Positions 1-37,296 of a stretch of 37,296 nt of DNA are shown piece after piece (positions within the stretch are counted from its first letter, which is position 1; every line of letters begins with the position of its first letter). Source of the stretch: a virus. Where the stretch lies: positions 1 to 37,296 of the IMG/VR virus record IMGVR_UViG_3300049595_005520, one strand, 5' to 3'. Below the pieces are notes generated by a model, which saw only the letters and a program-made list of their open reading frames with translations, ran no database searches and had not been told where the DNA came from. A program made the position numbers and the translations under genes.

Positions 1-276
1 CTAGGCGGATCGCTTGCCGCCGGTGAGCAACAGGGCCACGCCTGAGAAGATCACCACCAGGGTGAGTCCGCCAAGGAACAGGGAGTAGTAGGGCTGCAGA
101 TTGAGCGGCCCGAAGCGGCCGCTATGGATCCTGAGCAGCCAGAAGGCGTCCACGCCCCGCTCCAGCAGCAGGCTGTAGAGGGAGCCGCTGGCCGCGGTGA
201 GCAACAACGGTGCGGCCGCCAGGGGAACCACGAGACGGTGCAAGTTGCGAACGCGGCTGTTCACTGACCTGGGCAT
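1..276 (-). CDS. PepSY-type small membrane protein
   Basis: A 91-residue protein with two hydrophobic segments, one near residues 15-32 and one near the C-terminus, joined by a loop containing the motif LRIHSGRFGPLN. This resembles the membrane part of PepSY-associated transmembrane proteins, which often sit beside metal-uptake or metal-handling genes. The start at 276 is preferred over an in-frame codon at 327 because AGGAG lies about 9 nt upstream of it and the preceding DUF3721 gene ends 5 bp before it. The stop codon is the first three bases of the window, so the C-terminus is complete. It is the last gene of a three-gene minus-strand operon. The family call rests on hydropathy and the loop motif only. 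It could simply be a small inner-membrane protein. Confidence 0.6.
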   Translation of the reverse strand: MPRSVNSRVRNLHRLVVPLAAAPLLLTAASGSLYSLLLERGVDAFWLLRIHSGRFGPLNLQPYYSLFLGGLTLVVIFSGVALLLTGGKRSA

Positions 277-281
277 GGCCC

Positions 282-503
282 TCACTCCTGCCGCAATTCC
301 TTGTGGAGCGTCTCCTCGTTGGCACAAGGCATCCAGAGGCCATTGTTCAGGTGGGTGCCCTGGCAGCCCAGCTCTTTGGCGCGCTTCTGGGCCTCAGACT
401 GGGTCTTGTAAAGCCCTTTGCCATGGGCCCATGCTCCAAAAGGCCACATCAGCCCGCTTACCAGCAGGATCAGGGTGGCGCCAAGGCTCAGATCATGCCT
501 CAT
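282..503 (-). CDS. DUF3721-like small exported protein
   Basis: A 73-residue protein. Residues 1-26 look like a signal peptide: basic N-terminus, hydrophobic core, and AWA before the likely cleavage site. The mature part has the pattern YKTQSEAQKRAKELGC, then G-HLNNGLWMPC. This is the conserved two-cysteine layout I know from DUF3721 proteins of picocyanobacteria. Function is unknown; the two cysteines could form a disulphide or bind metal in the periplasm. Its start codon shares a base with the stop of the upstream DUF305 gene (TGATG), so translation is probably coupled. The neighbours suggest a role in metal homeostasis, which is inference. Confidence 0.7.
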   Translation of the reverse strand: MRHDLSLGATLILLVSGLMWPFGAWAHGKGLYKTQSEAQKRAKELGCQGTHLNNGLWMPCANEETLHKELRQE

Positions 504-1231
504 CAGAAGGAGAACAGGGTGTCAAATCGGTTGTACTCCGGTTTGTGCAATCCGTCATGGGCGAGCATGCGGCGAAGGGCGATGATCTCCCCACGTTGGG
601 CCACGATGATTTCCCGGGCCAGGCGCCAGATCGTGGGGTTGGTGCTCTTCTGGAGGGCGTCATGAGCCATCACCAGGGCCCCGCCATGGTGGGCGATCAT
701 CCCCTCCAGAAACCAGGTGACCCTGTTTTCCCTGGTGGGAGAGCTGCCGGTCATGCGCATGGCTGCCATCTGCTCCGGCCCCATGCGCGTTAATCCAGCC
801 ATGCTGTTGGGGTCGCCATTGGGCTGAAGTGCTACCGGATACACCGGTGCCCCCGGATACCAGGATTTTCGCCACTGCCCCATGGCCCGGATCTCCTGGG
901 CCTGATCACTCCAGATCCGCCTGGCGAGAGCACCCACCCCGGGCTGGCCGATGGTGAACACGAATTCGCTCATGCGCAGGGCACCGGTGTGGTGCTGCAC
1001 CATTGCATCCAGCCAGCGCAGGTCGTAGGTGGAGCCCGCCGGGCCGATGTCCAGGCCGTGACCACTGTGATCCGTCGGGGCTGAGGCGGCCGGTTGAGGA
1101 TGGTGGTGCTGATGATCATTCACCTGGGCTCGGCTGGGCCCGGATAGCCCTCCGAGGATCGCCAGGACAGCCAGCCCTACCAGGGCGGGGTAGGCCCTTC
1201 TGCGCTGGGCACGGCTTGGCATGAGGGACAT
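503..1231 (-). CDS. DUF305 protein, probable periplasmic copper-binding
   Basis: A 242-residue protein with an N-terminal basic and hydrophobic signal segment ending near the motif SRAQ at about residue 36. A His-rich stretch (DHQHHHP, HSGHG) follows. The ferritin-like DUF305 domain has twin motifs MVQHHTGAL (about residue 80) and MIAHHGGAL (about residue 175), with a Met-rich link (MGPEQMAAMRM). DUF305 proteins include CopM of Synechocystis, a periplasmic copper-binding protein. His and Met richness fits that role here. A second in-frame ATG at 1222 is possible, but GGAG sits 4 nt before the ATG at 1231. That GGAG lies inside a perfect inverted repeat (separate entry). First gene of the operon, divergent from the integrase at 1278. 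Confidence 0.85.
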   Translation of the reverse strand: MSLMPSRAQRRRAYPALVGLAVLAILGGLSGPSRAQVNDHQHHHPQPAASAPTDHSGHGLDIGPAGSTYDLRWLDAMVQHHTGALRMSEFVFTIGQPGVGALARRIWSDQAQEIRAMGQWRKSWYPGAPVYPVALQPNGDPNSMAGLTRMGPEQMAAMRMTGSSPTRENRVTWFLEGMIAHHGGALVMAHDALQKSTNPTIWRLAREIIVAQRGEIIALRRMLAHDGLHKPEYNRFDTLFSF

Positions 1232-1234
1232 TGG

Positions 1235-1251
1235 TCTCCACCTAGTGGAGA
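1235..1251 (-). promoter_or_regulatory. Inverted repeat covering the DUF305 ribosome binding site
   Basis: TCTCCAC and GTGGAGA form a perfect 7-bp inverted repeat with a 3-nt centre, ending 3 bp before the start codon of the DUF305 gene. Read on the minus strand, the 3' arm contains the GGAG likely used as ribosome binding site. The repeat could be an operator for a metal-responsive repressor or an RNA hairpin that hides the binding site. The sequence alone cannot separate the two. Confidence 0.45.
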
Positions 1252-1277
1252 GTTGTGGGCTGCCATGGTAGGCCGGC

Positions 1278-2609
1278 GTGATCGGGGTGACTCGATCACG
1301 GCGTCAGCAGTACCACCCCCCCCCTGCAAAGCCAGGCTCCACCAGTACGGCCGAGGGCTGGAGCGTGTGTAAGTTCCGAGGGAAGGTCCGGCTGGAGGTT
1401 CGGTTGCCCGGCCATCCCAAGCAGACCACCTTCCTCCCGGTTGATTGGGCCAAGGGGTCGGTGGGTGATGTTCTGACCAGGGTTCGCAATATCTACGTTC
1501 TGATAAGCGAGGGTCACAGCCTCAAGGGTGCCGCCCACATCGCCGATGCGAAGGCACCTAAGCCGGTTGCTGATTGGTCTGGGGCCTTTGACCGTTTCAA
1601 GGTTCAGAAGCTCCAGCACGGCCGCACACTCAAGCCTGAAACCTGGAGGCGCTGCTACCTGCCGGTACTGTCCGATGTTGTGGATCTGATGAACGGCAGC
1701 AGCCGACCAGACAATACCGCCGACCTGATGGATCTGGTCATCAGAAAGTGGGAGCCCGGTAGCCGTATGCGGCAGATTCGGGCACAGTCCCTGTCTCAGT
1801 TTCTCCGGCACTGCGTGGCTCGCGAGAGCTTCCCATCTCTCTGGCTCCCTCCGGCGCATCTTTCTGCCCACGTTGGCGCCAAAGGGAGCCAGGCAGGGCC
1901 TGGCCAGAAAGGCGATCCACTGACAGACCAACAGATCCTCGATCTCCTGAAGGCCCTGCCGGCCGACCCGGCTGGAGTTCGCTGGGCTGATGCGATCCGG
2001 CTGATGTCGGAGCTTGCCCTTCGGCCCATAGAGCTGCTGTTTCTCAAGGTCAAGAGTGACCCGTCCACAGAACGTCCGATTTGGTGGTGCGACTACAGAA
2101 AACGCAGCGGGGGCGGCGACACGTTGCCGCGTCGGGTGCATCCTCTGCCATTGGTAGACAGGGAAGGGGTCCCCCAGCAATGGAACCTTTTGCAGCGATG
2201 GGAGGCAGGGCTGATCCAATTGCCACCGCTGGCAAGTGGAAACGGCGCGGGTGATGCGATTGCCACATATCTCAACAGACAGGCCGGCTGGCGTGCCCTT
2301 CGGGCTGAGATGGCTGGAAAAGGTGAGAGAGCAGTGCCCTACAGCTTCCGGCACAGCTACAGCCTCCGGGGCCACCGTCGCGGGGTGGATGCTGGCAGCG
2401 TGGCCCTGAGCATGGGCCACAGCTTCGAGGTTCATTGCCGCTCCTACCCCTGGGCCAGCGCATCAGGTACGGCCGATGCTTTCGAGCGGGCGAATGCTGC
2501 CGGTGATGGCCTGATACCTCGGCAGGTGGGCAGAAGACAAGCGGAGGTGTGTGTAAGGAACTGTGCCACGGGTCTAATGGCAGTTGTTTTTGATCTTCCG
2601 TCTTCCTGA
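1278..2609 (+). CDS. Tyrosine recombinase / integrase 1
   Basis: A 443-residue site-specific recombinase. The catalytic domain shows the first Arg in ELALRPIEL (about R249), the second Arg box in PYSFRHSY (about R358), the third-box His in MGHS (about H381) and the nucleophilic Tyr in CRSYPW (about Y390). The N-terminal core (GWSVCKFRGKVRLEV) aligns with GWTVSEMRGRVLLNV of the second integrase at 6404, so the two are homologues. About 40 extra residues follow the Tyr region. The start is uncertain: the GTG at 1278 is the only clear start before the GW motif, and a run of nine C lies at 1316-1324 within the first codons. It probably mobilised the accessory DNA to its right. No attachment site is visible at its left. 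Confidence 0.85.
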   Translation: MIGVTRSRRQQYHPPPAKPGSTSTAEGWSVCKFRGKVRLEVRLPGHPKQTTFLPVDWAKGSVGDVLTRVRNIYVLISEGHSLKGAAHIADAKAPKPVADWSGAFDRFKVQKLQHGRTLKPETWRRCYLPVLSDVVDLMNGSSRPDNTADLMDLVIRKWEPGSRMRQIRAQSLSQFLRHCVARESFPSLWLPPAHLSAHVGAKGSQAGPGQKGDPLTDQQILDLLKALPADPAGVRWADAIRLMSELALRPIELLFLKVKSDPSTERPIWWCDYRKRSGGGDTLPRRVHPLPLVDREGVPQQWNLLQRWEAGLIQLPPLASGNGAGDAIATYLNRQAGWRALRAEMAGKGERAVPYSFRHSYSLRGHRRGVDAGSVALSMGHSFEVHCRSYPWASASGTADAFERANAAGDGLIPRQVGRRQAEVCVRNCATGLMAVVFDLPSS

Positions 2610-2860
2610 GGTGGGTCAGCGGGGATCAGACCATCATCAAAAAAGTAAGGATCCACCCATTCTGACCTGAATTCGTACTGCATGCCGAGTCTTTAAGGGC
2701 AGAAATATCTTCCATTAAATCAGTGCTTTAGCAATCTGGTCACAATCCGCCACGCACCGTCAACACCAATTTCCCTATCACAGGCTTGCAGTCGTTACTA
2801 GCCGAAAGCCACTAGCAAGTGGCATAATCACTTGATAGCTTGTCGGCCGGTCATCGCACA
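2610..2860. other. Intergenic region with a small inverted repeat
   Basis: AT-richer than the integrase before it. GCCACT and AGTGGC form a 6-bp inverted repeat with a 4-nt centre at about 2807-2822, some 40 bp upstream of the gene at 2861; it may be an operator. I see no convincing -10/-35 pair, RNA gene or att site. Confidence 0.3.
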
Positions 2861-3457
2861 ATGATTGAAACACTTAGGGATTCTGATCGAAGCGTCCTGC
2901 GCGTTGAAGACATCAATGACAATGCCTATAAAGTCCGAGGTATCATCATTGATCGTGTCGCGGGAAGTCTATTCTTTGGAGGCAATCCACAGTTAATGGC
3001 CACATACTCCGCATGGCAAATGACTTCAGACGCCGGAGTTTTAACAATGAAAAAGCACCCGACTCGAAGGTGGATTAACGAGGTTGAGCATCATTACTAT
3101 GCTCTTGCCGGGGACGTGGGGAATGATGCTATCCAGTGGCTAAGGGGAAAATTGCTAGCTTACGGCTTTCAACCTGAACTTTCCGATGACTGCCAATCCA
3201 GTGAGATCTTTGACTACAATGAGGACTGGAGGGAACGCCAAGTTTTGTTGGCTGAGGAAGCTGCAAACGAAGCCGCAATCGCTTGGGTTGAGACAAGAGA
3301 GTCAGAAAAGACTGGCTTGAACCTGACATACGATGAGTCTGAGGAGTTCGGATGGAATAACTGCAAAGAAGATGACAATGACAACTTCTGGAACGCTGAG
3401 GGACGATTCGAAGAAGCAGTCAACGAGATCATTGATTATGTCAGTAGCAAGGATTAG
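2861..3457 (+). CDS. Acidic protein of unknown function
   Basis: A 198-residue soluble protein that I do not recognise. The ATG at 2861 is chosen over an upstream TTG at 2840. The N-terminal 75 residues look like a mixed alpha/beta domain (VYKVRGIIIDRVAGSLFF region). The C-terminal half is strongly acidic and helical, with many Asp/Glu and Trp-rich patches (ESEEFGWNN, DDNDNFWNAE). No signal peptide or membrane segment is visible. Base composition is clearly lower in GC than the host operon and the prophage, which fits a horizontally acquired cargo gene behind integrase 1. It stands alone between the integrase and an RHH remnant. It could be an antirestriction or DNA-mimic type protein given its charge, but nothing shows this directly. 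Confidence 0.65.
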   Translation: MIETLRDSDRSVLRVEDINDNAYKVRGIIIDRVAGSLFFGGNPQLMATYSAWQMTSDAGVLTMKKHPTRRWINEVEHHYYALAGDVGNDAIQWLRGKLLAYGFQPELSDDCQSSEIFDYNEDWRERQVLLAEEAANEAAIAWVETRESEKTGLNLTYDESEEFGWNNCKEDDNDNFWNAEGRFEEAVNEIIDYVSSKD

Positions 3458-3468
3458 TTTTCCAGAAA

Positions 3469-3705
3469 TTGCATTTTATCTTTTGGCCTTTTCTAGTGTC
3501 TTCAGTGAGAAGACAATGTTTTTCGACTGGATGCACATCAAATAACCGGCCGGGGATAGCCCGGCCGGTATACTTAAAACCGGAGACGTTGGCTCAGTTG
3601 CGCACGGTGGGTCTGGAGCGCCAACTGGAGGGCTCCACAGACGACCTTTCAGACGCAGTGGAGGAAGCACTGGAGGCCTGGCTCAGCCAGCAAGTCATCC
3701 TTTAG
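3469..3705 (+). pseudogene. Ribbon-helix-helix (antitoxin-like) remnant
   Basis: The open frame encodes 78 residues, but only the last 45 or so look like protein. They run VYLKPETLAQLRTVGLERQ followed by a helix ending in EEALEAWLSQQ, the strand-helix-helix pattern of CopG/MetJ-type DNA-binding antitoxins. The strand begins just after a GC-rich hairpin (3546-3568), and no usable start codon lies between the hairpin and the strand. The first 32 residues from the ATG at 3469 look non-coding. I read this as a 5'-damaged RHH gene with no toxin next to it. A fused short protein remains possible. Confidence 0.35.
3546..3568. terminator. GC-rich hairpin, possible terminator
   Basis: CCGGCCGGG and CCCGGCCGG form a perfect 9-bp stem with a GATAG loop, about 90 bp after the stop of the gene at 2861. 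There is no T-run behind it on either strand, so classical intrinsic termination is uncertain. It could instead mark an element end. Confidence 0.4.
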
Positions 3706-3768
3706 TGCCGCTAAGAGCTGATCTGCCTGGTTTCCGTTCATTTGTAAGCCATCCCAAGGGTAAAAAGT

Positions 3769-4866
3769 TCAGGGCGGCCCAAGCTGTTTCTTCAGGGCTT
3801 CTGGGATGTTTTTTGCACCCTCGAAGCGATCAGCGGAGGGCCAACTGGTTTTCTCATCCCATTTCACCCCTTCAAGGTTGGCCCCGTTGAGGTTGGCCCC
3901 TCTGAGATCGGCATCGAAGAGGTCGGCCCCGCTGAGGTCGGCGCCGCTGAGGTTGGCCTTGTAGAGGTCGGCGCCGCTGAGGTTGGCCCCGATGAAGTCG
4001 GCCCTGATGAGGATGGCCCCGTTGAGGTCGGCCCTGATGAGGATGGCCCCGTTGAGGTCGGCCCTGAAGAGGTCGGCCCTGATGAGGTTGGCCCCGATGA
4101 GATCGGCCCCTCTGAGATCGGCATCTAAGAGGTCGGCCCCGCTGAGGTCGGCGCCGCTGAGGTTGGCCCCGATGAGATCGGCCCCTCTGAGATCGGCATC
4201 TAAGAGGTCAGCCCCGCTGAGGTTGGCCCCGTTGAGGTCGGCCCCGTTGAGGTTGGCCTCGCTGAGGCTAATCAAGTTTCCAGGTTTAACATTTAAGCCG
4301 CTATCCAAAAGAAATCTAACTACCAATCTCTTTCGTTGAGAGTCTTTTACTTGAGATAGGGCAGCAAGAGTCAAGCCACGAGCAATCCCCCTAACTTCAG
4401 AACCGGGGGCCGATGACCTAAGGCCTTTATCCACCAATAAAGGCTGCATCTCCTTGATAAAGTTCGATACAACTTCGCCCTCTCTTTGTTCACGTACAAC
4501 TATCTCTTGGCGATCCTTATCCGCTTTTGCAAGCTTCTCCTGGCGATCTGCGCTGATTACGCTGTAAGCAGTGGAAAGCCCCAAGATCAAGACAGGGAGA
4601 GACACCTTCAACAGCAAATTAGCCCAATCCCAGCCGCTTCTTTCTTTCTCTCCGCTGAAGCGAATTACCCAAGGCCGCCAGGGTCTCTGCCTCAAGGCAC
4701 GCTCTGCAGCTAGCCAGTTTTCCTCTGCTGAAAGCCATGGCCTCTGCTTGCCAAGGCGCTCAGCAATGGGCCTGATCTGCTCGTCTGGGATCTGAGGAAG
4801 CGATGCTTCACTCCCAGGTGGCCATGGGCCCCACAAGGGCCAGCGCCAGGGTGGTGTGGGGTTCAA
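3769..4866 (-). CDS. Membrane-anchored pentapeptide-repeat protein
   Basis: A 365-residue protein in three parts. Residues about 25-60 contain IAERLGKQRPWLSAEENWL, resembling the DUF2934 motif. Residues about 86-107 form one transmembrane helix (LLLKVSLPVLILGLSTAYSV), followed by a charged helical stretch. From about residue 200 to 340 there are more than twenty A(D/N)L-type pentapeptide repeats (such as ADLNG, ANLSG, ADLRG), which fold into a right-handed beta-helix. Pentapeptide proteins of this size are common in cyanobacteria and mostly of unknown role. The only start-like codon is a TTG at 4866, yet in-frame coding-like sequence continues upstream, overlapping the end of the gene at 4871. 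The start, or a frameshift there, needs checking. Third gene of a minus-strand cluster. Confidence 0.8.
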   Translation of the reverse strand: MNPTPPWRWPLWGPWPPGSEASLPQIPDEQIRPIAERLGKQRPWLSAEENWLAAERALRQRPWRPWVIRFSGEKERSGWDWANLLLKVSLPVLILGLSTAYSVISADRQEKLAKADKDRQEIVVREQREGEVVSNFIKEMQPLLVDKGLRSSAPGSEVRGIARGLTLAALSQVKDSQRKRLVVRFLLDSGLNVKPGNLISLSEANLNGADLNGANLSGADLLDADLRGADLIGANLSGADLSGADLLDADLRGADLIGANLIRADLFRADLNGAILIRADLNGAILIRADFIGANLSGADLYKANLSGADLSGADLFDADLRGANLNGANLEGVKWDEKTSWPSADRFEGAKNIPEALKKQLGPP

Positions 4867-4870
4867 TGGA

Positions 4871-5278
4871 TCAATCAGTGCTTCTAAACGTATTTGAGCA
4901 AAAACTCCGGTCCCTACGCCACACTCCTTCCTCTTCTATCCACCGTTCACCGTGAATGATCACCTCGATCTCTCCTCTGTCAAAGCGTTGGGCATCTGAA
5001 TCTGTGCCCCACCCTGGCCCTACACGCTGCATTCCTACACCCCCATAGCTGCTGATGTTCTTGGAGATCAAAGGATTGATTGCTTGATCTCTCCGCTGAA
5101 GATTGATCTGGGAAGGGGTTCGAAGAGCCTTATTGACCTCACCAGGTTCAATGATGCGCCCATTCACAATGCTGCCTTGGAGCCTGCCTAAGTCCAGTGG
5201 TGTCCTGAAACCTATCCTTTCAGTTAGCAATGGCAGCTGCCATGCGTTTTGGGCTTGTTGGAGGTGTGGAGTCATCAT
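4871..5278 (-). CDS. Protein of unknown function
   Basis: A 135-residue protein starting at the ATG pair at 5278, 13 bp after the coiled-coil gene ends. The upstream extension of this open frame (to 5383) overlaps that gene and looks non-coding, so it is left out. It contains GFRTPLDLGRLQGSIVNGRI and a C-terminal segment GEIEVIIHGERWIEEEGVWRR. No membrane segment, signal peptide or known motif is visible. It lies between a coiled-coil protein and the pentapeptide protein with gaps of 13 and 4 bp, so the three are probably co-transcribed and may act together. The 3' end overlaps possible upstream coding sequence of the pentapeptide gene. Confidence 0.55.
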   Translation of the reverse strand: MMTPHLQQAQNAWQLPLLTERIGFRTPLDLGRLQGSIVNGRIIEPGEVNKALRTPSQINLQRRDQAINPLISKNISSYGGVGMQRVGPGWGTDSDAQRFDRGEIEVIIHGERWIEEEGVWRRDRSFCSNTFRSTD

Positions 5279-5291
5279 TTGGAGAATGGTT

Positions 5292-5771
5292 CTACGTCCG
5301 CTTGAGGAGCCAAGTTCTTCGTTCGGGTTGGTAGACGAGCTGTGGGACGAAAAAAGCAATTGAACTGGTATCGAGGCCTTCACTCATGACCCTGCCGCCA
5401 TTTTCGCGTGCTTCAGCTTTGATGTTGACCACTTTTCTAAGGCTTTCGCGAACGAACTCAAGATTTTTTGCTGCTCGCTCTAAAAGAGGCATTGCTTCAA
5501 TGCGTAGCGATTCCACGTGTTCAGCCTGAAGCTCAGACTTAGCCCTTGTACGGGCCTGAACTAGAACCTCCGTTTCTTTTTGGTGCAAGGCCTCAAGAGC
5601 CCCTTCTTGCTTCGCCAAAAGATCAGCTCGGTAGCTGGACGGTAGCTGCGAAAGGGCAAGATGGGCTTGCTCAAGCTCAGCTTCTGCTTGTTCTACTTTG
5701 GCGCGTAGGTATTGAACTTCCAGTGTAGACTGGACTTTAGTTTTGATCAGGCTTTCATCGTGGGCCAGCAT
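5292..5771 (-). CDS. Coiled-coil protein of unknown function
   Basis: A 159-residue protein beginning with ATG at 5771. Residues about 10-115 are almost wholly predicted helix with heptad-like spacing (KVEQAEAELEQAHLALSQL, then a long Glu/Ala/Arg-rich stretch), so a coiled coil is likely. The C-terminal 40 residues contain VVNIKAEARENGGR and a short non-helical tail. It is the first gene of the minus-strand cluster that ends with the membrane-anchored pentapeptide protein. I do not recognise the family. The cluster might form a membrane-associated assembly, but that is inference from structure types only. Confidence 0.55.
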   Translation of the reverse strand: MLAHDESLIKTKVQSTLEVQYLRAKVEQAEAELEQAHLALSQLPSSYRADLLAKQEGALEALHQKETEVLVQARTRAKSELQAEHVESLRIEAMPLLERAAKNLEFVRESLRKVVNIKAEARENGGRVMSEGLDTSSIAFFVPQLVYQPERRTWLLKRT

Positions 5772-6175
5772 GTGGCGGGCTGTGGCTGATTGACCATATT
5801 CTAGCGCTGAAACCCAGAGTGACTAGAGCTGTTTTCTTTGGAATGCTCTAAGGAATTCTTCATAAGTTACAGCCAACTTCTCCCCAGCACTTACTCATTT
5901 TCAAACGACCAGCTTTGCATAAGATGCTCTTCCCCGTGGGTAATTGATGCGGTTGCTAAGACTTGGACCGTTTGGTCAGTTACTAAAAACTTGGACGTTT
6001 GTAAGGTTGCTAAGTTTATGTCTTTTGGCTGTCATGTTGCCGTCCATTCACTATAACTCTTTTAATCGGCCCTGACAAGCCAGGGCGGGGTCAGGCAAGC
6101 CAGGGGAAGGCTGTGGAGGGGATGCCCTGCCCACATCTTGCCCACATGGGAGAGGGGCAATCCCTGAAAAGTCAA
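5772..6175. other. About 400 bp without a gene
   Basis: No convincing gene. The 72-codon plus-strand frame at 5838-6056 has no binding site and poor coding character. Short repeats are present: GGTTGCTAAG and ACTTGGAC occur twice near 5950-6010. GCCCTG/CAGGGC form a 6-bp hairpin at 6069-6086, with the 10-bp direct repeat CAAGCCAGGG at 6076 and 6096. TTGCCC/GGGCAA pair at about 6139-6160, just downstream of the tRNA fragment. These could include the old tRNA terminator. Confidence 0.35.
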
Positions 6176-6222
6176 TCGGGGCGACAGGATTCGAACCTGC
6201 GACCTAGTGCTCCCAAAGCCCT
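6176..6222 (-). tRNA. 3' part of tRNA-Pro(TGG), probable attachment site
   Basis: Read on the minus strand, this is the anticodon loop TTTGGGA (anticodon TGG at 6213-6215), the variable region, the T-arm GCAGGTTCGAATCCTGT and the acceptor 3' strand CGCCCCG with discriminator A. CCA is not encoded. The 5' strand of the anticodon stem fits imperfectly, with one mismatch. Upstream of it there is no D-arm or 5' acceptor strand, so this is a fragment. With a tyrosine recombinase 180 bp away, it is best read as one end of an integrated element (attL). A partial tRNA left at an element boundary is the usual result of integration into the 3' half of a tRNA gene. Confidence 0.8.
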
Positions 6223-6403
6223 TGAAATGGGGGTCTCCGGATCGCCTACGGCAACTGGCTTTTGACCGTTAAAACCCTTGCTGTCATTGGCTTTAATGCC
6301 TCCAGGCAATGGCAGGCTTTTGCCGGGCGTGCCAAGCTGAAACGGCGATTCTCTTGCAGATTCTCTTGCAAGGGGTGTCGTGCGTGCCTGATTCCCTGGA
6401 GCC

Positions 6404-7657
6404 GTGCCGAAGCCCACCCCCGCCCCTCGCCAAGCACGGGCAGCCAAGGACCGGGGCTGGGTTGCAGCTTTGAGGTTGTCGCTGACATCAGATCTGGGGC
6501 CTCGAAGTGGCTGGACGGTTTCGGAGATGCGTGGGCGCGTTCTGCTGAATGTCTCCGCATCTGCTGCTGGTGGTGCTCGCCAGCAGCGGGTGCTGCCATT
6601 TGCTTGGGACGCTTGTGATCGGCAAGCCATCCATACGGCAGTACTTGCCATTCATGCCGATTTCAGCGATGGAGTACCCCTTGATCTGGCCATCGAAACC
6701 CATGCGCGAATTCCTTCAGAGGAATCGAGCCCTAATGGACTGACGGTTAGCGAGGCAATCAACTGGCCTCAGCTGATTCAAGAGTTCAAGGATCACAAGC
6801 TCAGCAGTGGAGCAATCAAGCAGAGCACCTGGGACGAAATCTATTGGCGACGAATGGCTGTGATTCTGGAGGCCGTTGGTGGTAAGCGACGACCCATCTC
6901 ATCCAAGCAACTGCTGGAGGGCGTGATTGCTTCTTGGAAGGACAGACCTGGATCACGGGGCCGTCAGTTACAGGTTCAATTCACAGCTGCACTGTTGCGG
7001 TGGGGCGTCGATTCGGAACGCTTGCCATCATCCTGGGCACCCCCGCTTGATCTCTCCATTTATGTCGGTCGCAAGCGTGATGAACGTGGAGTCACAACAC
7101 CCATTGATGTCAGCCATGTGCTTGGTTTGGTAGAGGCCATACCTGATCCACGCTGGCGATTGGCGTTTCAGTTGATGGCTGCCTACGGTCTCCGGCCGGA
7201 AGAACTGCAACACCTGGAGATTCAGAAAGAGCAGCTATGGACGACCTACCAGAAGGTATCCAGTCGGGGTCGCACCCGATCCAGGATGCTGCGACTGCTG
7301 CCATGCGACGAATGGGCTCAGGCCTGGCAGCTCGAGAAGGCATTTCGATCCGACCGCATGCCGCCGATGCGACCAGGTCATGGGGCTGAAGACCTTGGCA
7401 CCTATATGCGGCGGCGTCCTCTCTGGCAGCAACTACGGCGAGAGTATGAAGAGAAGGGAGAGAAACTGGTGCTCTACTCCTGCCGTCACGGCTACGCCCA
7501 CCGCGCTCACATCACTTGCGAGCTGCCTCCCAAGGTGGTCGCTGCAGCCATGGGCCACTCTGTGGAAACCCATCTGGCGGCCTACAGCCGCTGGTGCGGA
7601 GATGACGTAGTGGATGACGCTTTTGAAAAGGCGGCCCTAAGAATGAGTAGATCTTAA
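6404..7657 (+). CDS. int: Prophage tyrosine recombinase / integrase 2
   Basis: A 417-residue recombinase. The catalytic residues are visible: Arg in AAYGLRPEEL, second Arg box YSCRHGYAHR (the first His of the usual HxxR is Tyr here, as in integrase 1), His in MGHS, and Tyr nucleophile in LAAYSRW. The N-terminal part (GWTVSEMRGRVLLNV) is homologous to integrase 1. The GTG at 6404 gives the longest form. An ATG at 6530 falls inside the conserved N-terminal motif, so the start is upstream of it. The gene lies beside the tRNA-Pro fragment and reads into the prophage, the standard position for the enzyme that catalyses integration at that tRNA. Confidence 0.88.
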   Translation: MPKPTPAPRQARAAKDRGWVAALRLSLTSDLGPRSGWTVSEMRGRVLLNVSASAAGGARQQRVLPFAWDACDRQAIHTAVLAIHADFSDGVPLDLAIETHARIPSEESSPNGLTVSEAINWPQLIQEFKDHKLSSGAIKQSTWDEIYWRRMAVILEAVGGKRRPISSKQLLEGVIASWKDRPGSRGRQLQVQFTAALLRWGVDSERLPSSWAPPLDLSIYVGRKRDERGVTTPIDVSHVLGLVEAIPDPRWRLAFQLMAAYGLRPEELQHLEIQKEQLWTTYQKVSSRGRTRSRMLRLLPCDEWAQAWQLEKAFRSDRMPPMRPGHGAEDLGTYMRRRPLWQQLRREYEEKGEKLVLYSCRHGYAHRAHITCELPPKVVAAAMGHSVETHLAAYSRWCGDDVVDDAFEKAALRMSRS

Positions 7658-7664
7658 GCGGCGA

Positions 7665-8114
7665 TCAGCATGGAGCCTCTCTTGGTGCACGAGCAAAACG
7701 CCAATGCCGTGACTTACCCAATCGAACACCTTCTAATCGGCCCGACCCCTGACCCATGGGATCTATGTCTGAGCAACCATAATAGACGTCATAGACGTAG
7801 GAATACGCTATGAGCACTCGTCCGGGTTCAACTACTAGATCCTCCAGTTGCAAGTCATCTGGCTGTACATTGACTTCCCTACCAGAGGCATCCTCGTCGA
7901 ATGATAGGTAATTGAACAGCTCTTTTCTGAGTCGAAGCCTGAAGTAATGACTCAATCCATTCCCGCCAGGATTCCTGATTGTGCTTAGGCGTGGGATTTC
8001 AAGATCTAAATGCCCCGGCTCCTGATCTCCATTCATTATATGCATCTGTATGCCGACCTGAAACATTAGACTCCAGACCTGAAGTATAGGGTCTAAAGAT
8101 TTCTTCGGCTCCAC
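7665..8114 (-). CDS. Prophage protein of unknown function
   Basis: A 149-residue protein from ATG at 8114. It overlaps the 3' end of the small HTH gene by 22 bp and converges on the integrase gene with a 7-bp gap. The sequence is mixed alpha/beta, with GGNGLSHYFRLRLRKELFNYL in the middle and a strand-rich segment VLIAYSYVYDVYYG near residue 105. No membrane segment is seen. Base composition is visibly lower in GC than the early operon before it, so it may be a later acquisition or lysogeny-expressed cargo. I do not recognise it. Confidence 0.55.
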   Translation of the reverse strand: MEPKKSLDPILQVWSLMFQVGIQMHIMNGDQEPGHLDLEIPRLSTIRNPGGNGLSHYFRLRLRKELFNYLSFDEDASGREVNVQPDDLQLEDLVVEPGRVLIAYSYVYDVYYGCSDIDPMGQGSGRLEGVRLGKSRHWRFARAPREAPC

Positions 8115-8323
8115 CCTGTGATGGTGGCCTCTACGTTTTCAAGGTGCCACTGCAGCGGCCCTCGGCCTTGGGTGCAGCCCCAACGTCGATAGTGCTTCCC
8201 CGGGGTGAGCACCCCCCGCAGCCGCAGCTGGCGGAGGGTTTCGCGGCTCATCCCCAGAGCTGCACATGCTTCTGTCGTCGTGACCCAGACCCGTTGGCGG
8301 GATGTCGTTGTCGGTGTGTCCAT
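8093..8323 (-). CDS. Small helix-turn-helix DNA-binding protein
   Basis: A 76-residue protein. Residues 13-40 (WVTTTEACAALGMSRETLRQ) match the winged helix-turn-helix of MerR-like excisionase/AlpA-type proteins, where the helix after ALGMS contacts DNA. The tail is WHLENVEATITGW. Position next to the integrase and size fit a recombination directionality factor or a small transcription regulator. Its ATG shares a base with the stop of the KilA-N gene (TGATG), so it is translationally coupled to it. Whether it acts as excisionase is inference. Confidence 0.75.
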   Translation of the reverse strand: MDTPTTTSRQRVWVTTTEACAALGMSRETLRQLRLRGVLTPGKHYRRWGCTQGRGPLQWHLENVEATITGWSRRNL

Positions 8324-9129
8324 CAGTCCCCTGCCGGCTGGGCACAGAAGCGCTTGAGGGTGTCGATCAACCAGGAGCGGCGATAGCTCTTGACCTGGCG
8401 CGGGGCCCCGTCAACAAATTGTTGGCGGCAAGGGGGCTCTTCTTTGAACTCCTCGCGGTAAACCCTGGCCACGAGCTTGCCGGCGGCGCAGAACTGGCTG
8501 CGCGGCAGCGCTTGCTGGAACACCTCCAGCCAGGCATCCCCCAAGGTGAGCTCCTCGTCAGTCGGCGCACCGGGCAGCAACCCAGCACTGGCGGTGAGCA
8601 CGTTGCTGCGCACGATGTCCTTGAACAGGAGCTCGTCGCGTTGATCCAGTCCGCCGAGCCTCTCGAATAAACCGATGCTGCGTTCCACCAGGGCGATCAC
8701 CTCGGCTTCCCGGAGCCGGGGTGGGGGTGTTTCCACCGGTGTCGGTTGAGCCTGCTGGACGCTGTCCAAGAACCAGCGGTCCATCCACACCGCGAACGGC
8801 GCGCTGATCCAGCGGGCCAGATCGACCGCGACCTGGGGATGGACCCAGGTGCCTCCGCCACCGGCACCGCCTGAACGGGACTCAGCAAGAGCGTGGACGG
8901 AAATTCCGGCCACGCTTTCCAGCGCGTCCAGATAGAGCTGGCACCGGTCGGACTCGCGGTAGTCCTTCCACCGCTTGCCATTGGCTTTGCACATGGCCGT
9001 GGCATTCACGTAGCCATCGCTGGTGCGCCTAGAGATCGGCGTGCCGTTCCAGGTACGGGAGACCAGAGCCGGGTGATTCATCGATGGGACAAGTTCAGCT
9101 GGATGGGATGACGTCGTCGCGTTGTTCAT
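8323..9129 (-). CDS. KilA-N domain protein
   Basis: A 268-residue phage protein. Residues about 20-135 are a KilA-N DNA-binding domain: RRTSDGYVNATAMCKANGK, then the conserved WVHPQVAVDLARWISAPFAVWM. The C-terminal half is helical (VIALVERSIGLFERLGGLDQ) and ends in a basic segment (VKSYRRSWLIDTLKRF), similar to phage antirepressor C-terminal parts. KilA-N proteins are nucleoid- or DNA-binding regulators of many phages. The start overlaps the stop of the membrane-protein gene (ATGA). It probably regulates the lytic/lysogenic choice together with the HTH and RHH proteins around it, which is inference. Confidence 0.85.
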   Translation of the reverse strand: MNNATTSSHPAELVPSMNHPALVSRTWNGTPISRRTSDGYVNATAMCKANGKRWKDYRESDRCQLYLDALESVAGISVHALAESRSGGAGGGGTWVHPQVAVDLARWISAPFAVWMDRWFLDSVQQAQPTPVETPPPRLREAEVIALVERSIGLFERLGGLDQRDELLFKDIVRSNVLTASAGLLPGAPTDEELTLGDAWLEVFQQALPRSQFCAAGKLVARVYREEFKEEPPCRQQFVDGAPRQVKSYRRSWLIDTLKRFCAQPAGD

Positions 9130-9431
9130 CGGTCTGAAAGCGGTGTGACGGGTGGAACCTCACCGGCATCAGTGCCGGCGGCGGGGCCGAAGACAGTGCT
9201 GGCGCTGGTCACAGGCGGCGGCGGCACGGGCCCGGCCACGACCAACAGCAAGGTGGTCAGCTGAAACGCCAGCCCAAGCAGCAGCAGCGCGCGAAGGCCA
9301 GCCAGGCTGGAGGCCGTGACCATGACGGTGGGCCGGCGGGTGCGGCAGAACGCAGGCAGCTGGGGACCGGGCCGGTGAAGGGGCCTGCCCCTCCAGGCCC
9401 CGGTGTTGTGGTCCTGACGATCGATTGGCAT
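9126..9431 (-). CDS. Small prophage membrane protein
   Basis: A 101-residue protein starting at the ATG at 9431, which shares a base with the stop of the ssDNA-binding-like gene. An earlier in-frame codon at 9473 would overlap that gene and is not used. One clear membrane helix spans about residues 40-66 (LRALLLLGLAFQLTTLLLVV), followed by a Pro/Thr-rich tail (PVPPPPVTSAS). It ends with an ATGA overlap onto the KilA-N gene. Possible roles are superinfection exclusion or membrane anchoring of replication. Neither is shown by the sequence. Confidence 0.6.
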   Translation of the reverse strand: MPIDRQDHNTGAWRGRPLHRPGPQLPAFCRTRRPTVMVTASSLAGLRALLLLGLAFQLTTLLLVVAGPVPPPPVTSASTVFGPAAGTDAGEVPPVTPLSDR

Positions 9432-10018
9432 CAGAACAACTCCTCGCCGTCGTCGGCAGCGCCGGCGGTCCAATCACCGGCTCCACTGCCGGTGGTGGTG
9501 TAGCCCTCGACCTCCTCGAACCCATCGGTGGGGTCGACCTGCTCGTAGGGCACGAACTCGACGACCTGGATGGCACGCGGCTGGAAGGTCATGCCGCAGC
9601 CGTTCTCCCCGTCCCAGTCGTAGATGTCAAAGGCGACGACCACCTTGGAGCCGTTGCCGATGGCGGCCCCATCCCAGGGCTGCTTTTTGGCATCGACGAT
9701 GCGCGGCCCTTCGGAAAGAGAGCCATCGCGCCGCTGGAACTGCGGCACCTTGAAGCGCACCACGGTGATCTCGCTGGGCTTCTCCTTGTCGGCCTTCCAG
9801 GGGAAGCCCTTCTCGGCACGGCGTTTGCGGCTGCCGTGCAGGGCGATGAACTGGTCCTCCATCGCTAGCAGGAAGGACTGGGCCCTCTCGTCGCCGTTGG
9901 GCAGCAGCAGATCGGCAGTCCAGGCCTTGGGCTTGCTCCGATCGAGTTGGTGACGGGGGGTGATCAGATGGGCCCAGCGCACTTCGGCGAGGGGCGTGCG
10001 GAAGATGTCTTTAGCCAT
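9431..10018 (-). CDS. Probable phage single-stranded DNA-binding protein
   Basis: A 195-residue protein starting at MAKDIFRTPLAEVRW. The longer frame to 10075 would run through the RHH gene. It has the features of DUF2815/T7 gp2.5-like phage ssDNA-binding proteins: an N-terminal region with TPRHQLDRSKPKAWTADLLLP, a beta-rich middle (GSKVVVAFDIYDWDGENGCG, then TFQPRAIQVVEFVPYE) and a very acidic C-terminal tail ending in DDGEELF. Such acidic tails recruit partner replication proteins. It is co-transcribed with the VRR-NUC nuclease and regulators, and the phage helicase and primase are nearby, so a role in replication or recombination is likely. Confidence 0.72.
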   Translation of the reverse strand: MAKDIFRTPLAEVRWAHLITPRHQLDRSKPKAWTADLLLPNGDERAQSFLLAMEDQFIALHGSRKRRAEKGFPWKADKEKPSEITVVRFKVPQFQRRDGSLSEGPRIVDAKKQPWDGAAIGNGSKVVVAFDIYDWDGENGCGMTFQPRAIQVVEFVPYEQVDPTDGFEEVEGYTTTGSGAGDWTAGAADDGEELF

Positions 10019-10256
10019 GGGTTGAATCGGTCGAAATGGGTTGTTGATCGAAGGGAGGCAGGGGCGGCAGGCCAAAGCGCTCGCGCAGCAGGTGATGCAC
10101 TGCTCCGCTGGCGGAGAGGTTGTGGTGCTCCATCACTTCGCGGACCCGCAGGTACACATCGGTGCGCACCTGGGTCTGGATGAAGTGGCGGCCGGCCACT
10201 GAACGGGGCTGCTCGCCATAGCGGCGGGGCAGCCGGGAGCGATGGCTCGTGCTCAT
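10011..10256 (-). CDS. Small ribbon-helix-helix-like protein
   Basis: An 81-residue protein. Residues about 25-58 read HFIQTQVRTDVYLRVREVM followed by HNLSASGAVHHLLRERFG. This is the strand-helix-turn-helix layout of Arc/CopG-type DNA-binding proteins, with a basic N-terminus. It begins inside an ATGA overlap with the upstream 270-residue gene and ends 8 bp inside the ssDNA-binding-like gene, so the three are one translational unit. It is probably an early-gene repressor or accessory DNA-binding protein. Confidence 0.65.
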   Translation of the reverse strand: MSTSHRSRLPRRYGEQPRSVAGRHFIQTQVRTDVYLRVREVMEHHNLSASGAVHHLLRERFGLPPLPPFDQQPISTDSTHG

Positions 10257-11065
10257 GGCTCGGCCGGCTCCTTGTCGCCATCAGGCCCGTGCCCCTCGCC
10301 CTCCTCCAGGAAGCAATCGATGAAGGCGGCGTGCTGGTGCTGGGTGATGCGATCGCCTATGGAGCGGGCATTGCGCGGCACCTTGAAGTGCTCGCGGAAC
10401 GCCTTGGTCAGCTCCTGACGTGTCGCCTGGGGCAGATCAAGGACGCGGCGATGAACCTCGCTGACCGCCTCGGGGGTGAGGGGCGCCAGGCCTGTATCTC
10501 CGTCCGCAGGCGCCCCGTCCCCCATGGTGTCGGCCAGGGGGAGCGACTCTTCTGGTGATGGGGCTTCGGCCTTTTGCTCAGAGCAAGCCTGCTGAGCAAT
10601 GCCCTCATCGGGCTTGTCACCAGAATGCTCTGCCTCAGCTAGACAAGGCTGTACAGCCCGAGCCTGTGCGGACACAGGAATGCCCAGCAGCATGGCCAAC
10701 ATCAGACCGGTTGTCTCAGTCAGATCGGTGACCTGATCAGCCCAGGACTCGCTGCAGAGCTCGGCCCCAGCGACATGCATCACCGTGACATGCAGCCTGG
10801 AGCGGCCATGCTGCTCGCGCAGGTGGGCAGACCAGCCAATGCCGCGGCGGAACGCCGGGCGGGCAGCCTGCACAACCTCCGCCAGATCGGCGGCGGTGAT
10901 TGCGGACACCTCGGCCTGGAACCTTGCCAGGGCATGGGTGAGCTGTTGCTCGGGCGTGGCGTGGCTTAGGTCGGCCGGCAGCGGTTCGGCGATCGGGATG
11001 CCTGCGGCATCACCGGCGCCGTGCGCCGCATGGCCGACCTCTATGGGCCTGGATGGTGGAACCAT
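10253..11065 (-). CDS. Prophage protein of unknown function
   Basis: A 270-residue protein. Residues about 38-140 form a probable folded domain (THALARFQAEVSAITAADL, then AFRRGIGWSAHLREQHGRSR and a hydrophobic helix GLMLAMLLGIPV). A disordered acidic linker spans about 140-200. A C-terminal helical segment (VHRRVLDLPQATRQELTKAF, then EHFKVPRNARSIGDRITQ) could bind DNA: its second part resembles the recognition region of small phage regulators. I do not recognise the family. A nested inverted repeat lies directly upstream of the start, so it is probably regulated at that point. Confidence 0.6.
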   Translation of the reverse strand: MVPPSRPIEVGHAAHGAGDAAGIPIAEPLPADLSHATPEQQLTHALARFQAEVSAITAADLAEVVQAARPAFRRGIGWSAHLREQHGRSRLHVTVMHVAGAELCSESWADQVTDLTETTGLMLAMLLGIPVSAQARAVQPCLAEAEHSGDKPDEGIAQQACSEQKAEAPSPEESLPLADTMGDGAPADGDTGLAPLTPEAVSEVHRRVLDLPQATRQELTKAFREHFKVPRNARSIGDRITQHQHAAFIDCFLEEGEGHGPDGDKEPAEP

Positions 11066-11067
11066 GG

Positions 11068-11099
11068 CGGATCGAATCGGGCGGATGCCCGCTGATCCG
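11068..11099 (-). promoter_or_regulatory. Nested inverted repeat before an early gene
   Basis: CGGATC (11068-11073) pairs with GATCCG (11094-11099), and inside it CGGGC (11078-11082) pairs with GCCCG (11087-11091) around a GGAT loop. The structure ends 2 bp from the start codon at 11065. It covers the place where a ribosome binding site would be, so it is either an operator or an RNA hairpin controlling translation. Confidence 0.4.
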
Positions 11100-11148
11100 G
11101 ATCTTAGGGCTCTTTACTGAAAGCCGCACTCATAGTAGCTGTTAATTC

Positions 11149-11874
11149 CTAGCCATTGGCTGTGACTGGCTTATTGCCTTTGCGGCTGTTGGGCTTGGTG
11201 GTCTTCTTGTAGGCCTCCTCCCACTGGTCCAGCCAGCGCTTGGGCTGATAGAGATCGCCCTCGATCCACAACGGAGCCAGCTCCTCCGGCTTGTAGTCCC
11301 CGAAGCCCGTGAGCACGGCATAGAAACGCTTGCGGTGCTCTTCGCTGGCTTCTGCCGCCAGGGACTCGAGTGCATCGCTGGGCTCAAGGCCACATTCGTC
11401 GACAACCCGGCGCATCTGGCTGCGCCACTTGGTGGAGAGCTCAGTGGCCTTGCGCTGTCCCACGGTTGGTGCGGGGGTTGTGCGAAACGCATCGGGCACC
11501 TCCCGCAGGCCGCAGTAGCAGGCCCATAGCTCCAGCGGCGTCCAGGCCGGGCAGGCCTCATCGCCCAGTGGGATGGCGCCCTCCAGCTTCTCCTTGATGG
11601 CCTGGCTCTTGACCGGGCCCCAGTTCTTCGCGGCGATGCGGCGGTTCAGTTCGCCCAACTGCCAGAAAGCCTTTTGGCGCAGTTCGCCGGCCTTGCCCTG
11701 CTCGATCACCGAGAGGTTGCCGTAGGAGATCGCATCGAAGCCGGCCTCCTCGGCCCAGCTGCAGGCGGTGTACTGGGTCCAGCCGTTGGTTCTTCGCCAG
11801 TTCAGCAGCATCCTTCCGAACGCTGCGCGGTTCTCATCCTGGCGCTCAAGCAGCTCCGCGTAAGTGATTTCCAC
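11149..11874 (-). CDS. HTH (XRE-like) phage regulator
   Basis: A 241-residue protein starting with GTG at 11874. Residues about 17-70 look like a divergent Cro/C1-type helix-turn-helix: AFGRMLLNWRRTNGWTQYTA, then GNLSVIEQGKAGELRQKAFW. The rest has Trp-rich helical segments (LDQWEEAYKKTTK near the end) and no membrane segment. A perfect 14-bp palindrome sits 1 bp upstream of the start codon, and the ribosome binding site lies within it, which suggests autorepression. The gene is second or third in the early minus-strand operon. Whether it is the main lysogeny repressor is open. Confidence 0.65.
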   Translation of the reverse strand: MEITYAELLERQDENRAAFGRMLLNWRRTNGWTQYTACSWAEEAGFDAISYGNLSVIEQGKAGELRQKAFWQLGELNRRIAAKNWGPVKSQAIKEKLEGAIPLGDEACPAWTPLELWACYCGLREVPDAFRTTPAPTVGQRKATELSTKWRSQMRRVVDECGLEPSDALESLAAEASEEHRKRFYAVLTGFGDYKPEELAPLWIEGDLYQPKRWLDQWEEAYKKTTKPNSRKGNKPVTANG

Positions 11875-11875
11875 G

Positions 11876-11889
11876 TTCAGGATCCTGAA
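11876..11889. promoter_or_regulatory. Perfect 14-bp palindrome, candidate operator
   Basis: TTCAGGATCCTGAA is a perfect palindrome directly before the GTG start of the HTH gene, with a further half-site CTGAA about 8 bp on. AGGA within it is the likely ribosome binding site. Binding of a dimeric regulator here would block both transcription and translation start. The HTH protein it precedes is the obvious candidate. Confidence 0.5.
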
Positions 11890-11953
11890 TGGGATTTCTG
11901 AACCTTACGGCAAACTTGGCACTCCTAGTCACTCCCTGACACGCCCTGGCATA

Positions 11954-12118
11954 TCAGGTCCGATCTTGTCCGAGCCTCTGCAAGATCTGCTTGGCAAGCT
12001 GCCCAGTAATCACCTTTCCTGTCTCTGCCTGCAATCTCAGAGCAAGTGTGTACGGGTGCTCGTCTGGGTGGGCCTGCGTGAGATGCCTCAGCCGCTGCTG
12101 CAGTTCTGCCGGACCCAT
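11954..12118 (-). CDS. Small helical protein coupled to VRR-NUC
   Basis: A 54-residue protein (begins MGPAELQQRLRHLTQAHPDE, ends QILQRLGQDRT). The ATG at 12118 shares a base with the stop of the VRR-NUC gene (TGATG), matching the coupling seen at other junctions in this operon. The composition is helical and amphipathic, with a possible HTH-like end (TGKVITGQLAKQILQRL). The rest of the longer open frame upstream is the shadow of the nuclease gene. Function unknown; it may be a small partner of the nuclease. Confidence 0.5.
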   Translation of the reverse strand: MGPAELQQRLRHLTQAHPDEHPYTLALRLQAETGKVITGQLAKQILQRLGQDRT

Positions 12119-12495
12119 CAGTGACCCAGCGGCACTTGCCTCGGGGTGCCAAGCAGCTGCTCGGCTTCCTCCACGGAGCGGCAGACCGCTGCCACGCCGC
12201 CGAGCTCCTGCACGAGGCGCAGGAAGGCCCGCTGCTCCGGGCTGAGCACGCCCTGGGCTGTCTTGACCTCCAGGGCAACGAACTGGGCGAGCCGCTGGCC
12301 GACCAGCTCGGGCGTGATCTCCAACGCGCGCAGGCCGATCAGGTCGCTGCTGCCCTTGCAGAGCCCAAAGCGCACGAAGCGCGCCTGCTGGTCGAGCAGG
12401 GCACCGGTGTTGTTGCGCCAGAGCCGCACCGCCCCGTGGCCGCATGCCAGGCGGATGCGTTGCTGGATCTCGTGTTCGCTGGGGGAGGAGGCCAT
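12118..12495 (-). CDS. VRR-NUC domain nuclease
   Basis: A 125-residue protein covering a complete minimal VRR-NUC nuclease. Visible motifs are an N-terminal helix (EHEIQQRIRLACG), RLWRNNTGA, the catalytic Asp in KGSSDLIGL, the E-x-K pair in VALEVKTAQG, and the family signature LSPEQRAFLRLVQELGGVAA. Stand-alone VRR-NUC proteins are phage structure-specific endonucleases that may resolve branched DNA during replication or packaging. First gene of the downstream part of the minus-strand early operon; the toxin-antitoxin pair separates it from the helicase gene. Confidence 0.88.
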   Translation of the reverse strand: MASSPSEHEIQQRIRLACGHGAVRLWRNNTGALLDQQARFVRFGLCKGSSDLIGLRALEITPELVGQRLAQFVALEVKTAQGVLSPEQRAFLRLVQELGGVAAVCRSVEEAEQLLGTPRQVPLGH

Positions 12496-12514
12496 GCCTC
12501 CTGTTGCCGTGCTG

Positions 12515-12550
12515 CCAACCCGACCTAGGGTTGGTCATCTAGATGGTCAA
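12515..12550. promoter_or_regulatory. Two overlapping inverted repeats, candidate TA operator
   Basis: In the divergent gap between the nuclease and antitoxin genes, CCAACCC (12515-12521) pairs with GGGTTGG (12528-12534). A second palindrome centred on CATCTAGATG (12536-12545) is extended by TTG/CAA at 12531 and 12548, so 16 of 20 positions are symmetric. It ends 5 bp before the antitoxin start. Phd-type antitoxins bind such sites to repress their own operon. Confidence 0.5.
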
Positions 12551-12555
12551 CGGCC

Positions 12556-12792
12556 ATGGTGCAGGTGACGGTGGCGGAAGCCAAGACCCAGCTCTCCAGC
12601 CTGCTGGATGCTGTGGAGGCTGGGCAGGCGGTGGTGATCACGCGTCGCGGCAAGGCCATCGCCGAGCTGGTGCCGCGTTGCAGCGTGCGTGATCTGCTGC
12701 CACAGCTCGAAGCTCTCCGTGGCTCGTTGCCCGAGCAACCGACCACTGGCGTGGAGACCATGCGGGCGTTGCGGGATGAGCCCGGCGCCTGA
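12556..12792 (+). CDS. Phd/YefM-family antitoxin
   Basis: A 78-residue antitoxin. The N-terminal 45 residues have the Phd/YefM DNA-binding fold signature: VTVAEAKTQLSSLLDAVEAG, then AVVITRRGKAIAELVP. The C-terminal part is flexible and would bind the toxin. The ATG overlaps nothing upstream and no ribosome binding site is evident, so it may be leaderless or weakly translated. Its last bases overlap the toxin start, the typical TA layout. It lies on the plus strand inside an otherwise minus-strand phage block, so it was probably inserted as a unit. Confidence 0.9.
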   Translation: MVQVTVAEAKTQLSSLLDAVEAGQAVVITRRGKAIAELVPRCSVRDLLPQLEALRGSLPEQPTTGVETMRALRDEPGA

Positions 12793-13238
12793 TGCTCTAC
12801 ATCGACACTTGCGTGCTGCTGGCAGTGCTGACGCCGGAAGTGCACTCCGCTACCGCGATGGCATTTCTAGAGGCGGCCAGGGCACCATTGGCGATCAGCT
12901 CCTGGAGCGTCACCGAGCTCCATTCCGCCCTTGGCCTCAAGGTGCGAACCAAGGCCCTGAGCCAGGCGCAGGCCGAGACGGTGCTGCAGGGCTTTGAGCG
13001 CAGCCTGGCGCCAGGCCTGCTGATGCTGGAATTAGAGCCGCAGGACTTCCGCAACGCCAACGCCTGCTTACGCGGCTGGAGCACGTCCCTGCGAGCGGCC
13101 GATGCCCTGCACCTGGCCATCGCCAGCGGCCGTGGTGCCACCCTCTGCAGCCTTGATGCGCCGTTTGTCGCAGCGGCCCAACTGCTGGGCCTCGAAGCTG
13201 AACTGCTGGCAGGAGGCGGCAAGCCGGGCAGGGATTAA
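12792..13238 (+). CDS. vapC: VapC-like PIN-domain toxin
   Basis: A 148-residue PIN-domain ribonuclease toxin. The acidic catalytic residues are D5 (MLYIDTCVLL), E42 (SSWSVTELHSAL), D104 (LRAADALHLAIA) and D122 (CSLDAPF). The start overlaps the antitoxin stop by 1 bp. The 3' end overlaps the stop of the convergent helicase gene by 4 bp, leaving no spare DNA. VapC toxins cleave tRNA or rRNA. In a prophage such pairs can stabilise the element or limit superinfecting phages. That role here is inference. Confidence 0.9.
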   Translation: MLYIDTCVLLAVLTPEVHSATAMAFLEAARAPLAISSWSVTELHSALGLKVRTKALSQAQAETVLQGFERSLAPGLLMLELEPQDFRNANACLRGWSTSLRAADALHLAIASGRGATLCSLDAPFVAAAQLLGLEAELLAGGGKPGRD

Positions 13239-14653
13239 GTGCCGCGCTGCCGAGCAGCCCAGACATGCCTGGCCCAGCCAGGCTTGTAGCCGCGCTCCTC
13301 CTCGCGCTGCAGTAGCTCCTCAAAGGTGCGGCAACCAGCGGCCGGATGCGTGCGCCGCGGCCGTTGCTGCTGCTGCTTTGGCCTGGGCCGGTGCCGGGCT
13401 GCGCCCGTGACTTCCACCAGTTCACCCTCAACCTGCTGGAGCCCGCGCCGCTGCTCATCGCGTTCCTCAGTCAGGAACAGGTGGCCGCAGTCCGGGCAGA
13501 CCTGCACAGCACTGGGGCAGCTGCAGAAGCAGGACGGGCAGTCCTTGATCGGGATCGAGACACCCTCCCGCCGGCGGCGGCCGGCCAGGTTCCACTCACG
13601 CTCATCGGTCGGTAGGCCGTGCCGATGGGCATTGCCGACGTGATCGAGGATCACTGCCTCCTGTTTCCCAGGTGCAGGACGCAGGGCACGGCCGACCATC
13701 TGCAGATAGAGCGACAAAGAAGCCGTGGGGCGCATCAGGATCGCGCCACCGACTGAGGGGATGTCGGTGCCTTCGGAAATGATCATGCAGCTGCTGAGCA
13801 CCTCCACCTCACCGGTGCCGAGCCCTGCGATCAGGCACTTCCGTTCCTCTGCTGGGGTGCCGCCGCTCACTGACGCGGCCCGAATTCCCGCACTGCGGAA
13901 GGCCCCGGCCATCTGTTCGGCGTGCTCGATCGTGCAGCAAAAAACAATCGCCGTGCCCGGATGCAGTCGGCGCTGGTAGTGCGACACCGCATCGCCGATG
14001 GCGGCCCGGTCCCCGAAGGCCTGGGCTGCCTGTTCCAGATCGAAGTCGCCCATGCGGCGTCGCAATTTGCTGTTGCGCGCCCCTGGCCAGGAGAACACCT
14101 TGGGCCGCGCCAGCCAGCCCTGCTCCACGAGCCAGGCGGCTGAAGGCCCCTGTACCAGGGCCTCGAAATAACCGCCGGCTTCCACGCCCAGCCCCTTGCC
14201 GTCGAGCCGCTCGGGCGTGGCGGTCTTGCCGATCAGGTGGGCCTGGGGCCAGGCGTTGATGACACGGCCCCAGACATTGCCGGTCACCAGGTGGTGGGCC
14301 TCGTCCTGAATGATCAGATCCGGCGGCAGCAGCAGCGCGAGCCGCCGAACCACGGTCTGCACTGAGCCCACAGCGACCTGGCTGCCCTGCAGCCGGTGGC
14401 CGGGGGCGATCACGTCGGGCTCCAGGCCCCAGGCCCTCACCGTGCCGGTGAGCTGCTCGATCAGCTCAGCCCGGTGGGCCAGCACCAGCACGCGCCGGCC
14501 CTTGCCCGCCGCGCCCTGCACGATCGCGCCGATGGTCTGGCCCTTGCCAGCGCCGGTGGGCATGACGGCGCAGACCCTCCGGTGGATCTTGAGGGCAGCG
14601 CGGAGATCGGCCAGCAGCTGCTGCTGGTAGTCGCGCAGAACGATCGGGGCCAC
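13235..14653 (-). CDS. Phage SF2 DEAD/DEAH-box helicase
   Basis: A 472-residue superfamily 2 helicase starting with GTG at 14653. Motifs: Q-like LRDYQQQLLADL at the N-terminus, Walker A PTGAGKGQT (about 31-39), DEAH box IIQDEAHH (about 117), GKTATPERLDG (motif III region), FCCTIEHAEQM, and motif VI QMVGRALRPAPGK (about 322). A Cys-rich zinc-binding region (CPSC, CSCP, CPDCGHLF) lies at about 365-390. A basic tail (RPRPKQQQQRPRR) precedes a final helix. Such helicases are common in phage replication modules and could unwind the origin or recombination intermediates. It diverges from the RHH/primase operon across a repeat-containing 100-bp region. Confidence 0.88.
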   Translation of the reverse strand: MAPIVLRDYQQQLLADLRAALKIHRRVCAVMPTGAGKGQTIGAIVQGAAGKGRRVLVLAHRAELIEQLTGTVRAWGLEPDVIAPGHRLQGSQVAVGSVQTVVRRLALLLPPDLIIQDEAHHLVTGNVWGRVINAWPQAHLIGKTATPERLDGKGLGVEAGGYFEALVQGPSAAWLVEQGWLARPKVFSWPGARNSKLRRRMGDFDLEQAAQAFGDRAAIGDAVSHYQRRLHPGTAIVFCCTIEHAEQMAGAFRSAGIRAASVSGGTPAEERKCLIAGLGTGEVEVLSSCMIISEGTDIPSVGGAILMRPTASLSLYLQMVGRALRPAPGKQEAVILDHVGNAHRHGLPTDEREWNLAGRRRREGVSIPIKDCPSCFCSCPSAVQVCPDCGHLFLTEERDEQRRGLQQVEGELVEVTGAARHRPRPKQQQQRPRRTHPAAGCRTFEELLQREEERGYKPGWARHVWAARQRGT

Positions 14654-14661
14654 AGGCGAAT

Positions 14662-14694
14662 CGGCAGGCTTGCCGCTGAGACGGGTGCCTCAGC
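14662..14694. promoter_or_regulatory. Inverted repeats in the divergent early control region
   Basis: Just upstream of the helicase start, CGGCA/TGCCG (14662-14666 with 14671-14675) and GCTGAG/CTCAGC (14675-14680 with 14689-14694) lie next to each other in the 103-bp gap before the divergent RHH gene. They are candidate sites for an early repressor controlling both directions. No strong -35/-10 pair is visible. Confidence 0.3.
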
Positions 14695-14756
14695 AATGTC
14701 TAACTTATCAAGCCTTGCCGGGTGCGCTTAGGGTGTGCTCAGAATGCCAGACATCT

Positions 14757-14951
14757 ATGGCCTCTTTCGCGGCACCGCTGAGCGTCTCCATCACCGAGGC
14801 GCAGTTGGCTTGGCTTGACCAGCGTCGCTCCCATGGCACCCTCAGTCGCTCGGCGGTGCTGCGCCAGGTGATCGATGCCGCGATTGCTGCAGAGCGGGCC
14901 GGCCTGGCCCTGCCGGGGCCGGTGCTGGCGGCAGCCGCTGAGCGTCGCTGA
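14757..14951 (+). CDS. Small ribbon-helix-helix protein
   Basis: A 64-residue protein. The start at 14757 (MASFAAPLSVSITEAQLAWL) is chosen because upstream residues in the frame do not look coding. It reads strand LSVSIT, helix EAQLAWLDQRR, turn, helix SRSAVLRQVIDAAIAAE, the RHH fold of Arc/CopG-like DNA-binding proteins. It is the first gene of the rightward early operon, 15 bp before the primase-helicase, so it probably controls that operon or the divergent helicase. Confidence 0.72.
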   Translation: MASFAAPLSVSITEAQLAWLDQRRSHGTLSRSAVLRQVIDAAIAAERAGLALPGPVLAAAAERR

Positions 14952-14966
14952 TCTGCTGCGATACCC

Positions 14967-17657
14967 ATGGCAAACGACGTGATGACAGCGGCTTCAGGCC
15001 GCTGGAGGGACATCCTCGAGGTGTTGGCAGGGCTGCAAGCCGAGCAGCTCAGCAATCGCCACCAGCCCTGCCCCGCCTGTGGGGGCCGGGATCGCTACCG
15101 CTTTGACGACCGGGACGGCAACGGCTCCTGGTTCTGCAACCAGTGCGGTGGCAAAGACCATCTGGGCGGTGGGGGGACAGGCATGGATCTGCTGATGCGG
15201 GTGCGCAGCTGGAGCTTCCGGCAGGCCTGCGAAGAGGTAGAGCGCTATCTCGGTGTTGAGGCGCAGGGGAATGGTCGGCACCGGCCCCAGGTGGTGTCCA
15301 GCGGCAACGGCAGCGGAGGCAAGGTCCCTGCGGCCTCAGGACTCCCTGGCCACGCCACTCGGCCCTGGCGCCAGCCCGAGGTGCCGCCTGCTGACGCCGC
15401 GCCGCCAGAGCTGGAGCGGGGTGCGATCGCCCAGTGGTGTTATCGAGACGCCAGCGGCGCCCAGTTGTTCTGGATTCAGCGGCTCTGCCCTGGCCGCAGC
15501 GGCCGCAAGGGCTTTCTGCATCGGGTCTGGCTCGATGGCAGCTGGCACCGCCTCAGCCACCGCGATCCCTTCTCCTGCGAGTGGCCGGCGCCACGACCCC
15601 TCTACGGCCTGCCGGGGTTGGCCCAACGCCCAGAGGCCCCGGTGCTGGTGGTGGAGGGGGAGGGCACGGCAGATGCAGCCGCGCTGCTGTTCCCCGAGCA
15701 CGTGGTGATCAGCTGGGCCAACGGCACCAACGCCACCGCCAAGGCGGACTGGAGCCCGCTGGCGGGGCGGGCGGTGACGCTCTGGCCCGATGCCGACGCG
15801 CCGGGCCGCAAGGCCATGGCGCGGCTGGCCCCACTGTTGAGCGAGCAGGGCTGCACCGTCGCCTTCGTGGAGCCGCCTGCCGATCTGCCGCAGGGCTGGG
15901 ATCTGGCCGATGCCGACTGGAGCCAGGCGGAAGCAGCCGAGCATCTGCAGCAGTGGCTGCAGGCGCTGCCGGCTGCGGAAGGTGCCTCGAACCAGGACGC
16001 AGAAGCTGATCAGCAGGGGCCCACGTCCGCTGAGTCACCGGTAGGTGGTGGTGGCGGGGCGCCGTTCCAGTGCCTCGGCTACGACGGCGAGGCCAGCTAC
16101 TACCGCTCCGGCCGTACCGGGCAGGTGCTGCGCCTGGCCCGCTCTGCCCACACCGCCACCCACCTGATTGCCCTGGCGCCCCTGGCCCACTGGGAGACCC
16201 TTTACCCCAGCCGCACCGGCGTGAACTGGTCGGCGGTGGCCAGCGACCTGTACGAACGCTCCATCGCCGCGGGGCTGTTCACGCCCGATCGCATCCGCGG
16301 CCGCGGGGCCTGGTGGGATGACGGCCGGCCCCTGCTGCACCTGGGCGATCGGCTCGTCACCCCCGAGGGGGAGCACCTGATCACCACCCCCTTCCGCTCG
16401 CGCTACGTCTACCAGCGCATGCCGCGCCTCGATGGGCCGGGCGATGTCGAGCCGCTTTCAGTGAAAGAGGCGGCAGTGATCGTGAGCATCGCCAACCGCT
16501 TCCACTGGGATGTGCCCGCCTCCGGCACCCTGCTGGTGGGCTGGGTGGTGCTCGGGCCGATCTGCGGCTCGCTGCGCTGGCGGCCCCATGTGTGGCTCAC
16601 CGGCGGTGCGGGCTCCGGCAAGAGCGCGATCCTCGAGCGCTACATCACCCCCCTGCTAGGCGACTTTGCCTTGCCGGTCAGTGGCTCGACAACAGAAGCC
16701 GCGCTGCGCCAGTCGATCTGCTCCGACGCCATGCCGGTGGTGTTTGACGAGGCCGAGAGCAACGAGCGGCCAGATCAGCAGCGGATGCAGGGGATCCTGT
16801 CGCTGGCGCGGGTGGCCAGCAGCGAGAGCGGGGCCTCCCTGCTCAAGGGCTCTCCGAGCGGGGAGGTGAGCCGCTATCGGGTGCGCTCAATGTTCCTGCT
16901 CAGCTCCATCGCTACCGCCCTCAAGCAGGGTGCCGACCGCAGCCGCTTTGCCCAGCTCACCCTGCGCAACCCCGCCGAGCTGCCCAAGGGTGAGCGGGAG
17001 CAGCACTGGGCCTCGCTCGATCGAGACCTTGATCGCCACATCTCTGGCGAGCTGGGGCGCCGTCTGATCGCTCGCACCGTGGGCCTGATCCCGATGATCC
17101 GTCAGGCGGAAGGGGTGTTCAGCAGGGCGGCGGCGCGGCACTTCGACTCCCAGCGGCTGGGCGATCAGTACGGCACCTTGATGGCCGGGGCCTGGTCGCT
17201 GCTCAGCGATGTCGTCCCCACCCAGGAGGAGGCCGAGCAGTGCATTGCCTGCCACGACTGGGAGAGCTACAGCCAGAGCACCGAGCTCAGCGATGAGCAG
17301 CGCTGCATCCAGACGGTTCTGCAGCACCAGTTGCGGGTGGAGTGCGCTGATCGCAGCGTCACCCGCACGATCGGCGAACTGGTGGAGCTCGCTGCCCACC
17401 AGGCCCATGACCTGGAGATCAGCGCCGAGCTGGCTGCGCAGGCCCTGGCCCGCCAGGGATTGCGCCTGGAGCCGCTCCATCTGCTGGTGAGCAACACGGC
17501 CGAACCGATCGCCTACATCCTGCGGGAGACCGCTTGGGCCCATGGCTGGGCGGTGGTGCTGTTGCGCCTGGCCGGCGCTCAACGGCGCGGGCCGGTGCGC
17601 TTCTGCGGCGCCGGCATGGTCACGCGGGCGGTGGCGATTCCACTGGCGGTTCTCTGA
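14967..17657 (+). CDS. Phage primase-helicase with zinc ribbon and TOPRIM
   Basis: An 896-residue replication protein. It has a zinc ribbon with C35-x2-C38 and C57-x2-C60 (PCPACGGRDRYRF, WFCNQCGG). Next comes a TOPRIM-like primase region with VLVVEGEGTADAAALLFP near residue 225 and the metal-binding WPDADAPGRKA near 272. An acidic linker at about 330-360 leads to a P-loop ATPase with Walker A GGAGSGKSAI near 545 and Walker B MPVVFDEAE near 590, and helical C-terminal segments. The order primase then helicase is that of phage primase-helicases acting at the replication fork. Its 3' end is followed by a repeat-rich gap that could be the origin. Confidence 0.87.
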   Translation: MANDVMTAASGRWRDILEVLAGLQAEQLSNRHQPCPACGGRDRYRFDDRDGNGSWFCNQCGGKDHLGGGGTGMDLLMRVRSWSFRQACEEVERYLGVEAQGNGRHRPQVVSSGNGSGGKVPAASGLPGHATRPWRQPEVPPADAAPPELERGAIAQWCYRDASGAQLFWIQRLCPGRSGRKGFLHRVWLDGSWHRLSHRDPFSCEWPAPRPLYGLPGLAQRPEAPVLVVEGEGTADAAALLFPEHVVISWANGTNATAKADWSPLAGRAVTLWPDADAPGRKAMARLAPLLSEQGCTVAFVEPPADLPQGWDLADADWSQAEAAEHLQQWLQALPAAEGASNQDAEADQQGPTSAESPVGGGGGAPFQCLGYDGEASYYRSGRTGQVLRLARSAHTATHLIALAPLAHWETLYPSRTGVNWSAVASDLYERSIAAGLFTPDRIRGRGAWWDDGRPLLHLGDRLVTPEGEHLITTPFRSRYVYQRMPRLDGPGDVEPLSVKEAAVIVSIANRFHWDVPASGTLLVGWVVLGPICGSLRWRPHVWLTGGAGSGKSAILERYITPLLGDFALPVSGSTTEAALRQSICSDAMPVVFDEAESNERPDQQRMQGILSLARVASSESGASLLKGSPSGEVSRYRVRSMFLLSSIATALKQGADRSRFAQLTLRNPAELPKGEREQHWASLDRDLDRHISGELGRRLIARTVGLIPMIRQAEGVFSRAAARHFDSQRLGDQYGTLMAGAWSLLSDVVPTQEEAEQCIACHDWESYSQSTELSDEQRCIQTVLQHQLRVECADRSVTRTIGELVELAAHQAHDLEISAELAAQALARQGLRLEPLHLLVSNTAEPIAYILRETAWAHGWAVVLLRLAGAQRRGPVRFCGAGMVTRAVAIPLAVL

Positions 17658-17948
17658 GGTTCAGCGTCACAGCCATGACACCCCAAAATACCCCACCGTT
17701 ATGCCGAGATCGACTGCAGCGCAGACGATCACAGCGGCTGTAACGCTGTAACGCTTTTTGCCGGGGGAAGACACCCTCACACACACATAGGCACCCATGC
17801 ACACCTGCGTAAGGACACACTGCTGCTTGCTAATGCTTCTATTTATAGAAAGAGAGTTACAACGTCACAGGGTCTGCTCAATCCCTGCTCTGGAGCGAAT
17901 TTTCGGTTGTGACGCCAGCTGTCACAGCCCGTTGCAAGGGAAACGGCC
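17658..17948. other. Candidate prophage replication origin
   Basis: This 291-bp gap has at least four copies of a GTCACA core in either direction: CGTCACAG at 17665 and 17863, GTCACAG at 17921, and the inverse TTGTGACG at 17907. A variant, GATCACAG, is at 17727. The last two cores form the inverted repeat TGTGAC/GTCACA at 17908-17926. A tandem GCTGTAAC pair lies at 17737-17752, followed by CTTTTT. An AT-rich stretch at 17830-17860 (CTATTTATAGAAAG) stands out in a GC-rich region and includes a possible -10 TATAGA. Repeats plus an AT-rich unwinding segment beside the primase-helicase suggest an origin. An operator region for the next gene is the alternative. Confidence 0.4.
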
Positions 17949-18635
17949 ATGCTGACGACGACCTGGCTGGAGCCCATCCCCGGCCTCTGGCGGGATGAGG
18001 CGGCACACCGCTACTGGCTTGGGGATCACCTGTTCCCGGTATCGATCACGGGGGTGCTGGCCCACAGGTTGAGCGAGACCGCCAAGCGAGCGATCGAGGC
18101 CAAGCGGCCGATCTGGGAGCCCCGCGGCACCACCGTGCACGCGGCCCTGGAGCGCTACAGCCAGGCACGCTTCATGGTGGGCAAGAGCGCGGCCGATGCC
18201 CTGCTGGCCGTGGAGGCGTTGCCGGGCCATCACCCCTACCGGGACTGGATCCTGCCGCTGCTGCAGCTGCCGCTCTGGGATGAGGTGCGGGTGATCGCCA
18301 GTGAACGGCTCAGCTGCTGCCTGACCCGCAACGTGGCCGGGGCCTTTGACGGCGCCTACGTCTCCCCGGCCCTGAGCGAGCGGCGGGGGCATCAGGTGCG
18401 GGTGCTCTACGACCTCAAGACCCTCTCGGCCCACGGCCGGCCCTATTCCACCGCTGCCCAGCTTGGCGGCTACATGGTGCTCGAGGCCGCCCAGGGCAAC
18501 CACTACGAGCTGGGTCAGACAATCTGGAGCAAGCCCGGCGAGGCGTTCACCAGCACCTTCTACAGCCGTGAGCAGTGTCTGAGCGCCTGGGCTGCGGCCT
18601 GGAGTTGCTACTGCCTGGCTCGCAGGCCCTTCTGA
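17949..18635 (+). CDS. PD-(D/E)XK exonuclease-like phage protein
   Basis: A 228-residue protein with the RecB/Cas4-like PD-(D/E)XK nuclease layout: GTTVHAALERY near residue 58, the metal-binding Asp in AGAFDGAY near 130, and the D-x-K motif in VLYDLKTLSAHG near 154, with QLGGYMVLEA completing the core. Many phages carry such a nuclease in the replication module for recombination or for degrading host DNA. AAGGG lies before the ATG. It follows the candidate origin and precedes the packaging genes. Confidence 0.82.
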   Translation: MLTTTWLEPIPGLWRDEAAHRYWLGDHLFPVSITGVLAHRLSETAKRAIEAKRPIWEPRGTTVHAALERYSQARFMVGKSAADALLAVEALPGHHPYRDWILPLLQLPLWDEVRVIASERLSCCLTRNVAGAFDGAYVSPALSERRGHQVRVLYDLKTLSAHGRPYSTAAQLGGYMVLEAAQGNHYELGQTIWSKPGEAFTSTFYSREQCLSAWAAAWSCYCLARRPF

Positions 18636-18750
18636 TCAGCAGCCAAAACCATTAGGAACTAACAGCCCCTGTGATTGCGGCTCTTAGTACAGAGCCCATA
18701 CAGTGAAGCCCTGGCGGGCTCTGGTCTGCTGGCCTCTGAATCCCCTGGCC
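18636..18750. other. Short gap between replication and packaging modules
   Basis: This gap holds a small hairpin AGCCC/GGGCT around 18708-18721 without a T-run. An upstream in-frame codon at 18703 exists, but its residues do not look coding. I see no clear promoter. Confidence 0.25.
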
Positions 18751-19137
18751 ATGGTGATGTCTGCTGCCCTTGTTGAAGTTGCTGCTGCGCCCTCAGGAGC
18801 GCCGGATCCGGCGGGCGCCATCGATGCGCTGCTGGATGCGGTGACCGCGATCAAGGTCCAGCAGAAGCAGCTGGAGCAGCAGCTCGAACCGCTGCTCGAC
18901 TCCCTCGGCGAAGCGATGGCGGCCGGCCAGCTGGACCCCTCCTTCTCTCACAACGACTGGTCTTTTGCCCACAGCTCCGGCCGGCTGAGCTACGAGTTCC
19001 CGGCGGCGGTGCAGCAGATCGAGCAGCAGCTCAAGGCCGCCAAGGAGAGCGCCATCCAGCAGGGCAGCGCCACCGAGAAGCGTGGCAAGCCCTTCTGGAC
19101 CATCCGCCCCCCGAAGGCCCAGGACCAGCCGTTCTGA
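18751..19137 (+). CDS. Helical phage protein of unknown function
   Basis: A 128-residue protein starting at MVMSAALVEVAAA; the upstream in-frame start at 18703 is less likely. Two helical stretches are visible: AIDALLDAVTAIKVQQKQLEQQLE with coiled-coil spacing, and AAVQQIEQQLKAAKESAIQQ. Between them sits a short strand-rich segment containing DWSFAHSSGRLSYEFP. The end FWTIRPPK resembles the tail of phage proteins near Gp157/DUF1351-type recombination genes, though this is only a pattern impression. It lies 4 bp before the small terminase. Confidence 0.6.
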   Translation: MVMSAALVEVAAAPSGAPDPAGAIDALLDAVTAIKVQQKQLEQQLEPLLDSLGEAMAAGQLDPSFSHNDWSFAHSSGRLSYEFPAAVQQIEQQLKAAKESAIQQGSATEKRGKPFWTIRPPKAQDQPF

Positions 19138-19141
19138 GCCG

Positions 19142-19663
19142 ATGCCGCAGCGTGCCCACGCCTTGCCTCCTGCTGATCCTGTAGAGGAGCTGCGCGCAGC
19201 GGCCTGCGCGGAGGACGACAACGGCAAGCCGCTGTATGAGCCCACCGATCCGGCTCGGCCGATCGGGCATGCCAATCCGCCCAGGCGCCCCCGGGGAAAG
19301 GCGGCCCAGCCATCACAGCGGCCCTCGCGCCTGGAGGTGGAGCGCAGGGTTGCGGAAGCGCAGCTATGGATCGCCCAGCGAATCCCGCTGGTGCTGATCG
19401 TCGAAAAAGCTCGTGAAAGTTGGGGGGTCACTAACACCCAGACGGTCAATCGCTACCTCAACCTCGCCCGCGAGCGGATGGTGGAGGAGTTGATCAACGA
19501 TCGCCGCCGTCACCAGGCCGAGCAGATCTTCGCCATCAATGAATGCGCCCGCCGGGCGATGGATGCCGAGCAGTTTTCTGCTGCTGTCGGCGCCTTCCGG
19601 GTGATCGCTGAGATCGGCGGCCTGCTGCGGGCACCGATCAAGCCACCGGATCCGAGGGCATGA
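19142..19663 (+). CDS. Probable terminase small subunit
   Basis: A 173-residue protein. The start at 19142 (MPQRAHALPP) lies 4 bp after the previous stop, and the longer frame to 19082 overlaps it. A disordered N-terminus (residues 1-75, Pro/Arg-rich) is followed by an HTH-like region: RRVAEAQLWIAQRIPLVLIV, then WGVTNTQTVNRYLNLARERM. Helices typical of oligomerising small terminases follow (RHQAEQIFAINECARRAM). It overlaps the large terminase start by 4 bp. Identification rests on the HTH and on position, since small terminases diverge quickly. Confidence 0.72.
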   Translation: MPQRAHALPPADPVEELRAAACAEDDNGKPLYEPTDPARPIGHANPPRRPRGKAAQPSQRPSRLEVERRVAEAQLWIAQRIPLVLIVEKARESWGVTNTQTVNRYLNLARERMVEELINDRRRHQAEQIFAINECARRAMDAEQFSAAVGAFRVIAEIGGLLRAPIKPPDPRA

Positions 19664-21318
19664 GGGTGACCACCCCTGACACTGCGATGCCAGCACCAGT
19701 GCTCACGCCACATCCCCCTGCAGAAGGCGGCCTGCTGCTAAGCGAGCTCGACCCCTGGGGCGATGGCGGTCTGCTCCACCTCCCCACAACCACCACAGCC
19801 GAGCCATCCGCACCCCAGAGCCTGAGCAACTTCATCGCCGAGGCCTACCCCCGCTACGGCTTCCACCGCTGGGCTGAGGTGCTGATTGATCTGCTCCAGC
19901 AAGTGGCCGATGGCCAGCTCAGCCGGCTGATCGTCACCTGCCCTCCCCGGCTGGGAAAAAGTCTCCTGGTCTCCAAGCTGTTCCCGGCTTACTTCCTGCA
20001 GCGCTACCCGCATCTCTTCGCGGCGATTGCCTCGTATTCAGCCGAGCTGGCTTACGCCCACTCCCGAGAAGCGCGCCACTTTTACCGGGTGACCGGCCAC
20101 CAGTTGGCCCGCGATTCGGCGGCCGTCGGCAACTGGCTGACGCGCCAGCGCGGTGGCTGCATTGCTGCTGGTGTGGATGGCCCGTTCACTGGAAAGGGCT
20201 ACAGCCTGGGGATCATCGATGACCCCTACAAGGGGCCAGGCGATGCGGCTTCTCCGGCGCTCCGACAGAAGCTGATCGACTGGCTGCGCTCGGTGTGGCT
20301 CACCCGGGCTGAACCGGCAATGGTGCTTGGACCAAACGGCAGCGAGCAGCCAAACCTCTCAGCCCAGGTGGTGGTGCTCACCCGCTGGGACCACCAGGAC
20401 GTGATCGGCTGGCTGTACGAGCAAGAGCTGGGCGAGGCGCCGCAGCAGTGGACCGTGCTCGATCTGCCCGCCATCGCCGAGGACCCAACTGAACGACCTC
20501 AGCTGCCGCACACCTGCACCTTGATCCCGGACTGGCGCAAGCAGGGAGAAGCCCTTTGCCCGGAGCGCTTCCCGTTGCCGGAACTGCTCAAAATCCGCGC
20601 TCGCCTTGGTGCCTACTGGTGGGCGGCGCTGTACCAGCAGCGGCCCAGTCCGGCCAGCGGCTCGATCTTCCTGCGCCAGTGGATCCGGCCGCCCTTTCCG
20701 CGCGAAGCAACAGGAGCGGCCACTGGCCGCCAGCGGCAGTACGCCCTGCTGGCCCTCTCCTGTGACCTGTCGTTCAAGGGGGAGGCGGAGAGCGACTACT
20801 GCGGCTTCTGCCTGGTGGGCCTGCTGGCACCACCGCCTAGGACGATCAACCCGCGCAGCGGTGAACCCGAGAGGCCGCTGCAGTGCACCGCCTTGGAGAT
20901 GGAAGTGCTCTGGGCTGCCCGGCACCGCTTTGGTCTGCCGGAGGTGATCCGCTTCCTGCTGGGCTGCCTGCAGGCCCTGGAGCAGCAGGGCCTACGGCCC
21001 AACGCGGTGCTGATCGAGGACGCCGCCAACGGCCCGGCTGTGCTGCAGACCCTCCGGCGCCGCGTGCCGGGAATGCTGCCGATCACCGCCCGCGGCAGCA
21101 AGGAAACCCGCGCTCATGCCGTCGCCCCCCTGGTGGAAGCAGGACAGGTCCGTTTCCATCACCGCGCTCAGCCGCTGGTGGAAGAAGCGATCCGCTTCCC
21201 CAAGGGCAGCAAGGACCTGGTGGATGCCTTCTGCCACGGCGCCCTCTGGCTGGAGGGCCGTTATTGGAAGGCGCAGGGCATCCAGCCGTTGGTGACGCCG
21301 CTGCTTGTGAGCCGGTGA
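19660..21318 (+). CDS. terL: Terminase large subunit
   Basis: A 552-residue packaging motor. ATPase domain: Walker A CPPRLGKSLLVSK (about 94-102), Walker B LGIIDDPYKG (about 182), and coupling motif VVVLTRWDHQDV. RNase H-like nuclease: first acidic SCDLSFKGEAESDY (about 367-378), second LIEDAANGPAV (about 450), and third near KGSKDLVDAFCHGA (about 518). It cuts concatemeric genomes and pumps them into the prohead through the portal encoded at 24177. Between the terminase and the portal lie the sigma factor and an inserted cargo locus, which is unusual spacing. Confidence 0.93.
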   Translation: MRVTTPDTAMPAPVLTPHPPAEGGLLLSELDPWGDGGLLHLPTTTTAEPSAPQSLSNFIAEAYPRYGFHRWAEVLIDLLQQVADGQLSRLIVTCPPRLGKSLLVSKLFPAYFLQRYPHLFAAIASYSAELAYAHSREARHFYRVTGHQLARDSAAVGNWLTRQRGGCIAAGVDGPFTGKGYSLGIIDDPYKGPGDAASPALRQKLIDWLRSVWLTRAEPAMVLGPNGSEQPNLSAQVVVLTRWDHQDVIGWLYEQELGEAPQQWTVLDLPAIAEDPTERPQLPHTCTLIPDWRKQGEALCPERFPLPELLKIRARLGAYWWAALYQQRPSPASGSIFLRQWIRPPFPREATGAATGRQRQYALLALSCDLSFKGEAESDYCGFCLVGLLAPPPRTINPRSGEPERPLQCTALEMEVLWAARHRFGLPEVIRFLLGCLQALEQQGLRPNAVLIEDAANGPAVLQTLRRRVPGMLPITARGSKETRAHAVAPLVEAGQVRFHHRAQPLVEEAIRFPKGSKDLVDAFCHGALWLEGRYWKAQGIQPLVTPLLVSR

Positions 21319-21337
21319 GCGGGGAGGAAAGAAAACG

Positions 21338-22021
21338 ATGACGGGTGCAGTGATGGCAGCGCCTAAGCAGCTGCCCCAGCAGGCGCAGGTGGAAGGGCAA
21401 CCGGGTGTGCTTCAGCTGTCGCTGCCGATCAAGGTCGTGCTGGTCGGGACTCCTGCCGGTGCGATGCGGATGCTGCGGCAACGCCGCTACCGACGGCCGG
21501 CCTGTTGCGCGCGAGCAGGACAGCTGGAGATCAACTGGGCAGAGCCTGCGCGGCATCCGCCCAGGAACCCGGCCCGACAGACTCCGCGCTGCAGGCCACG
21601 GCGTCAGCGCCCCGTGCGGCCCCATGCCGCTGCTGATGCCCTGGCGCTGGAGCACCGGGATCTGGCGGAGAAGATCGCCGGCAACTTCGCTCGCCGCACT
21701 GTTCATCAGAAGGAGGACTTGCTGCAGCTGGCGATGATCGGGCTTATCAAAGCGGCGCGTCGCTACGACCCCTCACGGGGCCCCTTTCGGCCCTATGGCC
21801 GCACTTACGCCAACGGCGAGATCACCCACTTTCTGCGGGACAACGGGTTCCTGCTGAAGGTGCCGCCGACGTGGCGCGAGCTGCATGCGCGGGGACAGCG
21901 GTTGCTGACATCAGGAGTAGGCGTGGGTGAGATGCTGGAGCGGTTAGGGATCTGCCGCGGGCAGTGGATTCAGATAGCGGACGCCTGCTCAGTACGGGTG
22001 GTTGCTTTTCCTGTTGATTGA
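21338..22021 (+). CDS. Sigma-70 region-2 protein lacking region 4
   Basis: A 227-residue protein preceded by GAGGAAAG. Residues 1-95 are basic and low in complexity. Residues about 98-165 are a good sigma region 2: HRDLAEKIAGNFARRTVHQ, EDLLQLAMIGLIKAARRYDP, then YGRTYANGEITHFLRDNG. A region-3-like helix pair follows (WRELHARGQRLL, then VGEMLERLGICRGQWIQ), and the protein ends at FPVD. There is no region 4, so -35 recognition is missing. Similar short sigma-like proteins occur in picocyanobacteria. In the phage it may redirect host polymerase to late genes with -10-only promoters. The cargo insert begins after it, so C-terminal truncation is an alternative. Confidence 0.8.
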   Translation: MTGAVMAAPKQLPQQAQVEGQPGVLQLSLPIKVVLVGTPAGAMRMLRQRRYRRPACCARAGQLEINWAEPARHPPRNPARQTPRCRPRRQRPVRPHAAADALALEHRDLAEKIAGNFARRTVHQKEDLLQLAMIGLIKAARRYDPSRGPFRPYGRTYANGEITHFLRDNGFLLKVPPTWRELHARGQRLLTSGVGVGEMLERLGICRGQWIQIADACSVRVVAFPVD

Positions 22022-22109
22022 ACATTTGGCACCACCTAACAGCAAATAGGTTGAGAGACTTAAATCATCCTTGTATTGACAGTTCAGGTCGATGGCAGTG
22101 TTAGTTGGC

Positions 22110-22892
22110 TCACTTCTGATTCCTCCACTTTTCGATCAGATTGACGAGTTGTTTGGCGAAACGACTGGCTTTCTCAGGCGTGTTGCAGTCCTCCGCCTTT
22201 ACACGCTCTACCCGCACTCCCTCGTCTTGAAATGGCTTGAGCCGATAGTGTGCGTCGGCTGGGGTTTCCTTGTGGTATGACGATCCATCAACCTCCACAA
22301 AAACTACTACACCATCCTTCATCAATACGAAATCAGGTTCAACACGCGAGAACTTCACGCCACCACGCACAAAGACTGGTAGAGGAGCAAAAGGAATTCC
22401 CGTTGCTTTTAGCGCCTTGTAGACTTCTATTTCAGGTGGAGACCGGAAGAACAACCCGTCATGCTGAAGCGCAGCTGGATTTGAACTATGGCCACGCCCT
22501 TGGTTTGTTAATACATCTTCAGATCCGCCGATAAGGAGACGCTTTCTCCAGTCAGGATCTCGAATTTCGCGTGGCTTGATTACCGAGTGAATCCAGACGC
22601 CACGTTCCGGAAGAAATGGACTAATCACATCGTCAATGAAACTTTGTAGTTCCTTACGCTTGTCATCACCTAGATCAAGAAAGTCTGAAAATGCAACTAA
22701 AATCTGGCGTTCCCAGACATCAGTTCCTCCATCCCAGTTGTCATAGCCGACAATATCGAGGCTGCCGTGTGCACTAGCGATGAGCCTGGCATCGGAAGTG
22801 CGGCCATTGGCAATCAGTGCGTGGCTACTTGCAGCAAGCGCGCTCTCTGAGTTAATTGGCGGCTTCTGTTTCTCCATGAGGTTGTCTTTCAT
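22110..22892 (-). CDS. DUF559/Vsr-like restriction endonuclease-fold protein
   Basis: A 260-residue protein. The C-terminal third has a nuclease core: an acidic residue in RSPPEIEVYKALKATG (about 150), then FSRVEPDFVLMKDGV and VVFVEVDGSSYHKE (about 190-215). This is the E...PD...E-x-D...H pattern of DUF559/Vsr-like PD-(D/E)XK proteins. The N-terminal 130 residues (DIVGYDNWDGGTDVWERQILVA region) may be a sensing or specificity domain I do not recognise. GC is much lower than in the flanking phage genes, and it runs against them. It follows the HEPN-like gene by 81 bp on the same strand, so the pair is probably one cargo operon, plausibly for phage defence. Confidence 0.65.
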   Translation of the reverse strand: MKDNLMEKQKPPINSESALAASSHALIANGRTSDARLIASAHGSLDIVGYDNWDGGTDVWERQILVAFSDFLDLGDDKRKELQSFIDDVISPFLPERGVWIHSVIKPREIRDPDWRKRLLIGGSEDVLTNQGRGHSSNPAALQHDGLFFRSPPEIEVYKALKATGIPFAPLPVFVRGGVKFSRVEPDFVLMKDGVVVFVEVDGSSYHKETPADAHYRLKPFQDEGVRVERVKAEDCNTPEKASRFAKQLVNLIEKWRNQK

Positions 22893-22973
22893 GAGCTCGA
22901 TCCAACGCTCAAGATCGGAGGCGGGTACCAGCTTAGGCGTGGAAAGTCTAGGCTACCGCCTGAGCGTTGGATA

Positions 22974-23864
22974 TCAAGACCAAGGCAGGTTATCAATATG
23001 AACATGCGAGCCTAATAGCTGATCAATTGTAGCCTTGTGTGCAGTCAGTAGCGGCACATGATCATTCCGGTGAAGTGAACCAAGGTAGACTGCTATCTGT
23101 TGCAATAGCCATTCGGTAAAGCCCTCGGCTTCCTCTTTCAGAAACTCACGAACAATCAGACCAGTGTGCTCATTAGAGGGGTCGATTACTTCTCCTTGAG
23201 CCGTACTAAAGCCATACAGTTGAAACTTGGTGGAGTCGCTTGAGGTGACAAAACCTTGGTTATTAGATAGCGTATGTCGTATTTGGAAGATGCCTCGGAG
23301 TGCCTTAATCCGCGATCTCGGATATCGCCCTTGGAGATTATCCGGTTGATATCTCCTTTCCCCTATGAGCATGCTTGTCGCATCATCAACAGCACTAAGG
23401 CTATGAAACAATTGATGCTCAAACAAAAGAGCTTCAATGCCCTGAGAGAAATTCTCTGCCCACAATACCTTTGCGTCAATCGAGCCCTTAATTTTGCTAG
23501 CAGGTATGTAGGGTCTTAGCGACTTTGCAAGTGCAACCAACGATCTTTTGAAAAAGACCTCAAATGCGTTGATGGCCTCAAGAAGTGTCTGCTGCTCAGC
23601 ATACCATCTATACTTTCGGTAGGTTTTATCTTTTGGCCCCCTGCTGTTCGGGTTGAGTTTACGATTTGCTTCTTGAAGAGACTCGTGTCTGCTGATGATC
23701 CACCGAAGAAAGCTTCGTTGATGTCTCAGCTGATTCTTGAATTCATTTAAAGCGCTTAAATGTGCGTGTCGAGAAAGATGCTGAATATCAGCAGCTGAAG
23801 TGGTCGCAATAGATGACCTATTCTCAAATGGAACTATGTTTGAAGAGCCTGCGGGTCTTGCCAT
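22974..23864 (-). CDS. HEPN-like protein, candidate abortive-infection component
   Basis: A 296-residue, mostly helical protein. Long helices span residues about 30-125 (ALNEFKNQLRHQRSFLRWI, then EQQTLLEAINAFEVFFKR). Near residue 190-215 it has GIFQIRHTLSNNQGFVTSSD, which resembles the Rx4-6H stretch of MAE_28990-type HEPN proteins (commonly R-H-x-x-x-H-N-x-G). Here the expected His is Asn, one base away. The C-terminal helices include IVREFLKEEAEGFTEWLLQQ. HEPN proteins are often RNases of defence and toxin systems. It is the first gene of the low-GC cargo pair with the DUF559-like nuclease. The assignment is tentative and catalysis may be lost. Confidence 0.5.
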   Translation of the reverse strand: MARPAGSSNIVPFENRSSIATTSAADIQHLSRHAHLSALNEFKNQLRHQRSFLRWIISRHESLQEANRKLNPNSRGPKDKTYRKYRWYAEQQTLLEAINAFEVFFKRSLVALAKSLRPYIPASKIKGSIDAKVLWAENFSQGIEALLFEHQLFHSLSAVDDATSMLIGERRYQPDNLQGRYPRSRIKALRGIFQIRHTLSNNQGFVTSSDSTKFQLYGFSTAQGEVIDPSNEHTGLIVREFLKEEAEGFTEWLLQQIAVYLGSLHRNDHVPLLTAHKATIDQLLGSHVHIDNLPWS

Positions 23865-23954
23865 CCGAATAGTCTATGAGTAGATCCAGCGCTATATAGC
23901 CTGATCCTCGCTAAAAGATAGCCAGGCCATATGTGATCCGAATAAAAACACAAA

Positions 23955-23972
23955 AGCCACTGTGGCTATAAT
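23955..23972 (+). promoter_or_regulatory. Palindrome with a consensus -10 box
   Basis: AGCCAC-T-GTGGCT (23955-23967) is a perfect palindrome whose last base begins TATAAT (23967-23972), a consensus -10 reading right toward the portal gene. No good -35 is visible at 17 bp. On the opposite strand, TTGTGT with TATGGC about 16 bp later could drive the cargo genes. It may be the shared control point between cargo and portal module. Confidence 0.4.
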
Positions 23973-24026
23973 CCTAGACCTCCGTGCGCCGCTATGGATC
24001 TGGGTGGGTCAGTTCATCTCACCTGA

Positions 24027-24158
24027 ATCTTCACCGGACCCACCTACGAACCCGACGCCCTCGGCCTGGCCGACCTGCAGGCCTTGTCGCTCTGATTAAA
24101 ACCATGCAGATCCTCCATAGCCCGTCTTGATGCTTATCGCCACCTCTGGCAATGGCTG
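24027..24158 (+). pseudogene. Gene remnants at the cargo/portal junction
   Basis: GC-rich, phage-like sequence begins again here. One frame reads FTGPTYEPDALGLADLQALS to a stop at 24093-24095, preceded by a stop and lacking a start. A second frame reads ARLDAYRHLWQWL to a stop at 24156-24158, overlapping an ATG at 24152. Both look like C-terminal ends of phage genes cut off by the cargo insertion. GGTGGGTC (24003-24010) pairs with GACCCACC (24037-24044) around the first of them. Confidence 0.3.
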
Positions 24159-24176
24159 TGACCACGTCAACAGCCC

Positions 24177-25757
24177 GTGCTAATCACCCGCAGCTGCAGT
24201 TCAGTTACGTCCAGCAGGCCCGTTTGCTCACCAGCGCCGCAGCCCCAGTCCCTCGCTCATCCCCCCTGGCTGGAGCACCCCACCCTCAGCGGCTTACGGG
24301 ACCGCCTCCAACTGGCCTACGACTGCTGGACCCTGCTGGAACTCCCCGACGGCACCAGCCGCCGCCCCGTCTACCTCCCCAGAGGCATCGAGGAACCCGA
24401 GACCTGCTATCTCAAACGGTTGGAGGCGGCTCGCCCCACTGGCTTCTACCGCGATGCCCTGCGCACCTACGCCGGGATGCTGTCGCGGCTGGCCTGGCAG
24501 CAACTCCCTGATTCCCTCAGTCGTGTAGACACAGACGTGGATGGCCACGGCACCGACCTAGGGGTGTTCCTGTTTCTGGCCGACCTGCTCACGCTGCGGG
24601 ATGGGGGCTGCCTGATCCTGCAGCTACCGCCTCAGCACCGCTGGCCCTCAGAAGGAGACCGGCTGGAGGCGCTCGCCAAAGGCGACCGGCTCTCCCTGCC
24701 GCGCCTGCAGCTGGTGCCCCGGGGTGACTTGCTGAATTGGCGCCTGCCGACTGATGCCGCCACGGCTGCTCCTGCATCAGGCCCAGTGGAGATCGTCTGG
24801 CGGGAGCCGCGCCGCCAGGCACTGCCGCCCCGCTTCTCCAGCGGCAATGCCGCCGTGCCCACGCTGGTGATCGATGCCCACGGCGGCCTAGTGCCAGATC
24901 CACAGGCCTGGATCTACCGCAGCCTGTCGGTCACCGATGACGGACTGGTGCTGCGCAGCTGGCAGGCAAACCCCAACCCTGCTGCTGCCGATGGCTATGA
25001 GGTGGTGCCGGTGGGTGAGCCGGAGCTGATGCCTCAGCGTTTTGATCTACCGGCCCTCTGGTATTCGGTGGACGGCACCGCCTTTGGCGAGGGCGATCTG
25101 CCCCACCTGGGCCTGGCGCACCAGTACCTCAACCACTACCGCTGCCGCAGCGAATACGAAGACCTCCTCTCCCGCACCGCCCTGCCAGTGGGCGTACGCA
25201 CCGGCCTGGTGGATGCCTACGGCTTCCGCCGCAGCGACGGCGCCCTTGGCTCTGCTCCAGCAGCAGTCGGCGATGCCCAACGCCCCCAGCGGCTGGTGCT
25301 CTCCACCTCCTCCTTTATGGACCTGCCGGAGGGGGCCAAGTTCCAGTGGGTCGAAATAGAAGCCCGCTCGCTGGCGGAGCACCGGGCCTACCTGCAGCAG
25401 CTGGAAGAAGCAATGCGCCGCGACGCCCTGATCCCAGCTGGCGGCCACGGTCCAGCCCGCACCGAGCTTGAGATTTCGCTCACCGCCGGCCAGAGCTTTG
25501 CGGTGCTGCAGAGCCTGGCTGGTCAGAAGCGTTCGATGCTGAGCACCCTGCTGCTGCAGTGGACCCGGCTCACCGGCGAGAAGCTTTCTGATGAACCAGC
25601 CTGCAGCGTGGAGATCTGTCCGCTGGTGCCGCCGCAGCCGCCGCGCAAACCCCAGCCCTCGGTGCAGGAGTGGCTGGTGCTGCACGAGCGGGGAGTGATC
25701 GACGGAGCCGAGCTGCGCCAGCAGCTGGGGCTAGGCGAGCCCAACGGGGGCAGCTGA
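24177..25757 (+). CDS. Phage portal protein (DUF4055-like)
   Basis: A 526-residue protein. Its order of motifs resembles DUF4055 portal-type proteins: RPVYLPRGIEEPETCYLKRL near residue 63, GFYRDALRTYAGMLSRLAWQ near 90, then LPALWYSVDG and a long C-terminal helical region (SLAEHRAYLQQLEEAMRRDA, MLSTLLLQWTRLTGEK). The portal forms the dodecameric DNA entry channel that docks the terminase. The GTG at 24177 has no binding site, and the first 25 residues look non-coding. A better N-terminus exists in another frame from ATG 24152. It would join this frame if one C were removed from the C6 run at 24251-24256, so a frameshift or sequencing error is likely. Confidence 0.78.
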   Translation: MLITRSCSSVTSSRPVCSPAPQPQSLAHPPWLEHPTLSGLRDRLQLAYDCWTLLELPDGTSRRPVYLPRGIEEPETCYLKRLEAARPTGFYRDALRTYAGMLSRLAWQQLPDSLSRVDTDVDGHGTDLGVFLFLADLLTLRDGGCLILQLPPQHRWPSEGDRLEALAKGDRLSLPRLQLVPRGDLLNWRLPTDAATAAPASGPVEIVWREPRRQALPPRFSSGNAAVPTLVIDAHGGLVPDPQAWIYRSLSVTDDGLVLRSWQANPNPAAADGYEVVPVGEPELMPQRFDLPALWYSVDGTAFGEGDLPHLGLAHQYLNHYRCRSEYEDLLSRTALPVGVRTGLVDAYGFRRSDGALGSAPAAVGDAQRPQRLVLSTSSFMDLPEGAKFQWVEIEARSLAEHRAYLQQLEEAMRRDALIPAGGHGPARTELEISLTAGQSFAVLQSLAGQKRSMLSTLLLQWTRLTGEKLSDEPACSVEICPLVPPQPPRKPQPSVQEWLVLHERGVIDGAELRQQLGLGEPNGGS

Positions 25758-25773
25758 TCTGGCAAGTGAGGAC

Positions 25774-26271
25774 ATGACCCAGTCCTCACCACGCACCTGC
25801 ACCTGGCGCCCCGGCGACAGCGAGGTGCTGCGCATCGCCCTCTCCATTCCGGTCAGCGCTGCTTCTCTGTCGGCTCTGAACCGGGAGATGTCTCTGCTGC
25901 AGACCCACTACCCCACAGGCGTCTGCACTGCCCAGGGCCACCTCGATGCCATCGCCGCTTTGGATCAACAGCTGGCGGCGCTGACGCCAGCGGATCTCAA
26001 TGCCCCAGTCCGCAGCAGCCGCAAGGGCGTCGCCGGCGGCGTGGTGCCCAACCCGCTGCCGCTGAGCAAGTTGGCGGTGGTGGATTACGCCACCGAGCTG
26101 CTGCTGGAGGAAACCGAAAGCGAGTGGAACCCTGCTGGCCCATCACCGGCGCTGGTGCTGAACCGGCACAGGAGCCAGCACATCGGCCAACTGGCGCTGC
26201 TGCTGCCGCGGCTGCAGAACTGGCGCCAGTGCAACACCGACCCCTTCCAGGGATCTCTGGTGCGGGGTTGA
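25774..26271 (+). CDS. Phage head-module protein of unknown function
   Basis: A 165-residue protein between portal and LysM genes. It has a beta-like N-terminal part (VLRIALSIPVSAASLSALNR), a helical middle (CTAQGHLDAIAALDQQLAAL) and a C-terminal segment LSKLAVVDYATELLLEETES. No membrane segment or known motif is seen. Position suggests a head-tail connector or portal-associated protein. The gap to the next gene is 3 bp, so they are co-translated or at least in one operon. Confidence 0.65.
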   Translation: MTQSSPRTCTWRPGDSEVLRIALSIPVSAASLSALNREMSLLQTHYPTGVCTAQGHLDAIAALDQQLAALTPADLNAPVRSSRKGVAGGVVPNPLPLSKLAVVDYATELLLEETESEWNPAGPSPALVLNRHRSQHIGQLALLLPRLQNWRQCNTDPFQGSLVRG

Positions 26272-26274
26272 GCG

Positions 26275-27444
26275 ATGGAGCAGCCCCTCTCGCCGCTGAA
26301 CCAGGGACTTAACCCCGTGCGGGCTGCAGGGCAGTGGGGCCAGCTGGTGGGATTGCCAGCGGCCTCACCAGCGATCGACAGCCGGGTGGCCTTGCCTGCT
26401 GTTGCGCCTCTATGGCTGGCCTTGCAGCCCTACGCCAATGCCCGCCTCTGCCTATTTGAGGTCGACCGGCCCGAGAGCCGCAACCCCATCCCGATCCGCC
26501 GCCACGTGATCGACTGCTTTCTCGAGCAGCAGGGAATTGTTGGCGGTTACAACGACACCGCCCTCACTGACCCGGGGGATGTGCTGCTGCGGGGCTACCT
26601 CTGCCGCTCAGCGATCCTGCCGGTGAGCACCAGCAACACCTTTGACTGGCTGACGGCTGAACTGGCCTGGGCCACCCCAGGCTTCCGCGGTGAGGCACCG
26701 CTGCCCTGGGATCCAACGCTGCTGGGCACGGTGCAGGCCCCCTGTCAGGGGGTGATGTGGCTGGGAGATCTGGCTCAGCTCCAACCGGAGGGCGGGTTGC
26801 CATCAGGAGGTCGTGCTCAATTCGCGGGCTGCCTGGTGCAGCACTTCGGGGCGGACTACGGCCCCGGTGGCATTGGTTTATTGGTGCAGCCGCTACTGGG
26901 GGAGGCGATCCAGCTGGTGCTCAGACCCCACAGCGTGCTGGTGCTCCGTGATGGCGACAGCTTGAACCTGATCGCCGAGCGCTACGGCACCACCGTGGCC
27001 ACCTTGCGGCGCAGCAACCCCCAGCTGGAAAGCACCCAAACGATCACCGCAATCGAGGGGGATTCGTTAGCGGTGCTGGCCGGCCGCCATGGCACCACGG
27101 AAGCCAAGCTGCGCAGCCTCAACCCGGTGCTGCAGCAGAGCGAGGCCTACGTCACCGCAGAAGGGGACACGTTGAGCAGCGTGGCGAGTGAGCAGCAGCT
27201 CAGCCTGACCCTGCTGCGCCAGTTCAACCCCGAGCTGAGCAGCTGGCCCAGCAGCGAACCCCTGCCAACCGGCAGCACCCTGCTGCTGCCCGTCTACCGC
27301 TCCACCACACCCATTCCTGTAGGCACTCAGTTGCTGGTGCCGGGCTATCTGCCCTCCACGCCGCTGCCAGCGGGGGAGTGGATCTACCTGCCAGCCCGGC
27401 GCTCTGCTCCCGTGCTGGATGAGCAGCCGGAGCAGGGCTTTTGA
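26275..27444 (+). CDS. LysM-repeat virion protein
   Basis: A 389-residue protein. The first 220 residues look like a phage structural domain (LWLALQPYANARLCLFEVD, then GFRGEAPLPWDPTLLGTV). Residues about 222-340 carry LysM-type repeats: VLRDGDSLNLIAERYGTTVA with RRSNPQL, AIEGDSLAVLAGRHGTTEAK with RSLNPVL, and TAEGDTLSSVASEQQLSLT with RQFNPEL. LysM modules bind peptidoglycan or chitin-like glycans. In this position it could be a baseplate or injection protein that engages the cell wall, or a decorating protein. It sits between connector and scaffold genes. Confidence 0.75.
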   Translation: MEQPLSPLNQGLNPVRAAGQWGQLVGLPAASPAIDSRVALPAVAPLWLALQPYANARLCLFEVDRPESRNPIPIRRHVIDCFLEQQGIVGGYNDTALTDPGDVLLRGYLCRSAILPVSTSNTFDWLTAELAWATPGFRGEAPLPWDPTLLGTVQAPCQGVMWLGDLAQLQPEGGLPSGGRAQFAGCLVQHFGADYGPGGIGLLVQPLLGEAIQLVLRPHSVLVLRDGDSLNLIAERYGTTVATLRRSNPQLESTQTITAIEGDSLAVLAGRHGTTEAKLRSLNPVLQQSEAYVTAEGDTLSSVASEQQLSLTLLRQFNPELSSWPSSEPLPTGSTLLLPVYRSTTPIPVGTQLLVPGYLPSTPLPAGEWIYLPARRSAPVLDEQPEQGF

Positions 27445-27513
27445 GGAGCTGGCAACAGGGAGTGCGAGCGCAGCCCGGATGGGGCGCCCGCAGCACCACA
27501 GCCGTGATGGGTG
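27445..27513. other. Short gap before the scaffold gene
   Basis: No gene. The sequence ends CCGTGATGGGTGATG, which offers a GTG at 27511 and an ATG at 27514. The ATG is taken as the scaffold start. Confidence 0.3.
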
Positions 27514-28428
27514 ATGCCCTCCTCCTTCTTTTCAGACTCCTTCCAGTTCCCTGGCCCTACTGCTCAATGGCAGGCCTACGGCCAACACCAGCAGCAGCCC
27601 AACCAGAGTCCTGCTGGCTCTGCTCCACCTGCCACCGAACCCGATCTTCTCGATAGCGACGAGGAGGGGAATGGTGATCTGGGCGGTGCTGACGACGGCC
27701 TCGATTCCGCCGTCCCCCAGGACCCCGGCGGCAGCTGCGACAACGACGACACGCCAGCCACCAGCAGCGGTGCTGATCCGCTTCGAGCCGAGCGCCGTCG
27801 CAGCAACCAGTTGGAGAAGGAACTGCGCAAAGCCCGCGCCCAGCTGTCGCGTTTTTCGGAGATCAACCCAGACGAGTACGCCCGCCTGCAGGACGCCGAA
27901 CGCAAGCGCGAGGAGTTCGAGCGTCAGGTGGGCGACCGCGAACGCCAGCTCAACGAAGCCAACCTGCGCCGCGTGCGCAGTGTCGAAAAAGAACGGGATG
28001 AGGCTCGCTCCCAGGTTCAAAATCTGCGCAAGGAGCGCTTGATGGAGCGCCTCTTCTCAGAAGCGGAAGGCCGCGTGGGCGGCGATGAGCGGGGGACGTT
28101 CTTTGACACCTTCGTGACGCTCTGCGGCGGCCACTTCCAGCTGGGGGATGTGGATGGCCGCGAGCGGCTGCTGCCGGTGGACGGCAAGGGCCAACCCCTC
28201 ACCGCCGATGGCGTGGCCCTCAGCGACGGCGACTACATGGAGGAGCTGCGCCGCCACCCGGTGTACAGCTTCCTGTTCCAGCAGCGCAGCGGCCTGTATT
28301 CCGCTGCTGTGCCGGAGACCGCTCATGAGCATGGGGGAGCCGTGAACCTGCAGACCCTGAGCACCGCCGAGCTCTACCTGGAGGCGGTCAAAGGCACCAC
28401 GCCCAGGGCAGCTGCCCCCCGCCGCTGA
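27514..28428 (+). CDS. Phage scaffolding protein
   Basis: A 304-residue protein with the usual scaffold layout. There is a disordered acidic N-terminus (residues about 25-90, rich in Asp, Gly and Pro) and a long coiled coil (about 92-180: RRSNQLEKELRKARAQLSRF, then ERKREEFERQVGDRERQLNE). A folded C-terminal part follows (LMERLFSEAEGRVGGDERGT, then GDYMEELRRHPVYSFLFQQR). Scaffolds direct capsid assembly and are removed on maturation. The capsid gene is separated from it by 4.4 kb of mostly opposite-strand genes, which is an unusual order. Confidence 0.8.
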   Translation: MPSSFFSDSFQFPGPTAQWQAYGQHQQQPNQSPAGSAPPATEPDLLDSDEEGNGDLGGADDGLDSAVPQDPGGSCDNDDTPATSSGADPLRAERRRSNQLEKELRKARAQLSRFSEINPDEYARLQDAERKREEFERQVGDRERQLNEANLRRVRSVEKERDEARSQVQNLRKERLMERLFSEAEGRVGGDERGTFFDTFVTLCGGHFQLGDVDGRERLLPVDGKGQPLTADGVALSDGDYMEELRRHPVYSFLFQQRSGLYSAAVPETAHEHGGAVNLQTLSTAELYLEAVKGTTPRAAAPRR

Positions 28429-28447
28429 ATACCGCACTGGGAGAGCG

Positions 28448-28723
28448 ATGGCCTGGTATCTCGTGTTCTGGCGCAACCGAACCACCGCCACGGTGGTGCC
28501 GGCCTCCAGCGCCAGCCAGGCCCGCTCCCGCGCCCAGCGCAAACAGAAGCGGGGCTATGGGGCGATCGTGGCCGCCCGCCGAGCCAATCCCCAGGACAGC
28601 CAGCTCATTCGCCGTGGCGTCTGGGTGCGGCGCCGCCGCGATGGCACAAGCCCCCAGTTCGGCAGTGCTCGCGCCAAGGCCCGGGCTCGGCGGCAGCGGA
28701 GTGCCTACCGCCATTGGCTGTAA
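28448..28723 (+). CDS. Small very basic phage protein
   Basis: A 91-residue protein with about 20 Arg and few acidic residues. It starts MAWYLVFWRNRTTATVVPA and continues SQARSRAQRKQKRGYGAIVA, then RRGVWVRRRRDG. It may bind DNA or RNA in the head, or be a virion accessory protein. Its stop codon is part of the hairpin that separates it from the convergent gene at 28765. Confidence 0.6.
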   Translation: MAWYLVFWRNRTTATVVPASSASQARSRAQRKQKRGYGAIVAARRANPQDSQLIRRGVWVRRRRDGTSPQFGSARAKARARRQRSAYRHWL

Positions 28724-28767
28724 GGCCCGGCCACCAAGCGGCAGCCGGGCCTGAGCCCGAGGGCTCA
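28723..28767. terminator. Double hairpin between convergent genes
   Basis: AGGCCCGGC (28723-28731) pairs perfectly with GCCGGGCCT (28744-28752), followed at once by TGAGCCC (28752-28758) pairing with GGGCTCA (28761-28767). The two hairpins fill the gap between convergent genes, so they probably end transcription from both sides, though no T-run follows. Confidence 0.55.
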
Positions 28768-28983
28768 GCAGACCGAGACGGTGCAGCCGGGAGTGCCCTG
28801 CAGCTTGCGGGCAAAGGCAAATGCCTTCTCGGCAGGGATCAGCCGCATCTTCTTGACGGGCTTGCCGCGCCGGCCCAGGAACTCGACCTCACAGGGAGTG
28901 GAGCCGAGCTTCTTGACGCCAGGCGGATAGCGGTGAACCACAAGCAGGCGGACTTCACAGACGGGGCCTTGGGCAATGGCCAT
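28765..28983 (-). CDS. Small phage protein of unknown function
   Basis: A 72-residue protein starting at MAIAQGPVCEVRLLVVHRYP. Upstream in-frame codons to 29136 do not look coding. It is strand-rich: GSTPCEVEFLGRRGKPVKKM, then MRLIPAEKAFAFARKLQGTP, ending CTVSVC. Four cysteines may make disulphides or bind metal. It is convergent with the basic-protein gene. The fold might be a small beta-barrel. Confidence 0.55.
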   Translation of the reverse strand: MAIAQGPVCEVRLLVVHRYPPGVKKLGSTPCEVEFLGRRGKPVKKMRLIPAEKAFAFARKLQGTPGCTVSVC

Positions 28984-29349
28984 GGCTGGGGTGGTGCGGA
29001 GAACACCGACCAGACGCCCCGCAGGCGAGCACAGGCAGGGGGCGAGCACCGCGAGCCTTGCGTCAGCCCTTGCCGGCGCGAGCCAAAGGGGCATGCTGCG
29101 GAGGGGTTTTGCACCGCCCGGCCAGCCATATCTCACTGGCTCTGCTGAAAGACCCGTGCTGCTCCCTCACCGCGCCCGGTGGATAGACCTGCTCGCGACC
29201 CTTGTGATCGAAGCGTGGTCCAGCTGCTCCCGCCAGGTTGGATGCGGTCTGGTTTACCCAGAAGGATCTGACCTGTACCCCAACAAAGTGCAGACAGCAA
29301 TCGGGCGGAGTGCAGGAGCGTGCCCTGCCGAACCTGGTGCCAGCGACAA
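28984..29349. other. About 370 bp without a clear gene
   Basis: A long plus-strand frame (28976-29365) has poor coding character. On the minus strand, a segment around 29063-29220 (RFDHKGREQVYPPGAVREQH, then ASEIWLAGRCKTP) looks protein-like but has no good start. It may be a small gene or a remnant. No RNA gene is recognised. Confidence 0.25.
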
Positions 29350-29367
29350 ACTCACGCGAACGTGAGT
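29350..29367. promoter_or_regulatory. Hairpin before the Nif11 gene
   Basis: ACTCACG and CGTGAGT form a perfect 7-bp stem with a CGAA loop, ending 19 bp before the Nif11 start codon. It could be an operator or a 5' UTR structure. Confidence 0.4.
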
Positions 29368-29386
29368 GCATACCGGGCGCACGCGC

Positions 29387-29614
29387 ATGAGCTGGTCTGA
29401 TCTGGAGCGGTTGGTGGCTGATGCAGAAAACAACCAGGCGCTCCAGCAGACCCTCAGCCATTGCCACAGCCGCCAGGAGCTGCTCCACACCGCACGCCAG
29501 CTGGGCTATCGGGTGACCAAAGGCGACCTGCTGAATGCCTGGTTGGAGCACCACAACGCACCTGCAGTGAACGGAGCCGGTGGCGCTGATCGATGGGCAG
29601 CTGGTGGCAGCTGA
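29387..29614 (+). CDS. Nif11-domain protein
   Basis: A 75-residue protein starting MSWSDLERLVADAENNQALQ and continuing HSRQELLHTARQLGYRVTKGDL. This is the Nif11 domain pattern: first helix, then a helix after the K/R-rich turn, then the G-Y/F-x-h-t/s-x-x-D/E-L motif. Nif11 domains occur as leaders of ribosomal peptides and as stand-alone cyanobacterial proteins of unknown role. The tail AWLEHHNAPAVNG, then GGADRWAAGG, lacks a double-Gly leader cleavage motif followed by a Cys/Ser-rich core, so a peptide precursor is unlikely. It is a plus-strand gene among minus-strand lysis genes, with its own upstream hairpin. Confidence 0.75.
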   Translation: MSWSDLERLVADAENNQALQQTLSHCHSRQELLHTARQLGYRVTKGDLLNAWLEHHNAPAVNGAGGADRWAAGGS

Positions 29615-30136
29615 GCTGCCTGCATTTAGGCCAGCTGGAGCACCACGGTTTAGGGCCGCAGCCCTGGAATCCCCGAGCGGGAGCGAGTGGGTGGAAGGGC
29701 GCAGGCCGCCAGCGGGCCAGTGCCCTAAACGGCCCAGCGCAGGGGCGGCTCCCAGGCTTGCTCTGGGCAGATCAGATCCCAGCAGCTGCCGATCGGCTCG
29801 GGCAAAGAGAACAGCACCAGCTGCTGAACGGCCGGGGCCGGCTTGCGCTGCCTGGTGCTGCTGGAGCGGAGCAGGGTGGAGGTGGCTTGCATCGCAGGAA
29901 GGAGAAAAAACGCCCCCCTCCCGCGCCCATCCAGCCGCAGGGTCAAGGCCGCCTGCAGGGCGCTCGCCTTGGCCTTGACGCTGCGGCACTGCCAGCCCAG
30001 GCCCTGATCTGGGTGCTGGCCCCTGGGCGAACAATCGGGGAAGTGCTCTCCCCTGCGGTGCACCACGGCTGACCCTGATCTCCAGCGGGTCAACAGGGGA
30101 GAAAGCCGGGATGAGGCCCCCGGCAGGGCCTGAGCC
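29615..30136. other. About 520 bp with at most one small gene
   Basis: Apart from the doubtful minus-strand frame at 29725-29892 (separate entry), no gene is convincing. Long open frames on both strands overlap here because of high GC. A GTG frame at 29580 (LIDGQLVAAELPAFRPAG) overlaps the Nif11 end and looks protein-like for only about 30 residues. Confidence 0.25.
29725..29892 (-). CDS. Possible small protein
   Basis: A 55-residue frame from ATG at 29892. It starts MQATSTLLRSSSTRQRKPAP and continues VQQLVLFSLPEPIGSCWDLI, ending EPPLRWAV. The composition is protein-like (strand-rich, Trp residues) and distinct from the Arg/Gly-rich shadow frames nearby, but no ribosome binding site is visible and a longer open frame continues upstream. 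Function unknown. Confidence 0.35.
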   Translation of the reverse strand: MQATSTLLRSSSTRQRKPAPAVQQLVLFSLPEPIGSCWDLICPEQAWEPPLRWAV

Positions 30137-30436
30137 TTAGACCAGAGCGTGCCGCTGCGCTTCGAGTGTGCAGCGGTGCAGCAGCTCCTGTTGGGCCAGC
30201 AGCCGCTCATCGAGGGCATCCACCCTCGCCAGGCATTGCTGGATGGCGGGCAGCACCTCTTCTTCCAGGAGGGTGATCTCCTCCTCTCCATAGGGCTGCT
30301 CGAGCCAGGTGCGGCGCAGCGGCAGCCCCCGCCTCCGCTGCAGGATTTCCTCCACCGAGCGCAGCGTGGATTCGAGCAGCAAGAACGGATCTTCCTCTGG
30401 GCGGCAGAAGGCAGATTCAGGGGAGCGGGTAGCCAT
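30137..30436 (-). CDS. Small helical phage protein
   Basis: A 99-residue protein: MATRSPESAFCRPEEDPFLL, then LESTLRSVEEILQRRRG, then EEEITLLEEEVLPAIQQCLA and RVDALDERLLAQQELLHRC. It is almost all helix with coiled-coil spacing. It lies downstream of the lysis genes on the same strand, separated from the membrane protein by 114 bp. It could be a lysis accessory or regulatory protein. I do not recognise it. Confidence 0.55.
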   Translation of the reverse strand: MATRSPESAFCRPEEDPFLLLESTLRSVEEILQRRRGLPLRRTWLEQPYGEEEITLLEEEVLPAIQQCLARVDALDERLLAQQELLHRCTLEAQRHALV

Positions 30437-30550
30437 GACAATCGGCGCCAGGTGCGGCGCAGCGACGGGACCGATCCCAGAGGAGGTCCGACGTCAGGAG
30501 GGCCTCAAACTGGAGAGGCCCGGAGCAAGCCCTCCTCGCAGAACCGGGAG

Positions 30551-30808
30551 CTACCGGTCCATCCGCGTCAGCGCTGCTCCGCCCAGCAGCGCCAGCAGCA
30601 GGTTGAGGGTGGAATCAAAGCCGCCTTGCAGCTGCTCCAGCGTGCCCGGGCAGATCTGACCGACCGGCCGGCCCTCCAGCGCCCGCTGGCCGCAGACCCC
30701 AGCGGCAAGGGAATAGATCAGCAGCTGGGTGCCGATCACCACCGCCAGCGTCTGGAAGACAAACCGCTCCCGATCAAAGGGCGGCCGTGGTGCTGGCTCT
30801 GGCGTCAC
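30551..30808 (-). CDS. Small two-helix membrane protein, possible holin
   Basis: An 85-residue protein with a basic-acidic N-terminus, a membrane helix at about 17-38 (FVFQTLAVVIGTQLLIYSLA) and a second near the C-terminus (TLNLLLALLGGAALTRMDR). Small size, two membrane spans and position right after the lysozyme gene (24-bp gap) fit a holin, which would release the cell-wall enzymes. The short loop CGQRALEGRPVGQICPG with two cysteines is unusual. The holin call is inference from context. Confidence 0.5.
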   Translation of the reverse strand: MTPEPAPRPPFDRERFVFQTLAVVIGTQLLIYSLAAGVCGQRALEGRPVGQICPGTLEQLQGGFDSTLNLLLALLGGAALTRMDR

Positions 30809-30832
30809 GATTGCTTTCCTCCTGCCGGTTGA

Positions 30833-31429
30833 TCAGGTCCCTGCAGGCGGCAGCACAAGCTCGCCGCTCTGCAGCAGTTGCCAGACGCGCTGGGCTTCCG
30901 CCTGACGCCGCTCGAGGTGAGGGGTGCCGGGGCGGAAGTACCCCTCGGCCGCTGCGGCGGAACCAGTCCAGTAGGCCGCTGCCTCTGCTGGATCCATGGC
31001 GTGCGGCCGCTCCTCAAACACGCGGGTCCAGCCGATCAGCGACCCTTCCGGCGGATCGTGCAGGCCGGCGTACTCCTGGGCGAAATACTGCTCCTGCCAG
31101 CCGTTGCTGTTGGGGTCGATCCCACCGGCAAGGGCCTGCTCACGGGCCGCGTCGTAAGCGGTGCGGCGCACGCCGGTGTACTGCATGGCCCCGCGGCCTG
31201 CACCACTGCCGGCCTCCACCACATCGAGGTTCTCCAGCTCTGGTTCTCCGGTTTCGACCACCATGCTGCCGAGGAAACCGCAGGCCTCCTCAGCCGTGAG
31301 GGGCTGGATCACGCCCAGGCTGGCCTCTGTGACGGCGCTGCTGCAGAAGAAGCTGAGCCAGTGCTGCAGGTTGACGTGGGGCTGCTGTTCACCTGGGCCA
31401 ATCCCCTCAGGAGCTTGGCCCGCCGTCAC
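30833..31429 (-). CDS. Phage tail-lysozyme-like peptidoglycan hydrolase
   Basis: A 198-residue protein starting with a GTG that overlaps the stop of the L,D-transpeptidase gene (GTGA). Motifs ACGFLGSMVVETGEPELENL (candidate catalytic Glu in VETG) and GAGRGAMQYTGVRRTAYDAA match the pattern of the phage tail lysozyme family, where the usual text is G-x-L-x-x-E-S-G and G-x-G-x-x-Q-W-x-G-x-R. The rest (NSNGWQEQYFAQEYAG, then WTRVFEERPHAMDP) is the helical remainder. CAGGAAAAAAA before the GTG offers AGGA for initiation. It may also be made as a fusion to the transpeptidase by -1 frameshifting (separate entry). Role: cell-wall degradation at entry or lysis. Confidence 0.72.
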   Translation of the reverse strand: MTAGQAPEGIGPGEQQPHVNLQHWLSFFCSSAVTEASLGVIQPLTAEEACGFLGSMVVETGEPELENLDVVEAGSGAGRGAMQYTGVRRTAYDAAREQALAGGIDPNSNGWQEQYFAQEYAGLHDPPEGSLIGWTRVFEERPHAMDPAEAAAYWTGSAAAAEGYFRPGTPHLERRQAEAQRVWQLLQSGELVLPPAGT

Positions 31430-31435
31430 TTTTTT
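31395..31435 (-). promoter_or_regulatory. Probable programmed -1 frameshift signal
   Basis: Read on the minus strand, the heptamer A AAA AAG (31435-31429) is in the transpeptidase frame as GAA-AAA-AAG-TGA. It is followed by a 7-nt spacer and then a stem-loop: GGGCCAA (31421-31415) pairs perfectly with TTGGCCC (31401-31395), with an inner CTCC/GGGG stem and a TGA loop. A -1 slip reads AAA-AAA-GTG-ACG and continues into the lysozyme frame, giving a fusion of about 448 residues. Heptamer, stop, spacer and stem match the bacterial dnaX-type layout. Confidence 0.6.
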
Positions 31436-32178
31436 TCCTGGAACACCCCCACATAGACCGTGCCCTGGCGGTAGAGGGGCAGCACCCGATCGCGTAGTTC
31501 GGCGTTGTGTAGGCGGACGCAACCCAAGGTGGGATGCAGCGGCTGCATCGCTGCCCAGGCACCGGGCCAGCCGCAGGCTGAGCCACCGCCGTGGAGCATG
31601 ATCCCAGCCCGGCCGGCGGCCACCTCCTGGCCCTCCAGCTCCTCCATGTCAAAGGAGTACCAGCCGTAGGCCATGGCCGTATCGCTGCAGGGGGGATTGG
31701 CGTTCTGCTCGTAATCCGCGTAGAGCTTCCCGAGCTTGTAAAGCCCAGGTGGGGTGTCGGTGTTGGTGTGGCTCCAGTCGGTGTCCGCGCCCTGGCCCCG
31801 GGCTAGGCACGGGATCTTCCAGAGGAACTGGCCGCTGTGCTCATAGGCCTCCATGTCCTGATCGCGGTCATTCACCAGCAGGTAGGAATCACCTGGTTTG
31901 ACGGGCGCGGTCATCTGCGGGCCGGCCATGCCGGCTTCCTCTGAGCCGCGGGGATCGAGGCCGCCAGCTGGTGCTGCGGACTCGGGAGGCGCCGCTGGCA
32001 CAGGCGGCTGCTCGCTGTAGGTCACCGCCCAGGGCGCCTGCTCATCGAGGATCGCAGCGCCCTGGTCGGTACTGCCGATCGCCTCAAAAAGCTGCTGTAC
32101 GCCCCGTTGCTGCTGGGGCTGATCGCGGTAGTAGCGGAAGCGATCGCTGAACCGCTCGGCGCTCATCGGGGTGGTCAT
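31426..32178 (-). CDS. Phage L,D-transpeptidase (YkuD fold)
   Basis: A 250-residue protein. Residues 1-60 are helical (SDRFRYYRDQPQQQRGVQQL) and lead to a Pro/Ala linker at about 60-95. The YkuD domain follows: YLLVNDRDQDMEAYEHSGQF, TPPGLYKLG, GIMLHGGG, then the catalytic HPTLGCVRLHN with Cys at about 220. YkuD enzymes make 3-3 peptidoglycan cross-links or attach proteins to the wall. A phage version without signal peptide may modify or remodel wall peptides during lysis or entry. A second start at 32166 is possible. Its last codons are the slippery sequence that may fuse it to the lysozyme. Confidence 0.82.
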   Translation of the reverse strand: MTTPMSAERFSDRFRYYRDQPQQQRGVQQLFEAIGSTDQGAAILDEQAPWAVTYSEQPPVPAAPPESAAPAGGLDPRGSEEAGMAGPQMTAPVKPGDSYLLVNDRDQDMEAYEHSGQFLWKIPCLARGQGADTDWSHTNTDTPPGLYKLGKLYADYEQNANPPCSDTAMAYGWYSFDMEELEGQEVAAGRAGIMLHGGGSACGWPGAWAAMQPLHPTLGCVRLHNAELRDRVLPLYRQGTVYVGVFQEKK

Positions 32179-32482
32179 GGGGAGTGGGGCTGACCACTGC
32201 CCTTGCCAGCGCCATCAATGGATTGGCTTGCTATCAAGGAGGGGCGTCAGCTTTGGACTACCCATCACCTACGCGGTGTTCTTCTCTGGCTCTTTGGGCG
32301 ATGGCATCGAGATGGTGCAGGCCCTTGATGAGGCCCATGCCATCGACATGGTCAAGGCCATGCACACTGACGCCCAAGTGAAGGCTGTTCCCGCCACCCT
32401 GATCGAGGGCATGGACAAGCACCGGCTGCTGCTCGACTGGCTGGACCGCCCTCACTCAGAGCACGATCACCTGAGCGGCTGA
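32171..32482 (+). CDS. Small protein with uncertain start
   Basis: A 103-residue open frame, of which about the last 72 residues look real: ITYAVFFSGSLGDGIEMVQA, then DEAHAIDMVKAMHTDAQVKA and a helix KHRLLLDWLDRP. This resembles a small ferredoxin-fold or YCII-like protein, with low confidence. The good ribosome binding site AAGGAGG (32236-32242) is followed 10 nt later by TTG at 32253 in a different frame. No ATG/GTG lies at the expected place in the coding frame, and the next GTG (32276) is too far. The 5' end may be damaged by a small indel. The last 27 bp overlap the convergent gene at 32456. Confidence 0.45.
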   Translation: MVMGSGADHCPCQRHQWIGLLSRRGVSFGLPITYAVFFSGSLGDGIEMVQALDEAHAIDMVKAMHTDAQVKAVPATLIEGMDKHRLLLDWLDRPHSEHDHLSG

Positions 32483-32668
32483 TCCCCAGATCAGCTGCTG
32501 ATTGTGCGCCAGCAGCAGGGCCTGCTCCCGCGGAAGCCAGTGCGGATCAGCGCAGATGTGCCCCTCGCCATCGAGAAACAGGCGCCGCGGCTGTGCGCTG
32601 CCCTTGGCGGCCAGGCGGAAGTAGATGAGACGGATCGGGCAGGCCGGGGCAACAGGACTGGTGGCCAT
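32456..32668 (-). CDS. Small phage protein of unknown function
   Basis: A 70-residue protein starting MATSPVAPACPIRLIYFRLA and continuing GSAQPRRLFLDGEGHICADP, then HWLPREQALLLAHNQQLIWG. Upstream in-frame sequence to 32854 does not look coding. It is strand-rich and compact, and may be a small beta-fold regulator. It overlaps the 3' end of the plus-strand gene before it by 27 bp and diverges from the capsid gene by 180 bp. Confidence 0.55.
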   Translation of the reverse strand: MATSPVAPACPIRLIYFRLAAKGSAQPRRLFLDGEGHICADPHWLPREQALLLAHNQQLIWGSAAQVIVL

Positions 32669-32847
32669 GGCGGCGTGGCAGGCAGAACGCGACCACCGCG
32701 CCCCGGTGCTGCTTCGGACCCTGGGCCGAGCAGTACTGGGGCAACCTGCGGAGCGCCTGCTCGCAAGCCGCAAGCCGCCAGCCACCAACTGATGACCTGA
32801 GCTGACCTCAAGCCGACGCTCCTGACACGACCTGGCAACAGCTGCTG

Positions 32848-33789
32848 TTGTCACTGGGGCCAGGCCCCTGGAGCGTGCCCTTGGGCCTGACCTTGATTGA
32901 GGCGCAGAAATACGCCCGCCGCGCTGAACAGCTGGCGGTGCTCAAGACCTTTGCGGAGGGGGAGCTGCTGCGCCGCCTGCCGTTCCGCAACCTCGTGGGC
33001 GGCTCGCTGAGCTTCCCGGCTGAAACCAAGCTCCCCCGCGTGGGTTTTCGGGCCGTCAACGAGGGCTACCGCCAGAGCTACGGGGTGATCAACTCCGATT
33101 CGGAGTTCGTGCACCTGTTTGGCGGTGACCTGGATGTGGACCGCTCGATCGTCGACCTGCAGGGCCCCGAGGCCCGCGCTGCCCAGACCGAGATGAAGGT
33201 GCGCTCCATGCGGCTCACCCTGGAGGCGGCGATCATCAACGGCGACGACACCTTTGACCCGCGGGCGTTCAACGGGCTGAGCAAGCGCCTGGTGCCGGGG
33301 GACGACCAGACGATCGACAACGGCGGCAGCACCTTGAACCTGCTGGCGCTGGAGGCGCTGAGCGACAGCGTGATCGGCTACGGCGGCGACAAGGTGCTGA
33401 TCGCCAGCAAGGCCGCCCGCCGCCAGATCAGCACCGCCTCCCGCCAGGCCGGTGGTGACCTCTACGAGGTGATTGATGGGCGGCACTACTTCGAGGGGAT
33501 CGAGATCCTGCTGGTGGAGGAGGACGCCGAGGGCCATGCGGTGCTCGGTTACGACGAACCGGGAGACACCACCTCGATCTACTGCTGTGTGCTCGGTGAC
33601 GCGGCGGTCTGCGGTCTGCAGGGCCCGTTCGAGGGCCGGTATGGCATCTCGGTGCGGGACTTCGGGGAGGTGCACGACGCGCCGGTGTTCCGAACCCGGG
33701 TCGATTGGTACGTCGGCTTTGCGGTGTGCAACCGCAAGGCAGCAGGACGGCTGTTCAACGTCGCGCCCATGCCGCTGGTGCTGCCCTGA
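32848..33789 (+). CDS. Major capsid protein (HK97-like)
   Basis: About 313 residues with the feel of a HK97-fold capsid: N-terminal helix LTLIEAQKYARRAEQLAVLK, the E-loop/backbone region LPRVGFRAVNEGYRQSYGV, a helix RAAQTEMKVRSMRLTLEAAI ending in INGDDTFDPRAFNGL, and a C-terminal strand-rich part YGISVRDFGEVHDAPVFRTR. The start is unsure: the frame is open from 32806 and the first allowed codon is TTG at 32848, with no clear binding site. A GTG at 32875 is another choice. It is the first plus-strand gene after the lysis insert and heads the rest of the virion module. Confidence 0.82.
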   Translation: MSLGPGPWSVPLGLTLIEAQKYARRAEQLAVLKTFAEGELLRRLPFRNLVGGSLSFPAETKLPRVGFRAVNEGYRQSYGVINSDSEFVHLFGGDLDVDRSIVDLQGPEARAAQTEMKVRSMRLTLEAAIINGDDTFDPRAFNGLSKRLVPGDDQTIDNGGSTLNLLALEALSDSVIGYGGDKVLIASKAARRQISTASRQAGGDLYEVIDGRHYFEGIEILLVEEDAEGHAVLGYDEPGDTTSIYCCVLGDAAVCGLQGPFEGRYGISVRDFGEVHDAPVFRTRVDWYVGFAVCNRKAAGRLFNVAPMPLVLP

Positions 33790-33854
33790 ACGCCAGCCCC
33801 AACCCAGGAGAACTGCCCAGAACCACTCATCGATTTCCCCCAGGAGCTCCATCC

Positions 33855-34289
33855 ATGACCTCTCAAGCCACCCGGCTGCTCGATGCACAAACGGTGCTCG
33901 TCGGCTGGATCAACCACTCGGCCACCGACTGCTATGAGCACAGCCGCAACAGCGGTGATGTCGTCAACCTCGGCACCGACCTCGATGCCACCGGCTGCTT
34001 TGTGGTGGTGGCCTCCCACCCCGGCCACAGCGAGGCGGTAACCGTGACCCTCGAGCTCGCGCCGCTGCTGGATGACGGCACTGCCGGCAGCTGGATCACC
34101 GCTGCTGCTGTCGCCATCCCCGCTGCGGGCGGCAAGGTGGAGGCGATCATCAGCGGCGCGGCCCTGCTGATCAACCCAGCCGACAGCGAGCTGATCACCC
34201 CGCCCTGCCTGCGCCTGGCCCGCGCTGTCGTCTCTCCTGCTTCGCCAGTGGGGATGACGGTGGCGCTCACCGCCAACCAGGGGCTGTGA
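33855..34289 (+). CDS. Virion accessory protein, possibly decoration
   Basis: A 144-residue protein starting at MTSQATRLLDAQTVLVGWIN, preceded by AGGAGC. It is strand-rich: DLDATGCFVVVASHPG, then AVTVTLELAPLLDDG, then GKVEAIISGAALLI. This is a jelly-roll or Ig-like appearance with no membrane segment. Right behind the capsid gene, such a protein is often a head decoration protein. The family is not recognised. Confidence 0.55.
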   Translation: MTSQATRLLDAQTVLVGWINHSATDCYEHSRNSGDVVNLGTDLDATGCFVVVASHPGHSEAVTVTLELAPLLDDGTAGSWITAAAVAIPAAGGKVEAIISGAALLINPADSELITPPCLRLARAVVSPASPVGMTVALTANQGL

Positions 34290-34299
34290 GGTGAGCGCC

Positions 34300-35001
34300 A
34301 TGAGCAACCCACTCGACACCCTCACGCCAGCGGAAGGGATGGCGGTCCTGCCGCTGGAGCTGCTCCAGCCCCTCGATGGGGCTAACCCCGCCTCCACCCC
34401 GGTGCCACTGGGCGGCCCGGAGCAGCGGCTGATCGTGACGCCGGATCCCGGTGTGATGTGCGGAGACGGCGACAGTGCCTGGCTGCCGCCCAGCCAGCTG
34501 CTGATCAGCAAGGACGGCGAGAGCCGCTCCATCTGGCCGGTGCATCTGGCCGGCTGGCAGGCCCTGGGCTGGCAGCTGCAGACGGATGCTGCAGCACCTC
34601 AGCCGGAGCCGGAACAACCAGAGACAGAAGAGCCAGAGCCGGAGCAGCCAGAGCCCGATCTGGAGCCCGCCCCCGATAGCGAACCAGAGGCCGAGCCTGT
34701 CTTCGAGCCAGCCCTGGAGCCGGAATCAGCCGCCACCACTGAACCGGAGCCCCTCACTGAAACCGCCCTTGGCGGCGACGCTGGCGGCGGTGAGGCCCTG
34801 CTGGCGGCTGAGCCGCCTGACTTCCAGGCGATGACCAAGGCCCAGATCGTCGACTACTGCTCGACTGTCCATGGCGTGGACCTCGATGGCAGCCAGACCA
34901 AGGCGGAGCTGATTGAGCAGGCCACCGCCCTGGAGGCCCAAGCCAGTGGCACCGCCGCTGAGGATTTGGCTGCCCTGGAGCTGGGTGATGCCCTGCTCTG
35001 A
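34300..35001 (+). CDS. Virion protein with acidic linker and HeH-like end
   Basis: A 233-residue protein; the ATG at 34300 is preferred over GTG at 34291. Residues 1-95 form a domain (MAVLPLELLQPLDGANPAST, then QLLISKDGESRSIWPVHLAG). Residues about 95-160 are a Glu-Pro repeat linker (PEPEQPETEEPEPEQPEPDL and on). The C-terminal 70 residues contain QAMTKAQIVDYCSTVHGVDL, then DGSQTKAELIEQATAL, the HeH/LEM or Rho-N-like pattern. A domain of this kind often ends virion or DNA-associated proteins. It could link the capsid to another protein. Confidence 0.6.
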   Translation: MSNPLDTLTPAEGMAVLPLELLQPLDGANPASTPVPLGGPEQRLIVTPDPGVMCGDGDSAWLPPSQLLISKDGESRSIWPVHLAGWQALGWQLQTDAAAPQPEPEQPETEEPEPEQPEPDLEPAPDSEPEAEPVFEPALEPESAATTEPEPLTETALGGDAGGGEALLAAEPPDFQAMTKAQIVDYCSTVHGVDLDGSQTKAELIEQATALEAQASGTAAEDLAALELGDALL

Positions 35002-35078
35002 GGCTGGTTCGCGGTGCCCCAGCCAGCGCATCCCTGGCTGGGGCCTGGCAACAGCCCTGGAGCACTGCCCTGGCGCCG

Positions 35079-35321
35079 ATGGCCACACCCGATCCGGCCG
35101 TGCTGGCGGCCCTGGCTGCTCAGTGCCGCAGCAGCAGCCAGCCCCAGGGGCTGATCTTCTTGGGCCAGGCCCAACTGCAGGACGGCTGCACCCCTGAACC
35201 ACCACCGTCTGGAGGTATCAGCGCAGTTCAGGCCCTTGCGCCCCTGGTGAGTGCTGCCGCTGGTGAAGGGGTGGTGGTGCTTGCGCTGGATCTGCGCCTG
35301 CTCAGCCCCCTGCCGCTCTGA
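35079..35321 (+). CDS. Small virion-module protein
   Basis: An 80-residue protein from ATG at 35079: MATPDPAVLAALAAQCRSSS, then GLIFLGQAQLQDGCTPEPPP, then LAPLVSAAAGEGVVVLALDL. It has a hydrophobic C-terminal half with possible strands and no transmembrane signature. The 3' end lies 38 bp before the fibre-like gene. It is probably a connector or a small tail protein. I do not recognise it. Confidence 0.5.
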   Translation: MATPDPAVLAALAAQCRSSSQPQGLIFLGQAQLQDGCTPEPPPSGGISAVQALAPLVSAAAGEGVVVLALDLRLLSPLPL

Positions 35322-35358
35322 TCCTTCGTCCGTCTACTCCCCTTCTGCACTGATCACC

Positions 35359-36036
35359 ATGGCCACCACCACCGAGAGCCGCACCGCCGGCCGTTCCCTG
35401 CCCCAGGCCTCCGACCTGCTGCTGGTGCAGCGCGGCAGCACGCCCTACCGGGCCACCGCAGACGAGGTCAAGGCGTTCATGCTCACCCCCGCCACAGCGG
35501 CGGCGATCGGTGCGATCCGGCCCGGCACCAACCTGACGGTGGACTCCGATGGCACGCTCCACGCGGCCATCCCCGGCGTCCTGCATTACAAGGGTGCGAT
35601 CGACCCAACCAGCGACGAGGCCCCGGCCGATGCCGCCGTGGGGGATGTGTACTTGGCCAGTGCTTCTGGCGCTGCCCTCGAAAGCTGGAGCGGCCTCGCC
35701 GGCCAGGAGATCGCTAACGGGGACCTGCTGTTGTTTGACGGCACCAGCTGGAGTGCCAACGCCGCCCTTGGCCCCGATGGCGCCGGGGTGATCCGCATCC
35801 AGGTGGCCGATCCGCTGGCCGTCGATGAGAGCGACCCGGCCCAGCCCCTGATCAGCGTTGAGCCGGCCACCACCACTGCTACCGGTGTGGTGCAGCTGGC
35901 CGATGCACTGGCCCTGGCGGACGGCACGCCTGGGCGGGTGGTGGATGCGGCCCAGCTGCAGGCGGGGTTAGCCACTGCCCAGCCGGCTGGTGACTACATG
36001 CCGCTGGACCTCAGCACCCTGCCCTCCTTGCCCTGA
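35359..36036 (+). CDS. Tail-fibre-like structural protein
   Basis: A 225-residue protein starting at MATTTESRTAGRSLPQASDL, preferred over an upstream in-frame codon at 35251 in another gene's space. It contains GDVYLASASGAALESWSGLA and GDLLLFDGTSWSANAALGPD, typical of virion fibre and appendage proteins. Near the end, TATGVVQLADALALADGTPG followed by RVVDAAQLQAG is the phage tail-fibre repeat pattern. It lies directly before the propeller-like protein, with a 12-bp gap, and the two may build a host-binding appendage. Confidence 0.7.
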   Translation: MATTTESRTAGRSLPQASDLLLVQRGSTPYRATADEVKAFMLTPATAAAIGAIRPGTNLTVDSDGTLHAAIPGVLHYKGAIDPTSDEAPADAAVGDVYLASASGAALESWSGLAGQEIANGDLLLFDGTSWSANAALGPDGAGVIRIQVADPLAVDESDPAQPLISVEPATTTATGVVQLADALALADGTPGRVVDAAQLQAGLATAQPAGDYMPLDLSTLPSLP

Positions 36037-36048
36037 GCGCCGCCCCCG

Positions 36049-37098
36049 ATGACGCTCCACCGTGACGACCTGCTGGCGATCACCCGCCCCGCTGGCCCCC
36101 AGGCCGGCACCTATCAGCTGCCTGTGGCGGCAGTGGCGGAGCAACTGAGCCCGCCGCCGGTGCTGGGGATCAGCGGAATCCTCTGGTCGACCACCCGATC
36201 TGCAGCAGACAACAACTGGCAGGCGGTTTGCTGGTCGCCCGAGCTGCAGCTGTACGCCTGCGTGGCCAACACCGGCAGCGGCAACCGGGTGATGAACTCC
36301 ACCGATGGCATTCACTGGAGCACCAAACCAGCGGCAGCCGATCAGAACTGGGTAGCGCTCTGCTGGGCAGCCGAGCTGGGCCTGTTCGTGGCTCTCAGCG
36401 ACAGCGGCATGGGCAACCGGGTGATGACCTCAGCGGATGGCGGCAGCTGGACCCTGCGGCAGACGCCGGCCGACAACAGCTGGACCTCCATCTGCTGGTC
36501 AACCGAGCTGGGCCTGCTGGTGGCCGTCGCCAGCTCCGGGACGGGCAACCGGGTGATGACCAGCTCCGATGGCCTCACCTGGACAGCCGGCCCGGCTGCT
36601 GCCGATCAGGACTGGCGCTCTCTGTGCTGGGCACCGCAACTGGACCTGTTCGTGGCGGTGAGCAGCAGCGGCGTCAACCAGCGGGTGATGACCTCCCCTG
36701 ATGGCCGCAGCTGGACGTTGCGAACGGTCGCCACAGCCAACAGCTGGACGGCGATCTGCTGGGCAGCGGAGCTCGGCCTGTTGGTAGCGGTGAGCAGCAG
36801 TGGCCGAGGCAACCGGGTAATGACCTCCGCCGATGGCATCACCTGGACGAGCCGCAGCTCAGCAGCCGACAACGCCTGGACCTCGCTCTGTTGGTCGCCG
36901 GAGCGCGATCTGCTGGTAGCCGTCGCCAGCAGCGGCACCGGTAACCGGATCATGACCAGCCCCGATGGCATCACCTGGACGGTGCGCAGCTCTCCGGCCG
37001 ATAGCGGCTGGCGCTCGATCTGCTGGTCGCCCCAGCGCCGTCAGTTCACGGCTGTGAGCAACAGCGGCTCTGGCAACCGGGTGATGGTGAGCCCCTGA
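36049..37098 (+). CDS. Seven-repeat propeller-like receptor-binding candidate
   Basis: A 349-residue protein. After a 45-residue N-terminal part (DDLLAITRPAGPQAGTYQLP), residues 46-349 are seven tandem repeats of 44 residues, the last one cut to 40. Each has the form W-S/T-x5-A-D-x2-W-x3-C-W-x2-E/Q-L, then L-x-V-A-x4-S-G-x-G-N-R-V-M-T-S-x-D-G. The S-x-D-G-x-x-W box is like the Asp-box/BNR motif of beta-propellers. Seven repeats fit a closed seven-bladed propeller, the short last blade perhaps closing with the N-terminus. The position after the fibre gene suggests glycan or surface binding. That role is inference. Confidence 0.75.
   Translation: MTLHRDDLLAITRPAGPQAGTYQLPVAAVAEQLSPPPVLGISGILWSTTRSAADNNWQAVCWSPELQLYACVANTGSGNRVMNSTDGIHWSTKPAAADQNWVALCWAAELGLFVALSDSGMGNRVMTSADGGSWTLRQTPADNSWTSICWSTELGLLVAVASSGTGNRVMTSSDGLTWTAGPAAADQDWRSLCWAPQLDLFVAVSSSGVNQRVMTSPDGRSWTLRTVATANSWTAICWAAELGLLVAVSSSGRGNRVMTSADGITWTSRSSAADNAWTSLCWSPERDLLVAVASSGTGNRIMTSPDGITWTVRSSPADSGWRSICWSPQRRQFTAVSNSGSGNRVMVSP
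36184..37095. repeat. Tandem 132-bp repeats within the propeller gene
   Basis: Six full 132-bp units and a 120-bp partial unit. They encode the 44-residue repeats, with well-kept codons around CGGGTGATG and GATGGC. Such DNA is prone to gain or loss of whole units by recombination. Confidence 0.8.
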
Positions 37099-37101
37099 AC
37101 C

Positions 37102-37296
37102 ATGAGCACCAACCCCATACCCCTGCCTGCGATCGGATCGCGTTGCTGGCGCGACCTGATCAGCCCGGAGACCGGCGCCACCGTGCTCAACCTGGCGGCC
37201 GACAGCAGCGACACCGATCCGATGGTGGAGCTGGCGTACGACGAGGGCGGCAGCGGCTGGTGGCCGCTCTCAACGCTGGTGTTCGAAACGGCGTGA
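37102..37296 (+). CDS. Small protein after the propeller gene
   Basis: A 64-residue protein with ATG at 37102, 3 bp after the propeller stop. Its stop codon (TGA) is the last three bases of the window. It reads MSTNPIPLPAIGSRCWRDLI, then SPETGATVLNLAADSSDTDP, then GGSGWWPLSTLVFETA. It is acidic and strand-rich. It probably belongs to the same virion operon, perhaps as a chaperone or accessory of the propeller protein. The role is unknown. Confidence 0.55.
   Translation: MSTNPIPLPAIGSRCWRDLISPETGATVLNLAADSSDTDPMVELAYDEGGSGWWPLSTLVFETA

Follow-up and report, generated by a model that had tools for sequence, protein, structure and literature searches.

The heptamer A AAA AAG is the slippery site of bacterial dnaX, and how readily it slips depends on there being just one tRNA-Lys (PMC5009743); some bacterial dnaX genes, a minority, are reported to have a slip that lengthens the product (PMC5009743). 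Published screen criteria for such signals are an SD-like GGNGG motif 6–17 nt upstream and a hairpin 4–10 nt downstream (PMC4066793). The phage frameshifts that we found in the open-access literature concern tail or other structural proteins. The type of signal treated here is already known; its use in an endolysin or other lysis enzyme was found nowhere described in that literature, and the reviews and genome-wide frameshift surveys that we examined name no endolysin case. An earlier sequence-only reading of this DNA knew of no described case in a phage cell-wall enzyme pair. Comparison of homologous loci makes it highly probable that a dnaX-like programmed −1 ribosomal frameshift operates among the lysis genes of this temperate cyanophage, its product being a likely bifunctional endolysin.

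The window, that is, the whole stretch of DNA that was analysed, is a virus record of 37,296 bases. It carries two integrase-like genes and genes for a primase, a terminase large subunit, a portal and a scaffold protein, and its proteins have relatives in Synechococcus phages and in genomes of Cyanobium, Vulcanococcus and Synechococcus. The window comes from a temperate phage, and its family comprises temperate viruses of freshwater cyanobacteria. The two integrase-like genes (phrog_1; 1278–2609 and 6404–7657) are separate genes within one 37-kb record. Elsewhere, overlapping stretches of a 365-aa protein (3769–4866) match nine phage families of unknown function, which suggests a repetitive or fibre-like protein.

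The features at the junction are as follows.

31426–32178, minus strand: YkuD-domain protein (L,D-transpeptidase-like) of 250 aa, ending VGVFQEKK before the stop (open reading frame; PF03734)
31446–31450, minus strand: SD-like GGGGG, matching GGNGG, 10 nt before the heptamer (sequence; 6–17 nt criterion of PMC4066793)
31436–31439, minus strand: AGGA, a possible SD for the GTG start under a rival mechanism (sequence)
31429–31435, minus strand: slippery heptamer A AAA AAG in the zero frame (sequence; comparison of loci)
31426–31428, minus strand: zero-frame stop TGA right behind the heptamer (sequence)
31427–31429, minus strand: GTG in the −1 frame, overlapping the stop, a possible restart codon (sequence; GTA in four relatives)
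31395–31421, minus strand: hairpin GGGCCAA/TTGGCCC with inner CTCC/GGGG, about −16.6 kcal/mol (folding; conserved position)
30833–31429, minus strand: lysozyme reading frame (Phage_lysozyme2) of 198 aa, reached by a −1 slip (open reading frame; domain match)
30551–30808, minus strand: hydrophobic protein of 85 aa, holin-like by position and composition (open reading frame; conserved next gene)

The minus-strand junction reads GTG GGG GTG TTC CAG GAA AAA AAG TGA. The sequence-only reading had described an in-phase A AAA AAG followed by a stop, a gap of 7 nt and a perfect 7-bp stem with an inner CTCC/GGGG stem, all of which is exact: the spacer from heptamer to stem, stop included, is TGACGGC (31428–31422), and the stem arms are GGGCCAA (31421–31415) and TTGGCCC (31401–31395). 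Its 448-residue product was also correctly computed, since a −1 slip enters the lysozyme frame and joins 250 and 198 codons. The first 19 residues of that frame form a linker containing Gly and Pro. To this description we added the SD-like GGGGG (31450–31446) and AGGA as an alternative SD (31439–31436).

Both domain matches pass the Pfam cut-offs (YkuD, E=2.6e-5; Phage_lysozyme2, E=5.3e-9). In alignment A1, H196 and C220 of the YkuD domain are invariant. The Cys motif is TLGC, the usual YkuD motif being SHGC, and the domain could equally cleave the wall as cross-link it. A PDB sequence search for this locus returned no relatives.

A single sequence proves little here, because in the window both the heptamer count (three AAAAAAG, 1.2 expected) and the stem compared with shuffles (z −0.83, unremarkable) are near chance. 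On these figures the window alone is compatible with a lysine-rich protein end and a GC-rich linker that merely resemble a frameshift signal. We therefore gathered YkuD homologues by protein search from viral contigs and 400 host-family genomes, supplementing the set by DNA patterns with silent positions left free. A lysozyme lay directly downstream in the −1 frame at 15 of 117 distinct YkuD gene ends, and GAAAAAAAG was present in 14 out of these 15 loci, the exception being L169.

GAA AAA AAG was kept in all 14 heptamer loci in which a YkuD-like gene is followed by a −1-frame lysozyme; these loci share kinship, and their codon counts are not independent trials. When gene ends were defined by peptide alone, GAA AAA AAG was found in 30 out of 33, and no homologue with an E-K-K end had a different codon set. 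The Glu codon was GAA in 33 out of 33 peptide-defined loci, as against 9 out of 37 relatives without KK, and GAG was never used. Likewise, the upstream Gly codon was GGG in 33 out of 33 of these loci; in relatives lacking the KK end, GGG accounted for 10 out of 26 Gly codons. The genes here are GC-rich: Lys is encoded by AAA in just 29% of cases and Glu by GAA in 24%. Three of the four most codon-invariant columns among 141 fell inside the cassette in an analysis whose rows were chosen by a DNA pattern already fixing GAA, for which reason it was repeated with the peptide-defined set. In relatives without the heptamer, one or a few residues of another kind follow VFQE at the protein end; judged by these gene ends, the KK pair has been added to the YkuD domain. 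Three loci (L082, L118 and L154) have broken or partial genes, the lysozyme of L154 being truncated. A codon contrast drawn from other genes ending in VFQEKK was dropped, as the four matches were not evident genes.

A G-rich SD-like motif stands 10 nt upstream of the heptamer in 14 out of 14 loci. It is GGGGG in 12 of them; CGGGG, in L055 and L174, is outside the published GGNGG motif. In the window, the GGNGG motif and the hairpin both lie within the distances of PMC4066793. The sequence-only reading had taken heptamer, spacer and stem together as the known bacterial −1 signal, and this was confirmed: heptamer, SD-like element and hairpin fit the published criteria (PMC4066793, PMC3711429, PMC5009743).

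Exactly 7 nt separate the best hairpin from the heptamer in 13 out of 14 loci, and 8 nt do so in L171; the hairpin thus starts within 4–10 nt, has a G-C first pair and is kept across homologues. The 5' arms differ between loci (GGGCCAA, GGGCCAGG, GGGGCCC, GGGGCC and CGGGCC). The longest helix starting at +7 averaged 7.57 bp, a length reached by none of 840 control positions in the same genes. When the two arms were aligned by hand, pairing held in 95.6% of cells, a percentage flattered by fixing the 5' arm at +7, placing the 3' arm by hand and using an artificial loop; both sides had changed in five of the seven pairs, with a covariation score of 0.59 (0.20 in shuffles). In relatives without a lysozyme, the stems are weaker and their distance varies.

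Folding energy was less telling. Per-locus z-scores were modest because the region is GC-rich, and the hairpin-energy control gave low fractions in just about nine of the 14 loci. A per-nucleotide stability difference is biased by the choice of the best hairpin and was positive in lysozyme-less loci too. Sliding windows showed equally strong structure within the YkuD gene, about 185 nt upstream; the structured stretch there lies some 150–190 nt before the heptamer (about 31580–31620 in the window). Since the energy control is weak and equal structure lies upstream, we argue for the stem from its position and covariation. The upstream structured stretch is common to lysozyme-bearing and lysozyme-less loci, and Gly codon 193 (GGG), near it, is frozen in 30 out of 30 rows.

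The signal thus goes beyond chance because it is conserved across loci. The sequence-only reading had expected a genuine signal to be kept in homologues, with the silent positions around it, and so it proved: silent codon positions are frozen, and stem sequences change while pairing is kept. With codons frozen, the stem fixed in position and its changes compensatory, a fortuitous resemblance is hardly credible; the comparison of loci largely refutes it.

These same features bear on transcriptional slippage, by which RNA polymerase would stutter on the seven A, so that some mRNAs carry the lysozyme in frame. Slippage on A-runs is a known alternative at dnaX-type sites (PMC5009743), and the run here is seven A, but cited runs exceed seven (PMC3711429), with nine A in Thermus dnaX. 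Polymerase stuttering requires neither an upstream SD-like motif nor a hairpin at a constant distance of 7 nt, and across 30 loci the run never grows beyond seven and the closing G does not vary. We regard this explanation as very unlikely.

A further alternative is translational coupling, in which AGGA serves as an SD and terminating ribosomes restart at the GTG overlapping TGA, giving two separate enzymes. AGGA is well spaced before GTG in the window, where the start does overlap the stop, but this overlap is not kept across homologues. Natural variants separate the two mechanisms. Four loci (L154, L171, L173 and L174) have TAG as the stop, which turns the overlapping codon into GTA, no longer a start. 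L173 and L174 also have no ATG, GTG or TTG from the junction to the lysozyme domain. Their lysozyme domains are intact, with dN/dS of 0.24–0.26 (against L171 and each other), and across loci the lysozyme frame is under purifying selection (dN/dS 0.11–0.26); the lysozyme of L173 and L174 is therefore presumably made. On the tree, a fully supported branch of 0.47 sets the TAG clade well apart. A viral contig, L204, has the TAG arrangement of L173, with identical match scores.

L156 has lost the stop (TGT), which coupling needs, and has kept heptamer, stem and lysozyme. Its YkuD gene continues for 131 codons in the zero frame across the lysozyme, which could be decay or mean that the short product is dispensable. 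As the TAG loci and L156 show, the stop and the GTG vary, but the heptamer and the stem do not. Coupling is also at odds with the avoidance of GAG, which would give AGGAG and hence a better SD, and with a stem at +7, placed where it would hinder initiation.

Some relatives do favour restarting. L169 clearly couples its genes, with a TGATG overlap, a strong AGGAGG and no heptamer. It is the one locus with the same gene order and no heptamer, a finding that the sequence-only reading had named as counting against frameshifting; because its lysozyme has its own ATG with AGGAGG, we take it as a different solution and not as a counter-example. At L093, L159 and L161, the −1 frame behind the YkuD gene runs straight into the holin-like gene; L093 retains the heptamer, and L159 and L161 have lost it and retain GTG, as coupling would have it. 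Overall, coupling as the explanation of the junction seems unlikely, although it may operate alongside frameshifting in TGA loci. The three products once proposed (transpeptidase, fusion and free lysozyme) are accordingly possible where the stop is TGA and not in the TAG loci, where GTG is lost.

The programmed −1 frameshift that the sequence-only reading proposed is strongly supported by the comparison, with heptamer, SD-like motif and stem in 14 out of 14 −1-frame loci. In our model, a ribosome on the YkuD gene would pause with its P and A sites on the lysine codons AAA AAG; the hairpin 7 nt downstream would block its path, and GGGGG upstream would probably pair with 16S rRNA. The sole tRNA-Lys(UUU) would then re-pair one base back. 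Among the 43 tRNAs found in one host genome (G191) there is one tRNA-Lys, with anticodon UUU; tRNA-Lys(UUU) is also present in three other hosts, where just that gene was sought. Without a slip, translation would terminate immediately and yield the 250-aa YkuD protein. After a slip, GTG would be decoded as a valine within the chain, and translation would pass through the Gly/Pro linker into the lysozyme, yielding the 448-aa YkuD–lysozyme fusion as a bifunctional endolysin. In TGA loci, free lysozyme may also arise by restarting at GTG.

We infer that slippage occurs, how efficient it is and that the product is lytic, whereas the signals and their conservation, the reading frames, the missing restart codon of some relatives and the single tRNA-Lys of one host are seen in the sequences themselves. 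Frameshifting probably sets the ratio between a single-domain YkuD enzyme and a two-domain YkuD–muramidase endolysin, with TAG lineages making the muramidase only as a fusion; such a lysis enzyme would be controlled by frameshifting, its stems rebuilt from different sequence at equal distance in separate lineages.

A lytic role is suggested by relatives that carry the two activities in one frame. YkuD is joined to Phage_lysozyme2 in L007 (445 aa) and L005 (423 aa), to Phage_lysozyme in L145 (477 aa) and to Glucosaminidase in S-CBS4 gp063, which makes YkuD plus a glycan-cutting domain a recurrent design. A bifunctional endolysin is in our inference the likeliest role, the two-domain polypeptide depending here on the frameshift. 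The 85-aa holin-like protein had no family match in family searches; its homologue lies downstream in relatives too. Two loci considered as a further case (L200 and L203, from G094) were rejected: they have a different, C39-peptidase-like middle domain (named by inspection), an ATG-started lysozyme and no heptamer. They share the N-terminal domain and have the C39-like domain instead of YkuD, an arrangement that suggests a swappable catalytic module.

Against the frameshift reading, the heptamer also persists without the lysozyme. On the tree, 15 full-length lysozyme-less relatives, and others besides, keep it, and a slip there adds just 11–12 residues. An in-frame remnant of 11–12 codons (VTAGLVLPPAGA type) with the heptamer kept is found in L031, L033, L034, L035, L047, L057, L058 and L062, and further in L069, L078, L089, L091, L162, L163, L177 and L178; the remnant resembles both ends of the lysozyme, its own end being similar to the lysozyme C-terminus. 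Lysozyme-less loci intermingle with lysozyme-bearing ones on the tree, which hints at repeated loss of the lysozyme. The heptamer may be retained there because the loss is recent or because the short tail is useful.

If the frameshift is real, lysis enzymes join the list of recoded genes, and a phage has a way to assemble a modular lysin from genes that stay separate. It would also explain why the lysozyme of the TAG loci, which lacks a start codon, would escape gene-finding programs. The claim can be tested with small constructs, since the TGA, TAG and stop-loss variants are ready-made natural controls.

Among known systems, E. coli dnaX (tau/gamma) shares A AAA AAG, an upstream SD-like motif, a downstream hairpin and a host with a single tRNA-Lys (PMC3711429, PMC5009743). 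The slip shortens the dnaX product, however, whereas the phage slip lengthens it, with the zero-frame stop directly after the site. Transposases of the IS3 and IS1 families likewise have an A-rich heptamer, a hairpin or pseudoknot 4–10 nt downstream and two overlapping frames that are fused (PMC4066793), but the parts joined are those of a transposase and not lysis enzymes. The phage tail assembly chaperone G/GT is, as cited in PMC6316719 and PMC3556154, also a −1 frameshift of double-stranded DNA phages giving a short and an extended protein; it differs in its heptamers and in concerning structural assembly proteins, where the phage here has a lysis enzyme pair. The one-frame fusion endolysins of cyanophages (L007, L005, L145 and S-CBS4 gp063) have the same combination of YkuD with a glycan-cutting domain, with Phage_lysozyme2 in L007 and L005 as in the window, but they place the glycosidase first and reach it without a frameshift.
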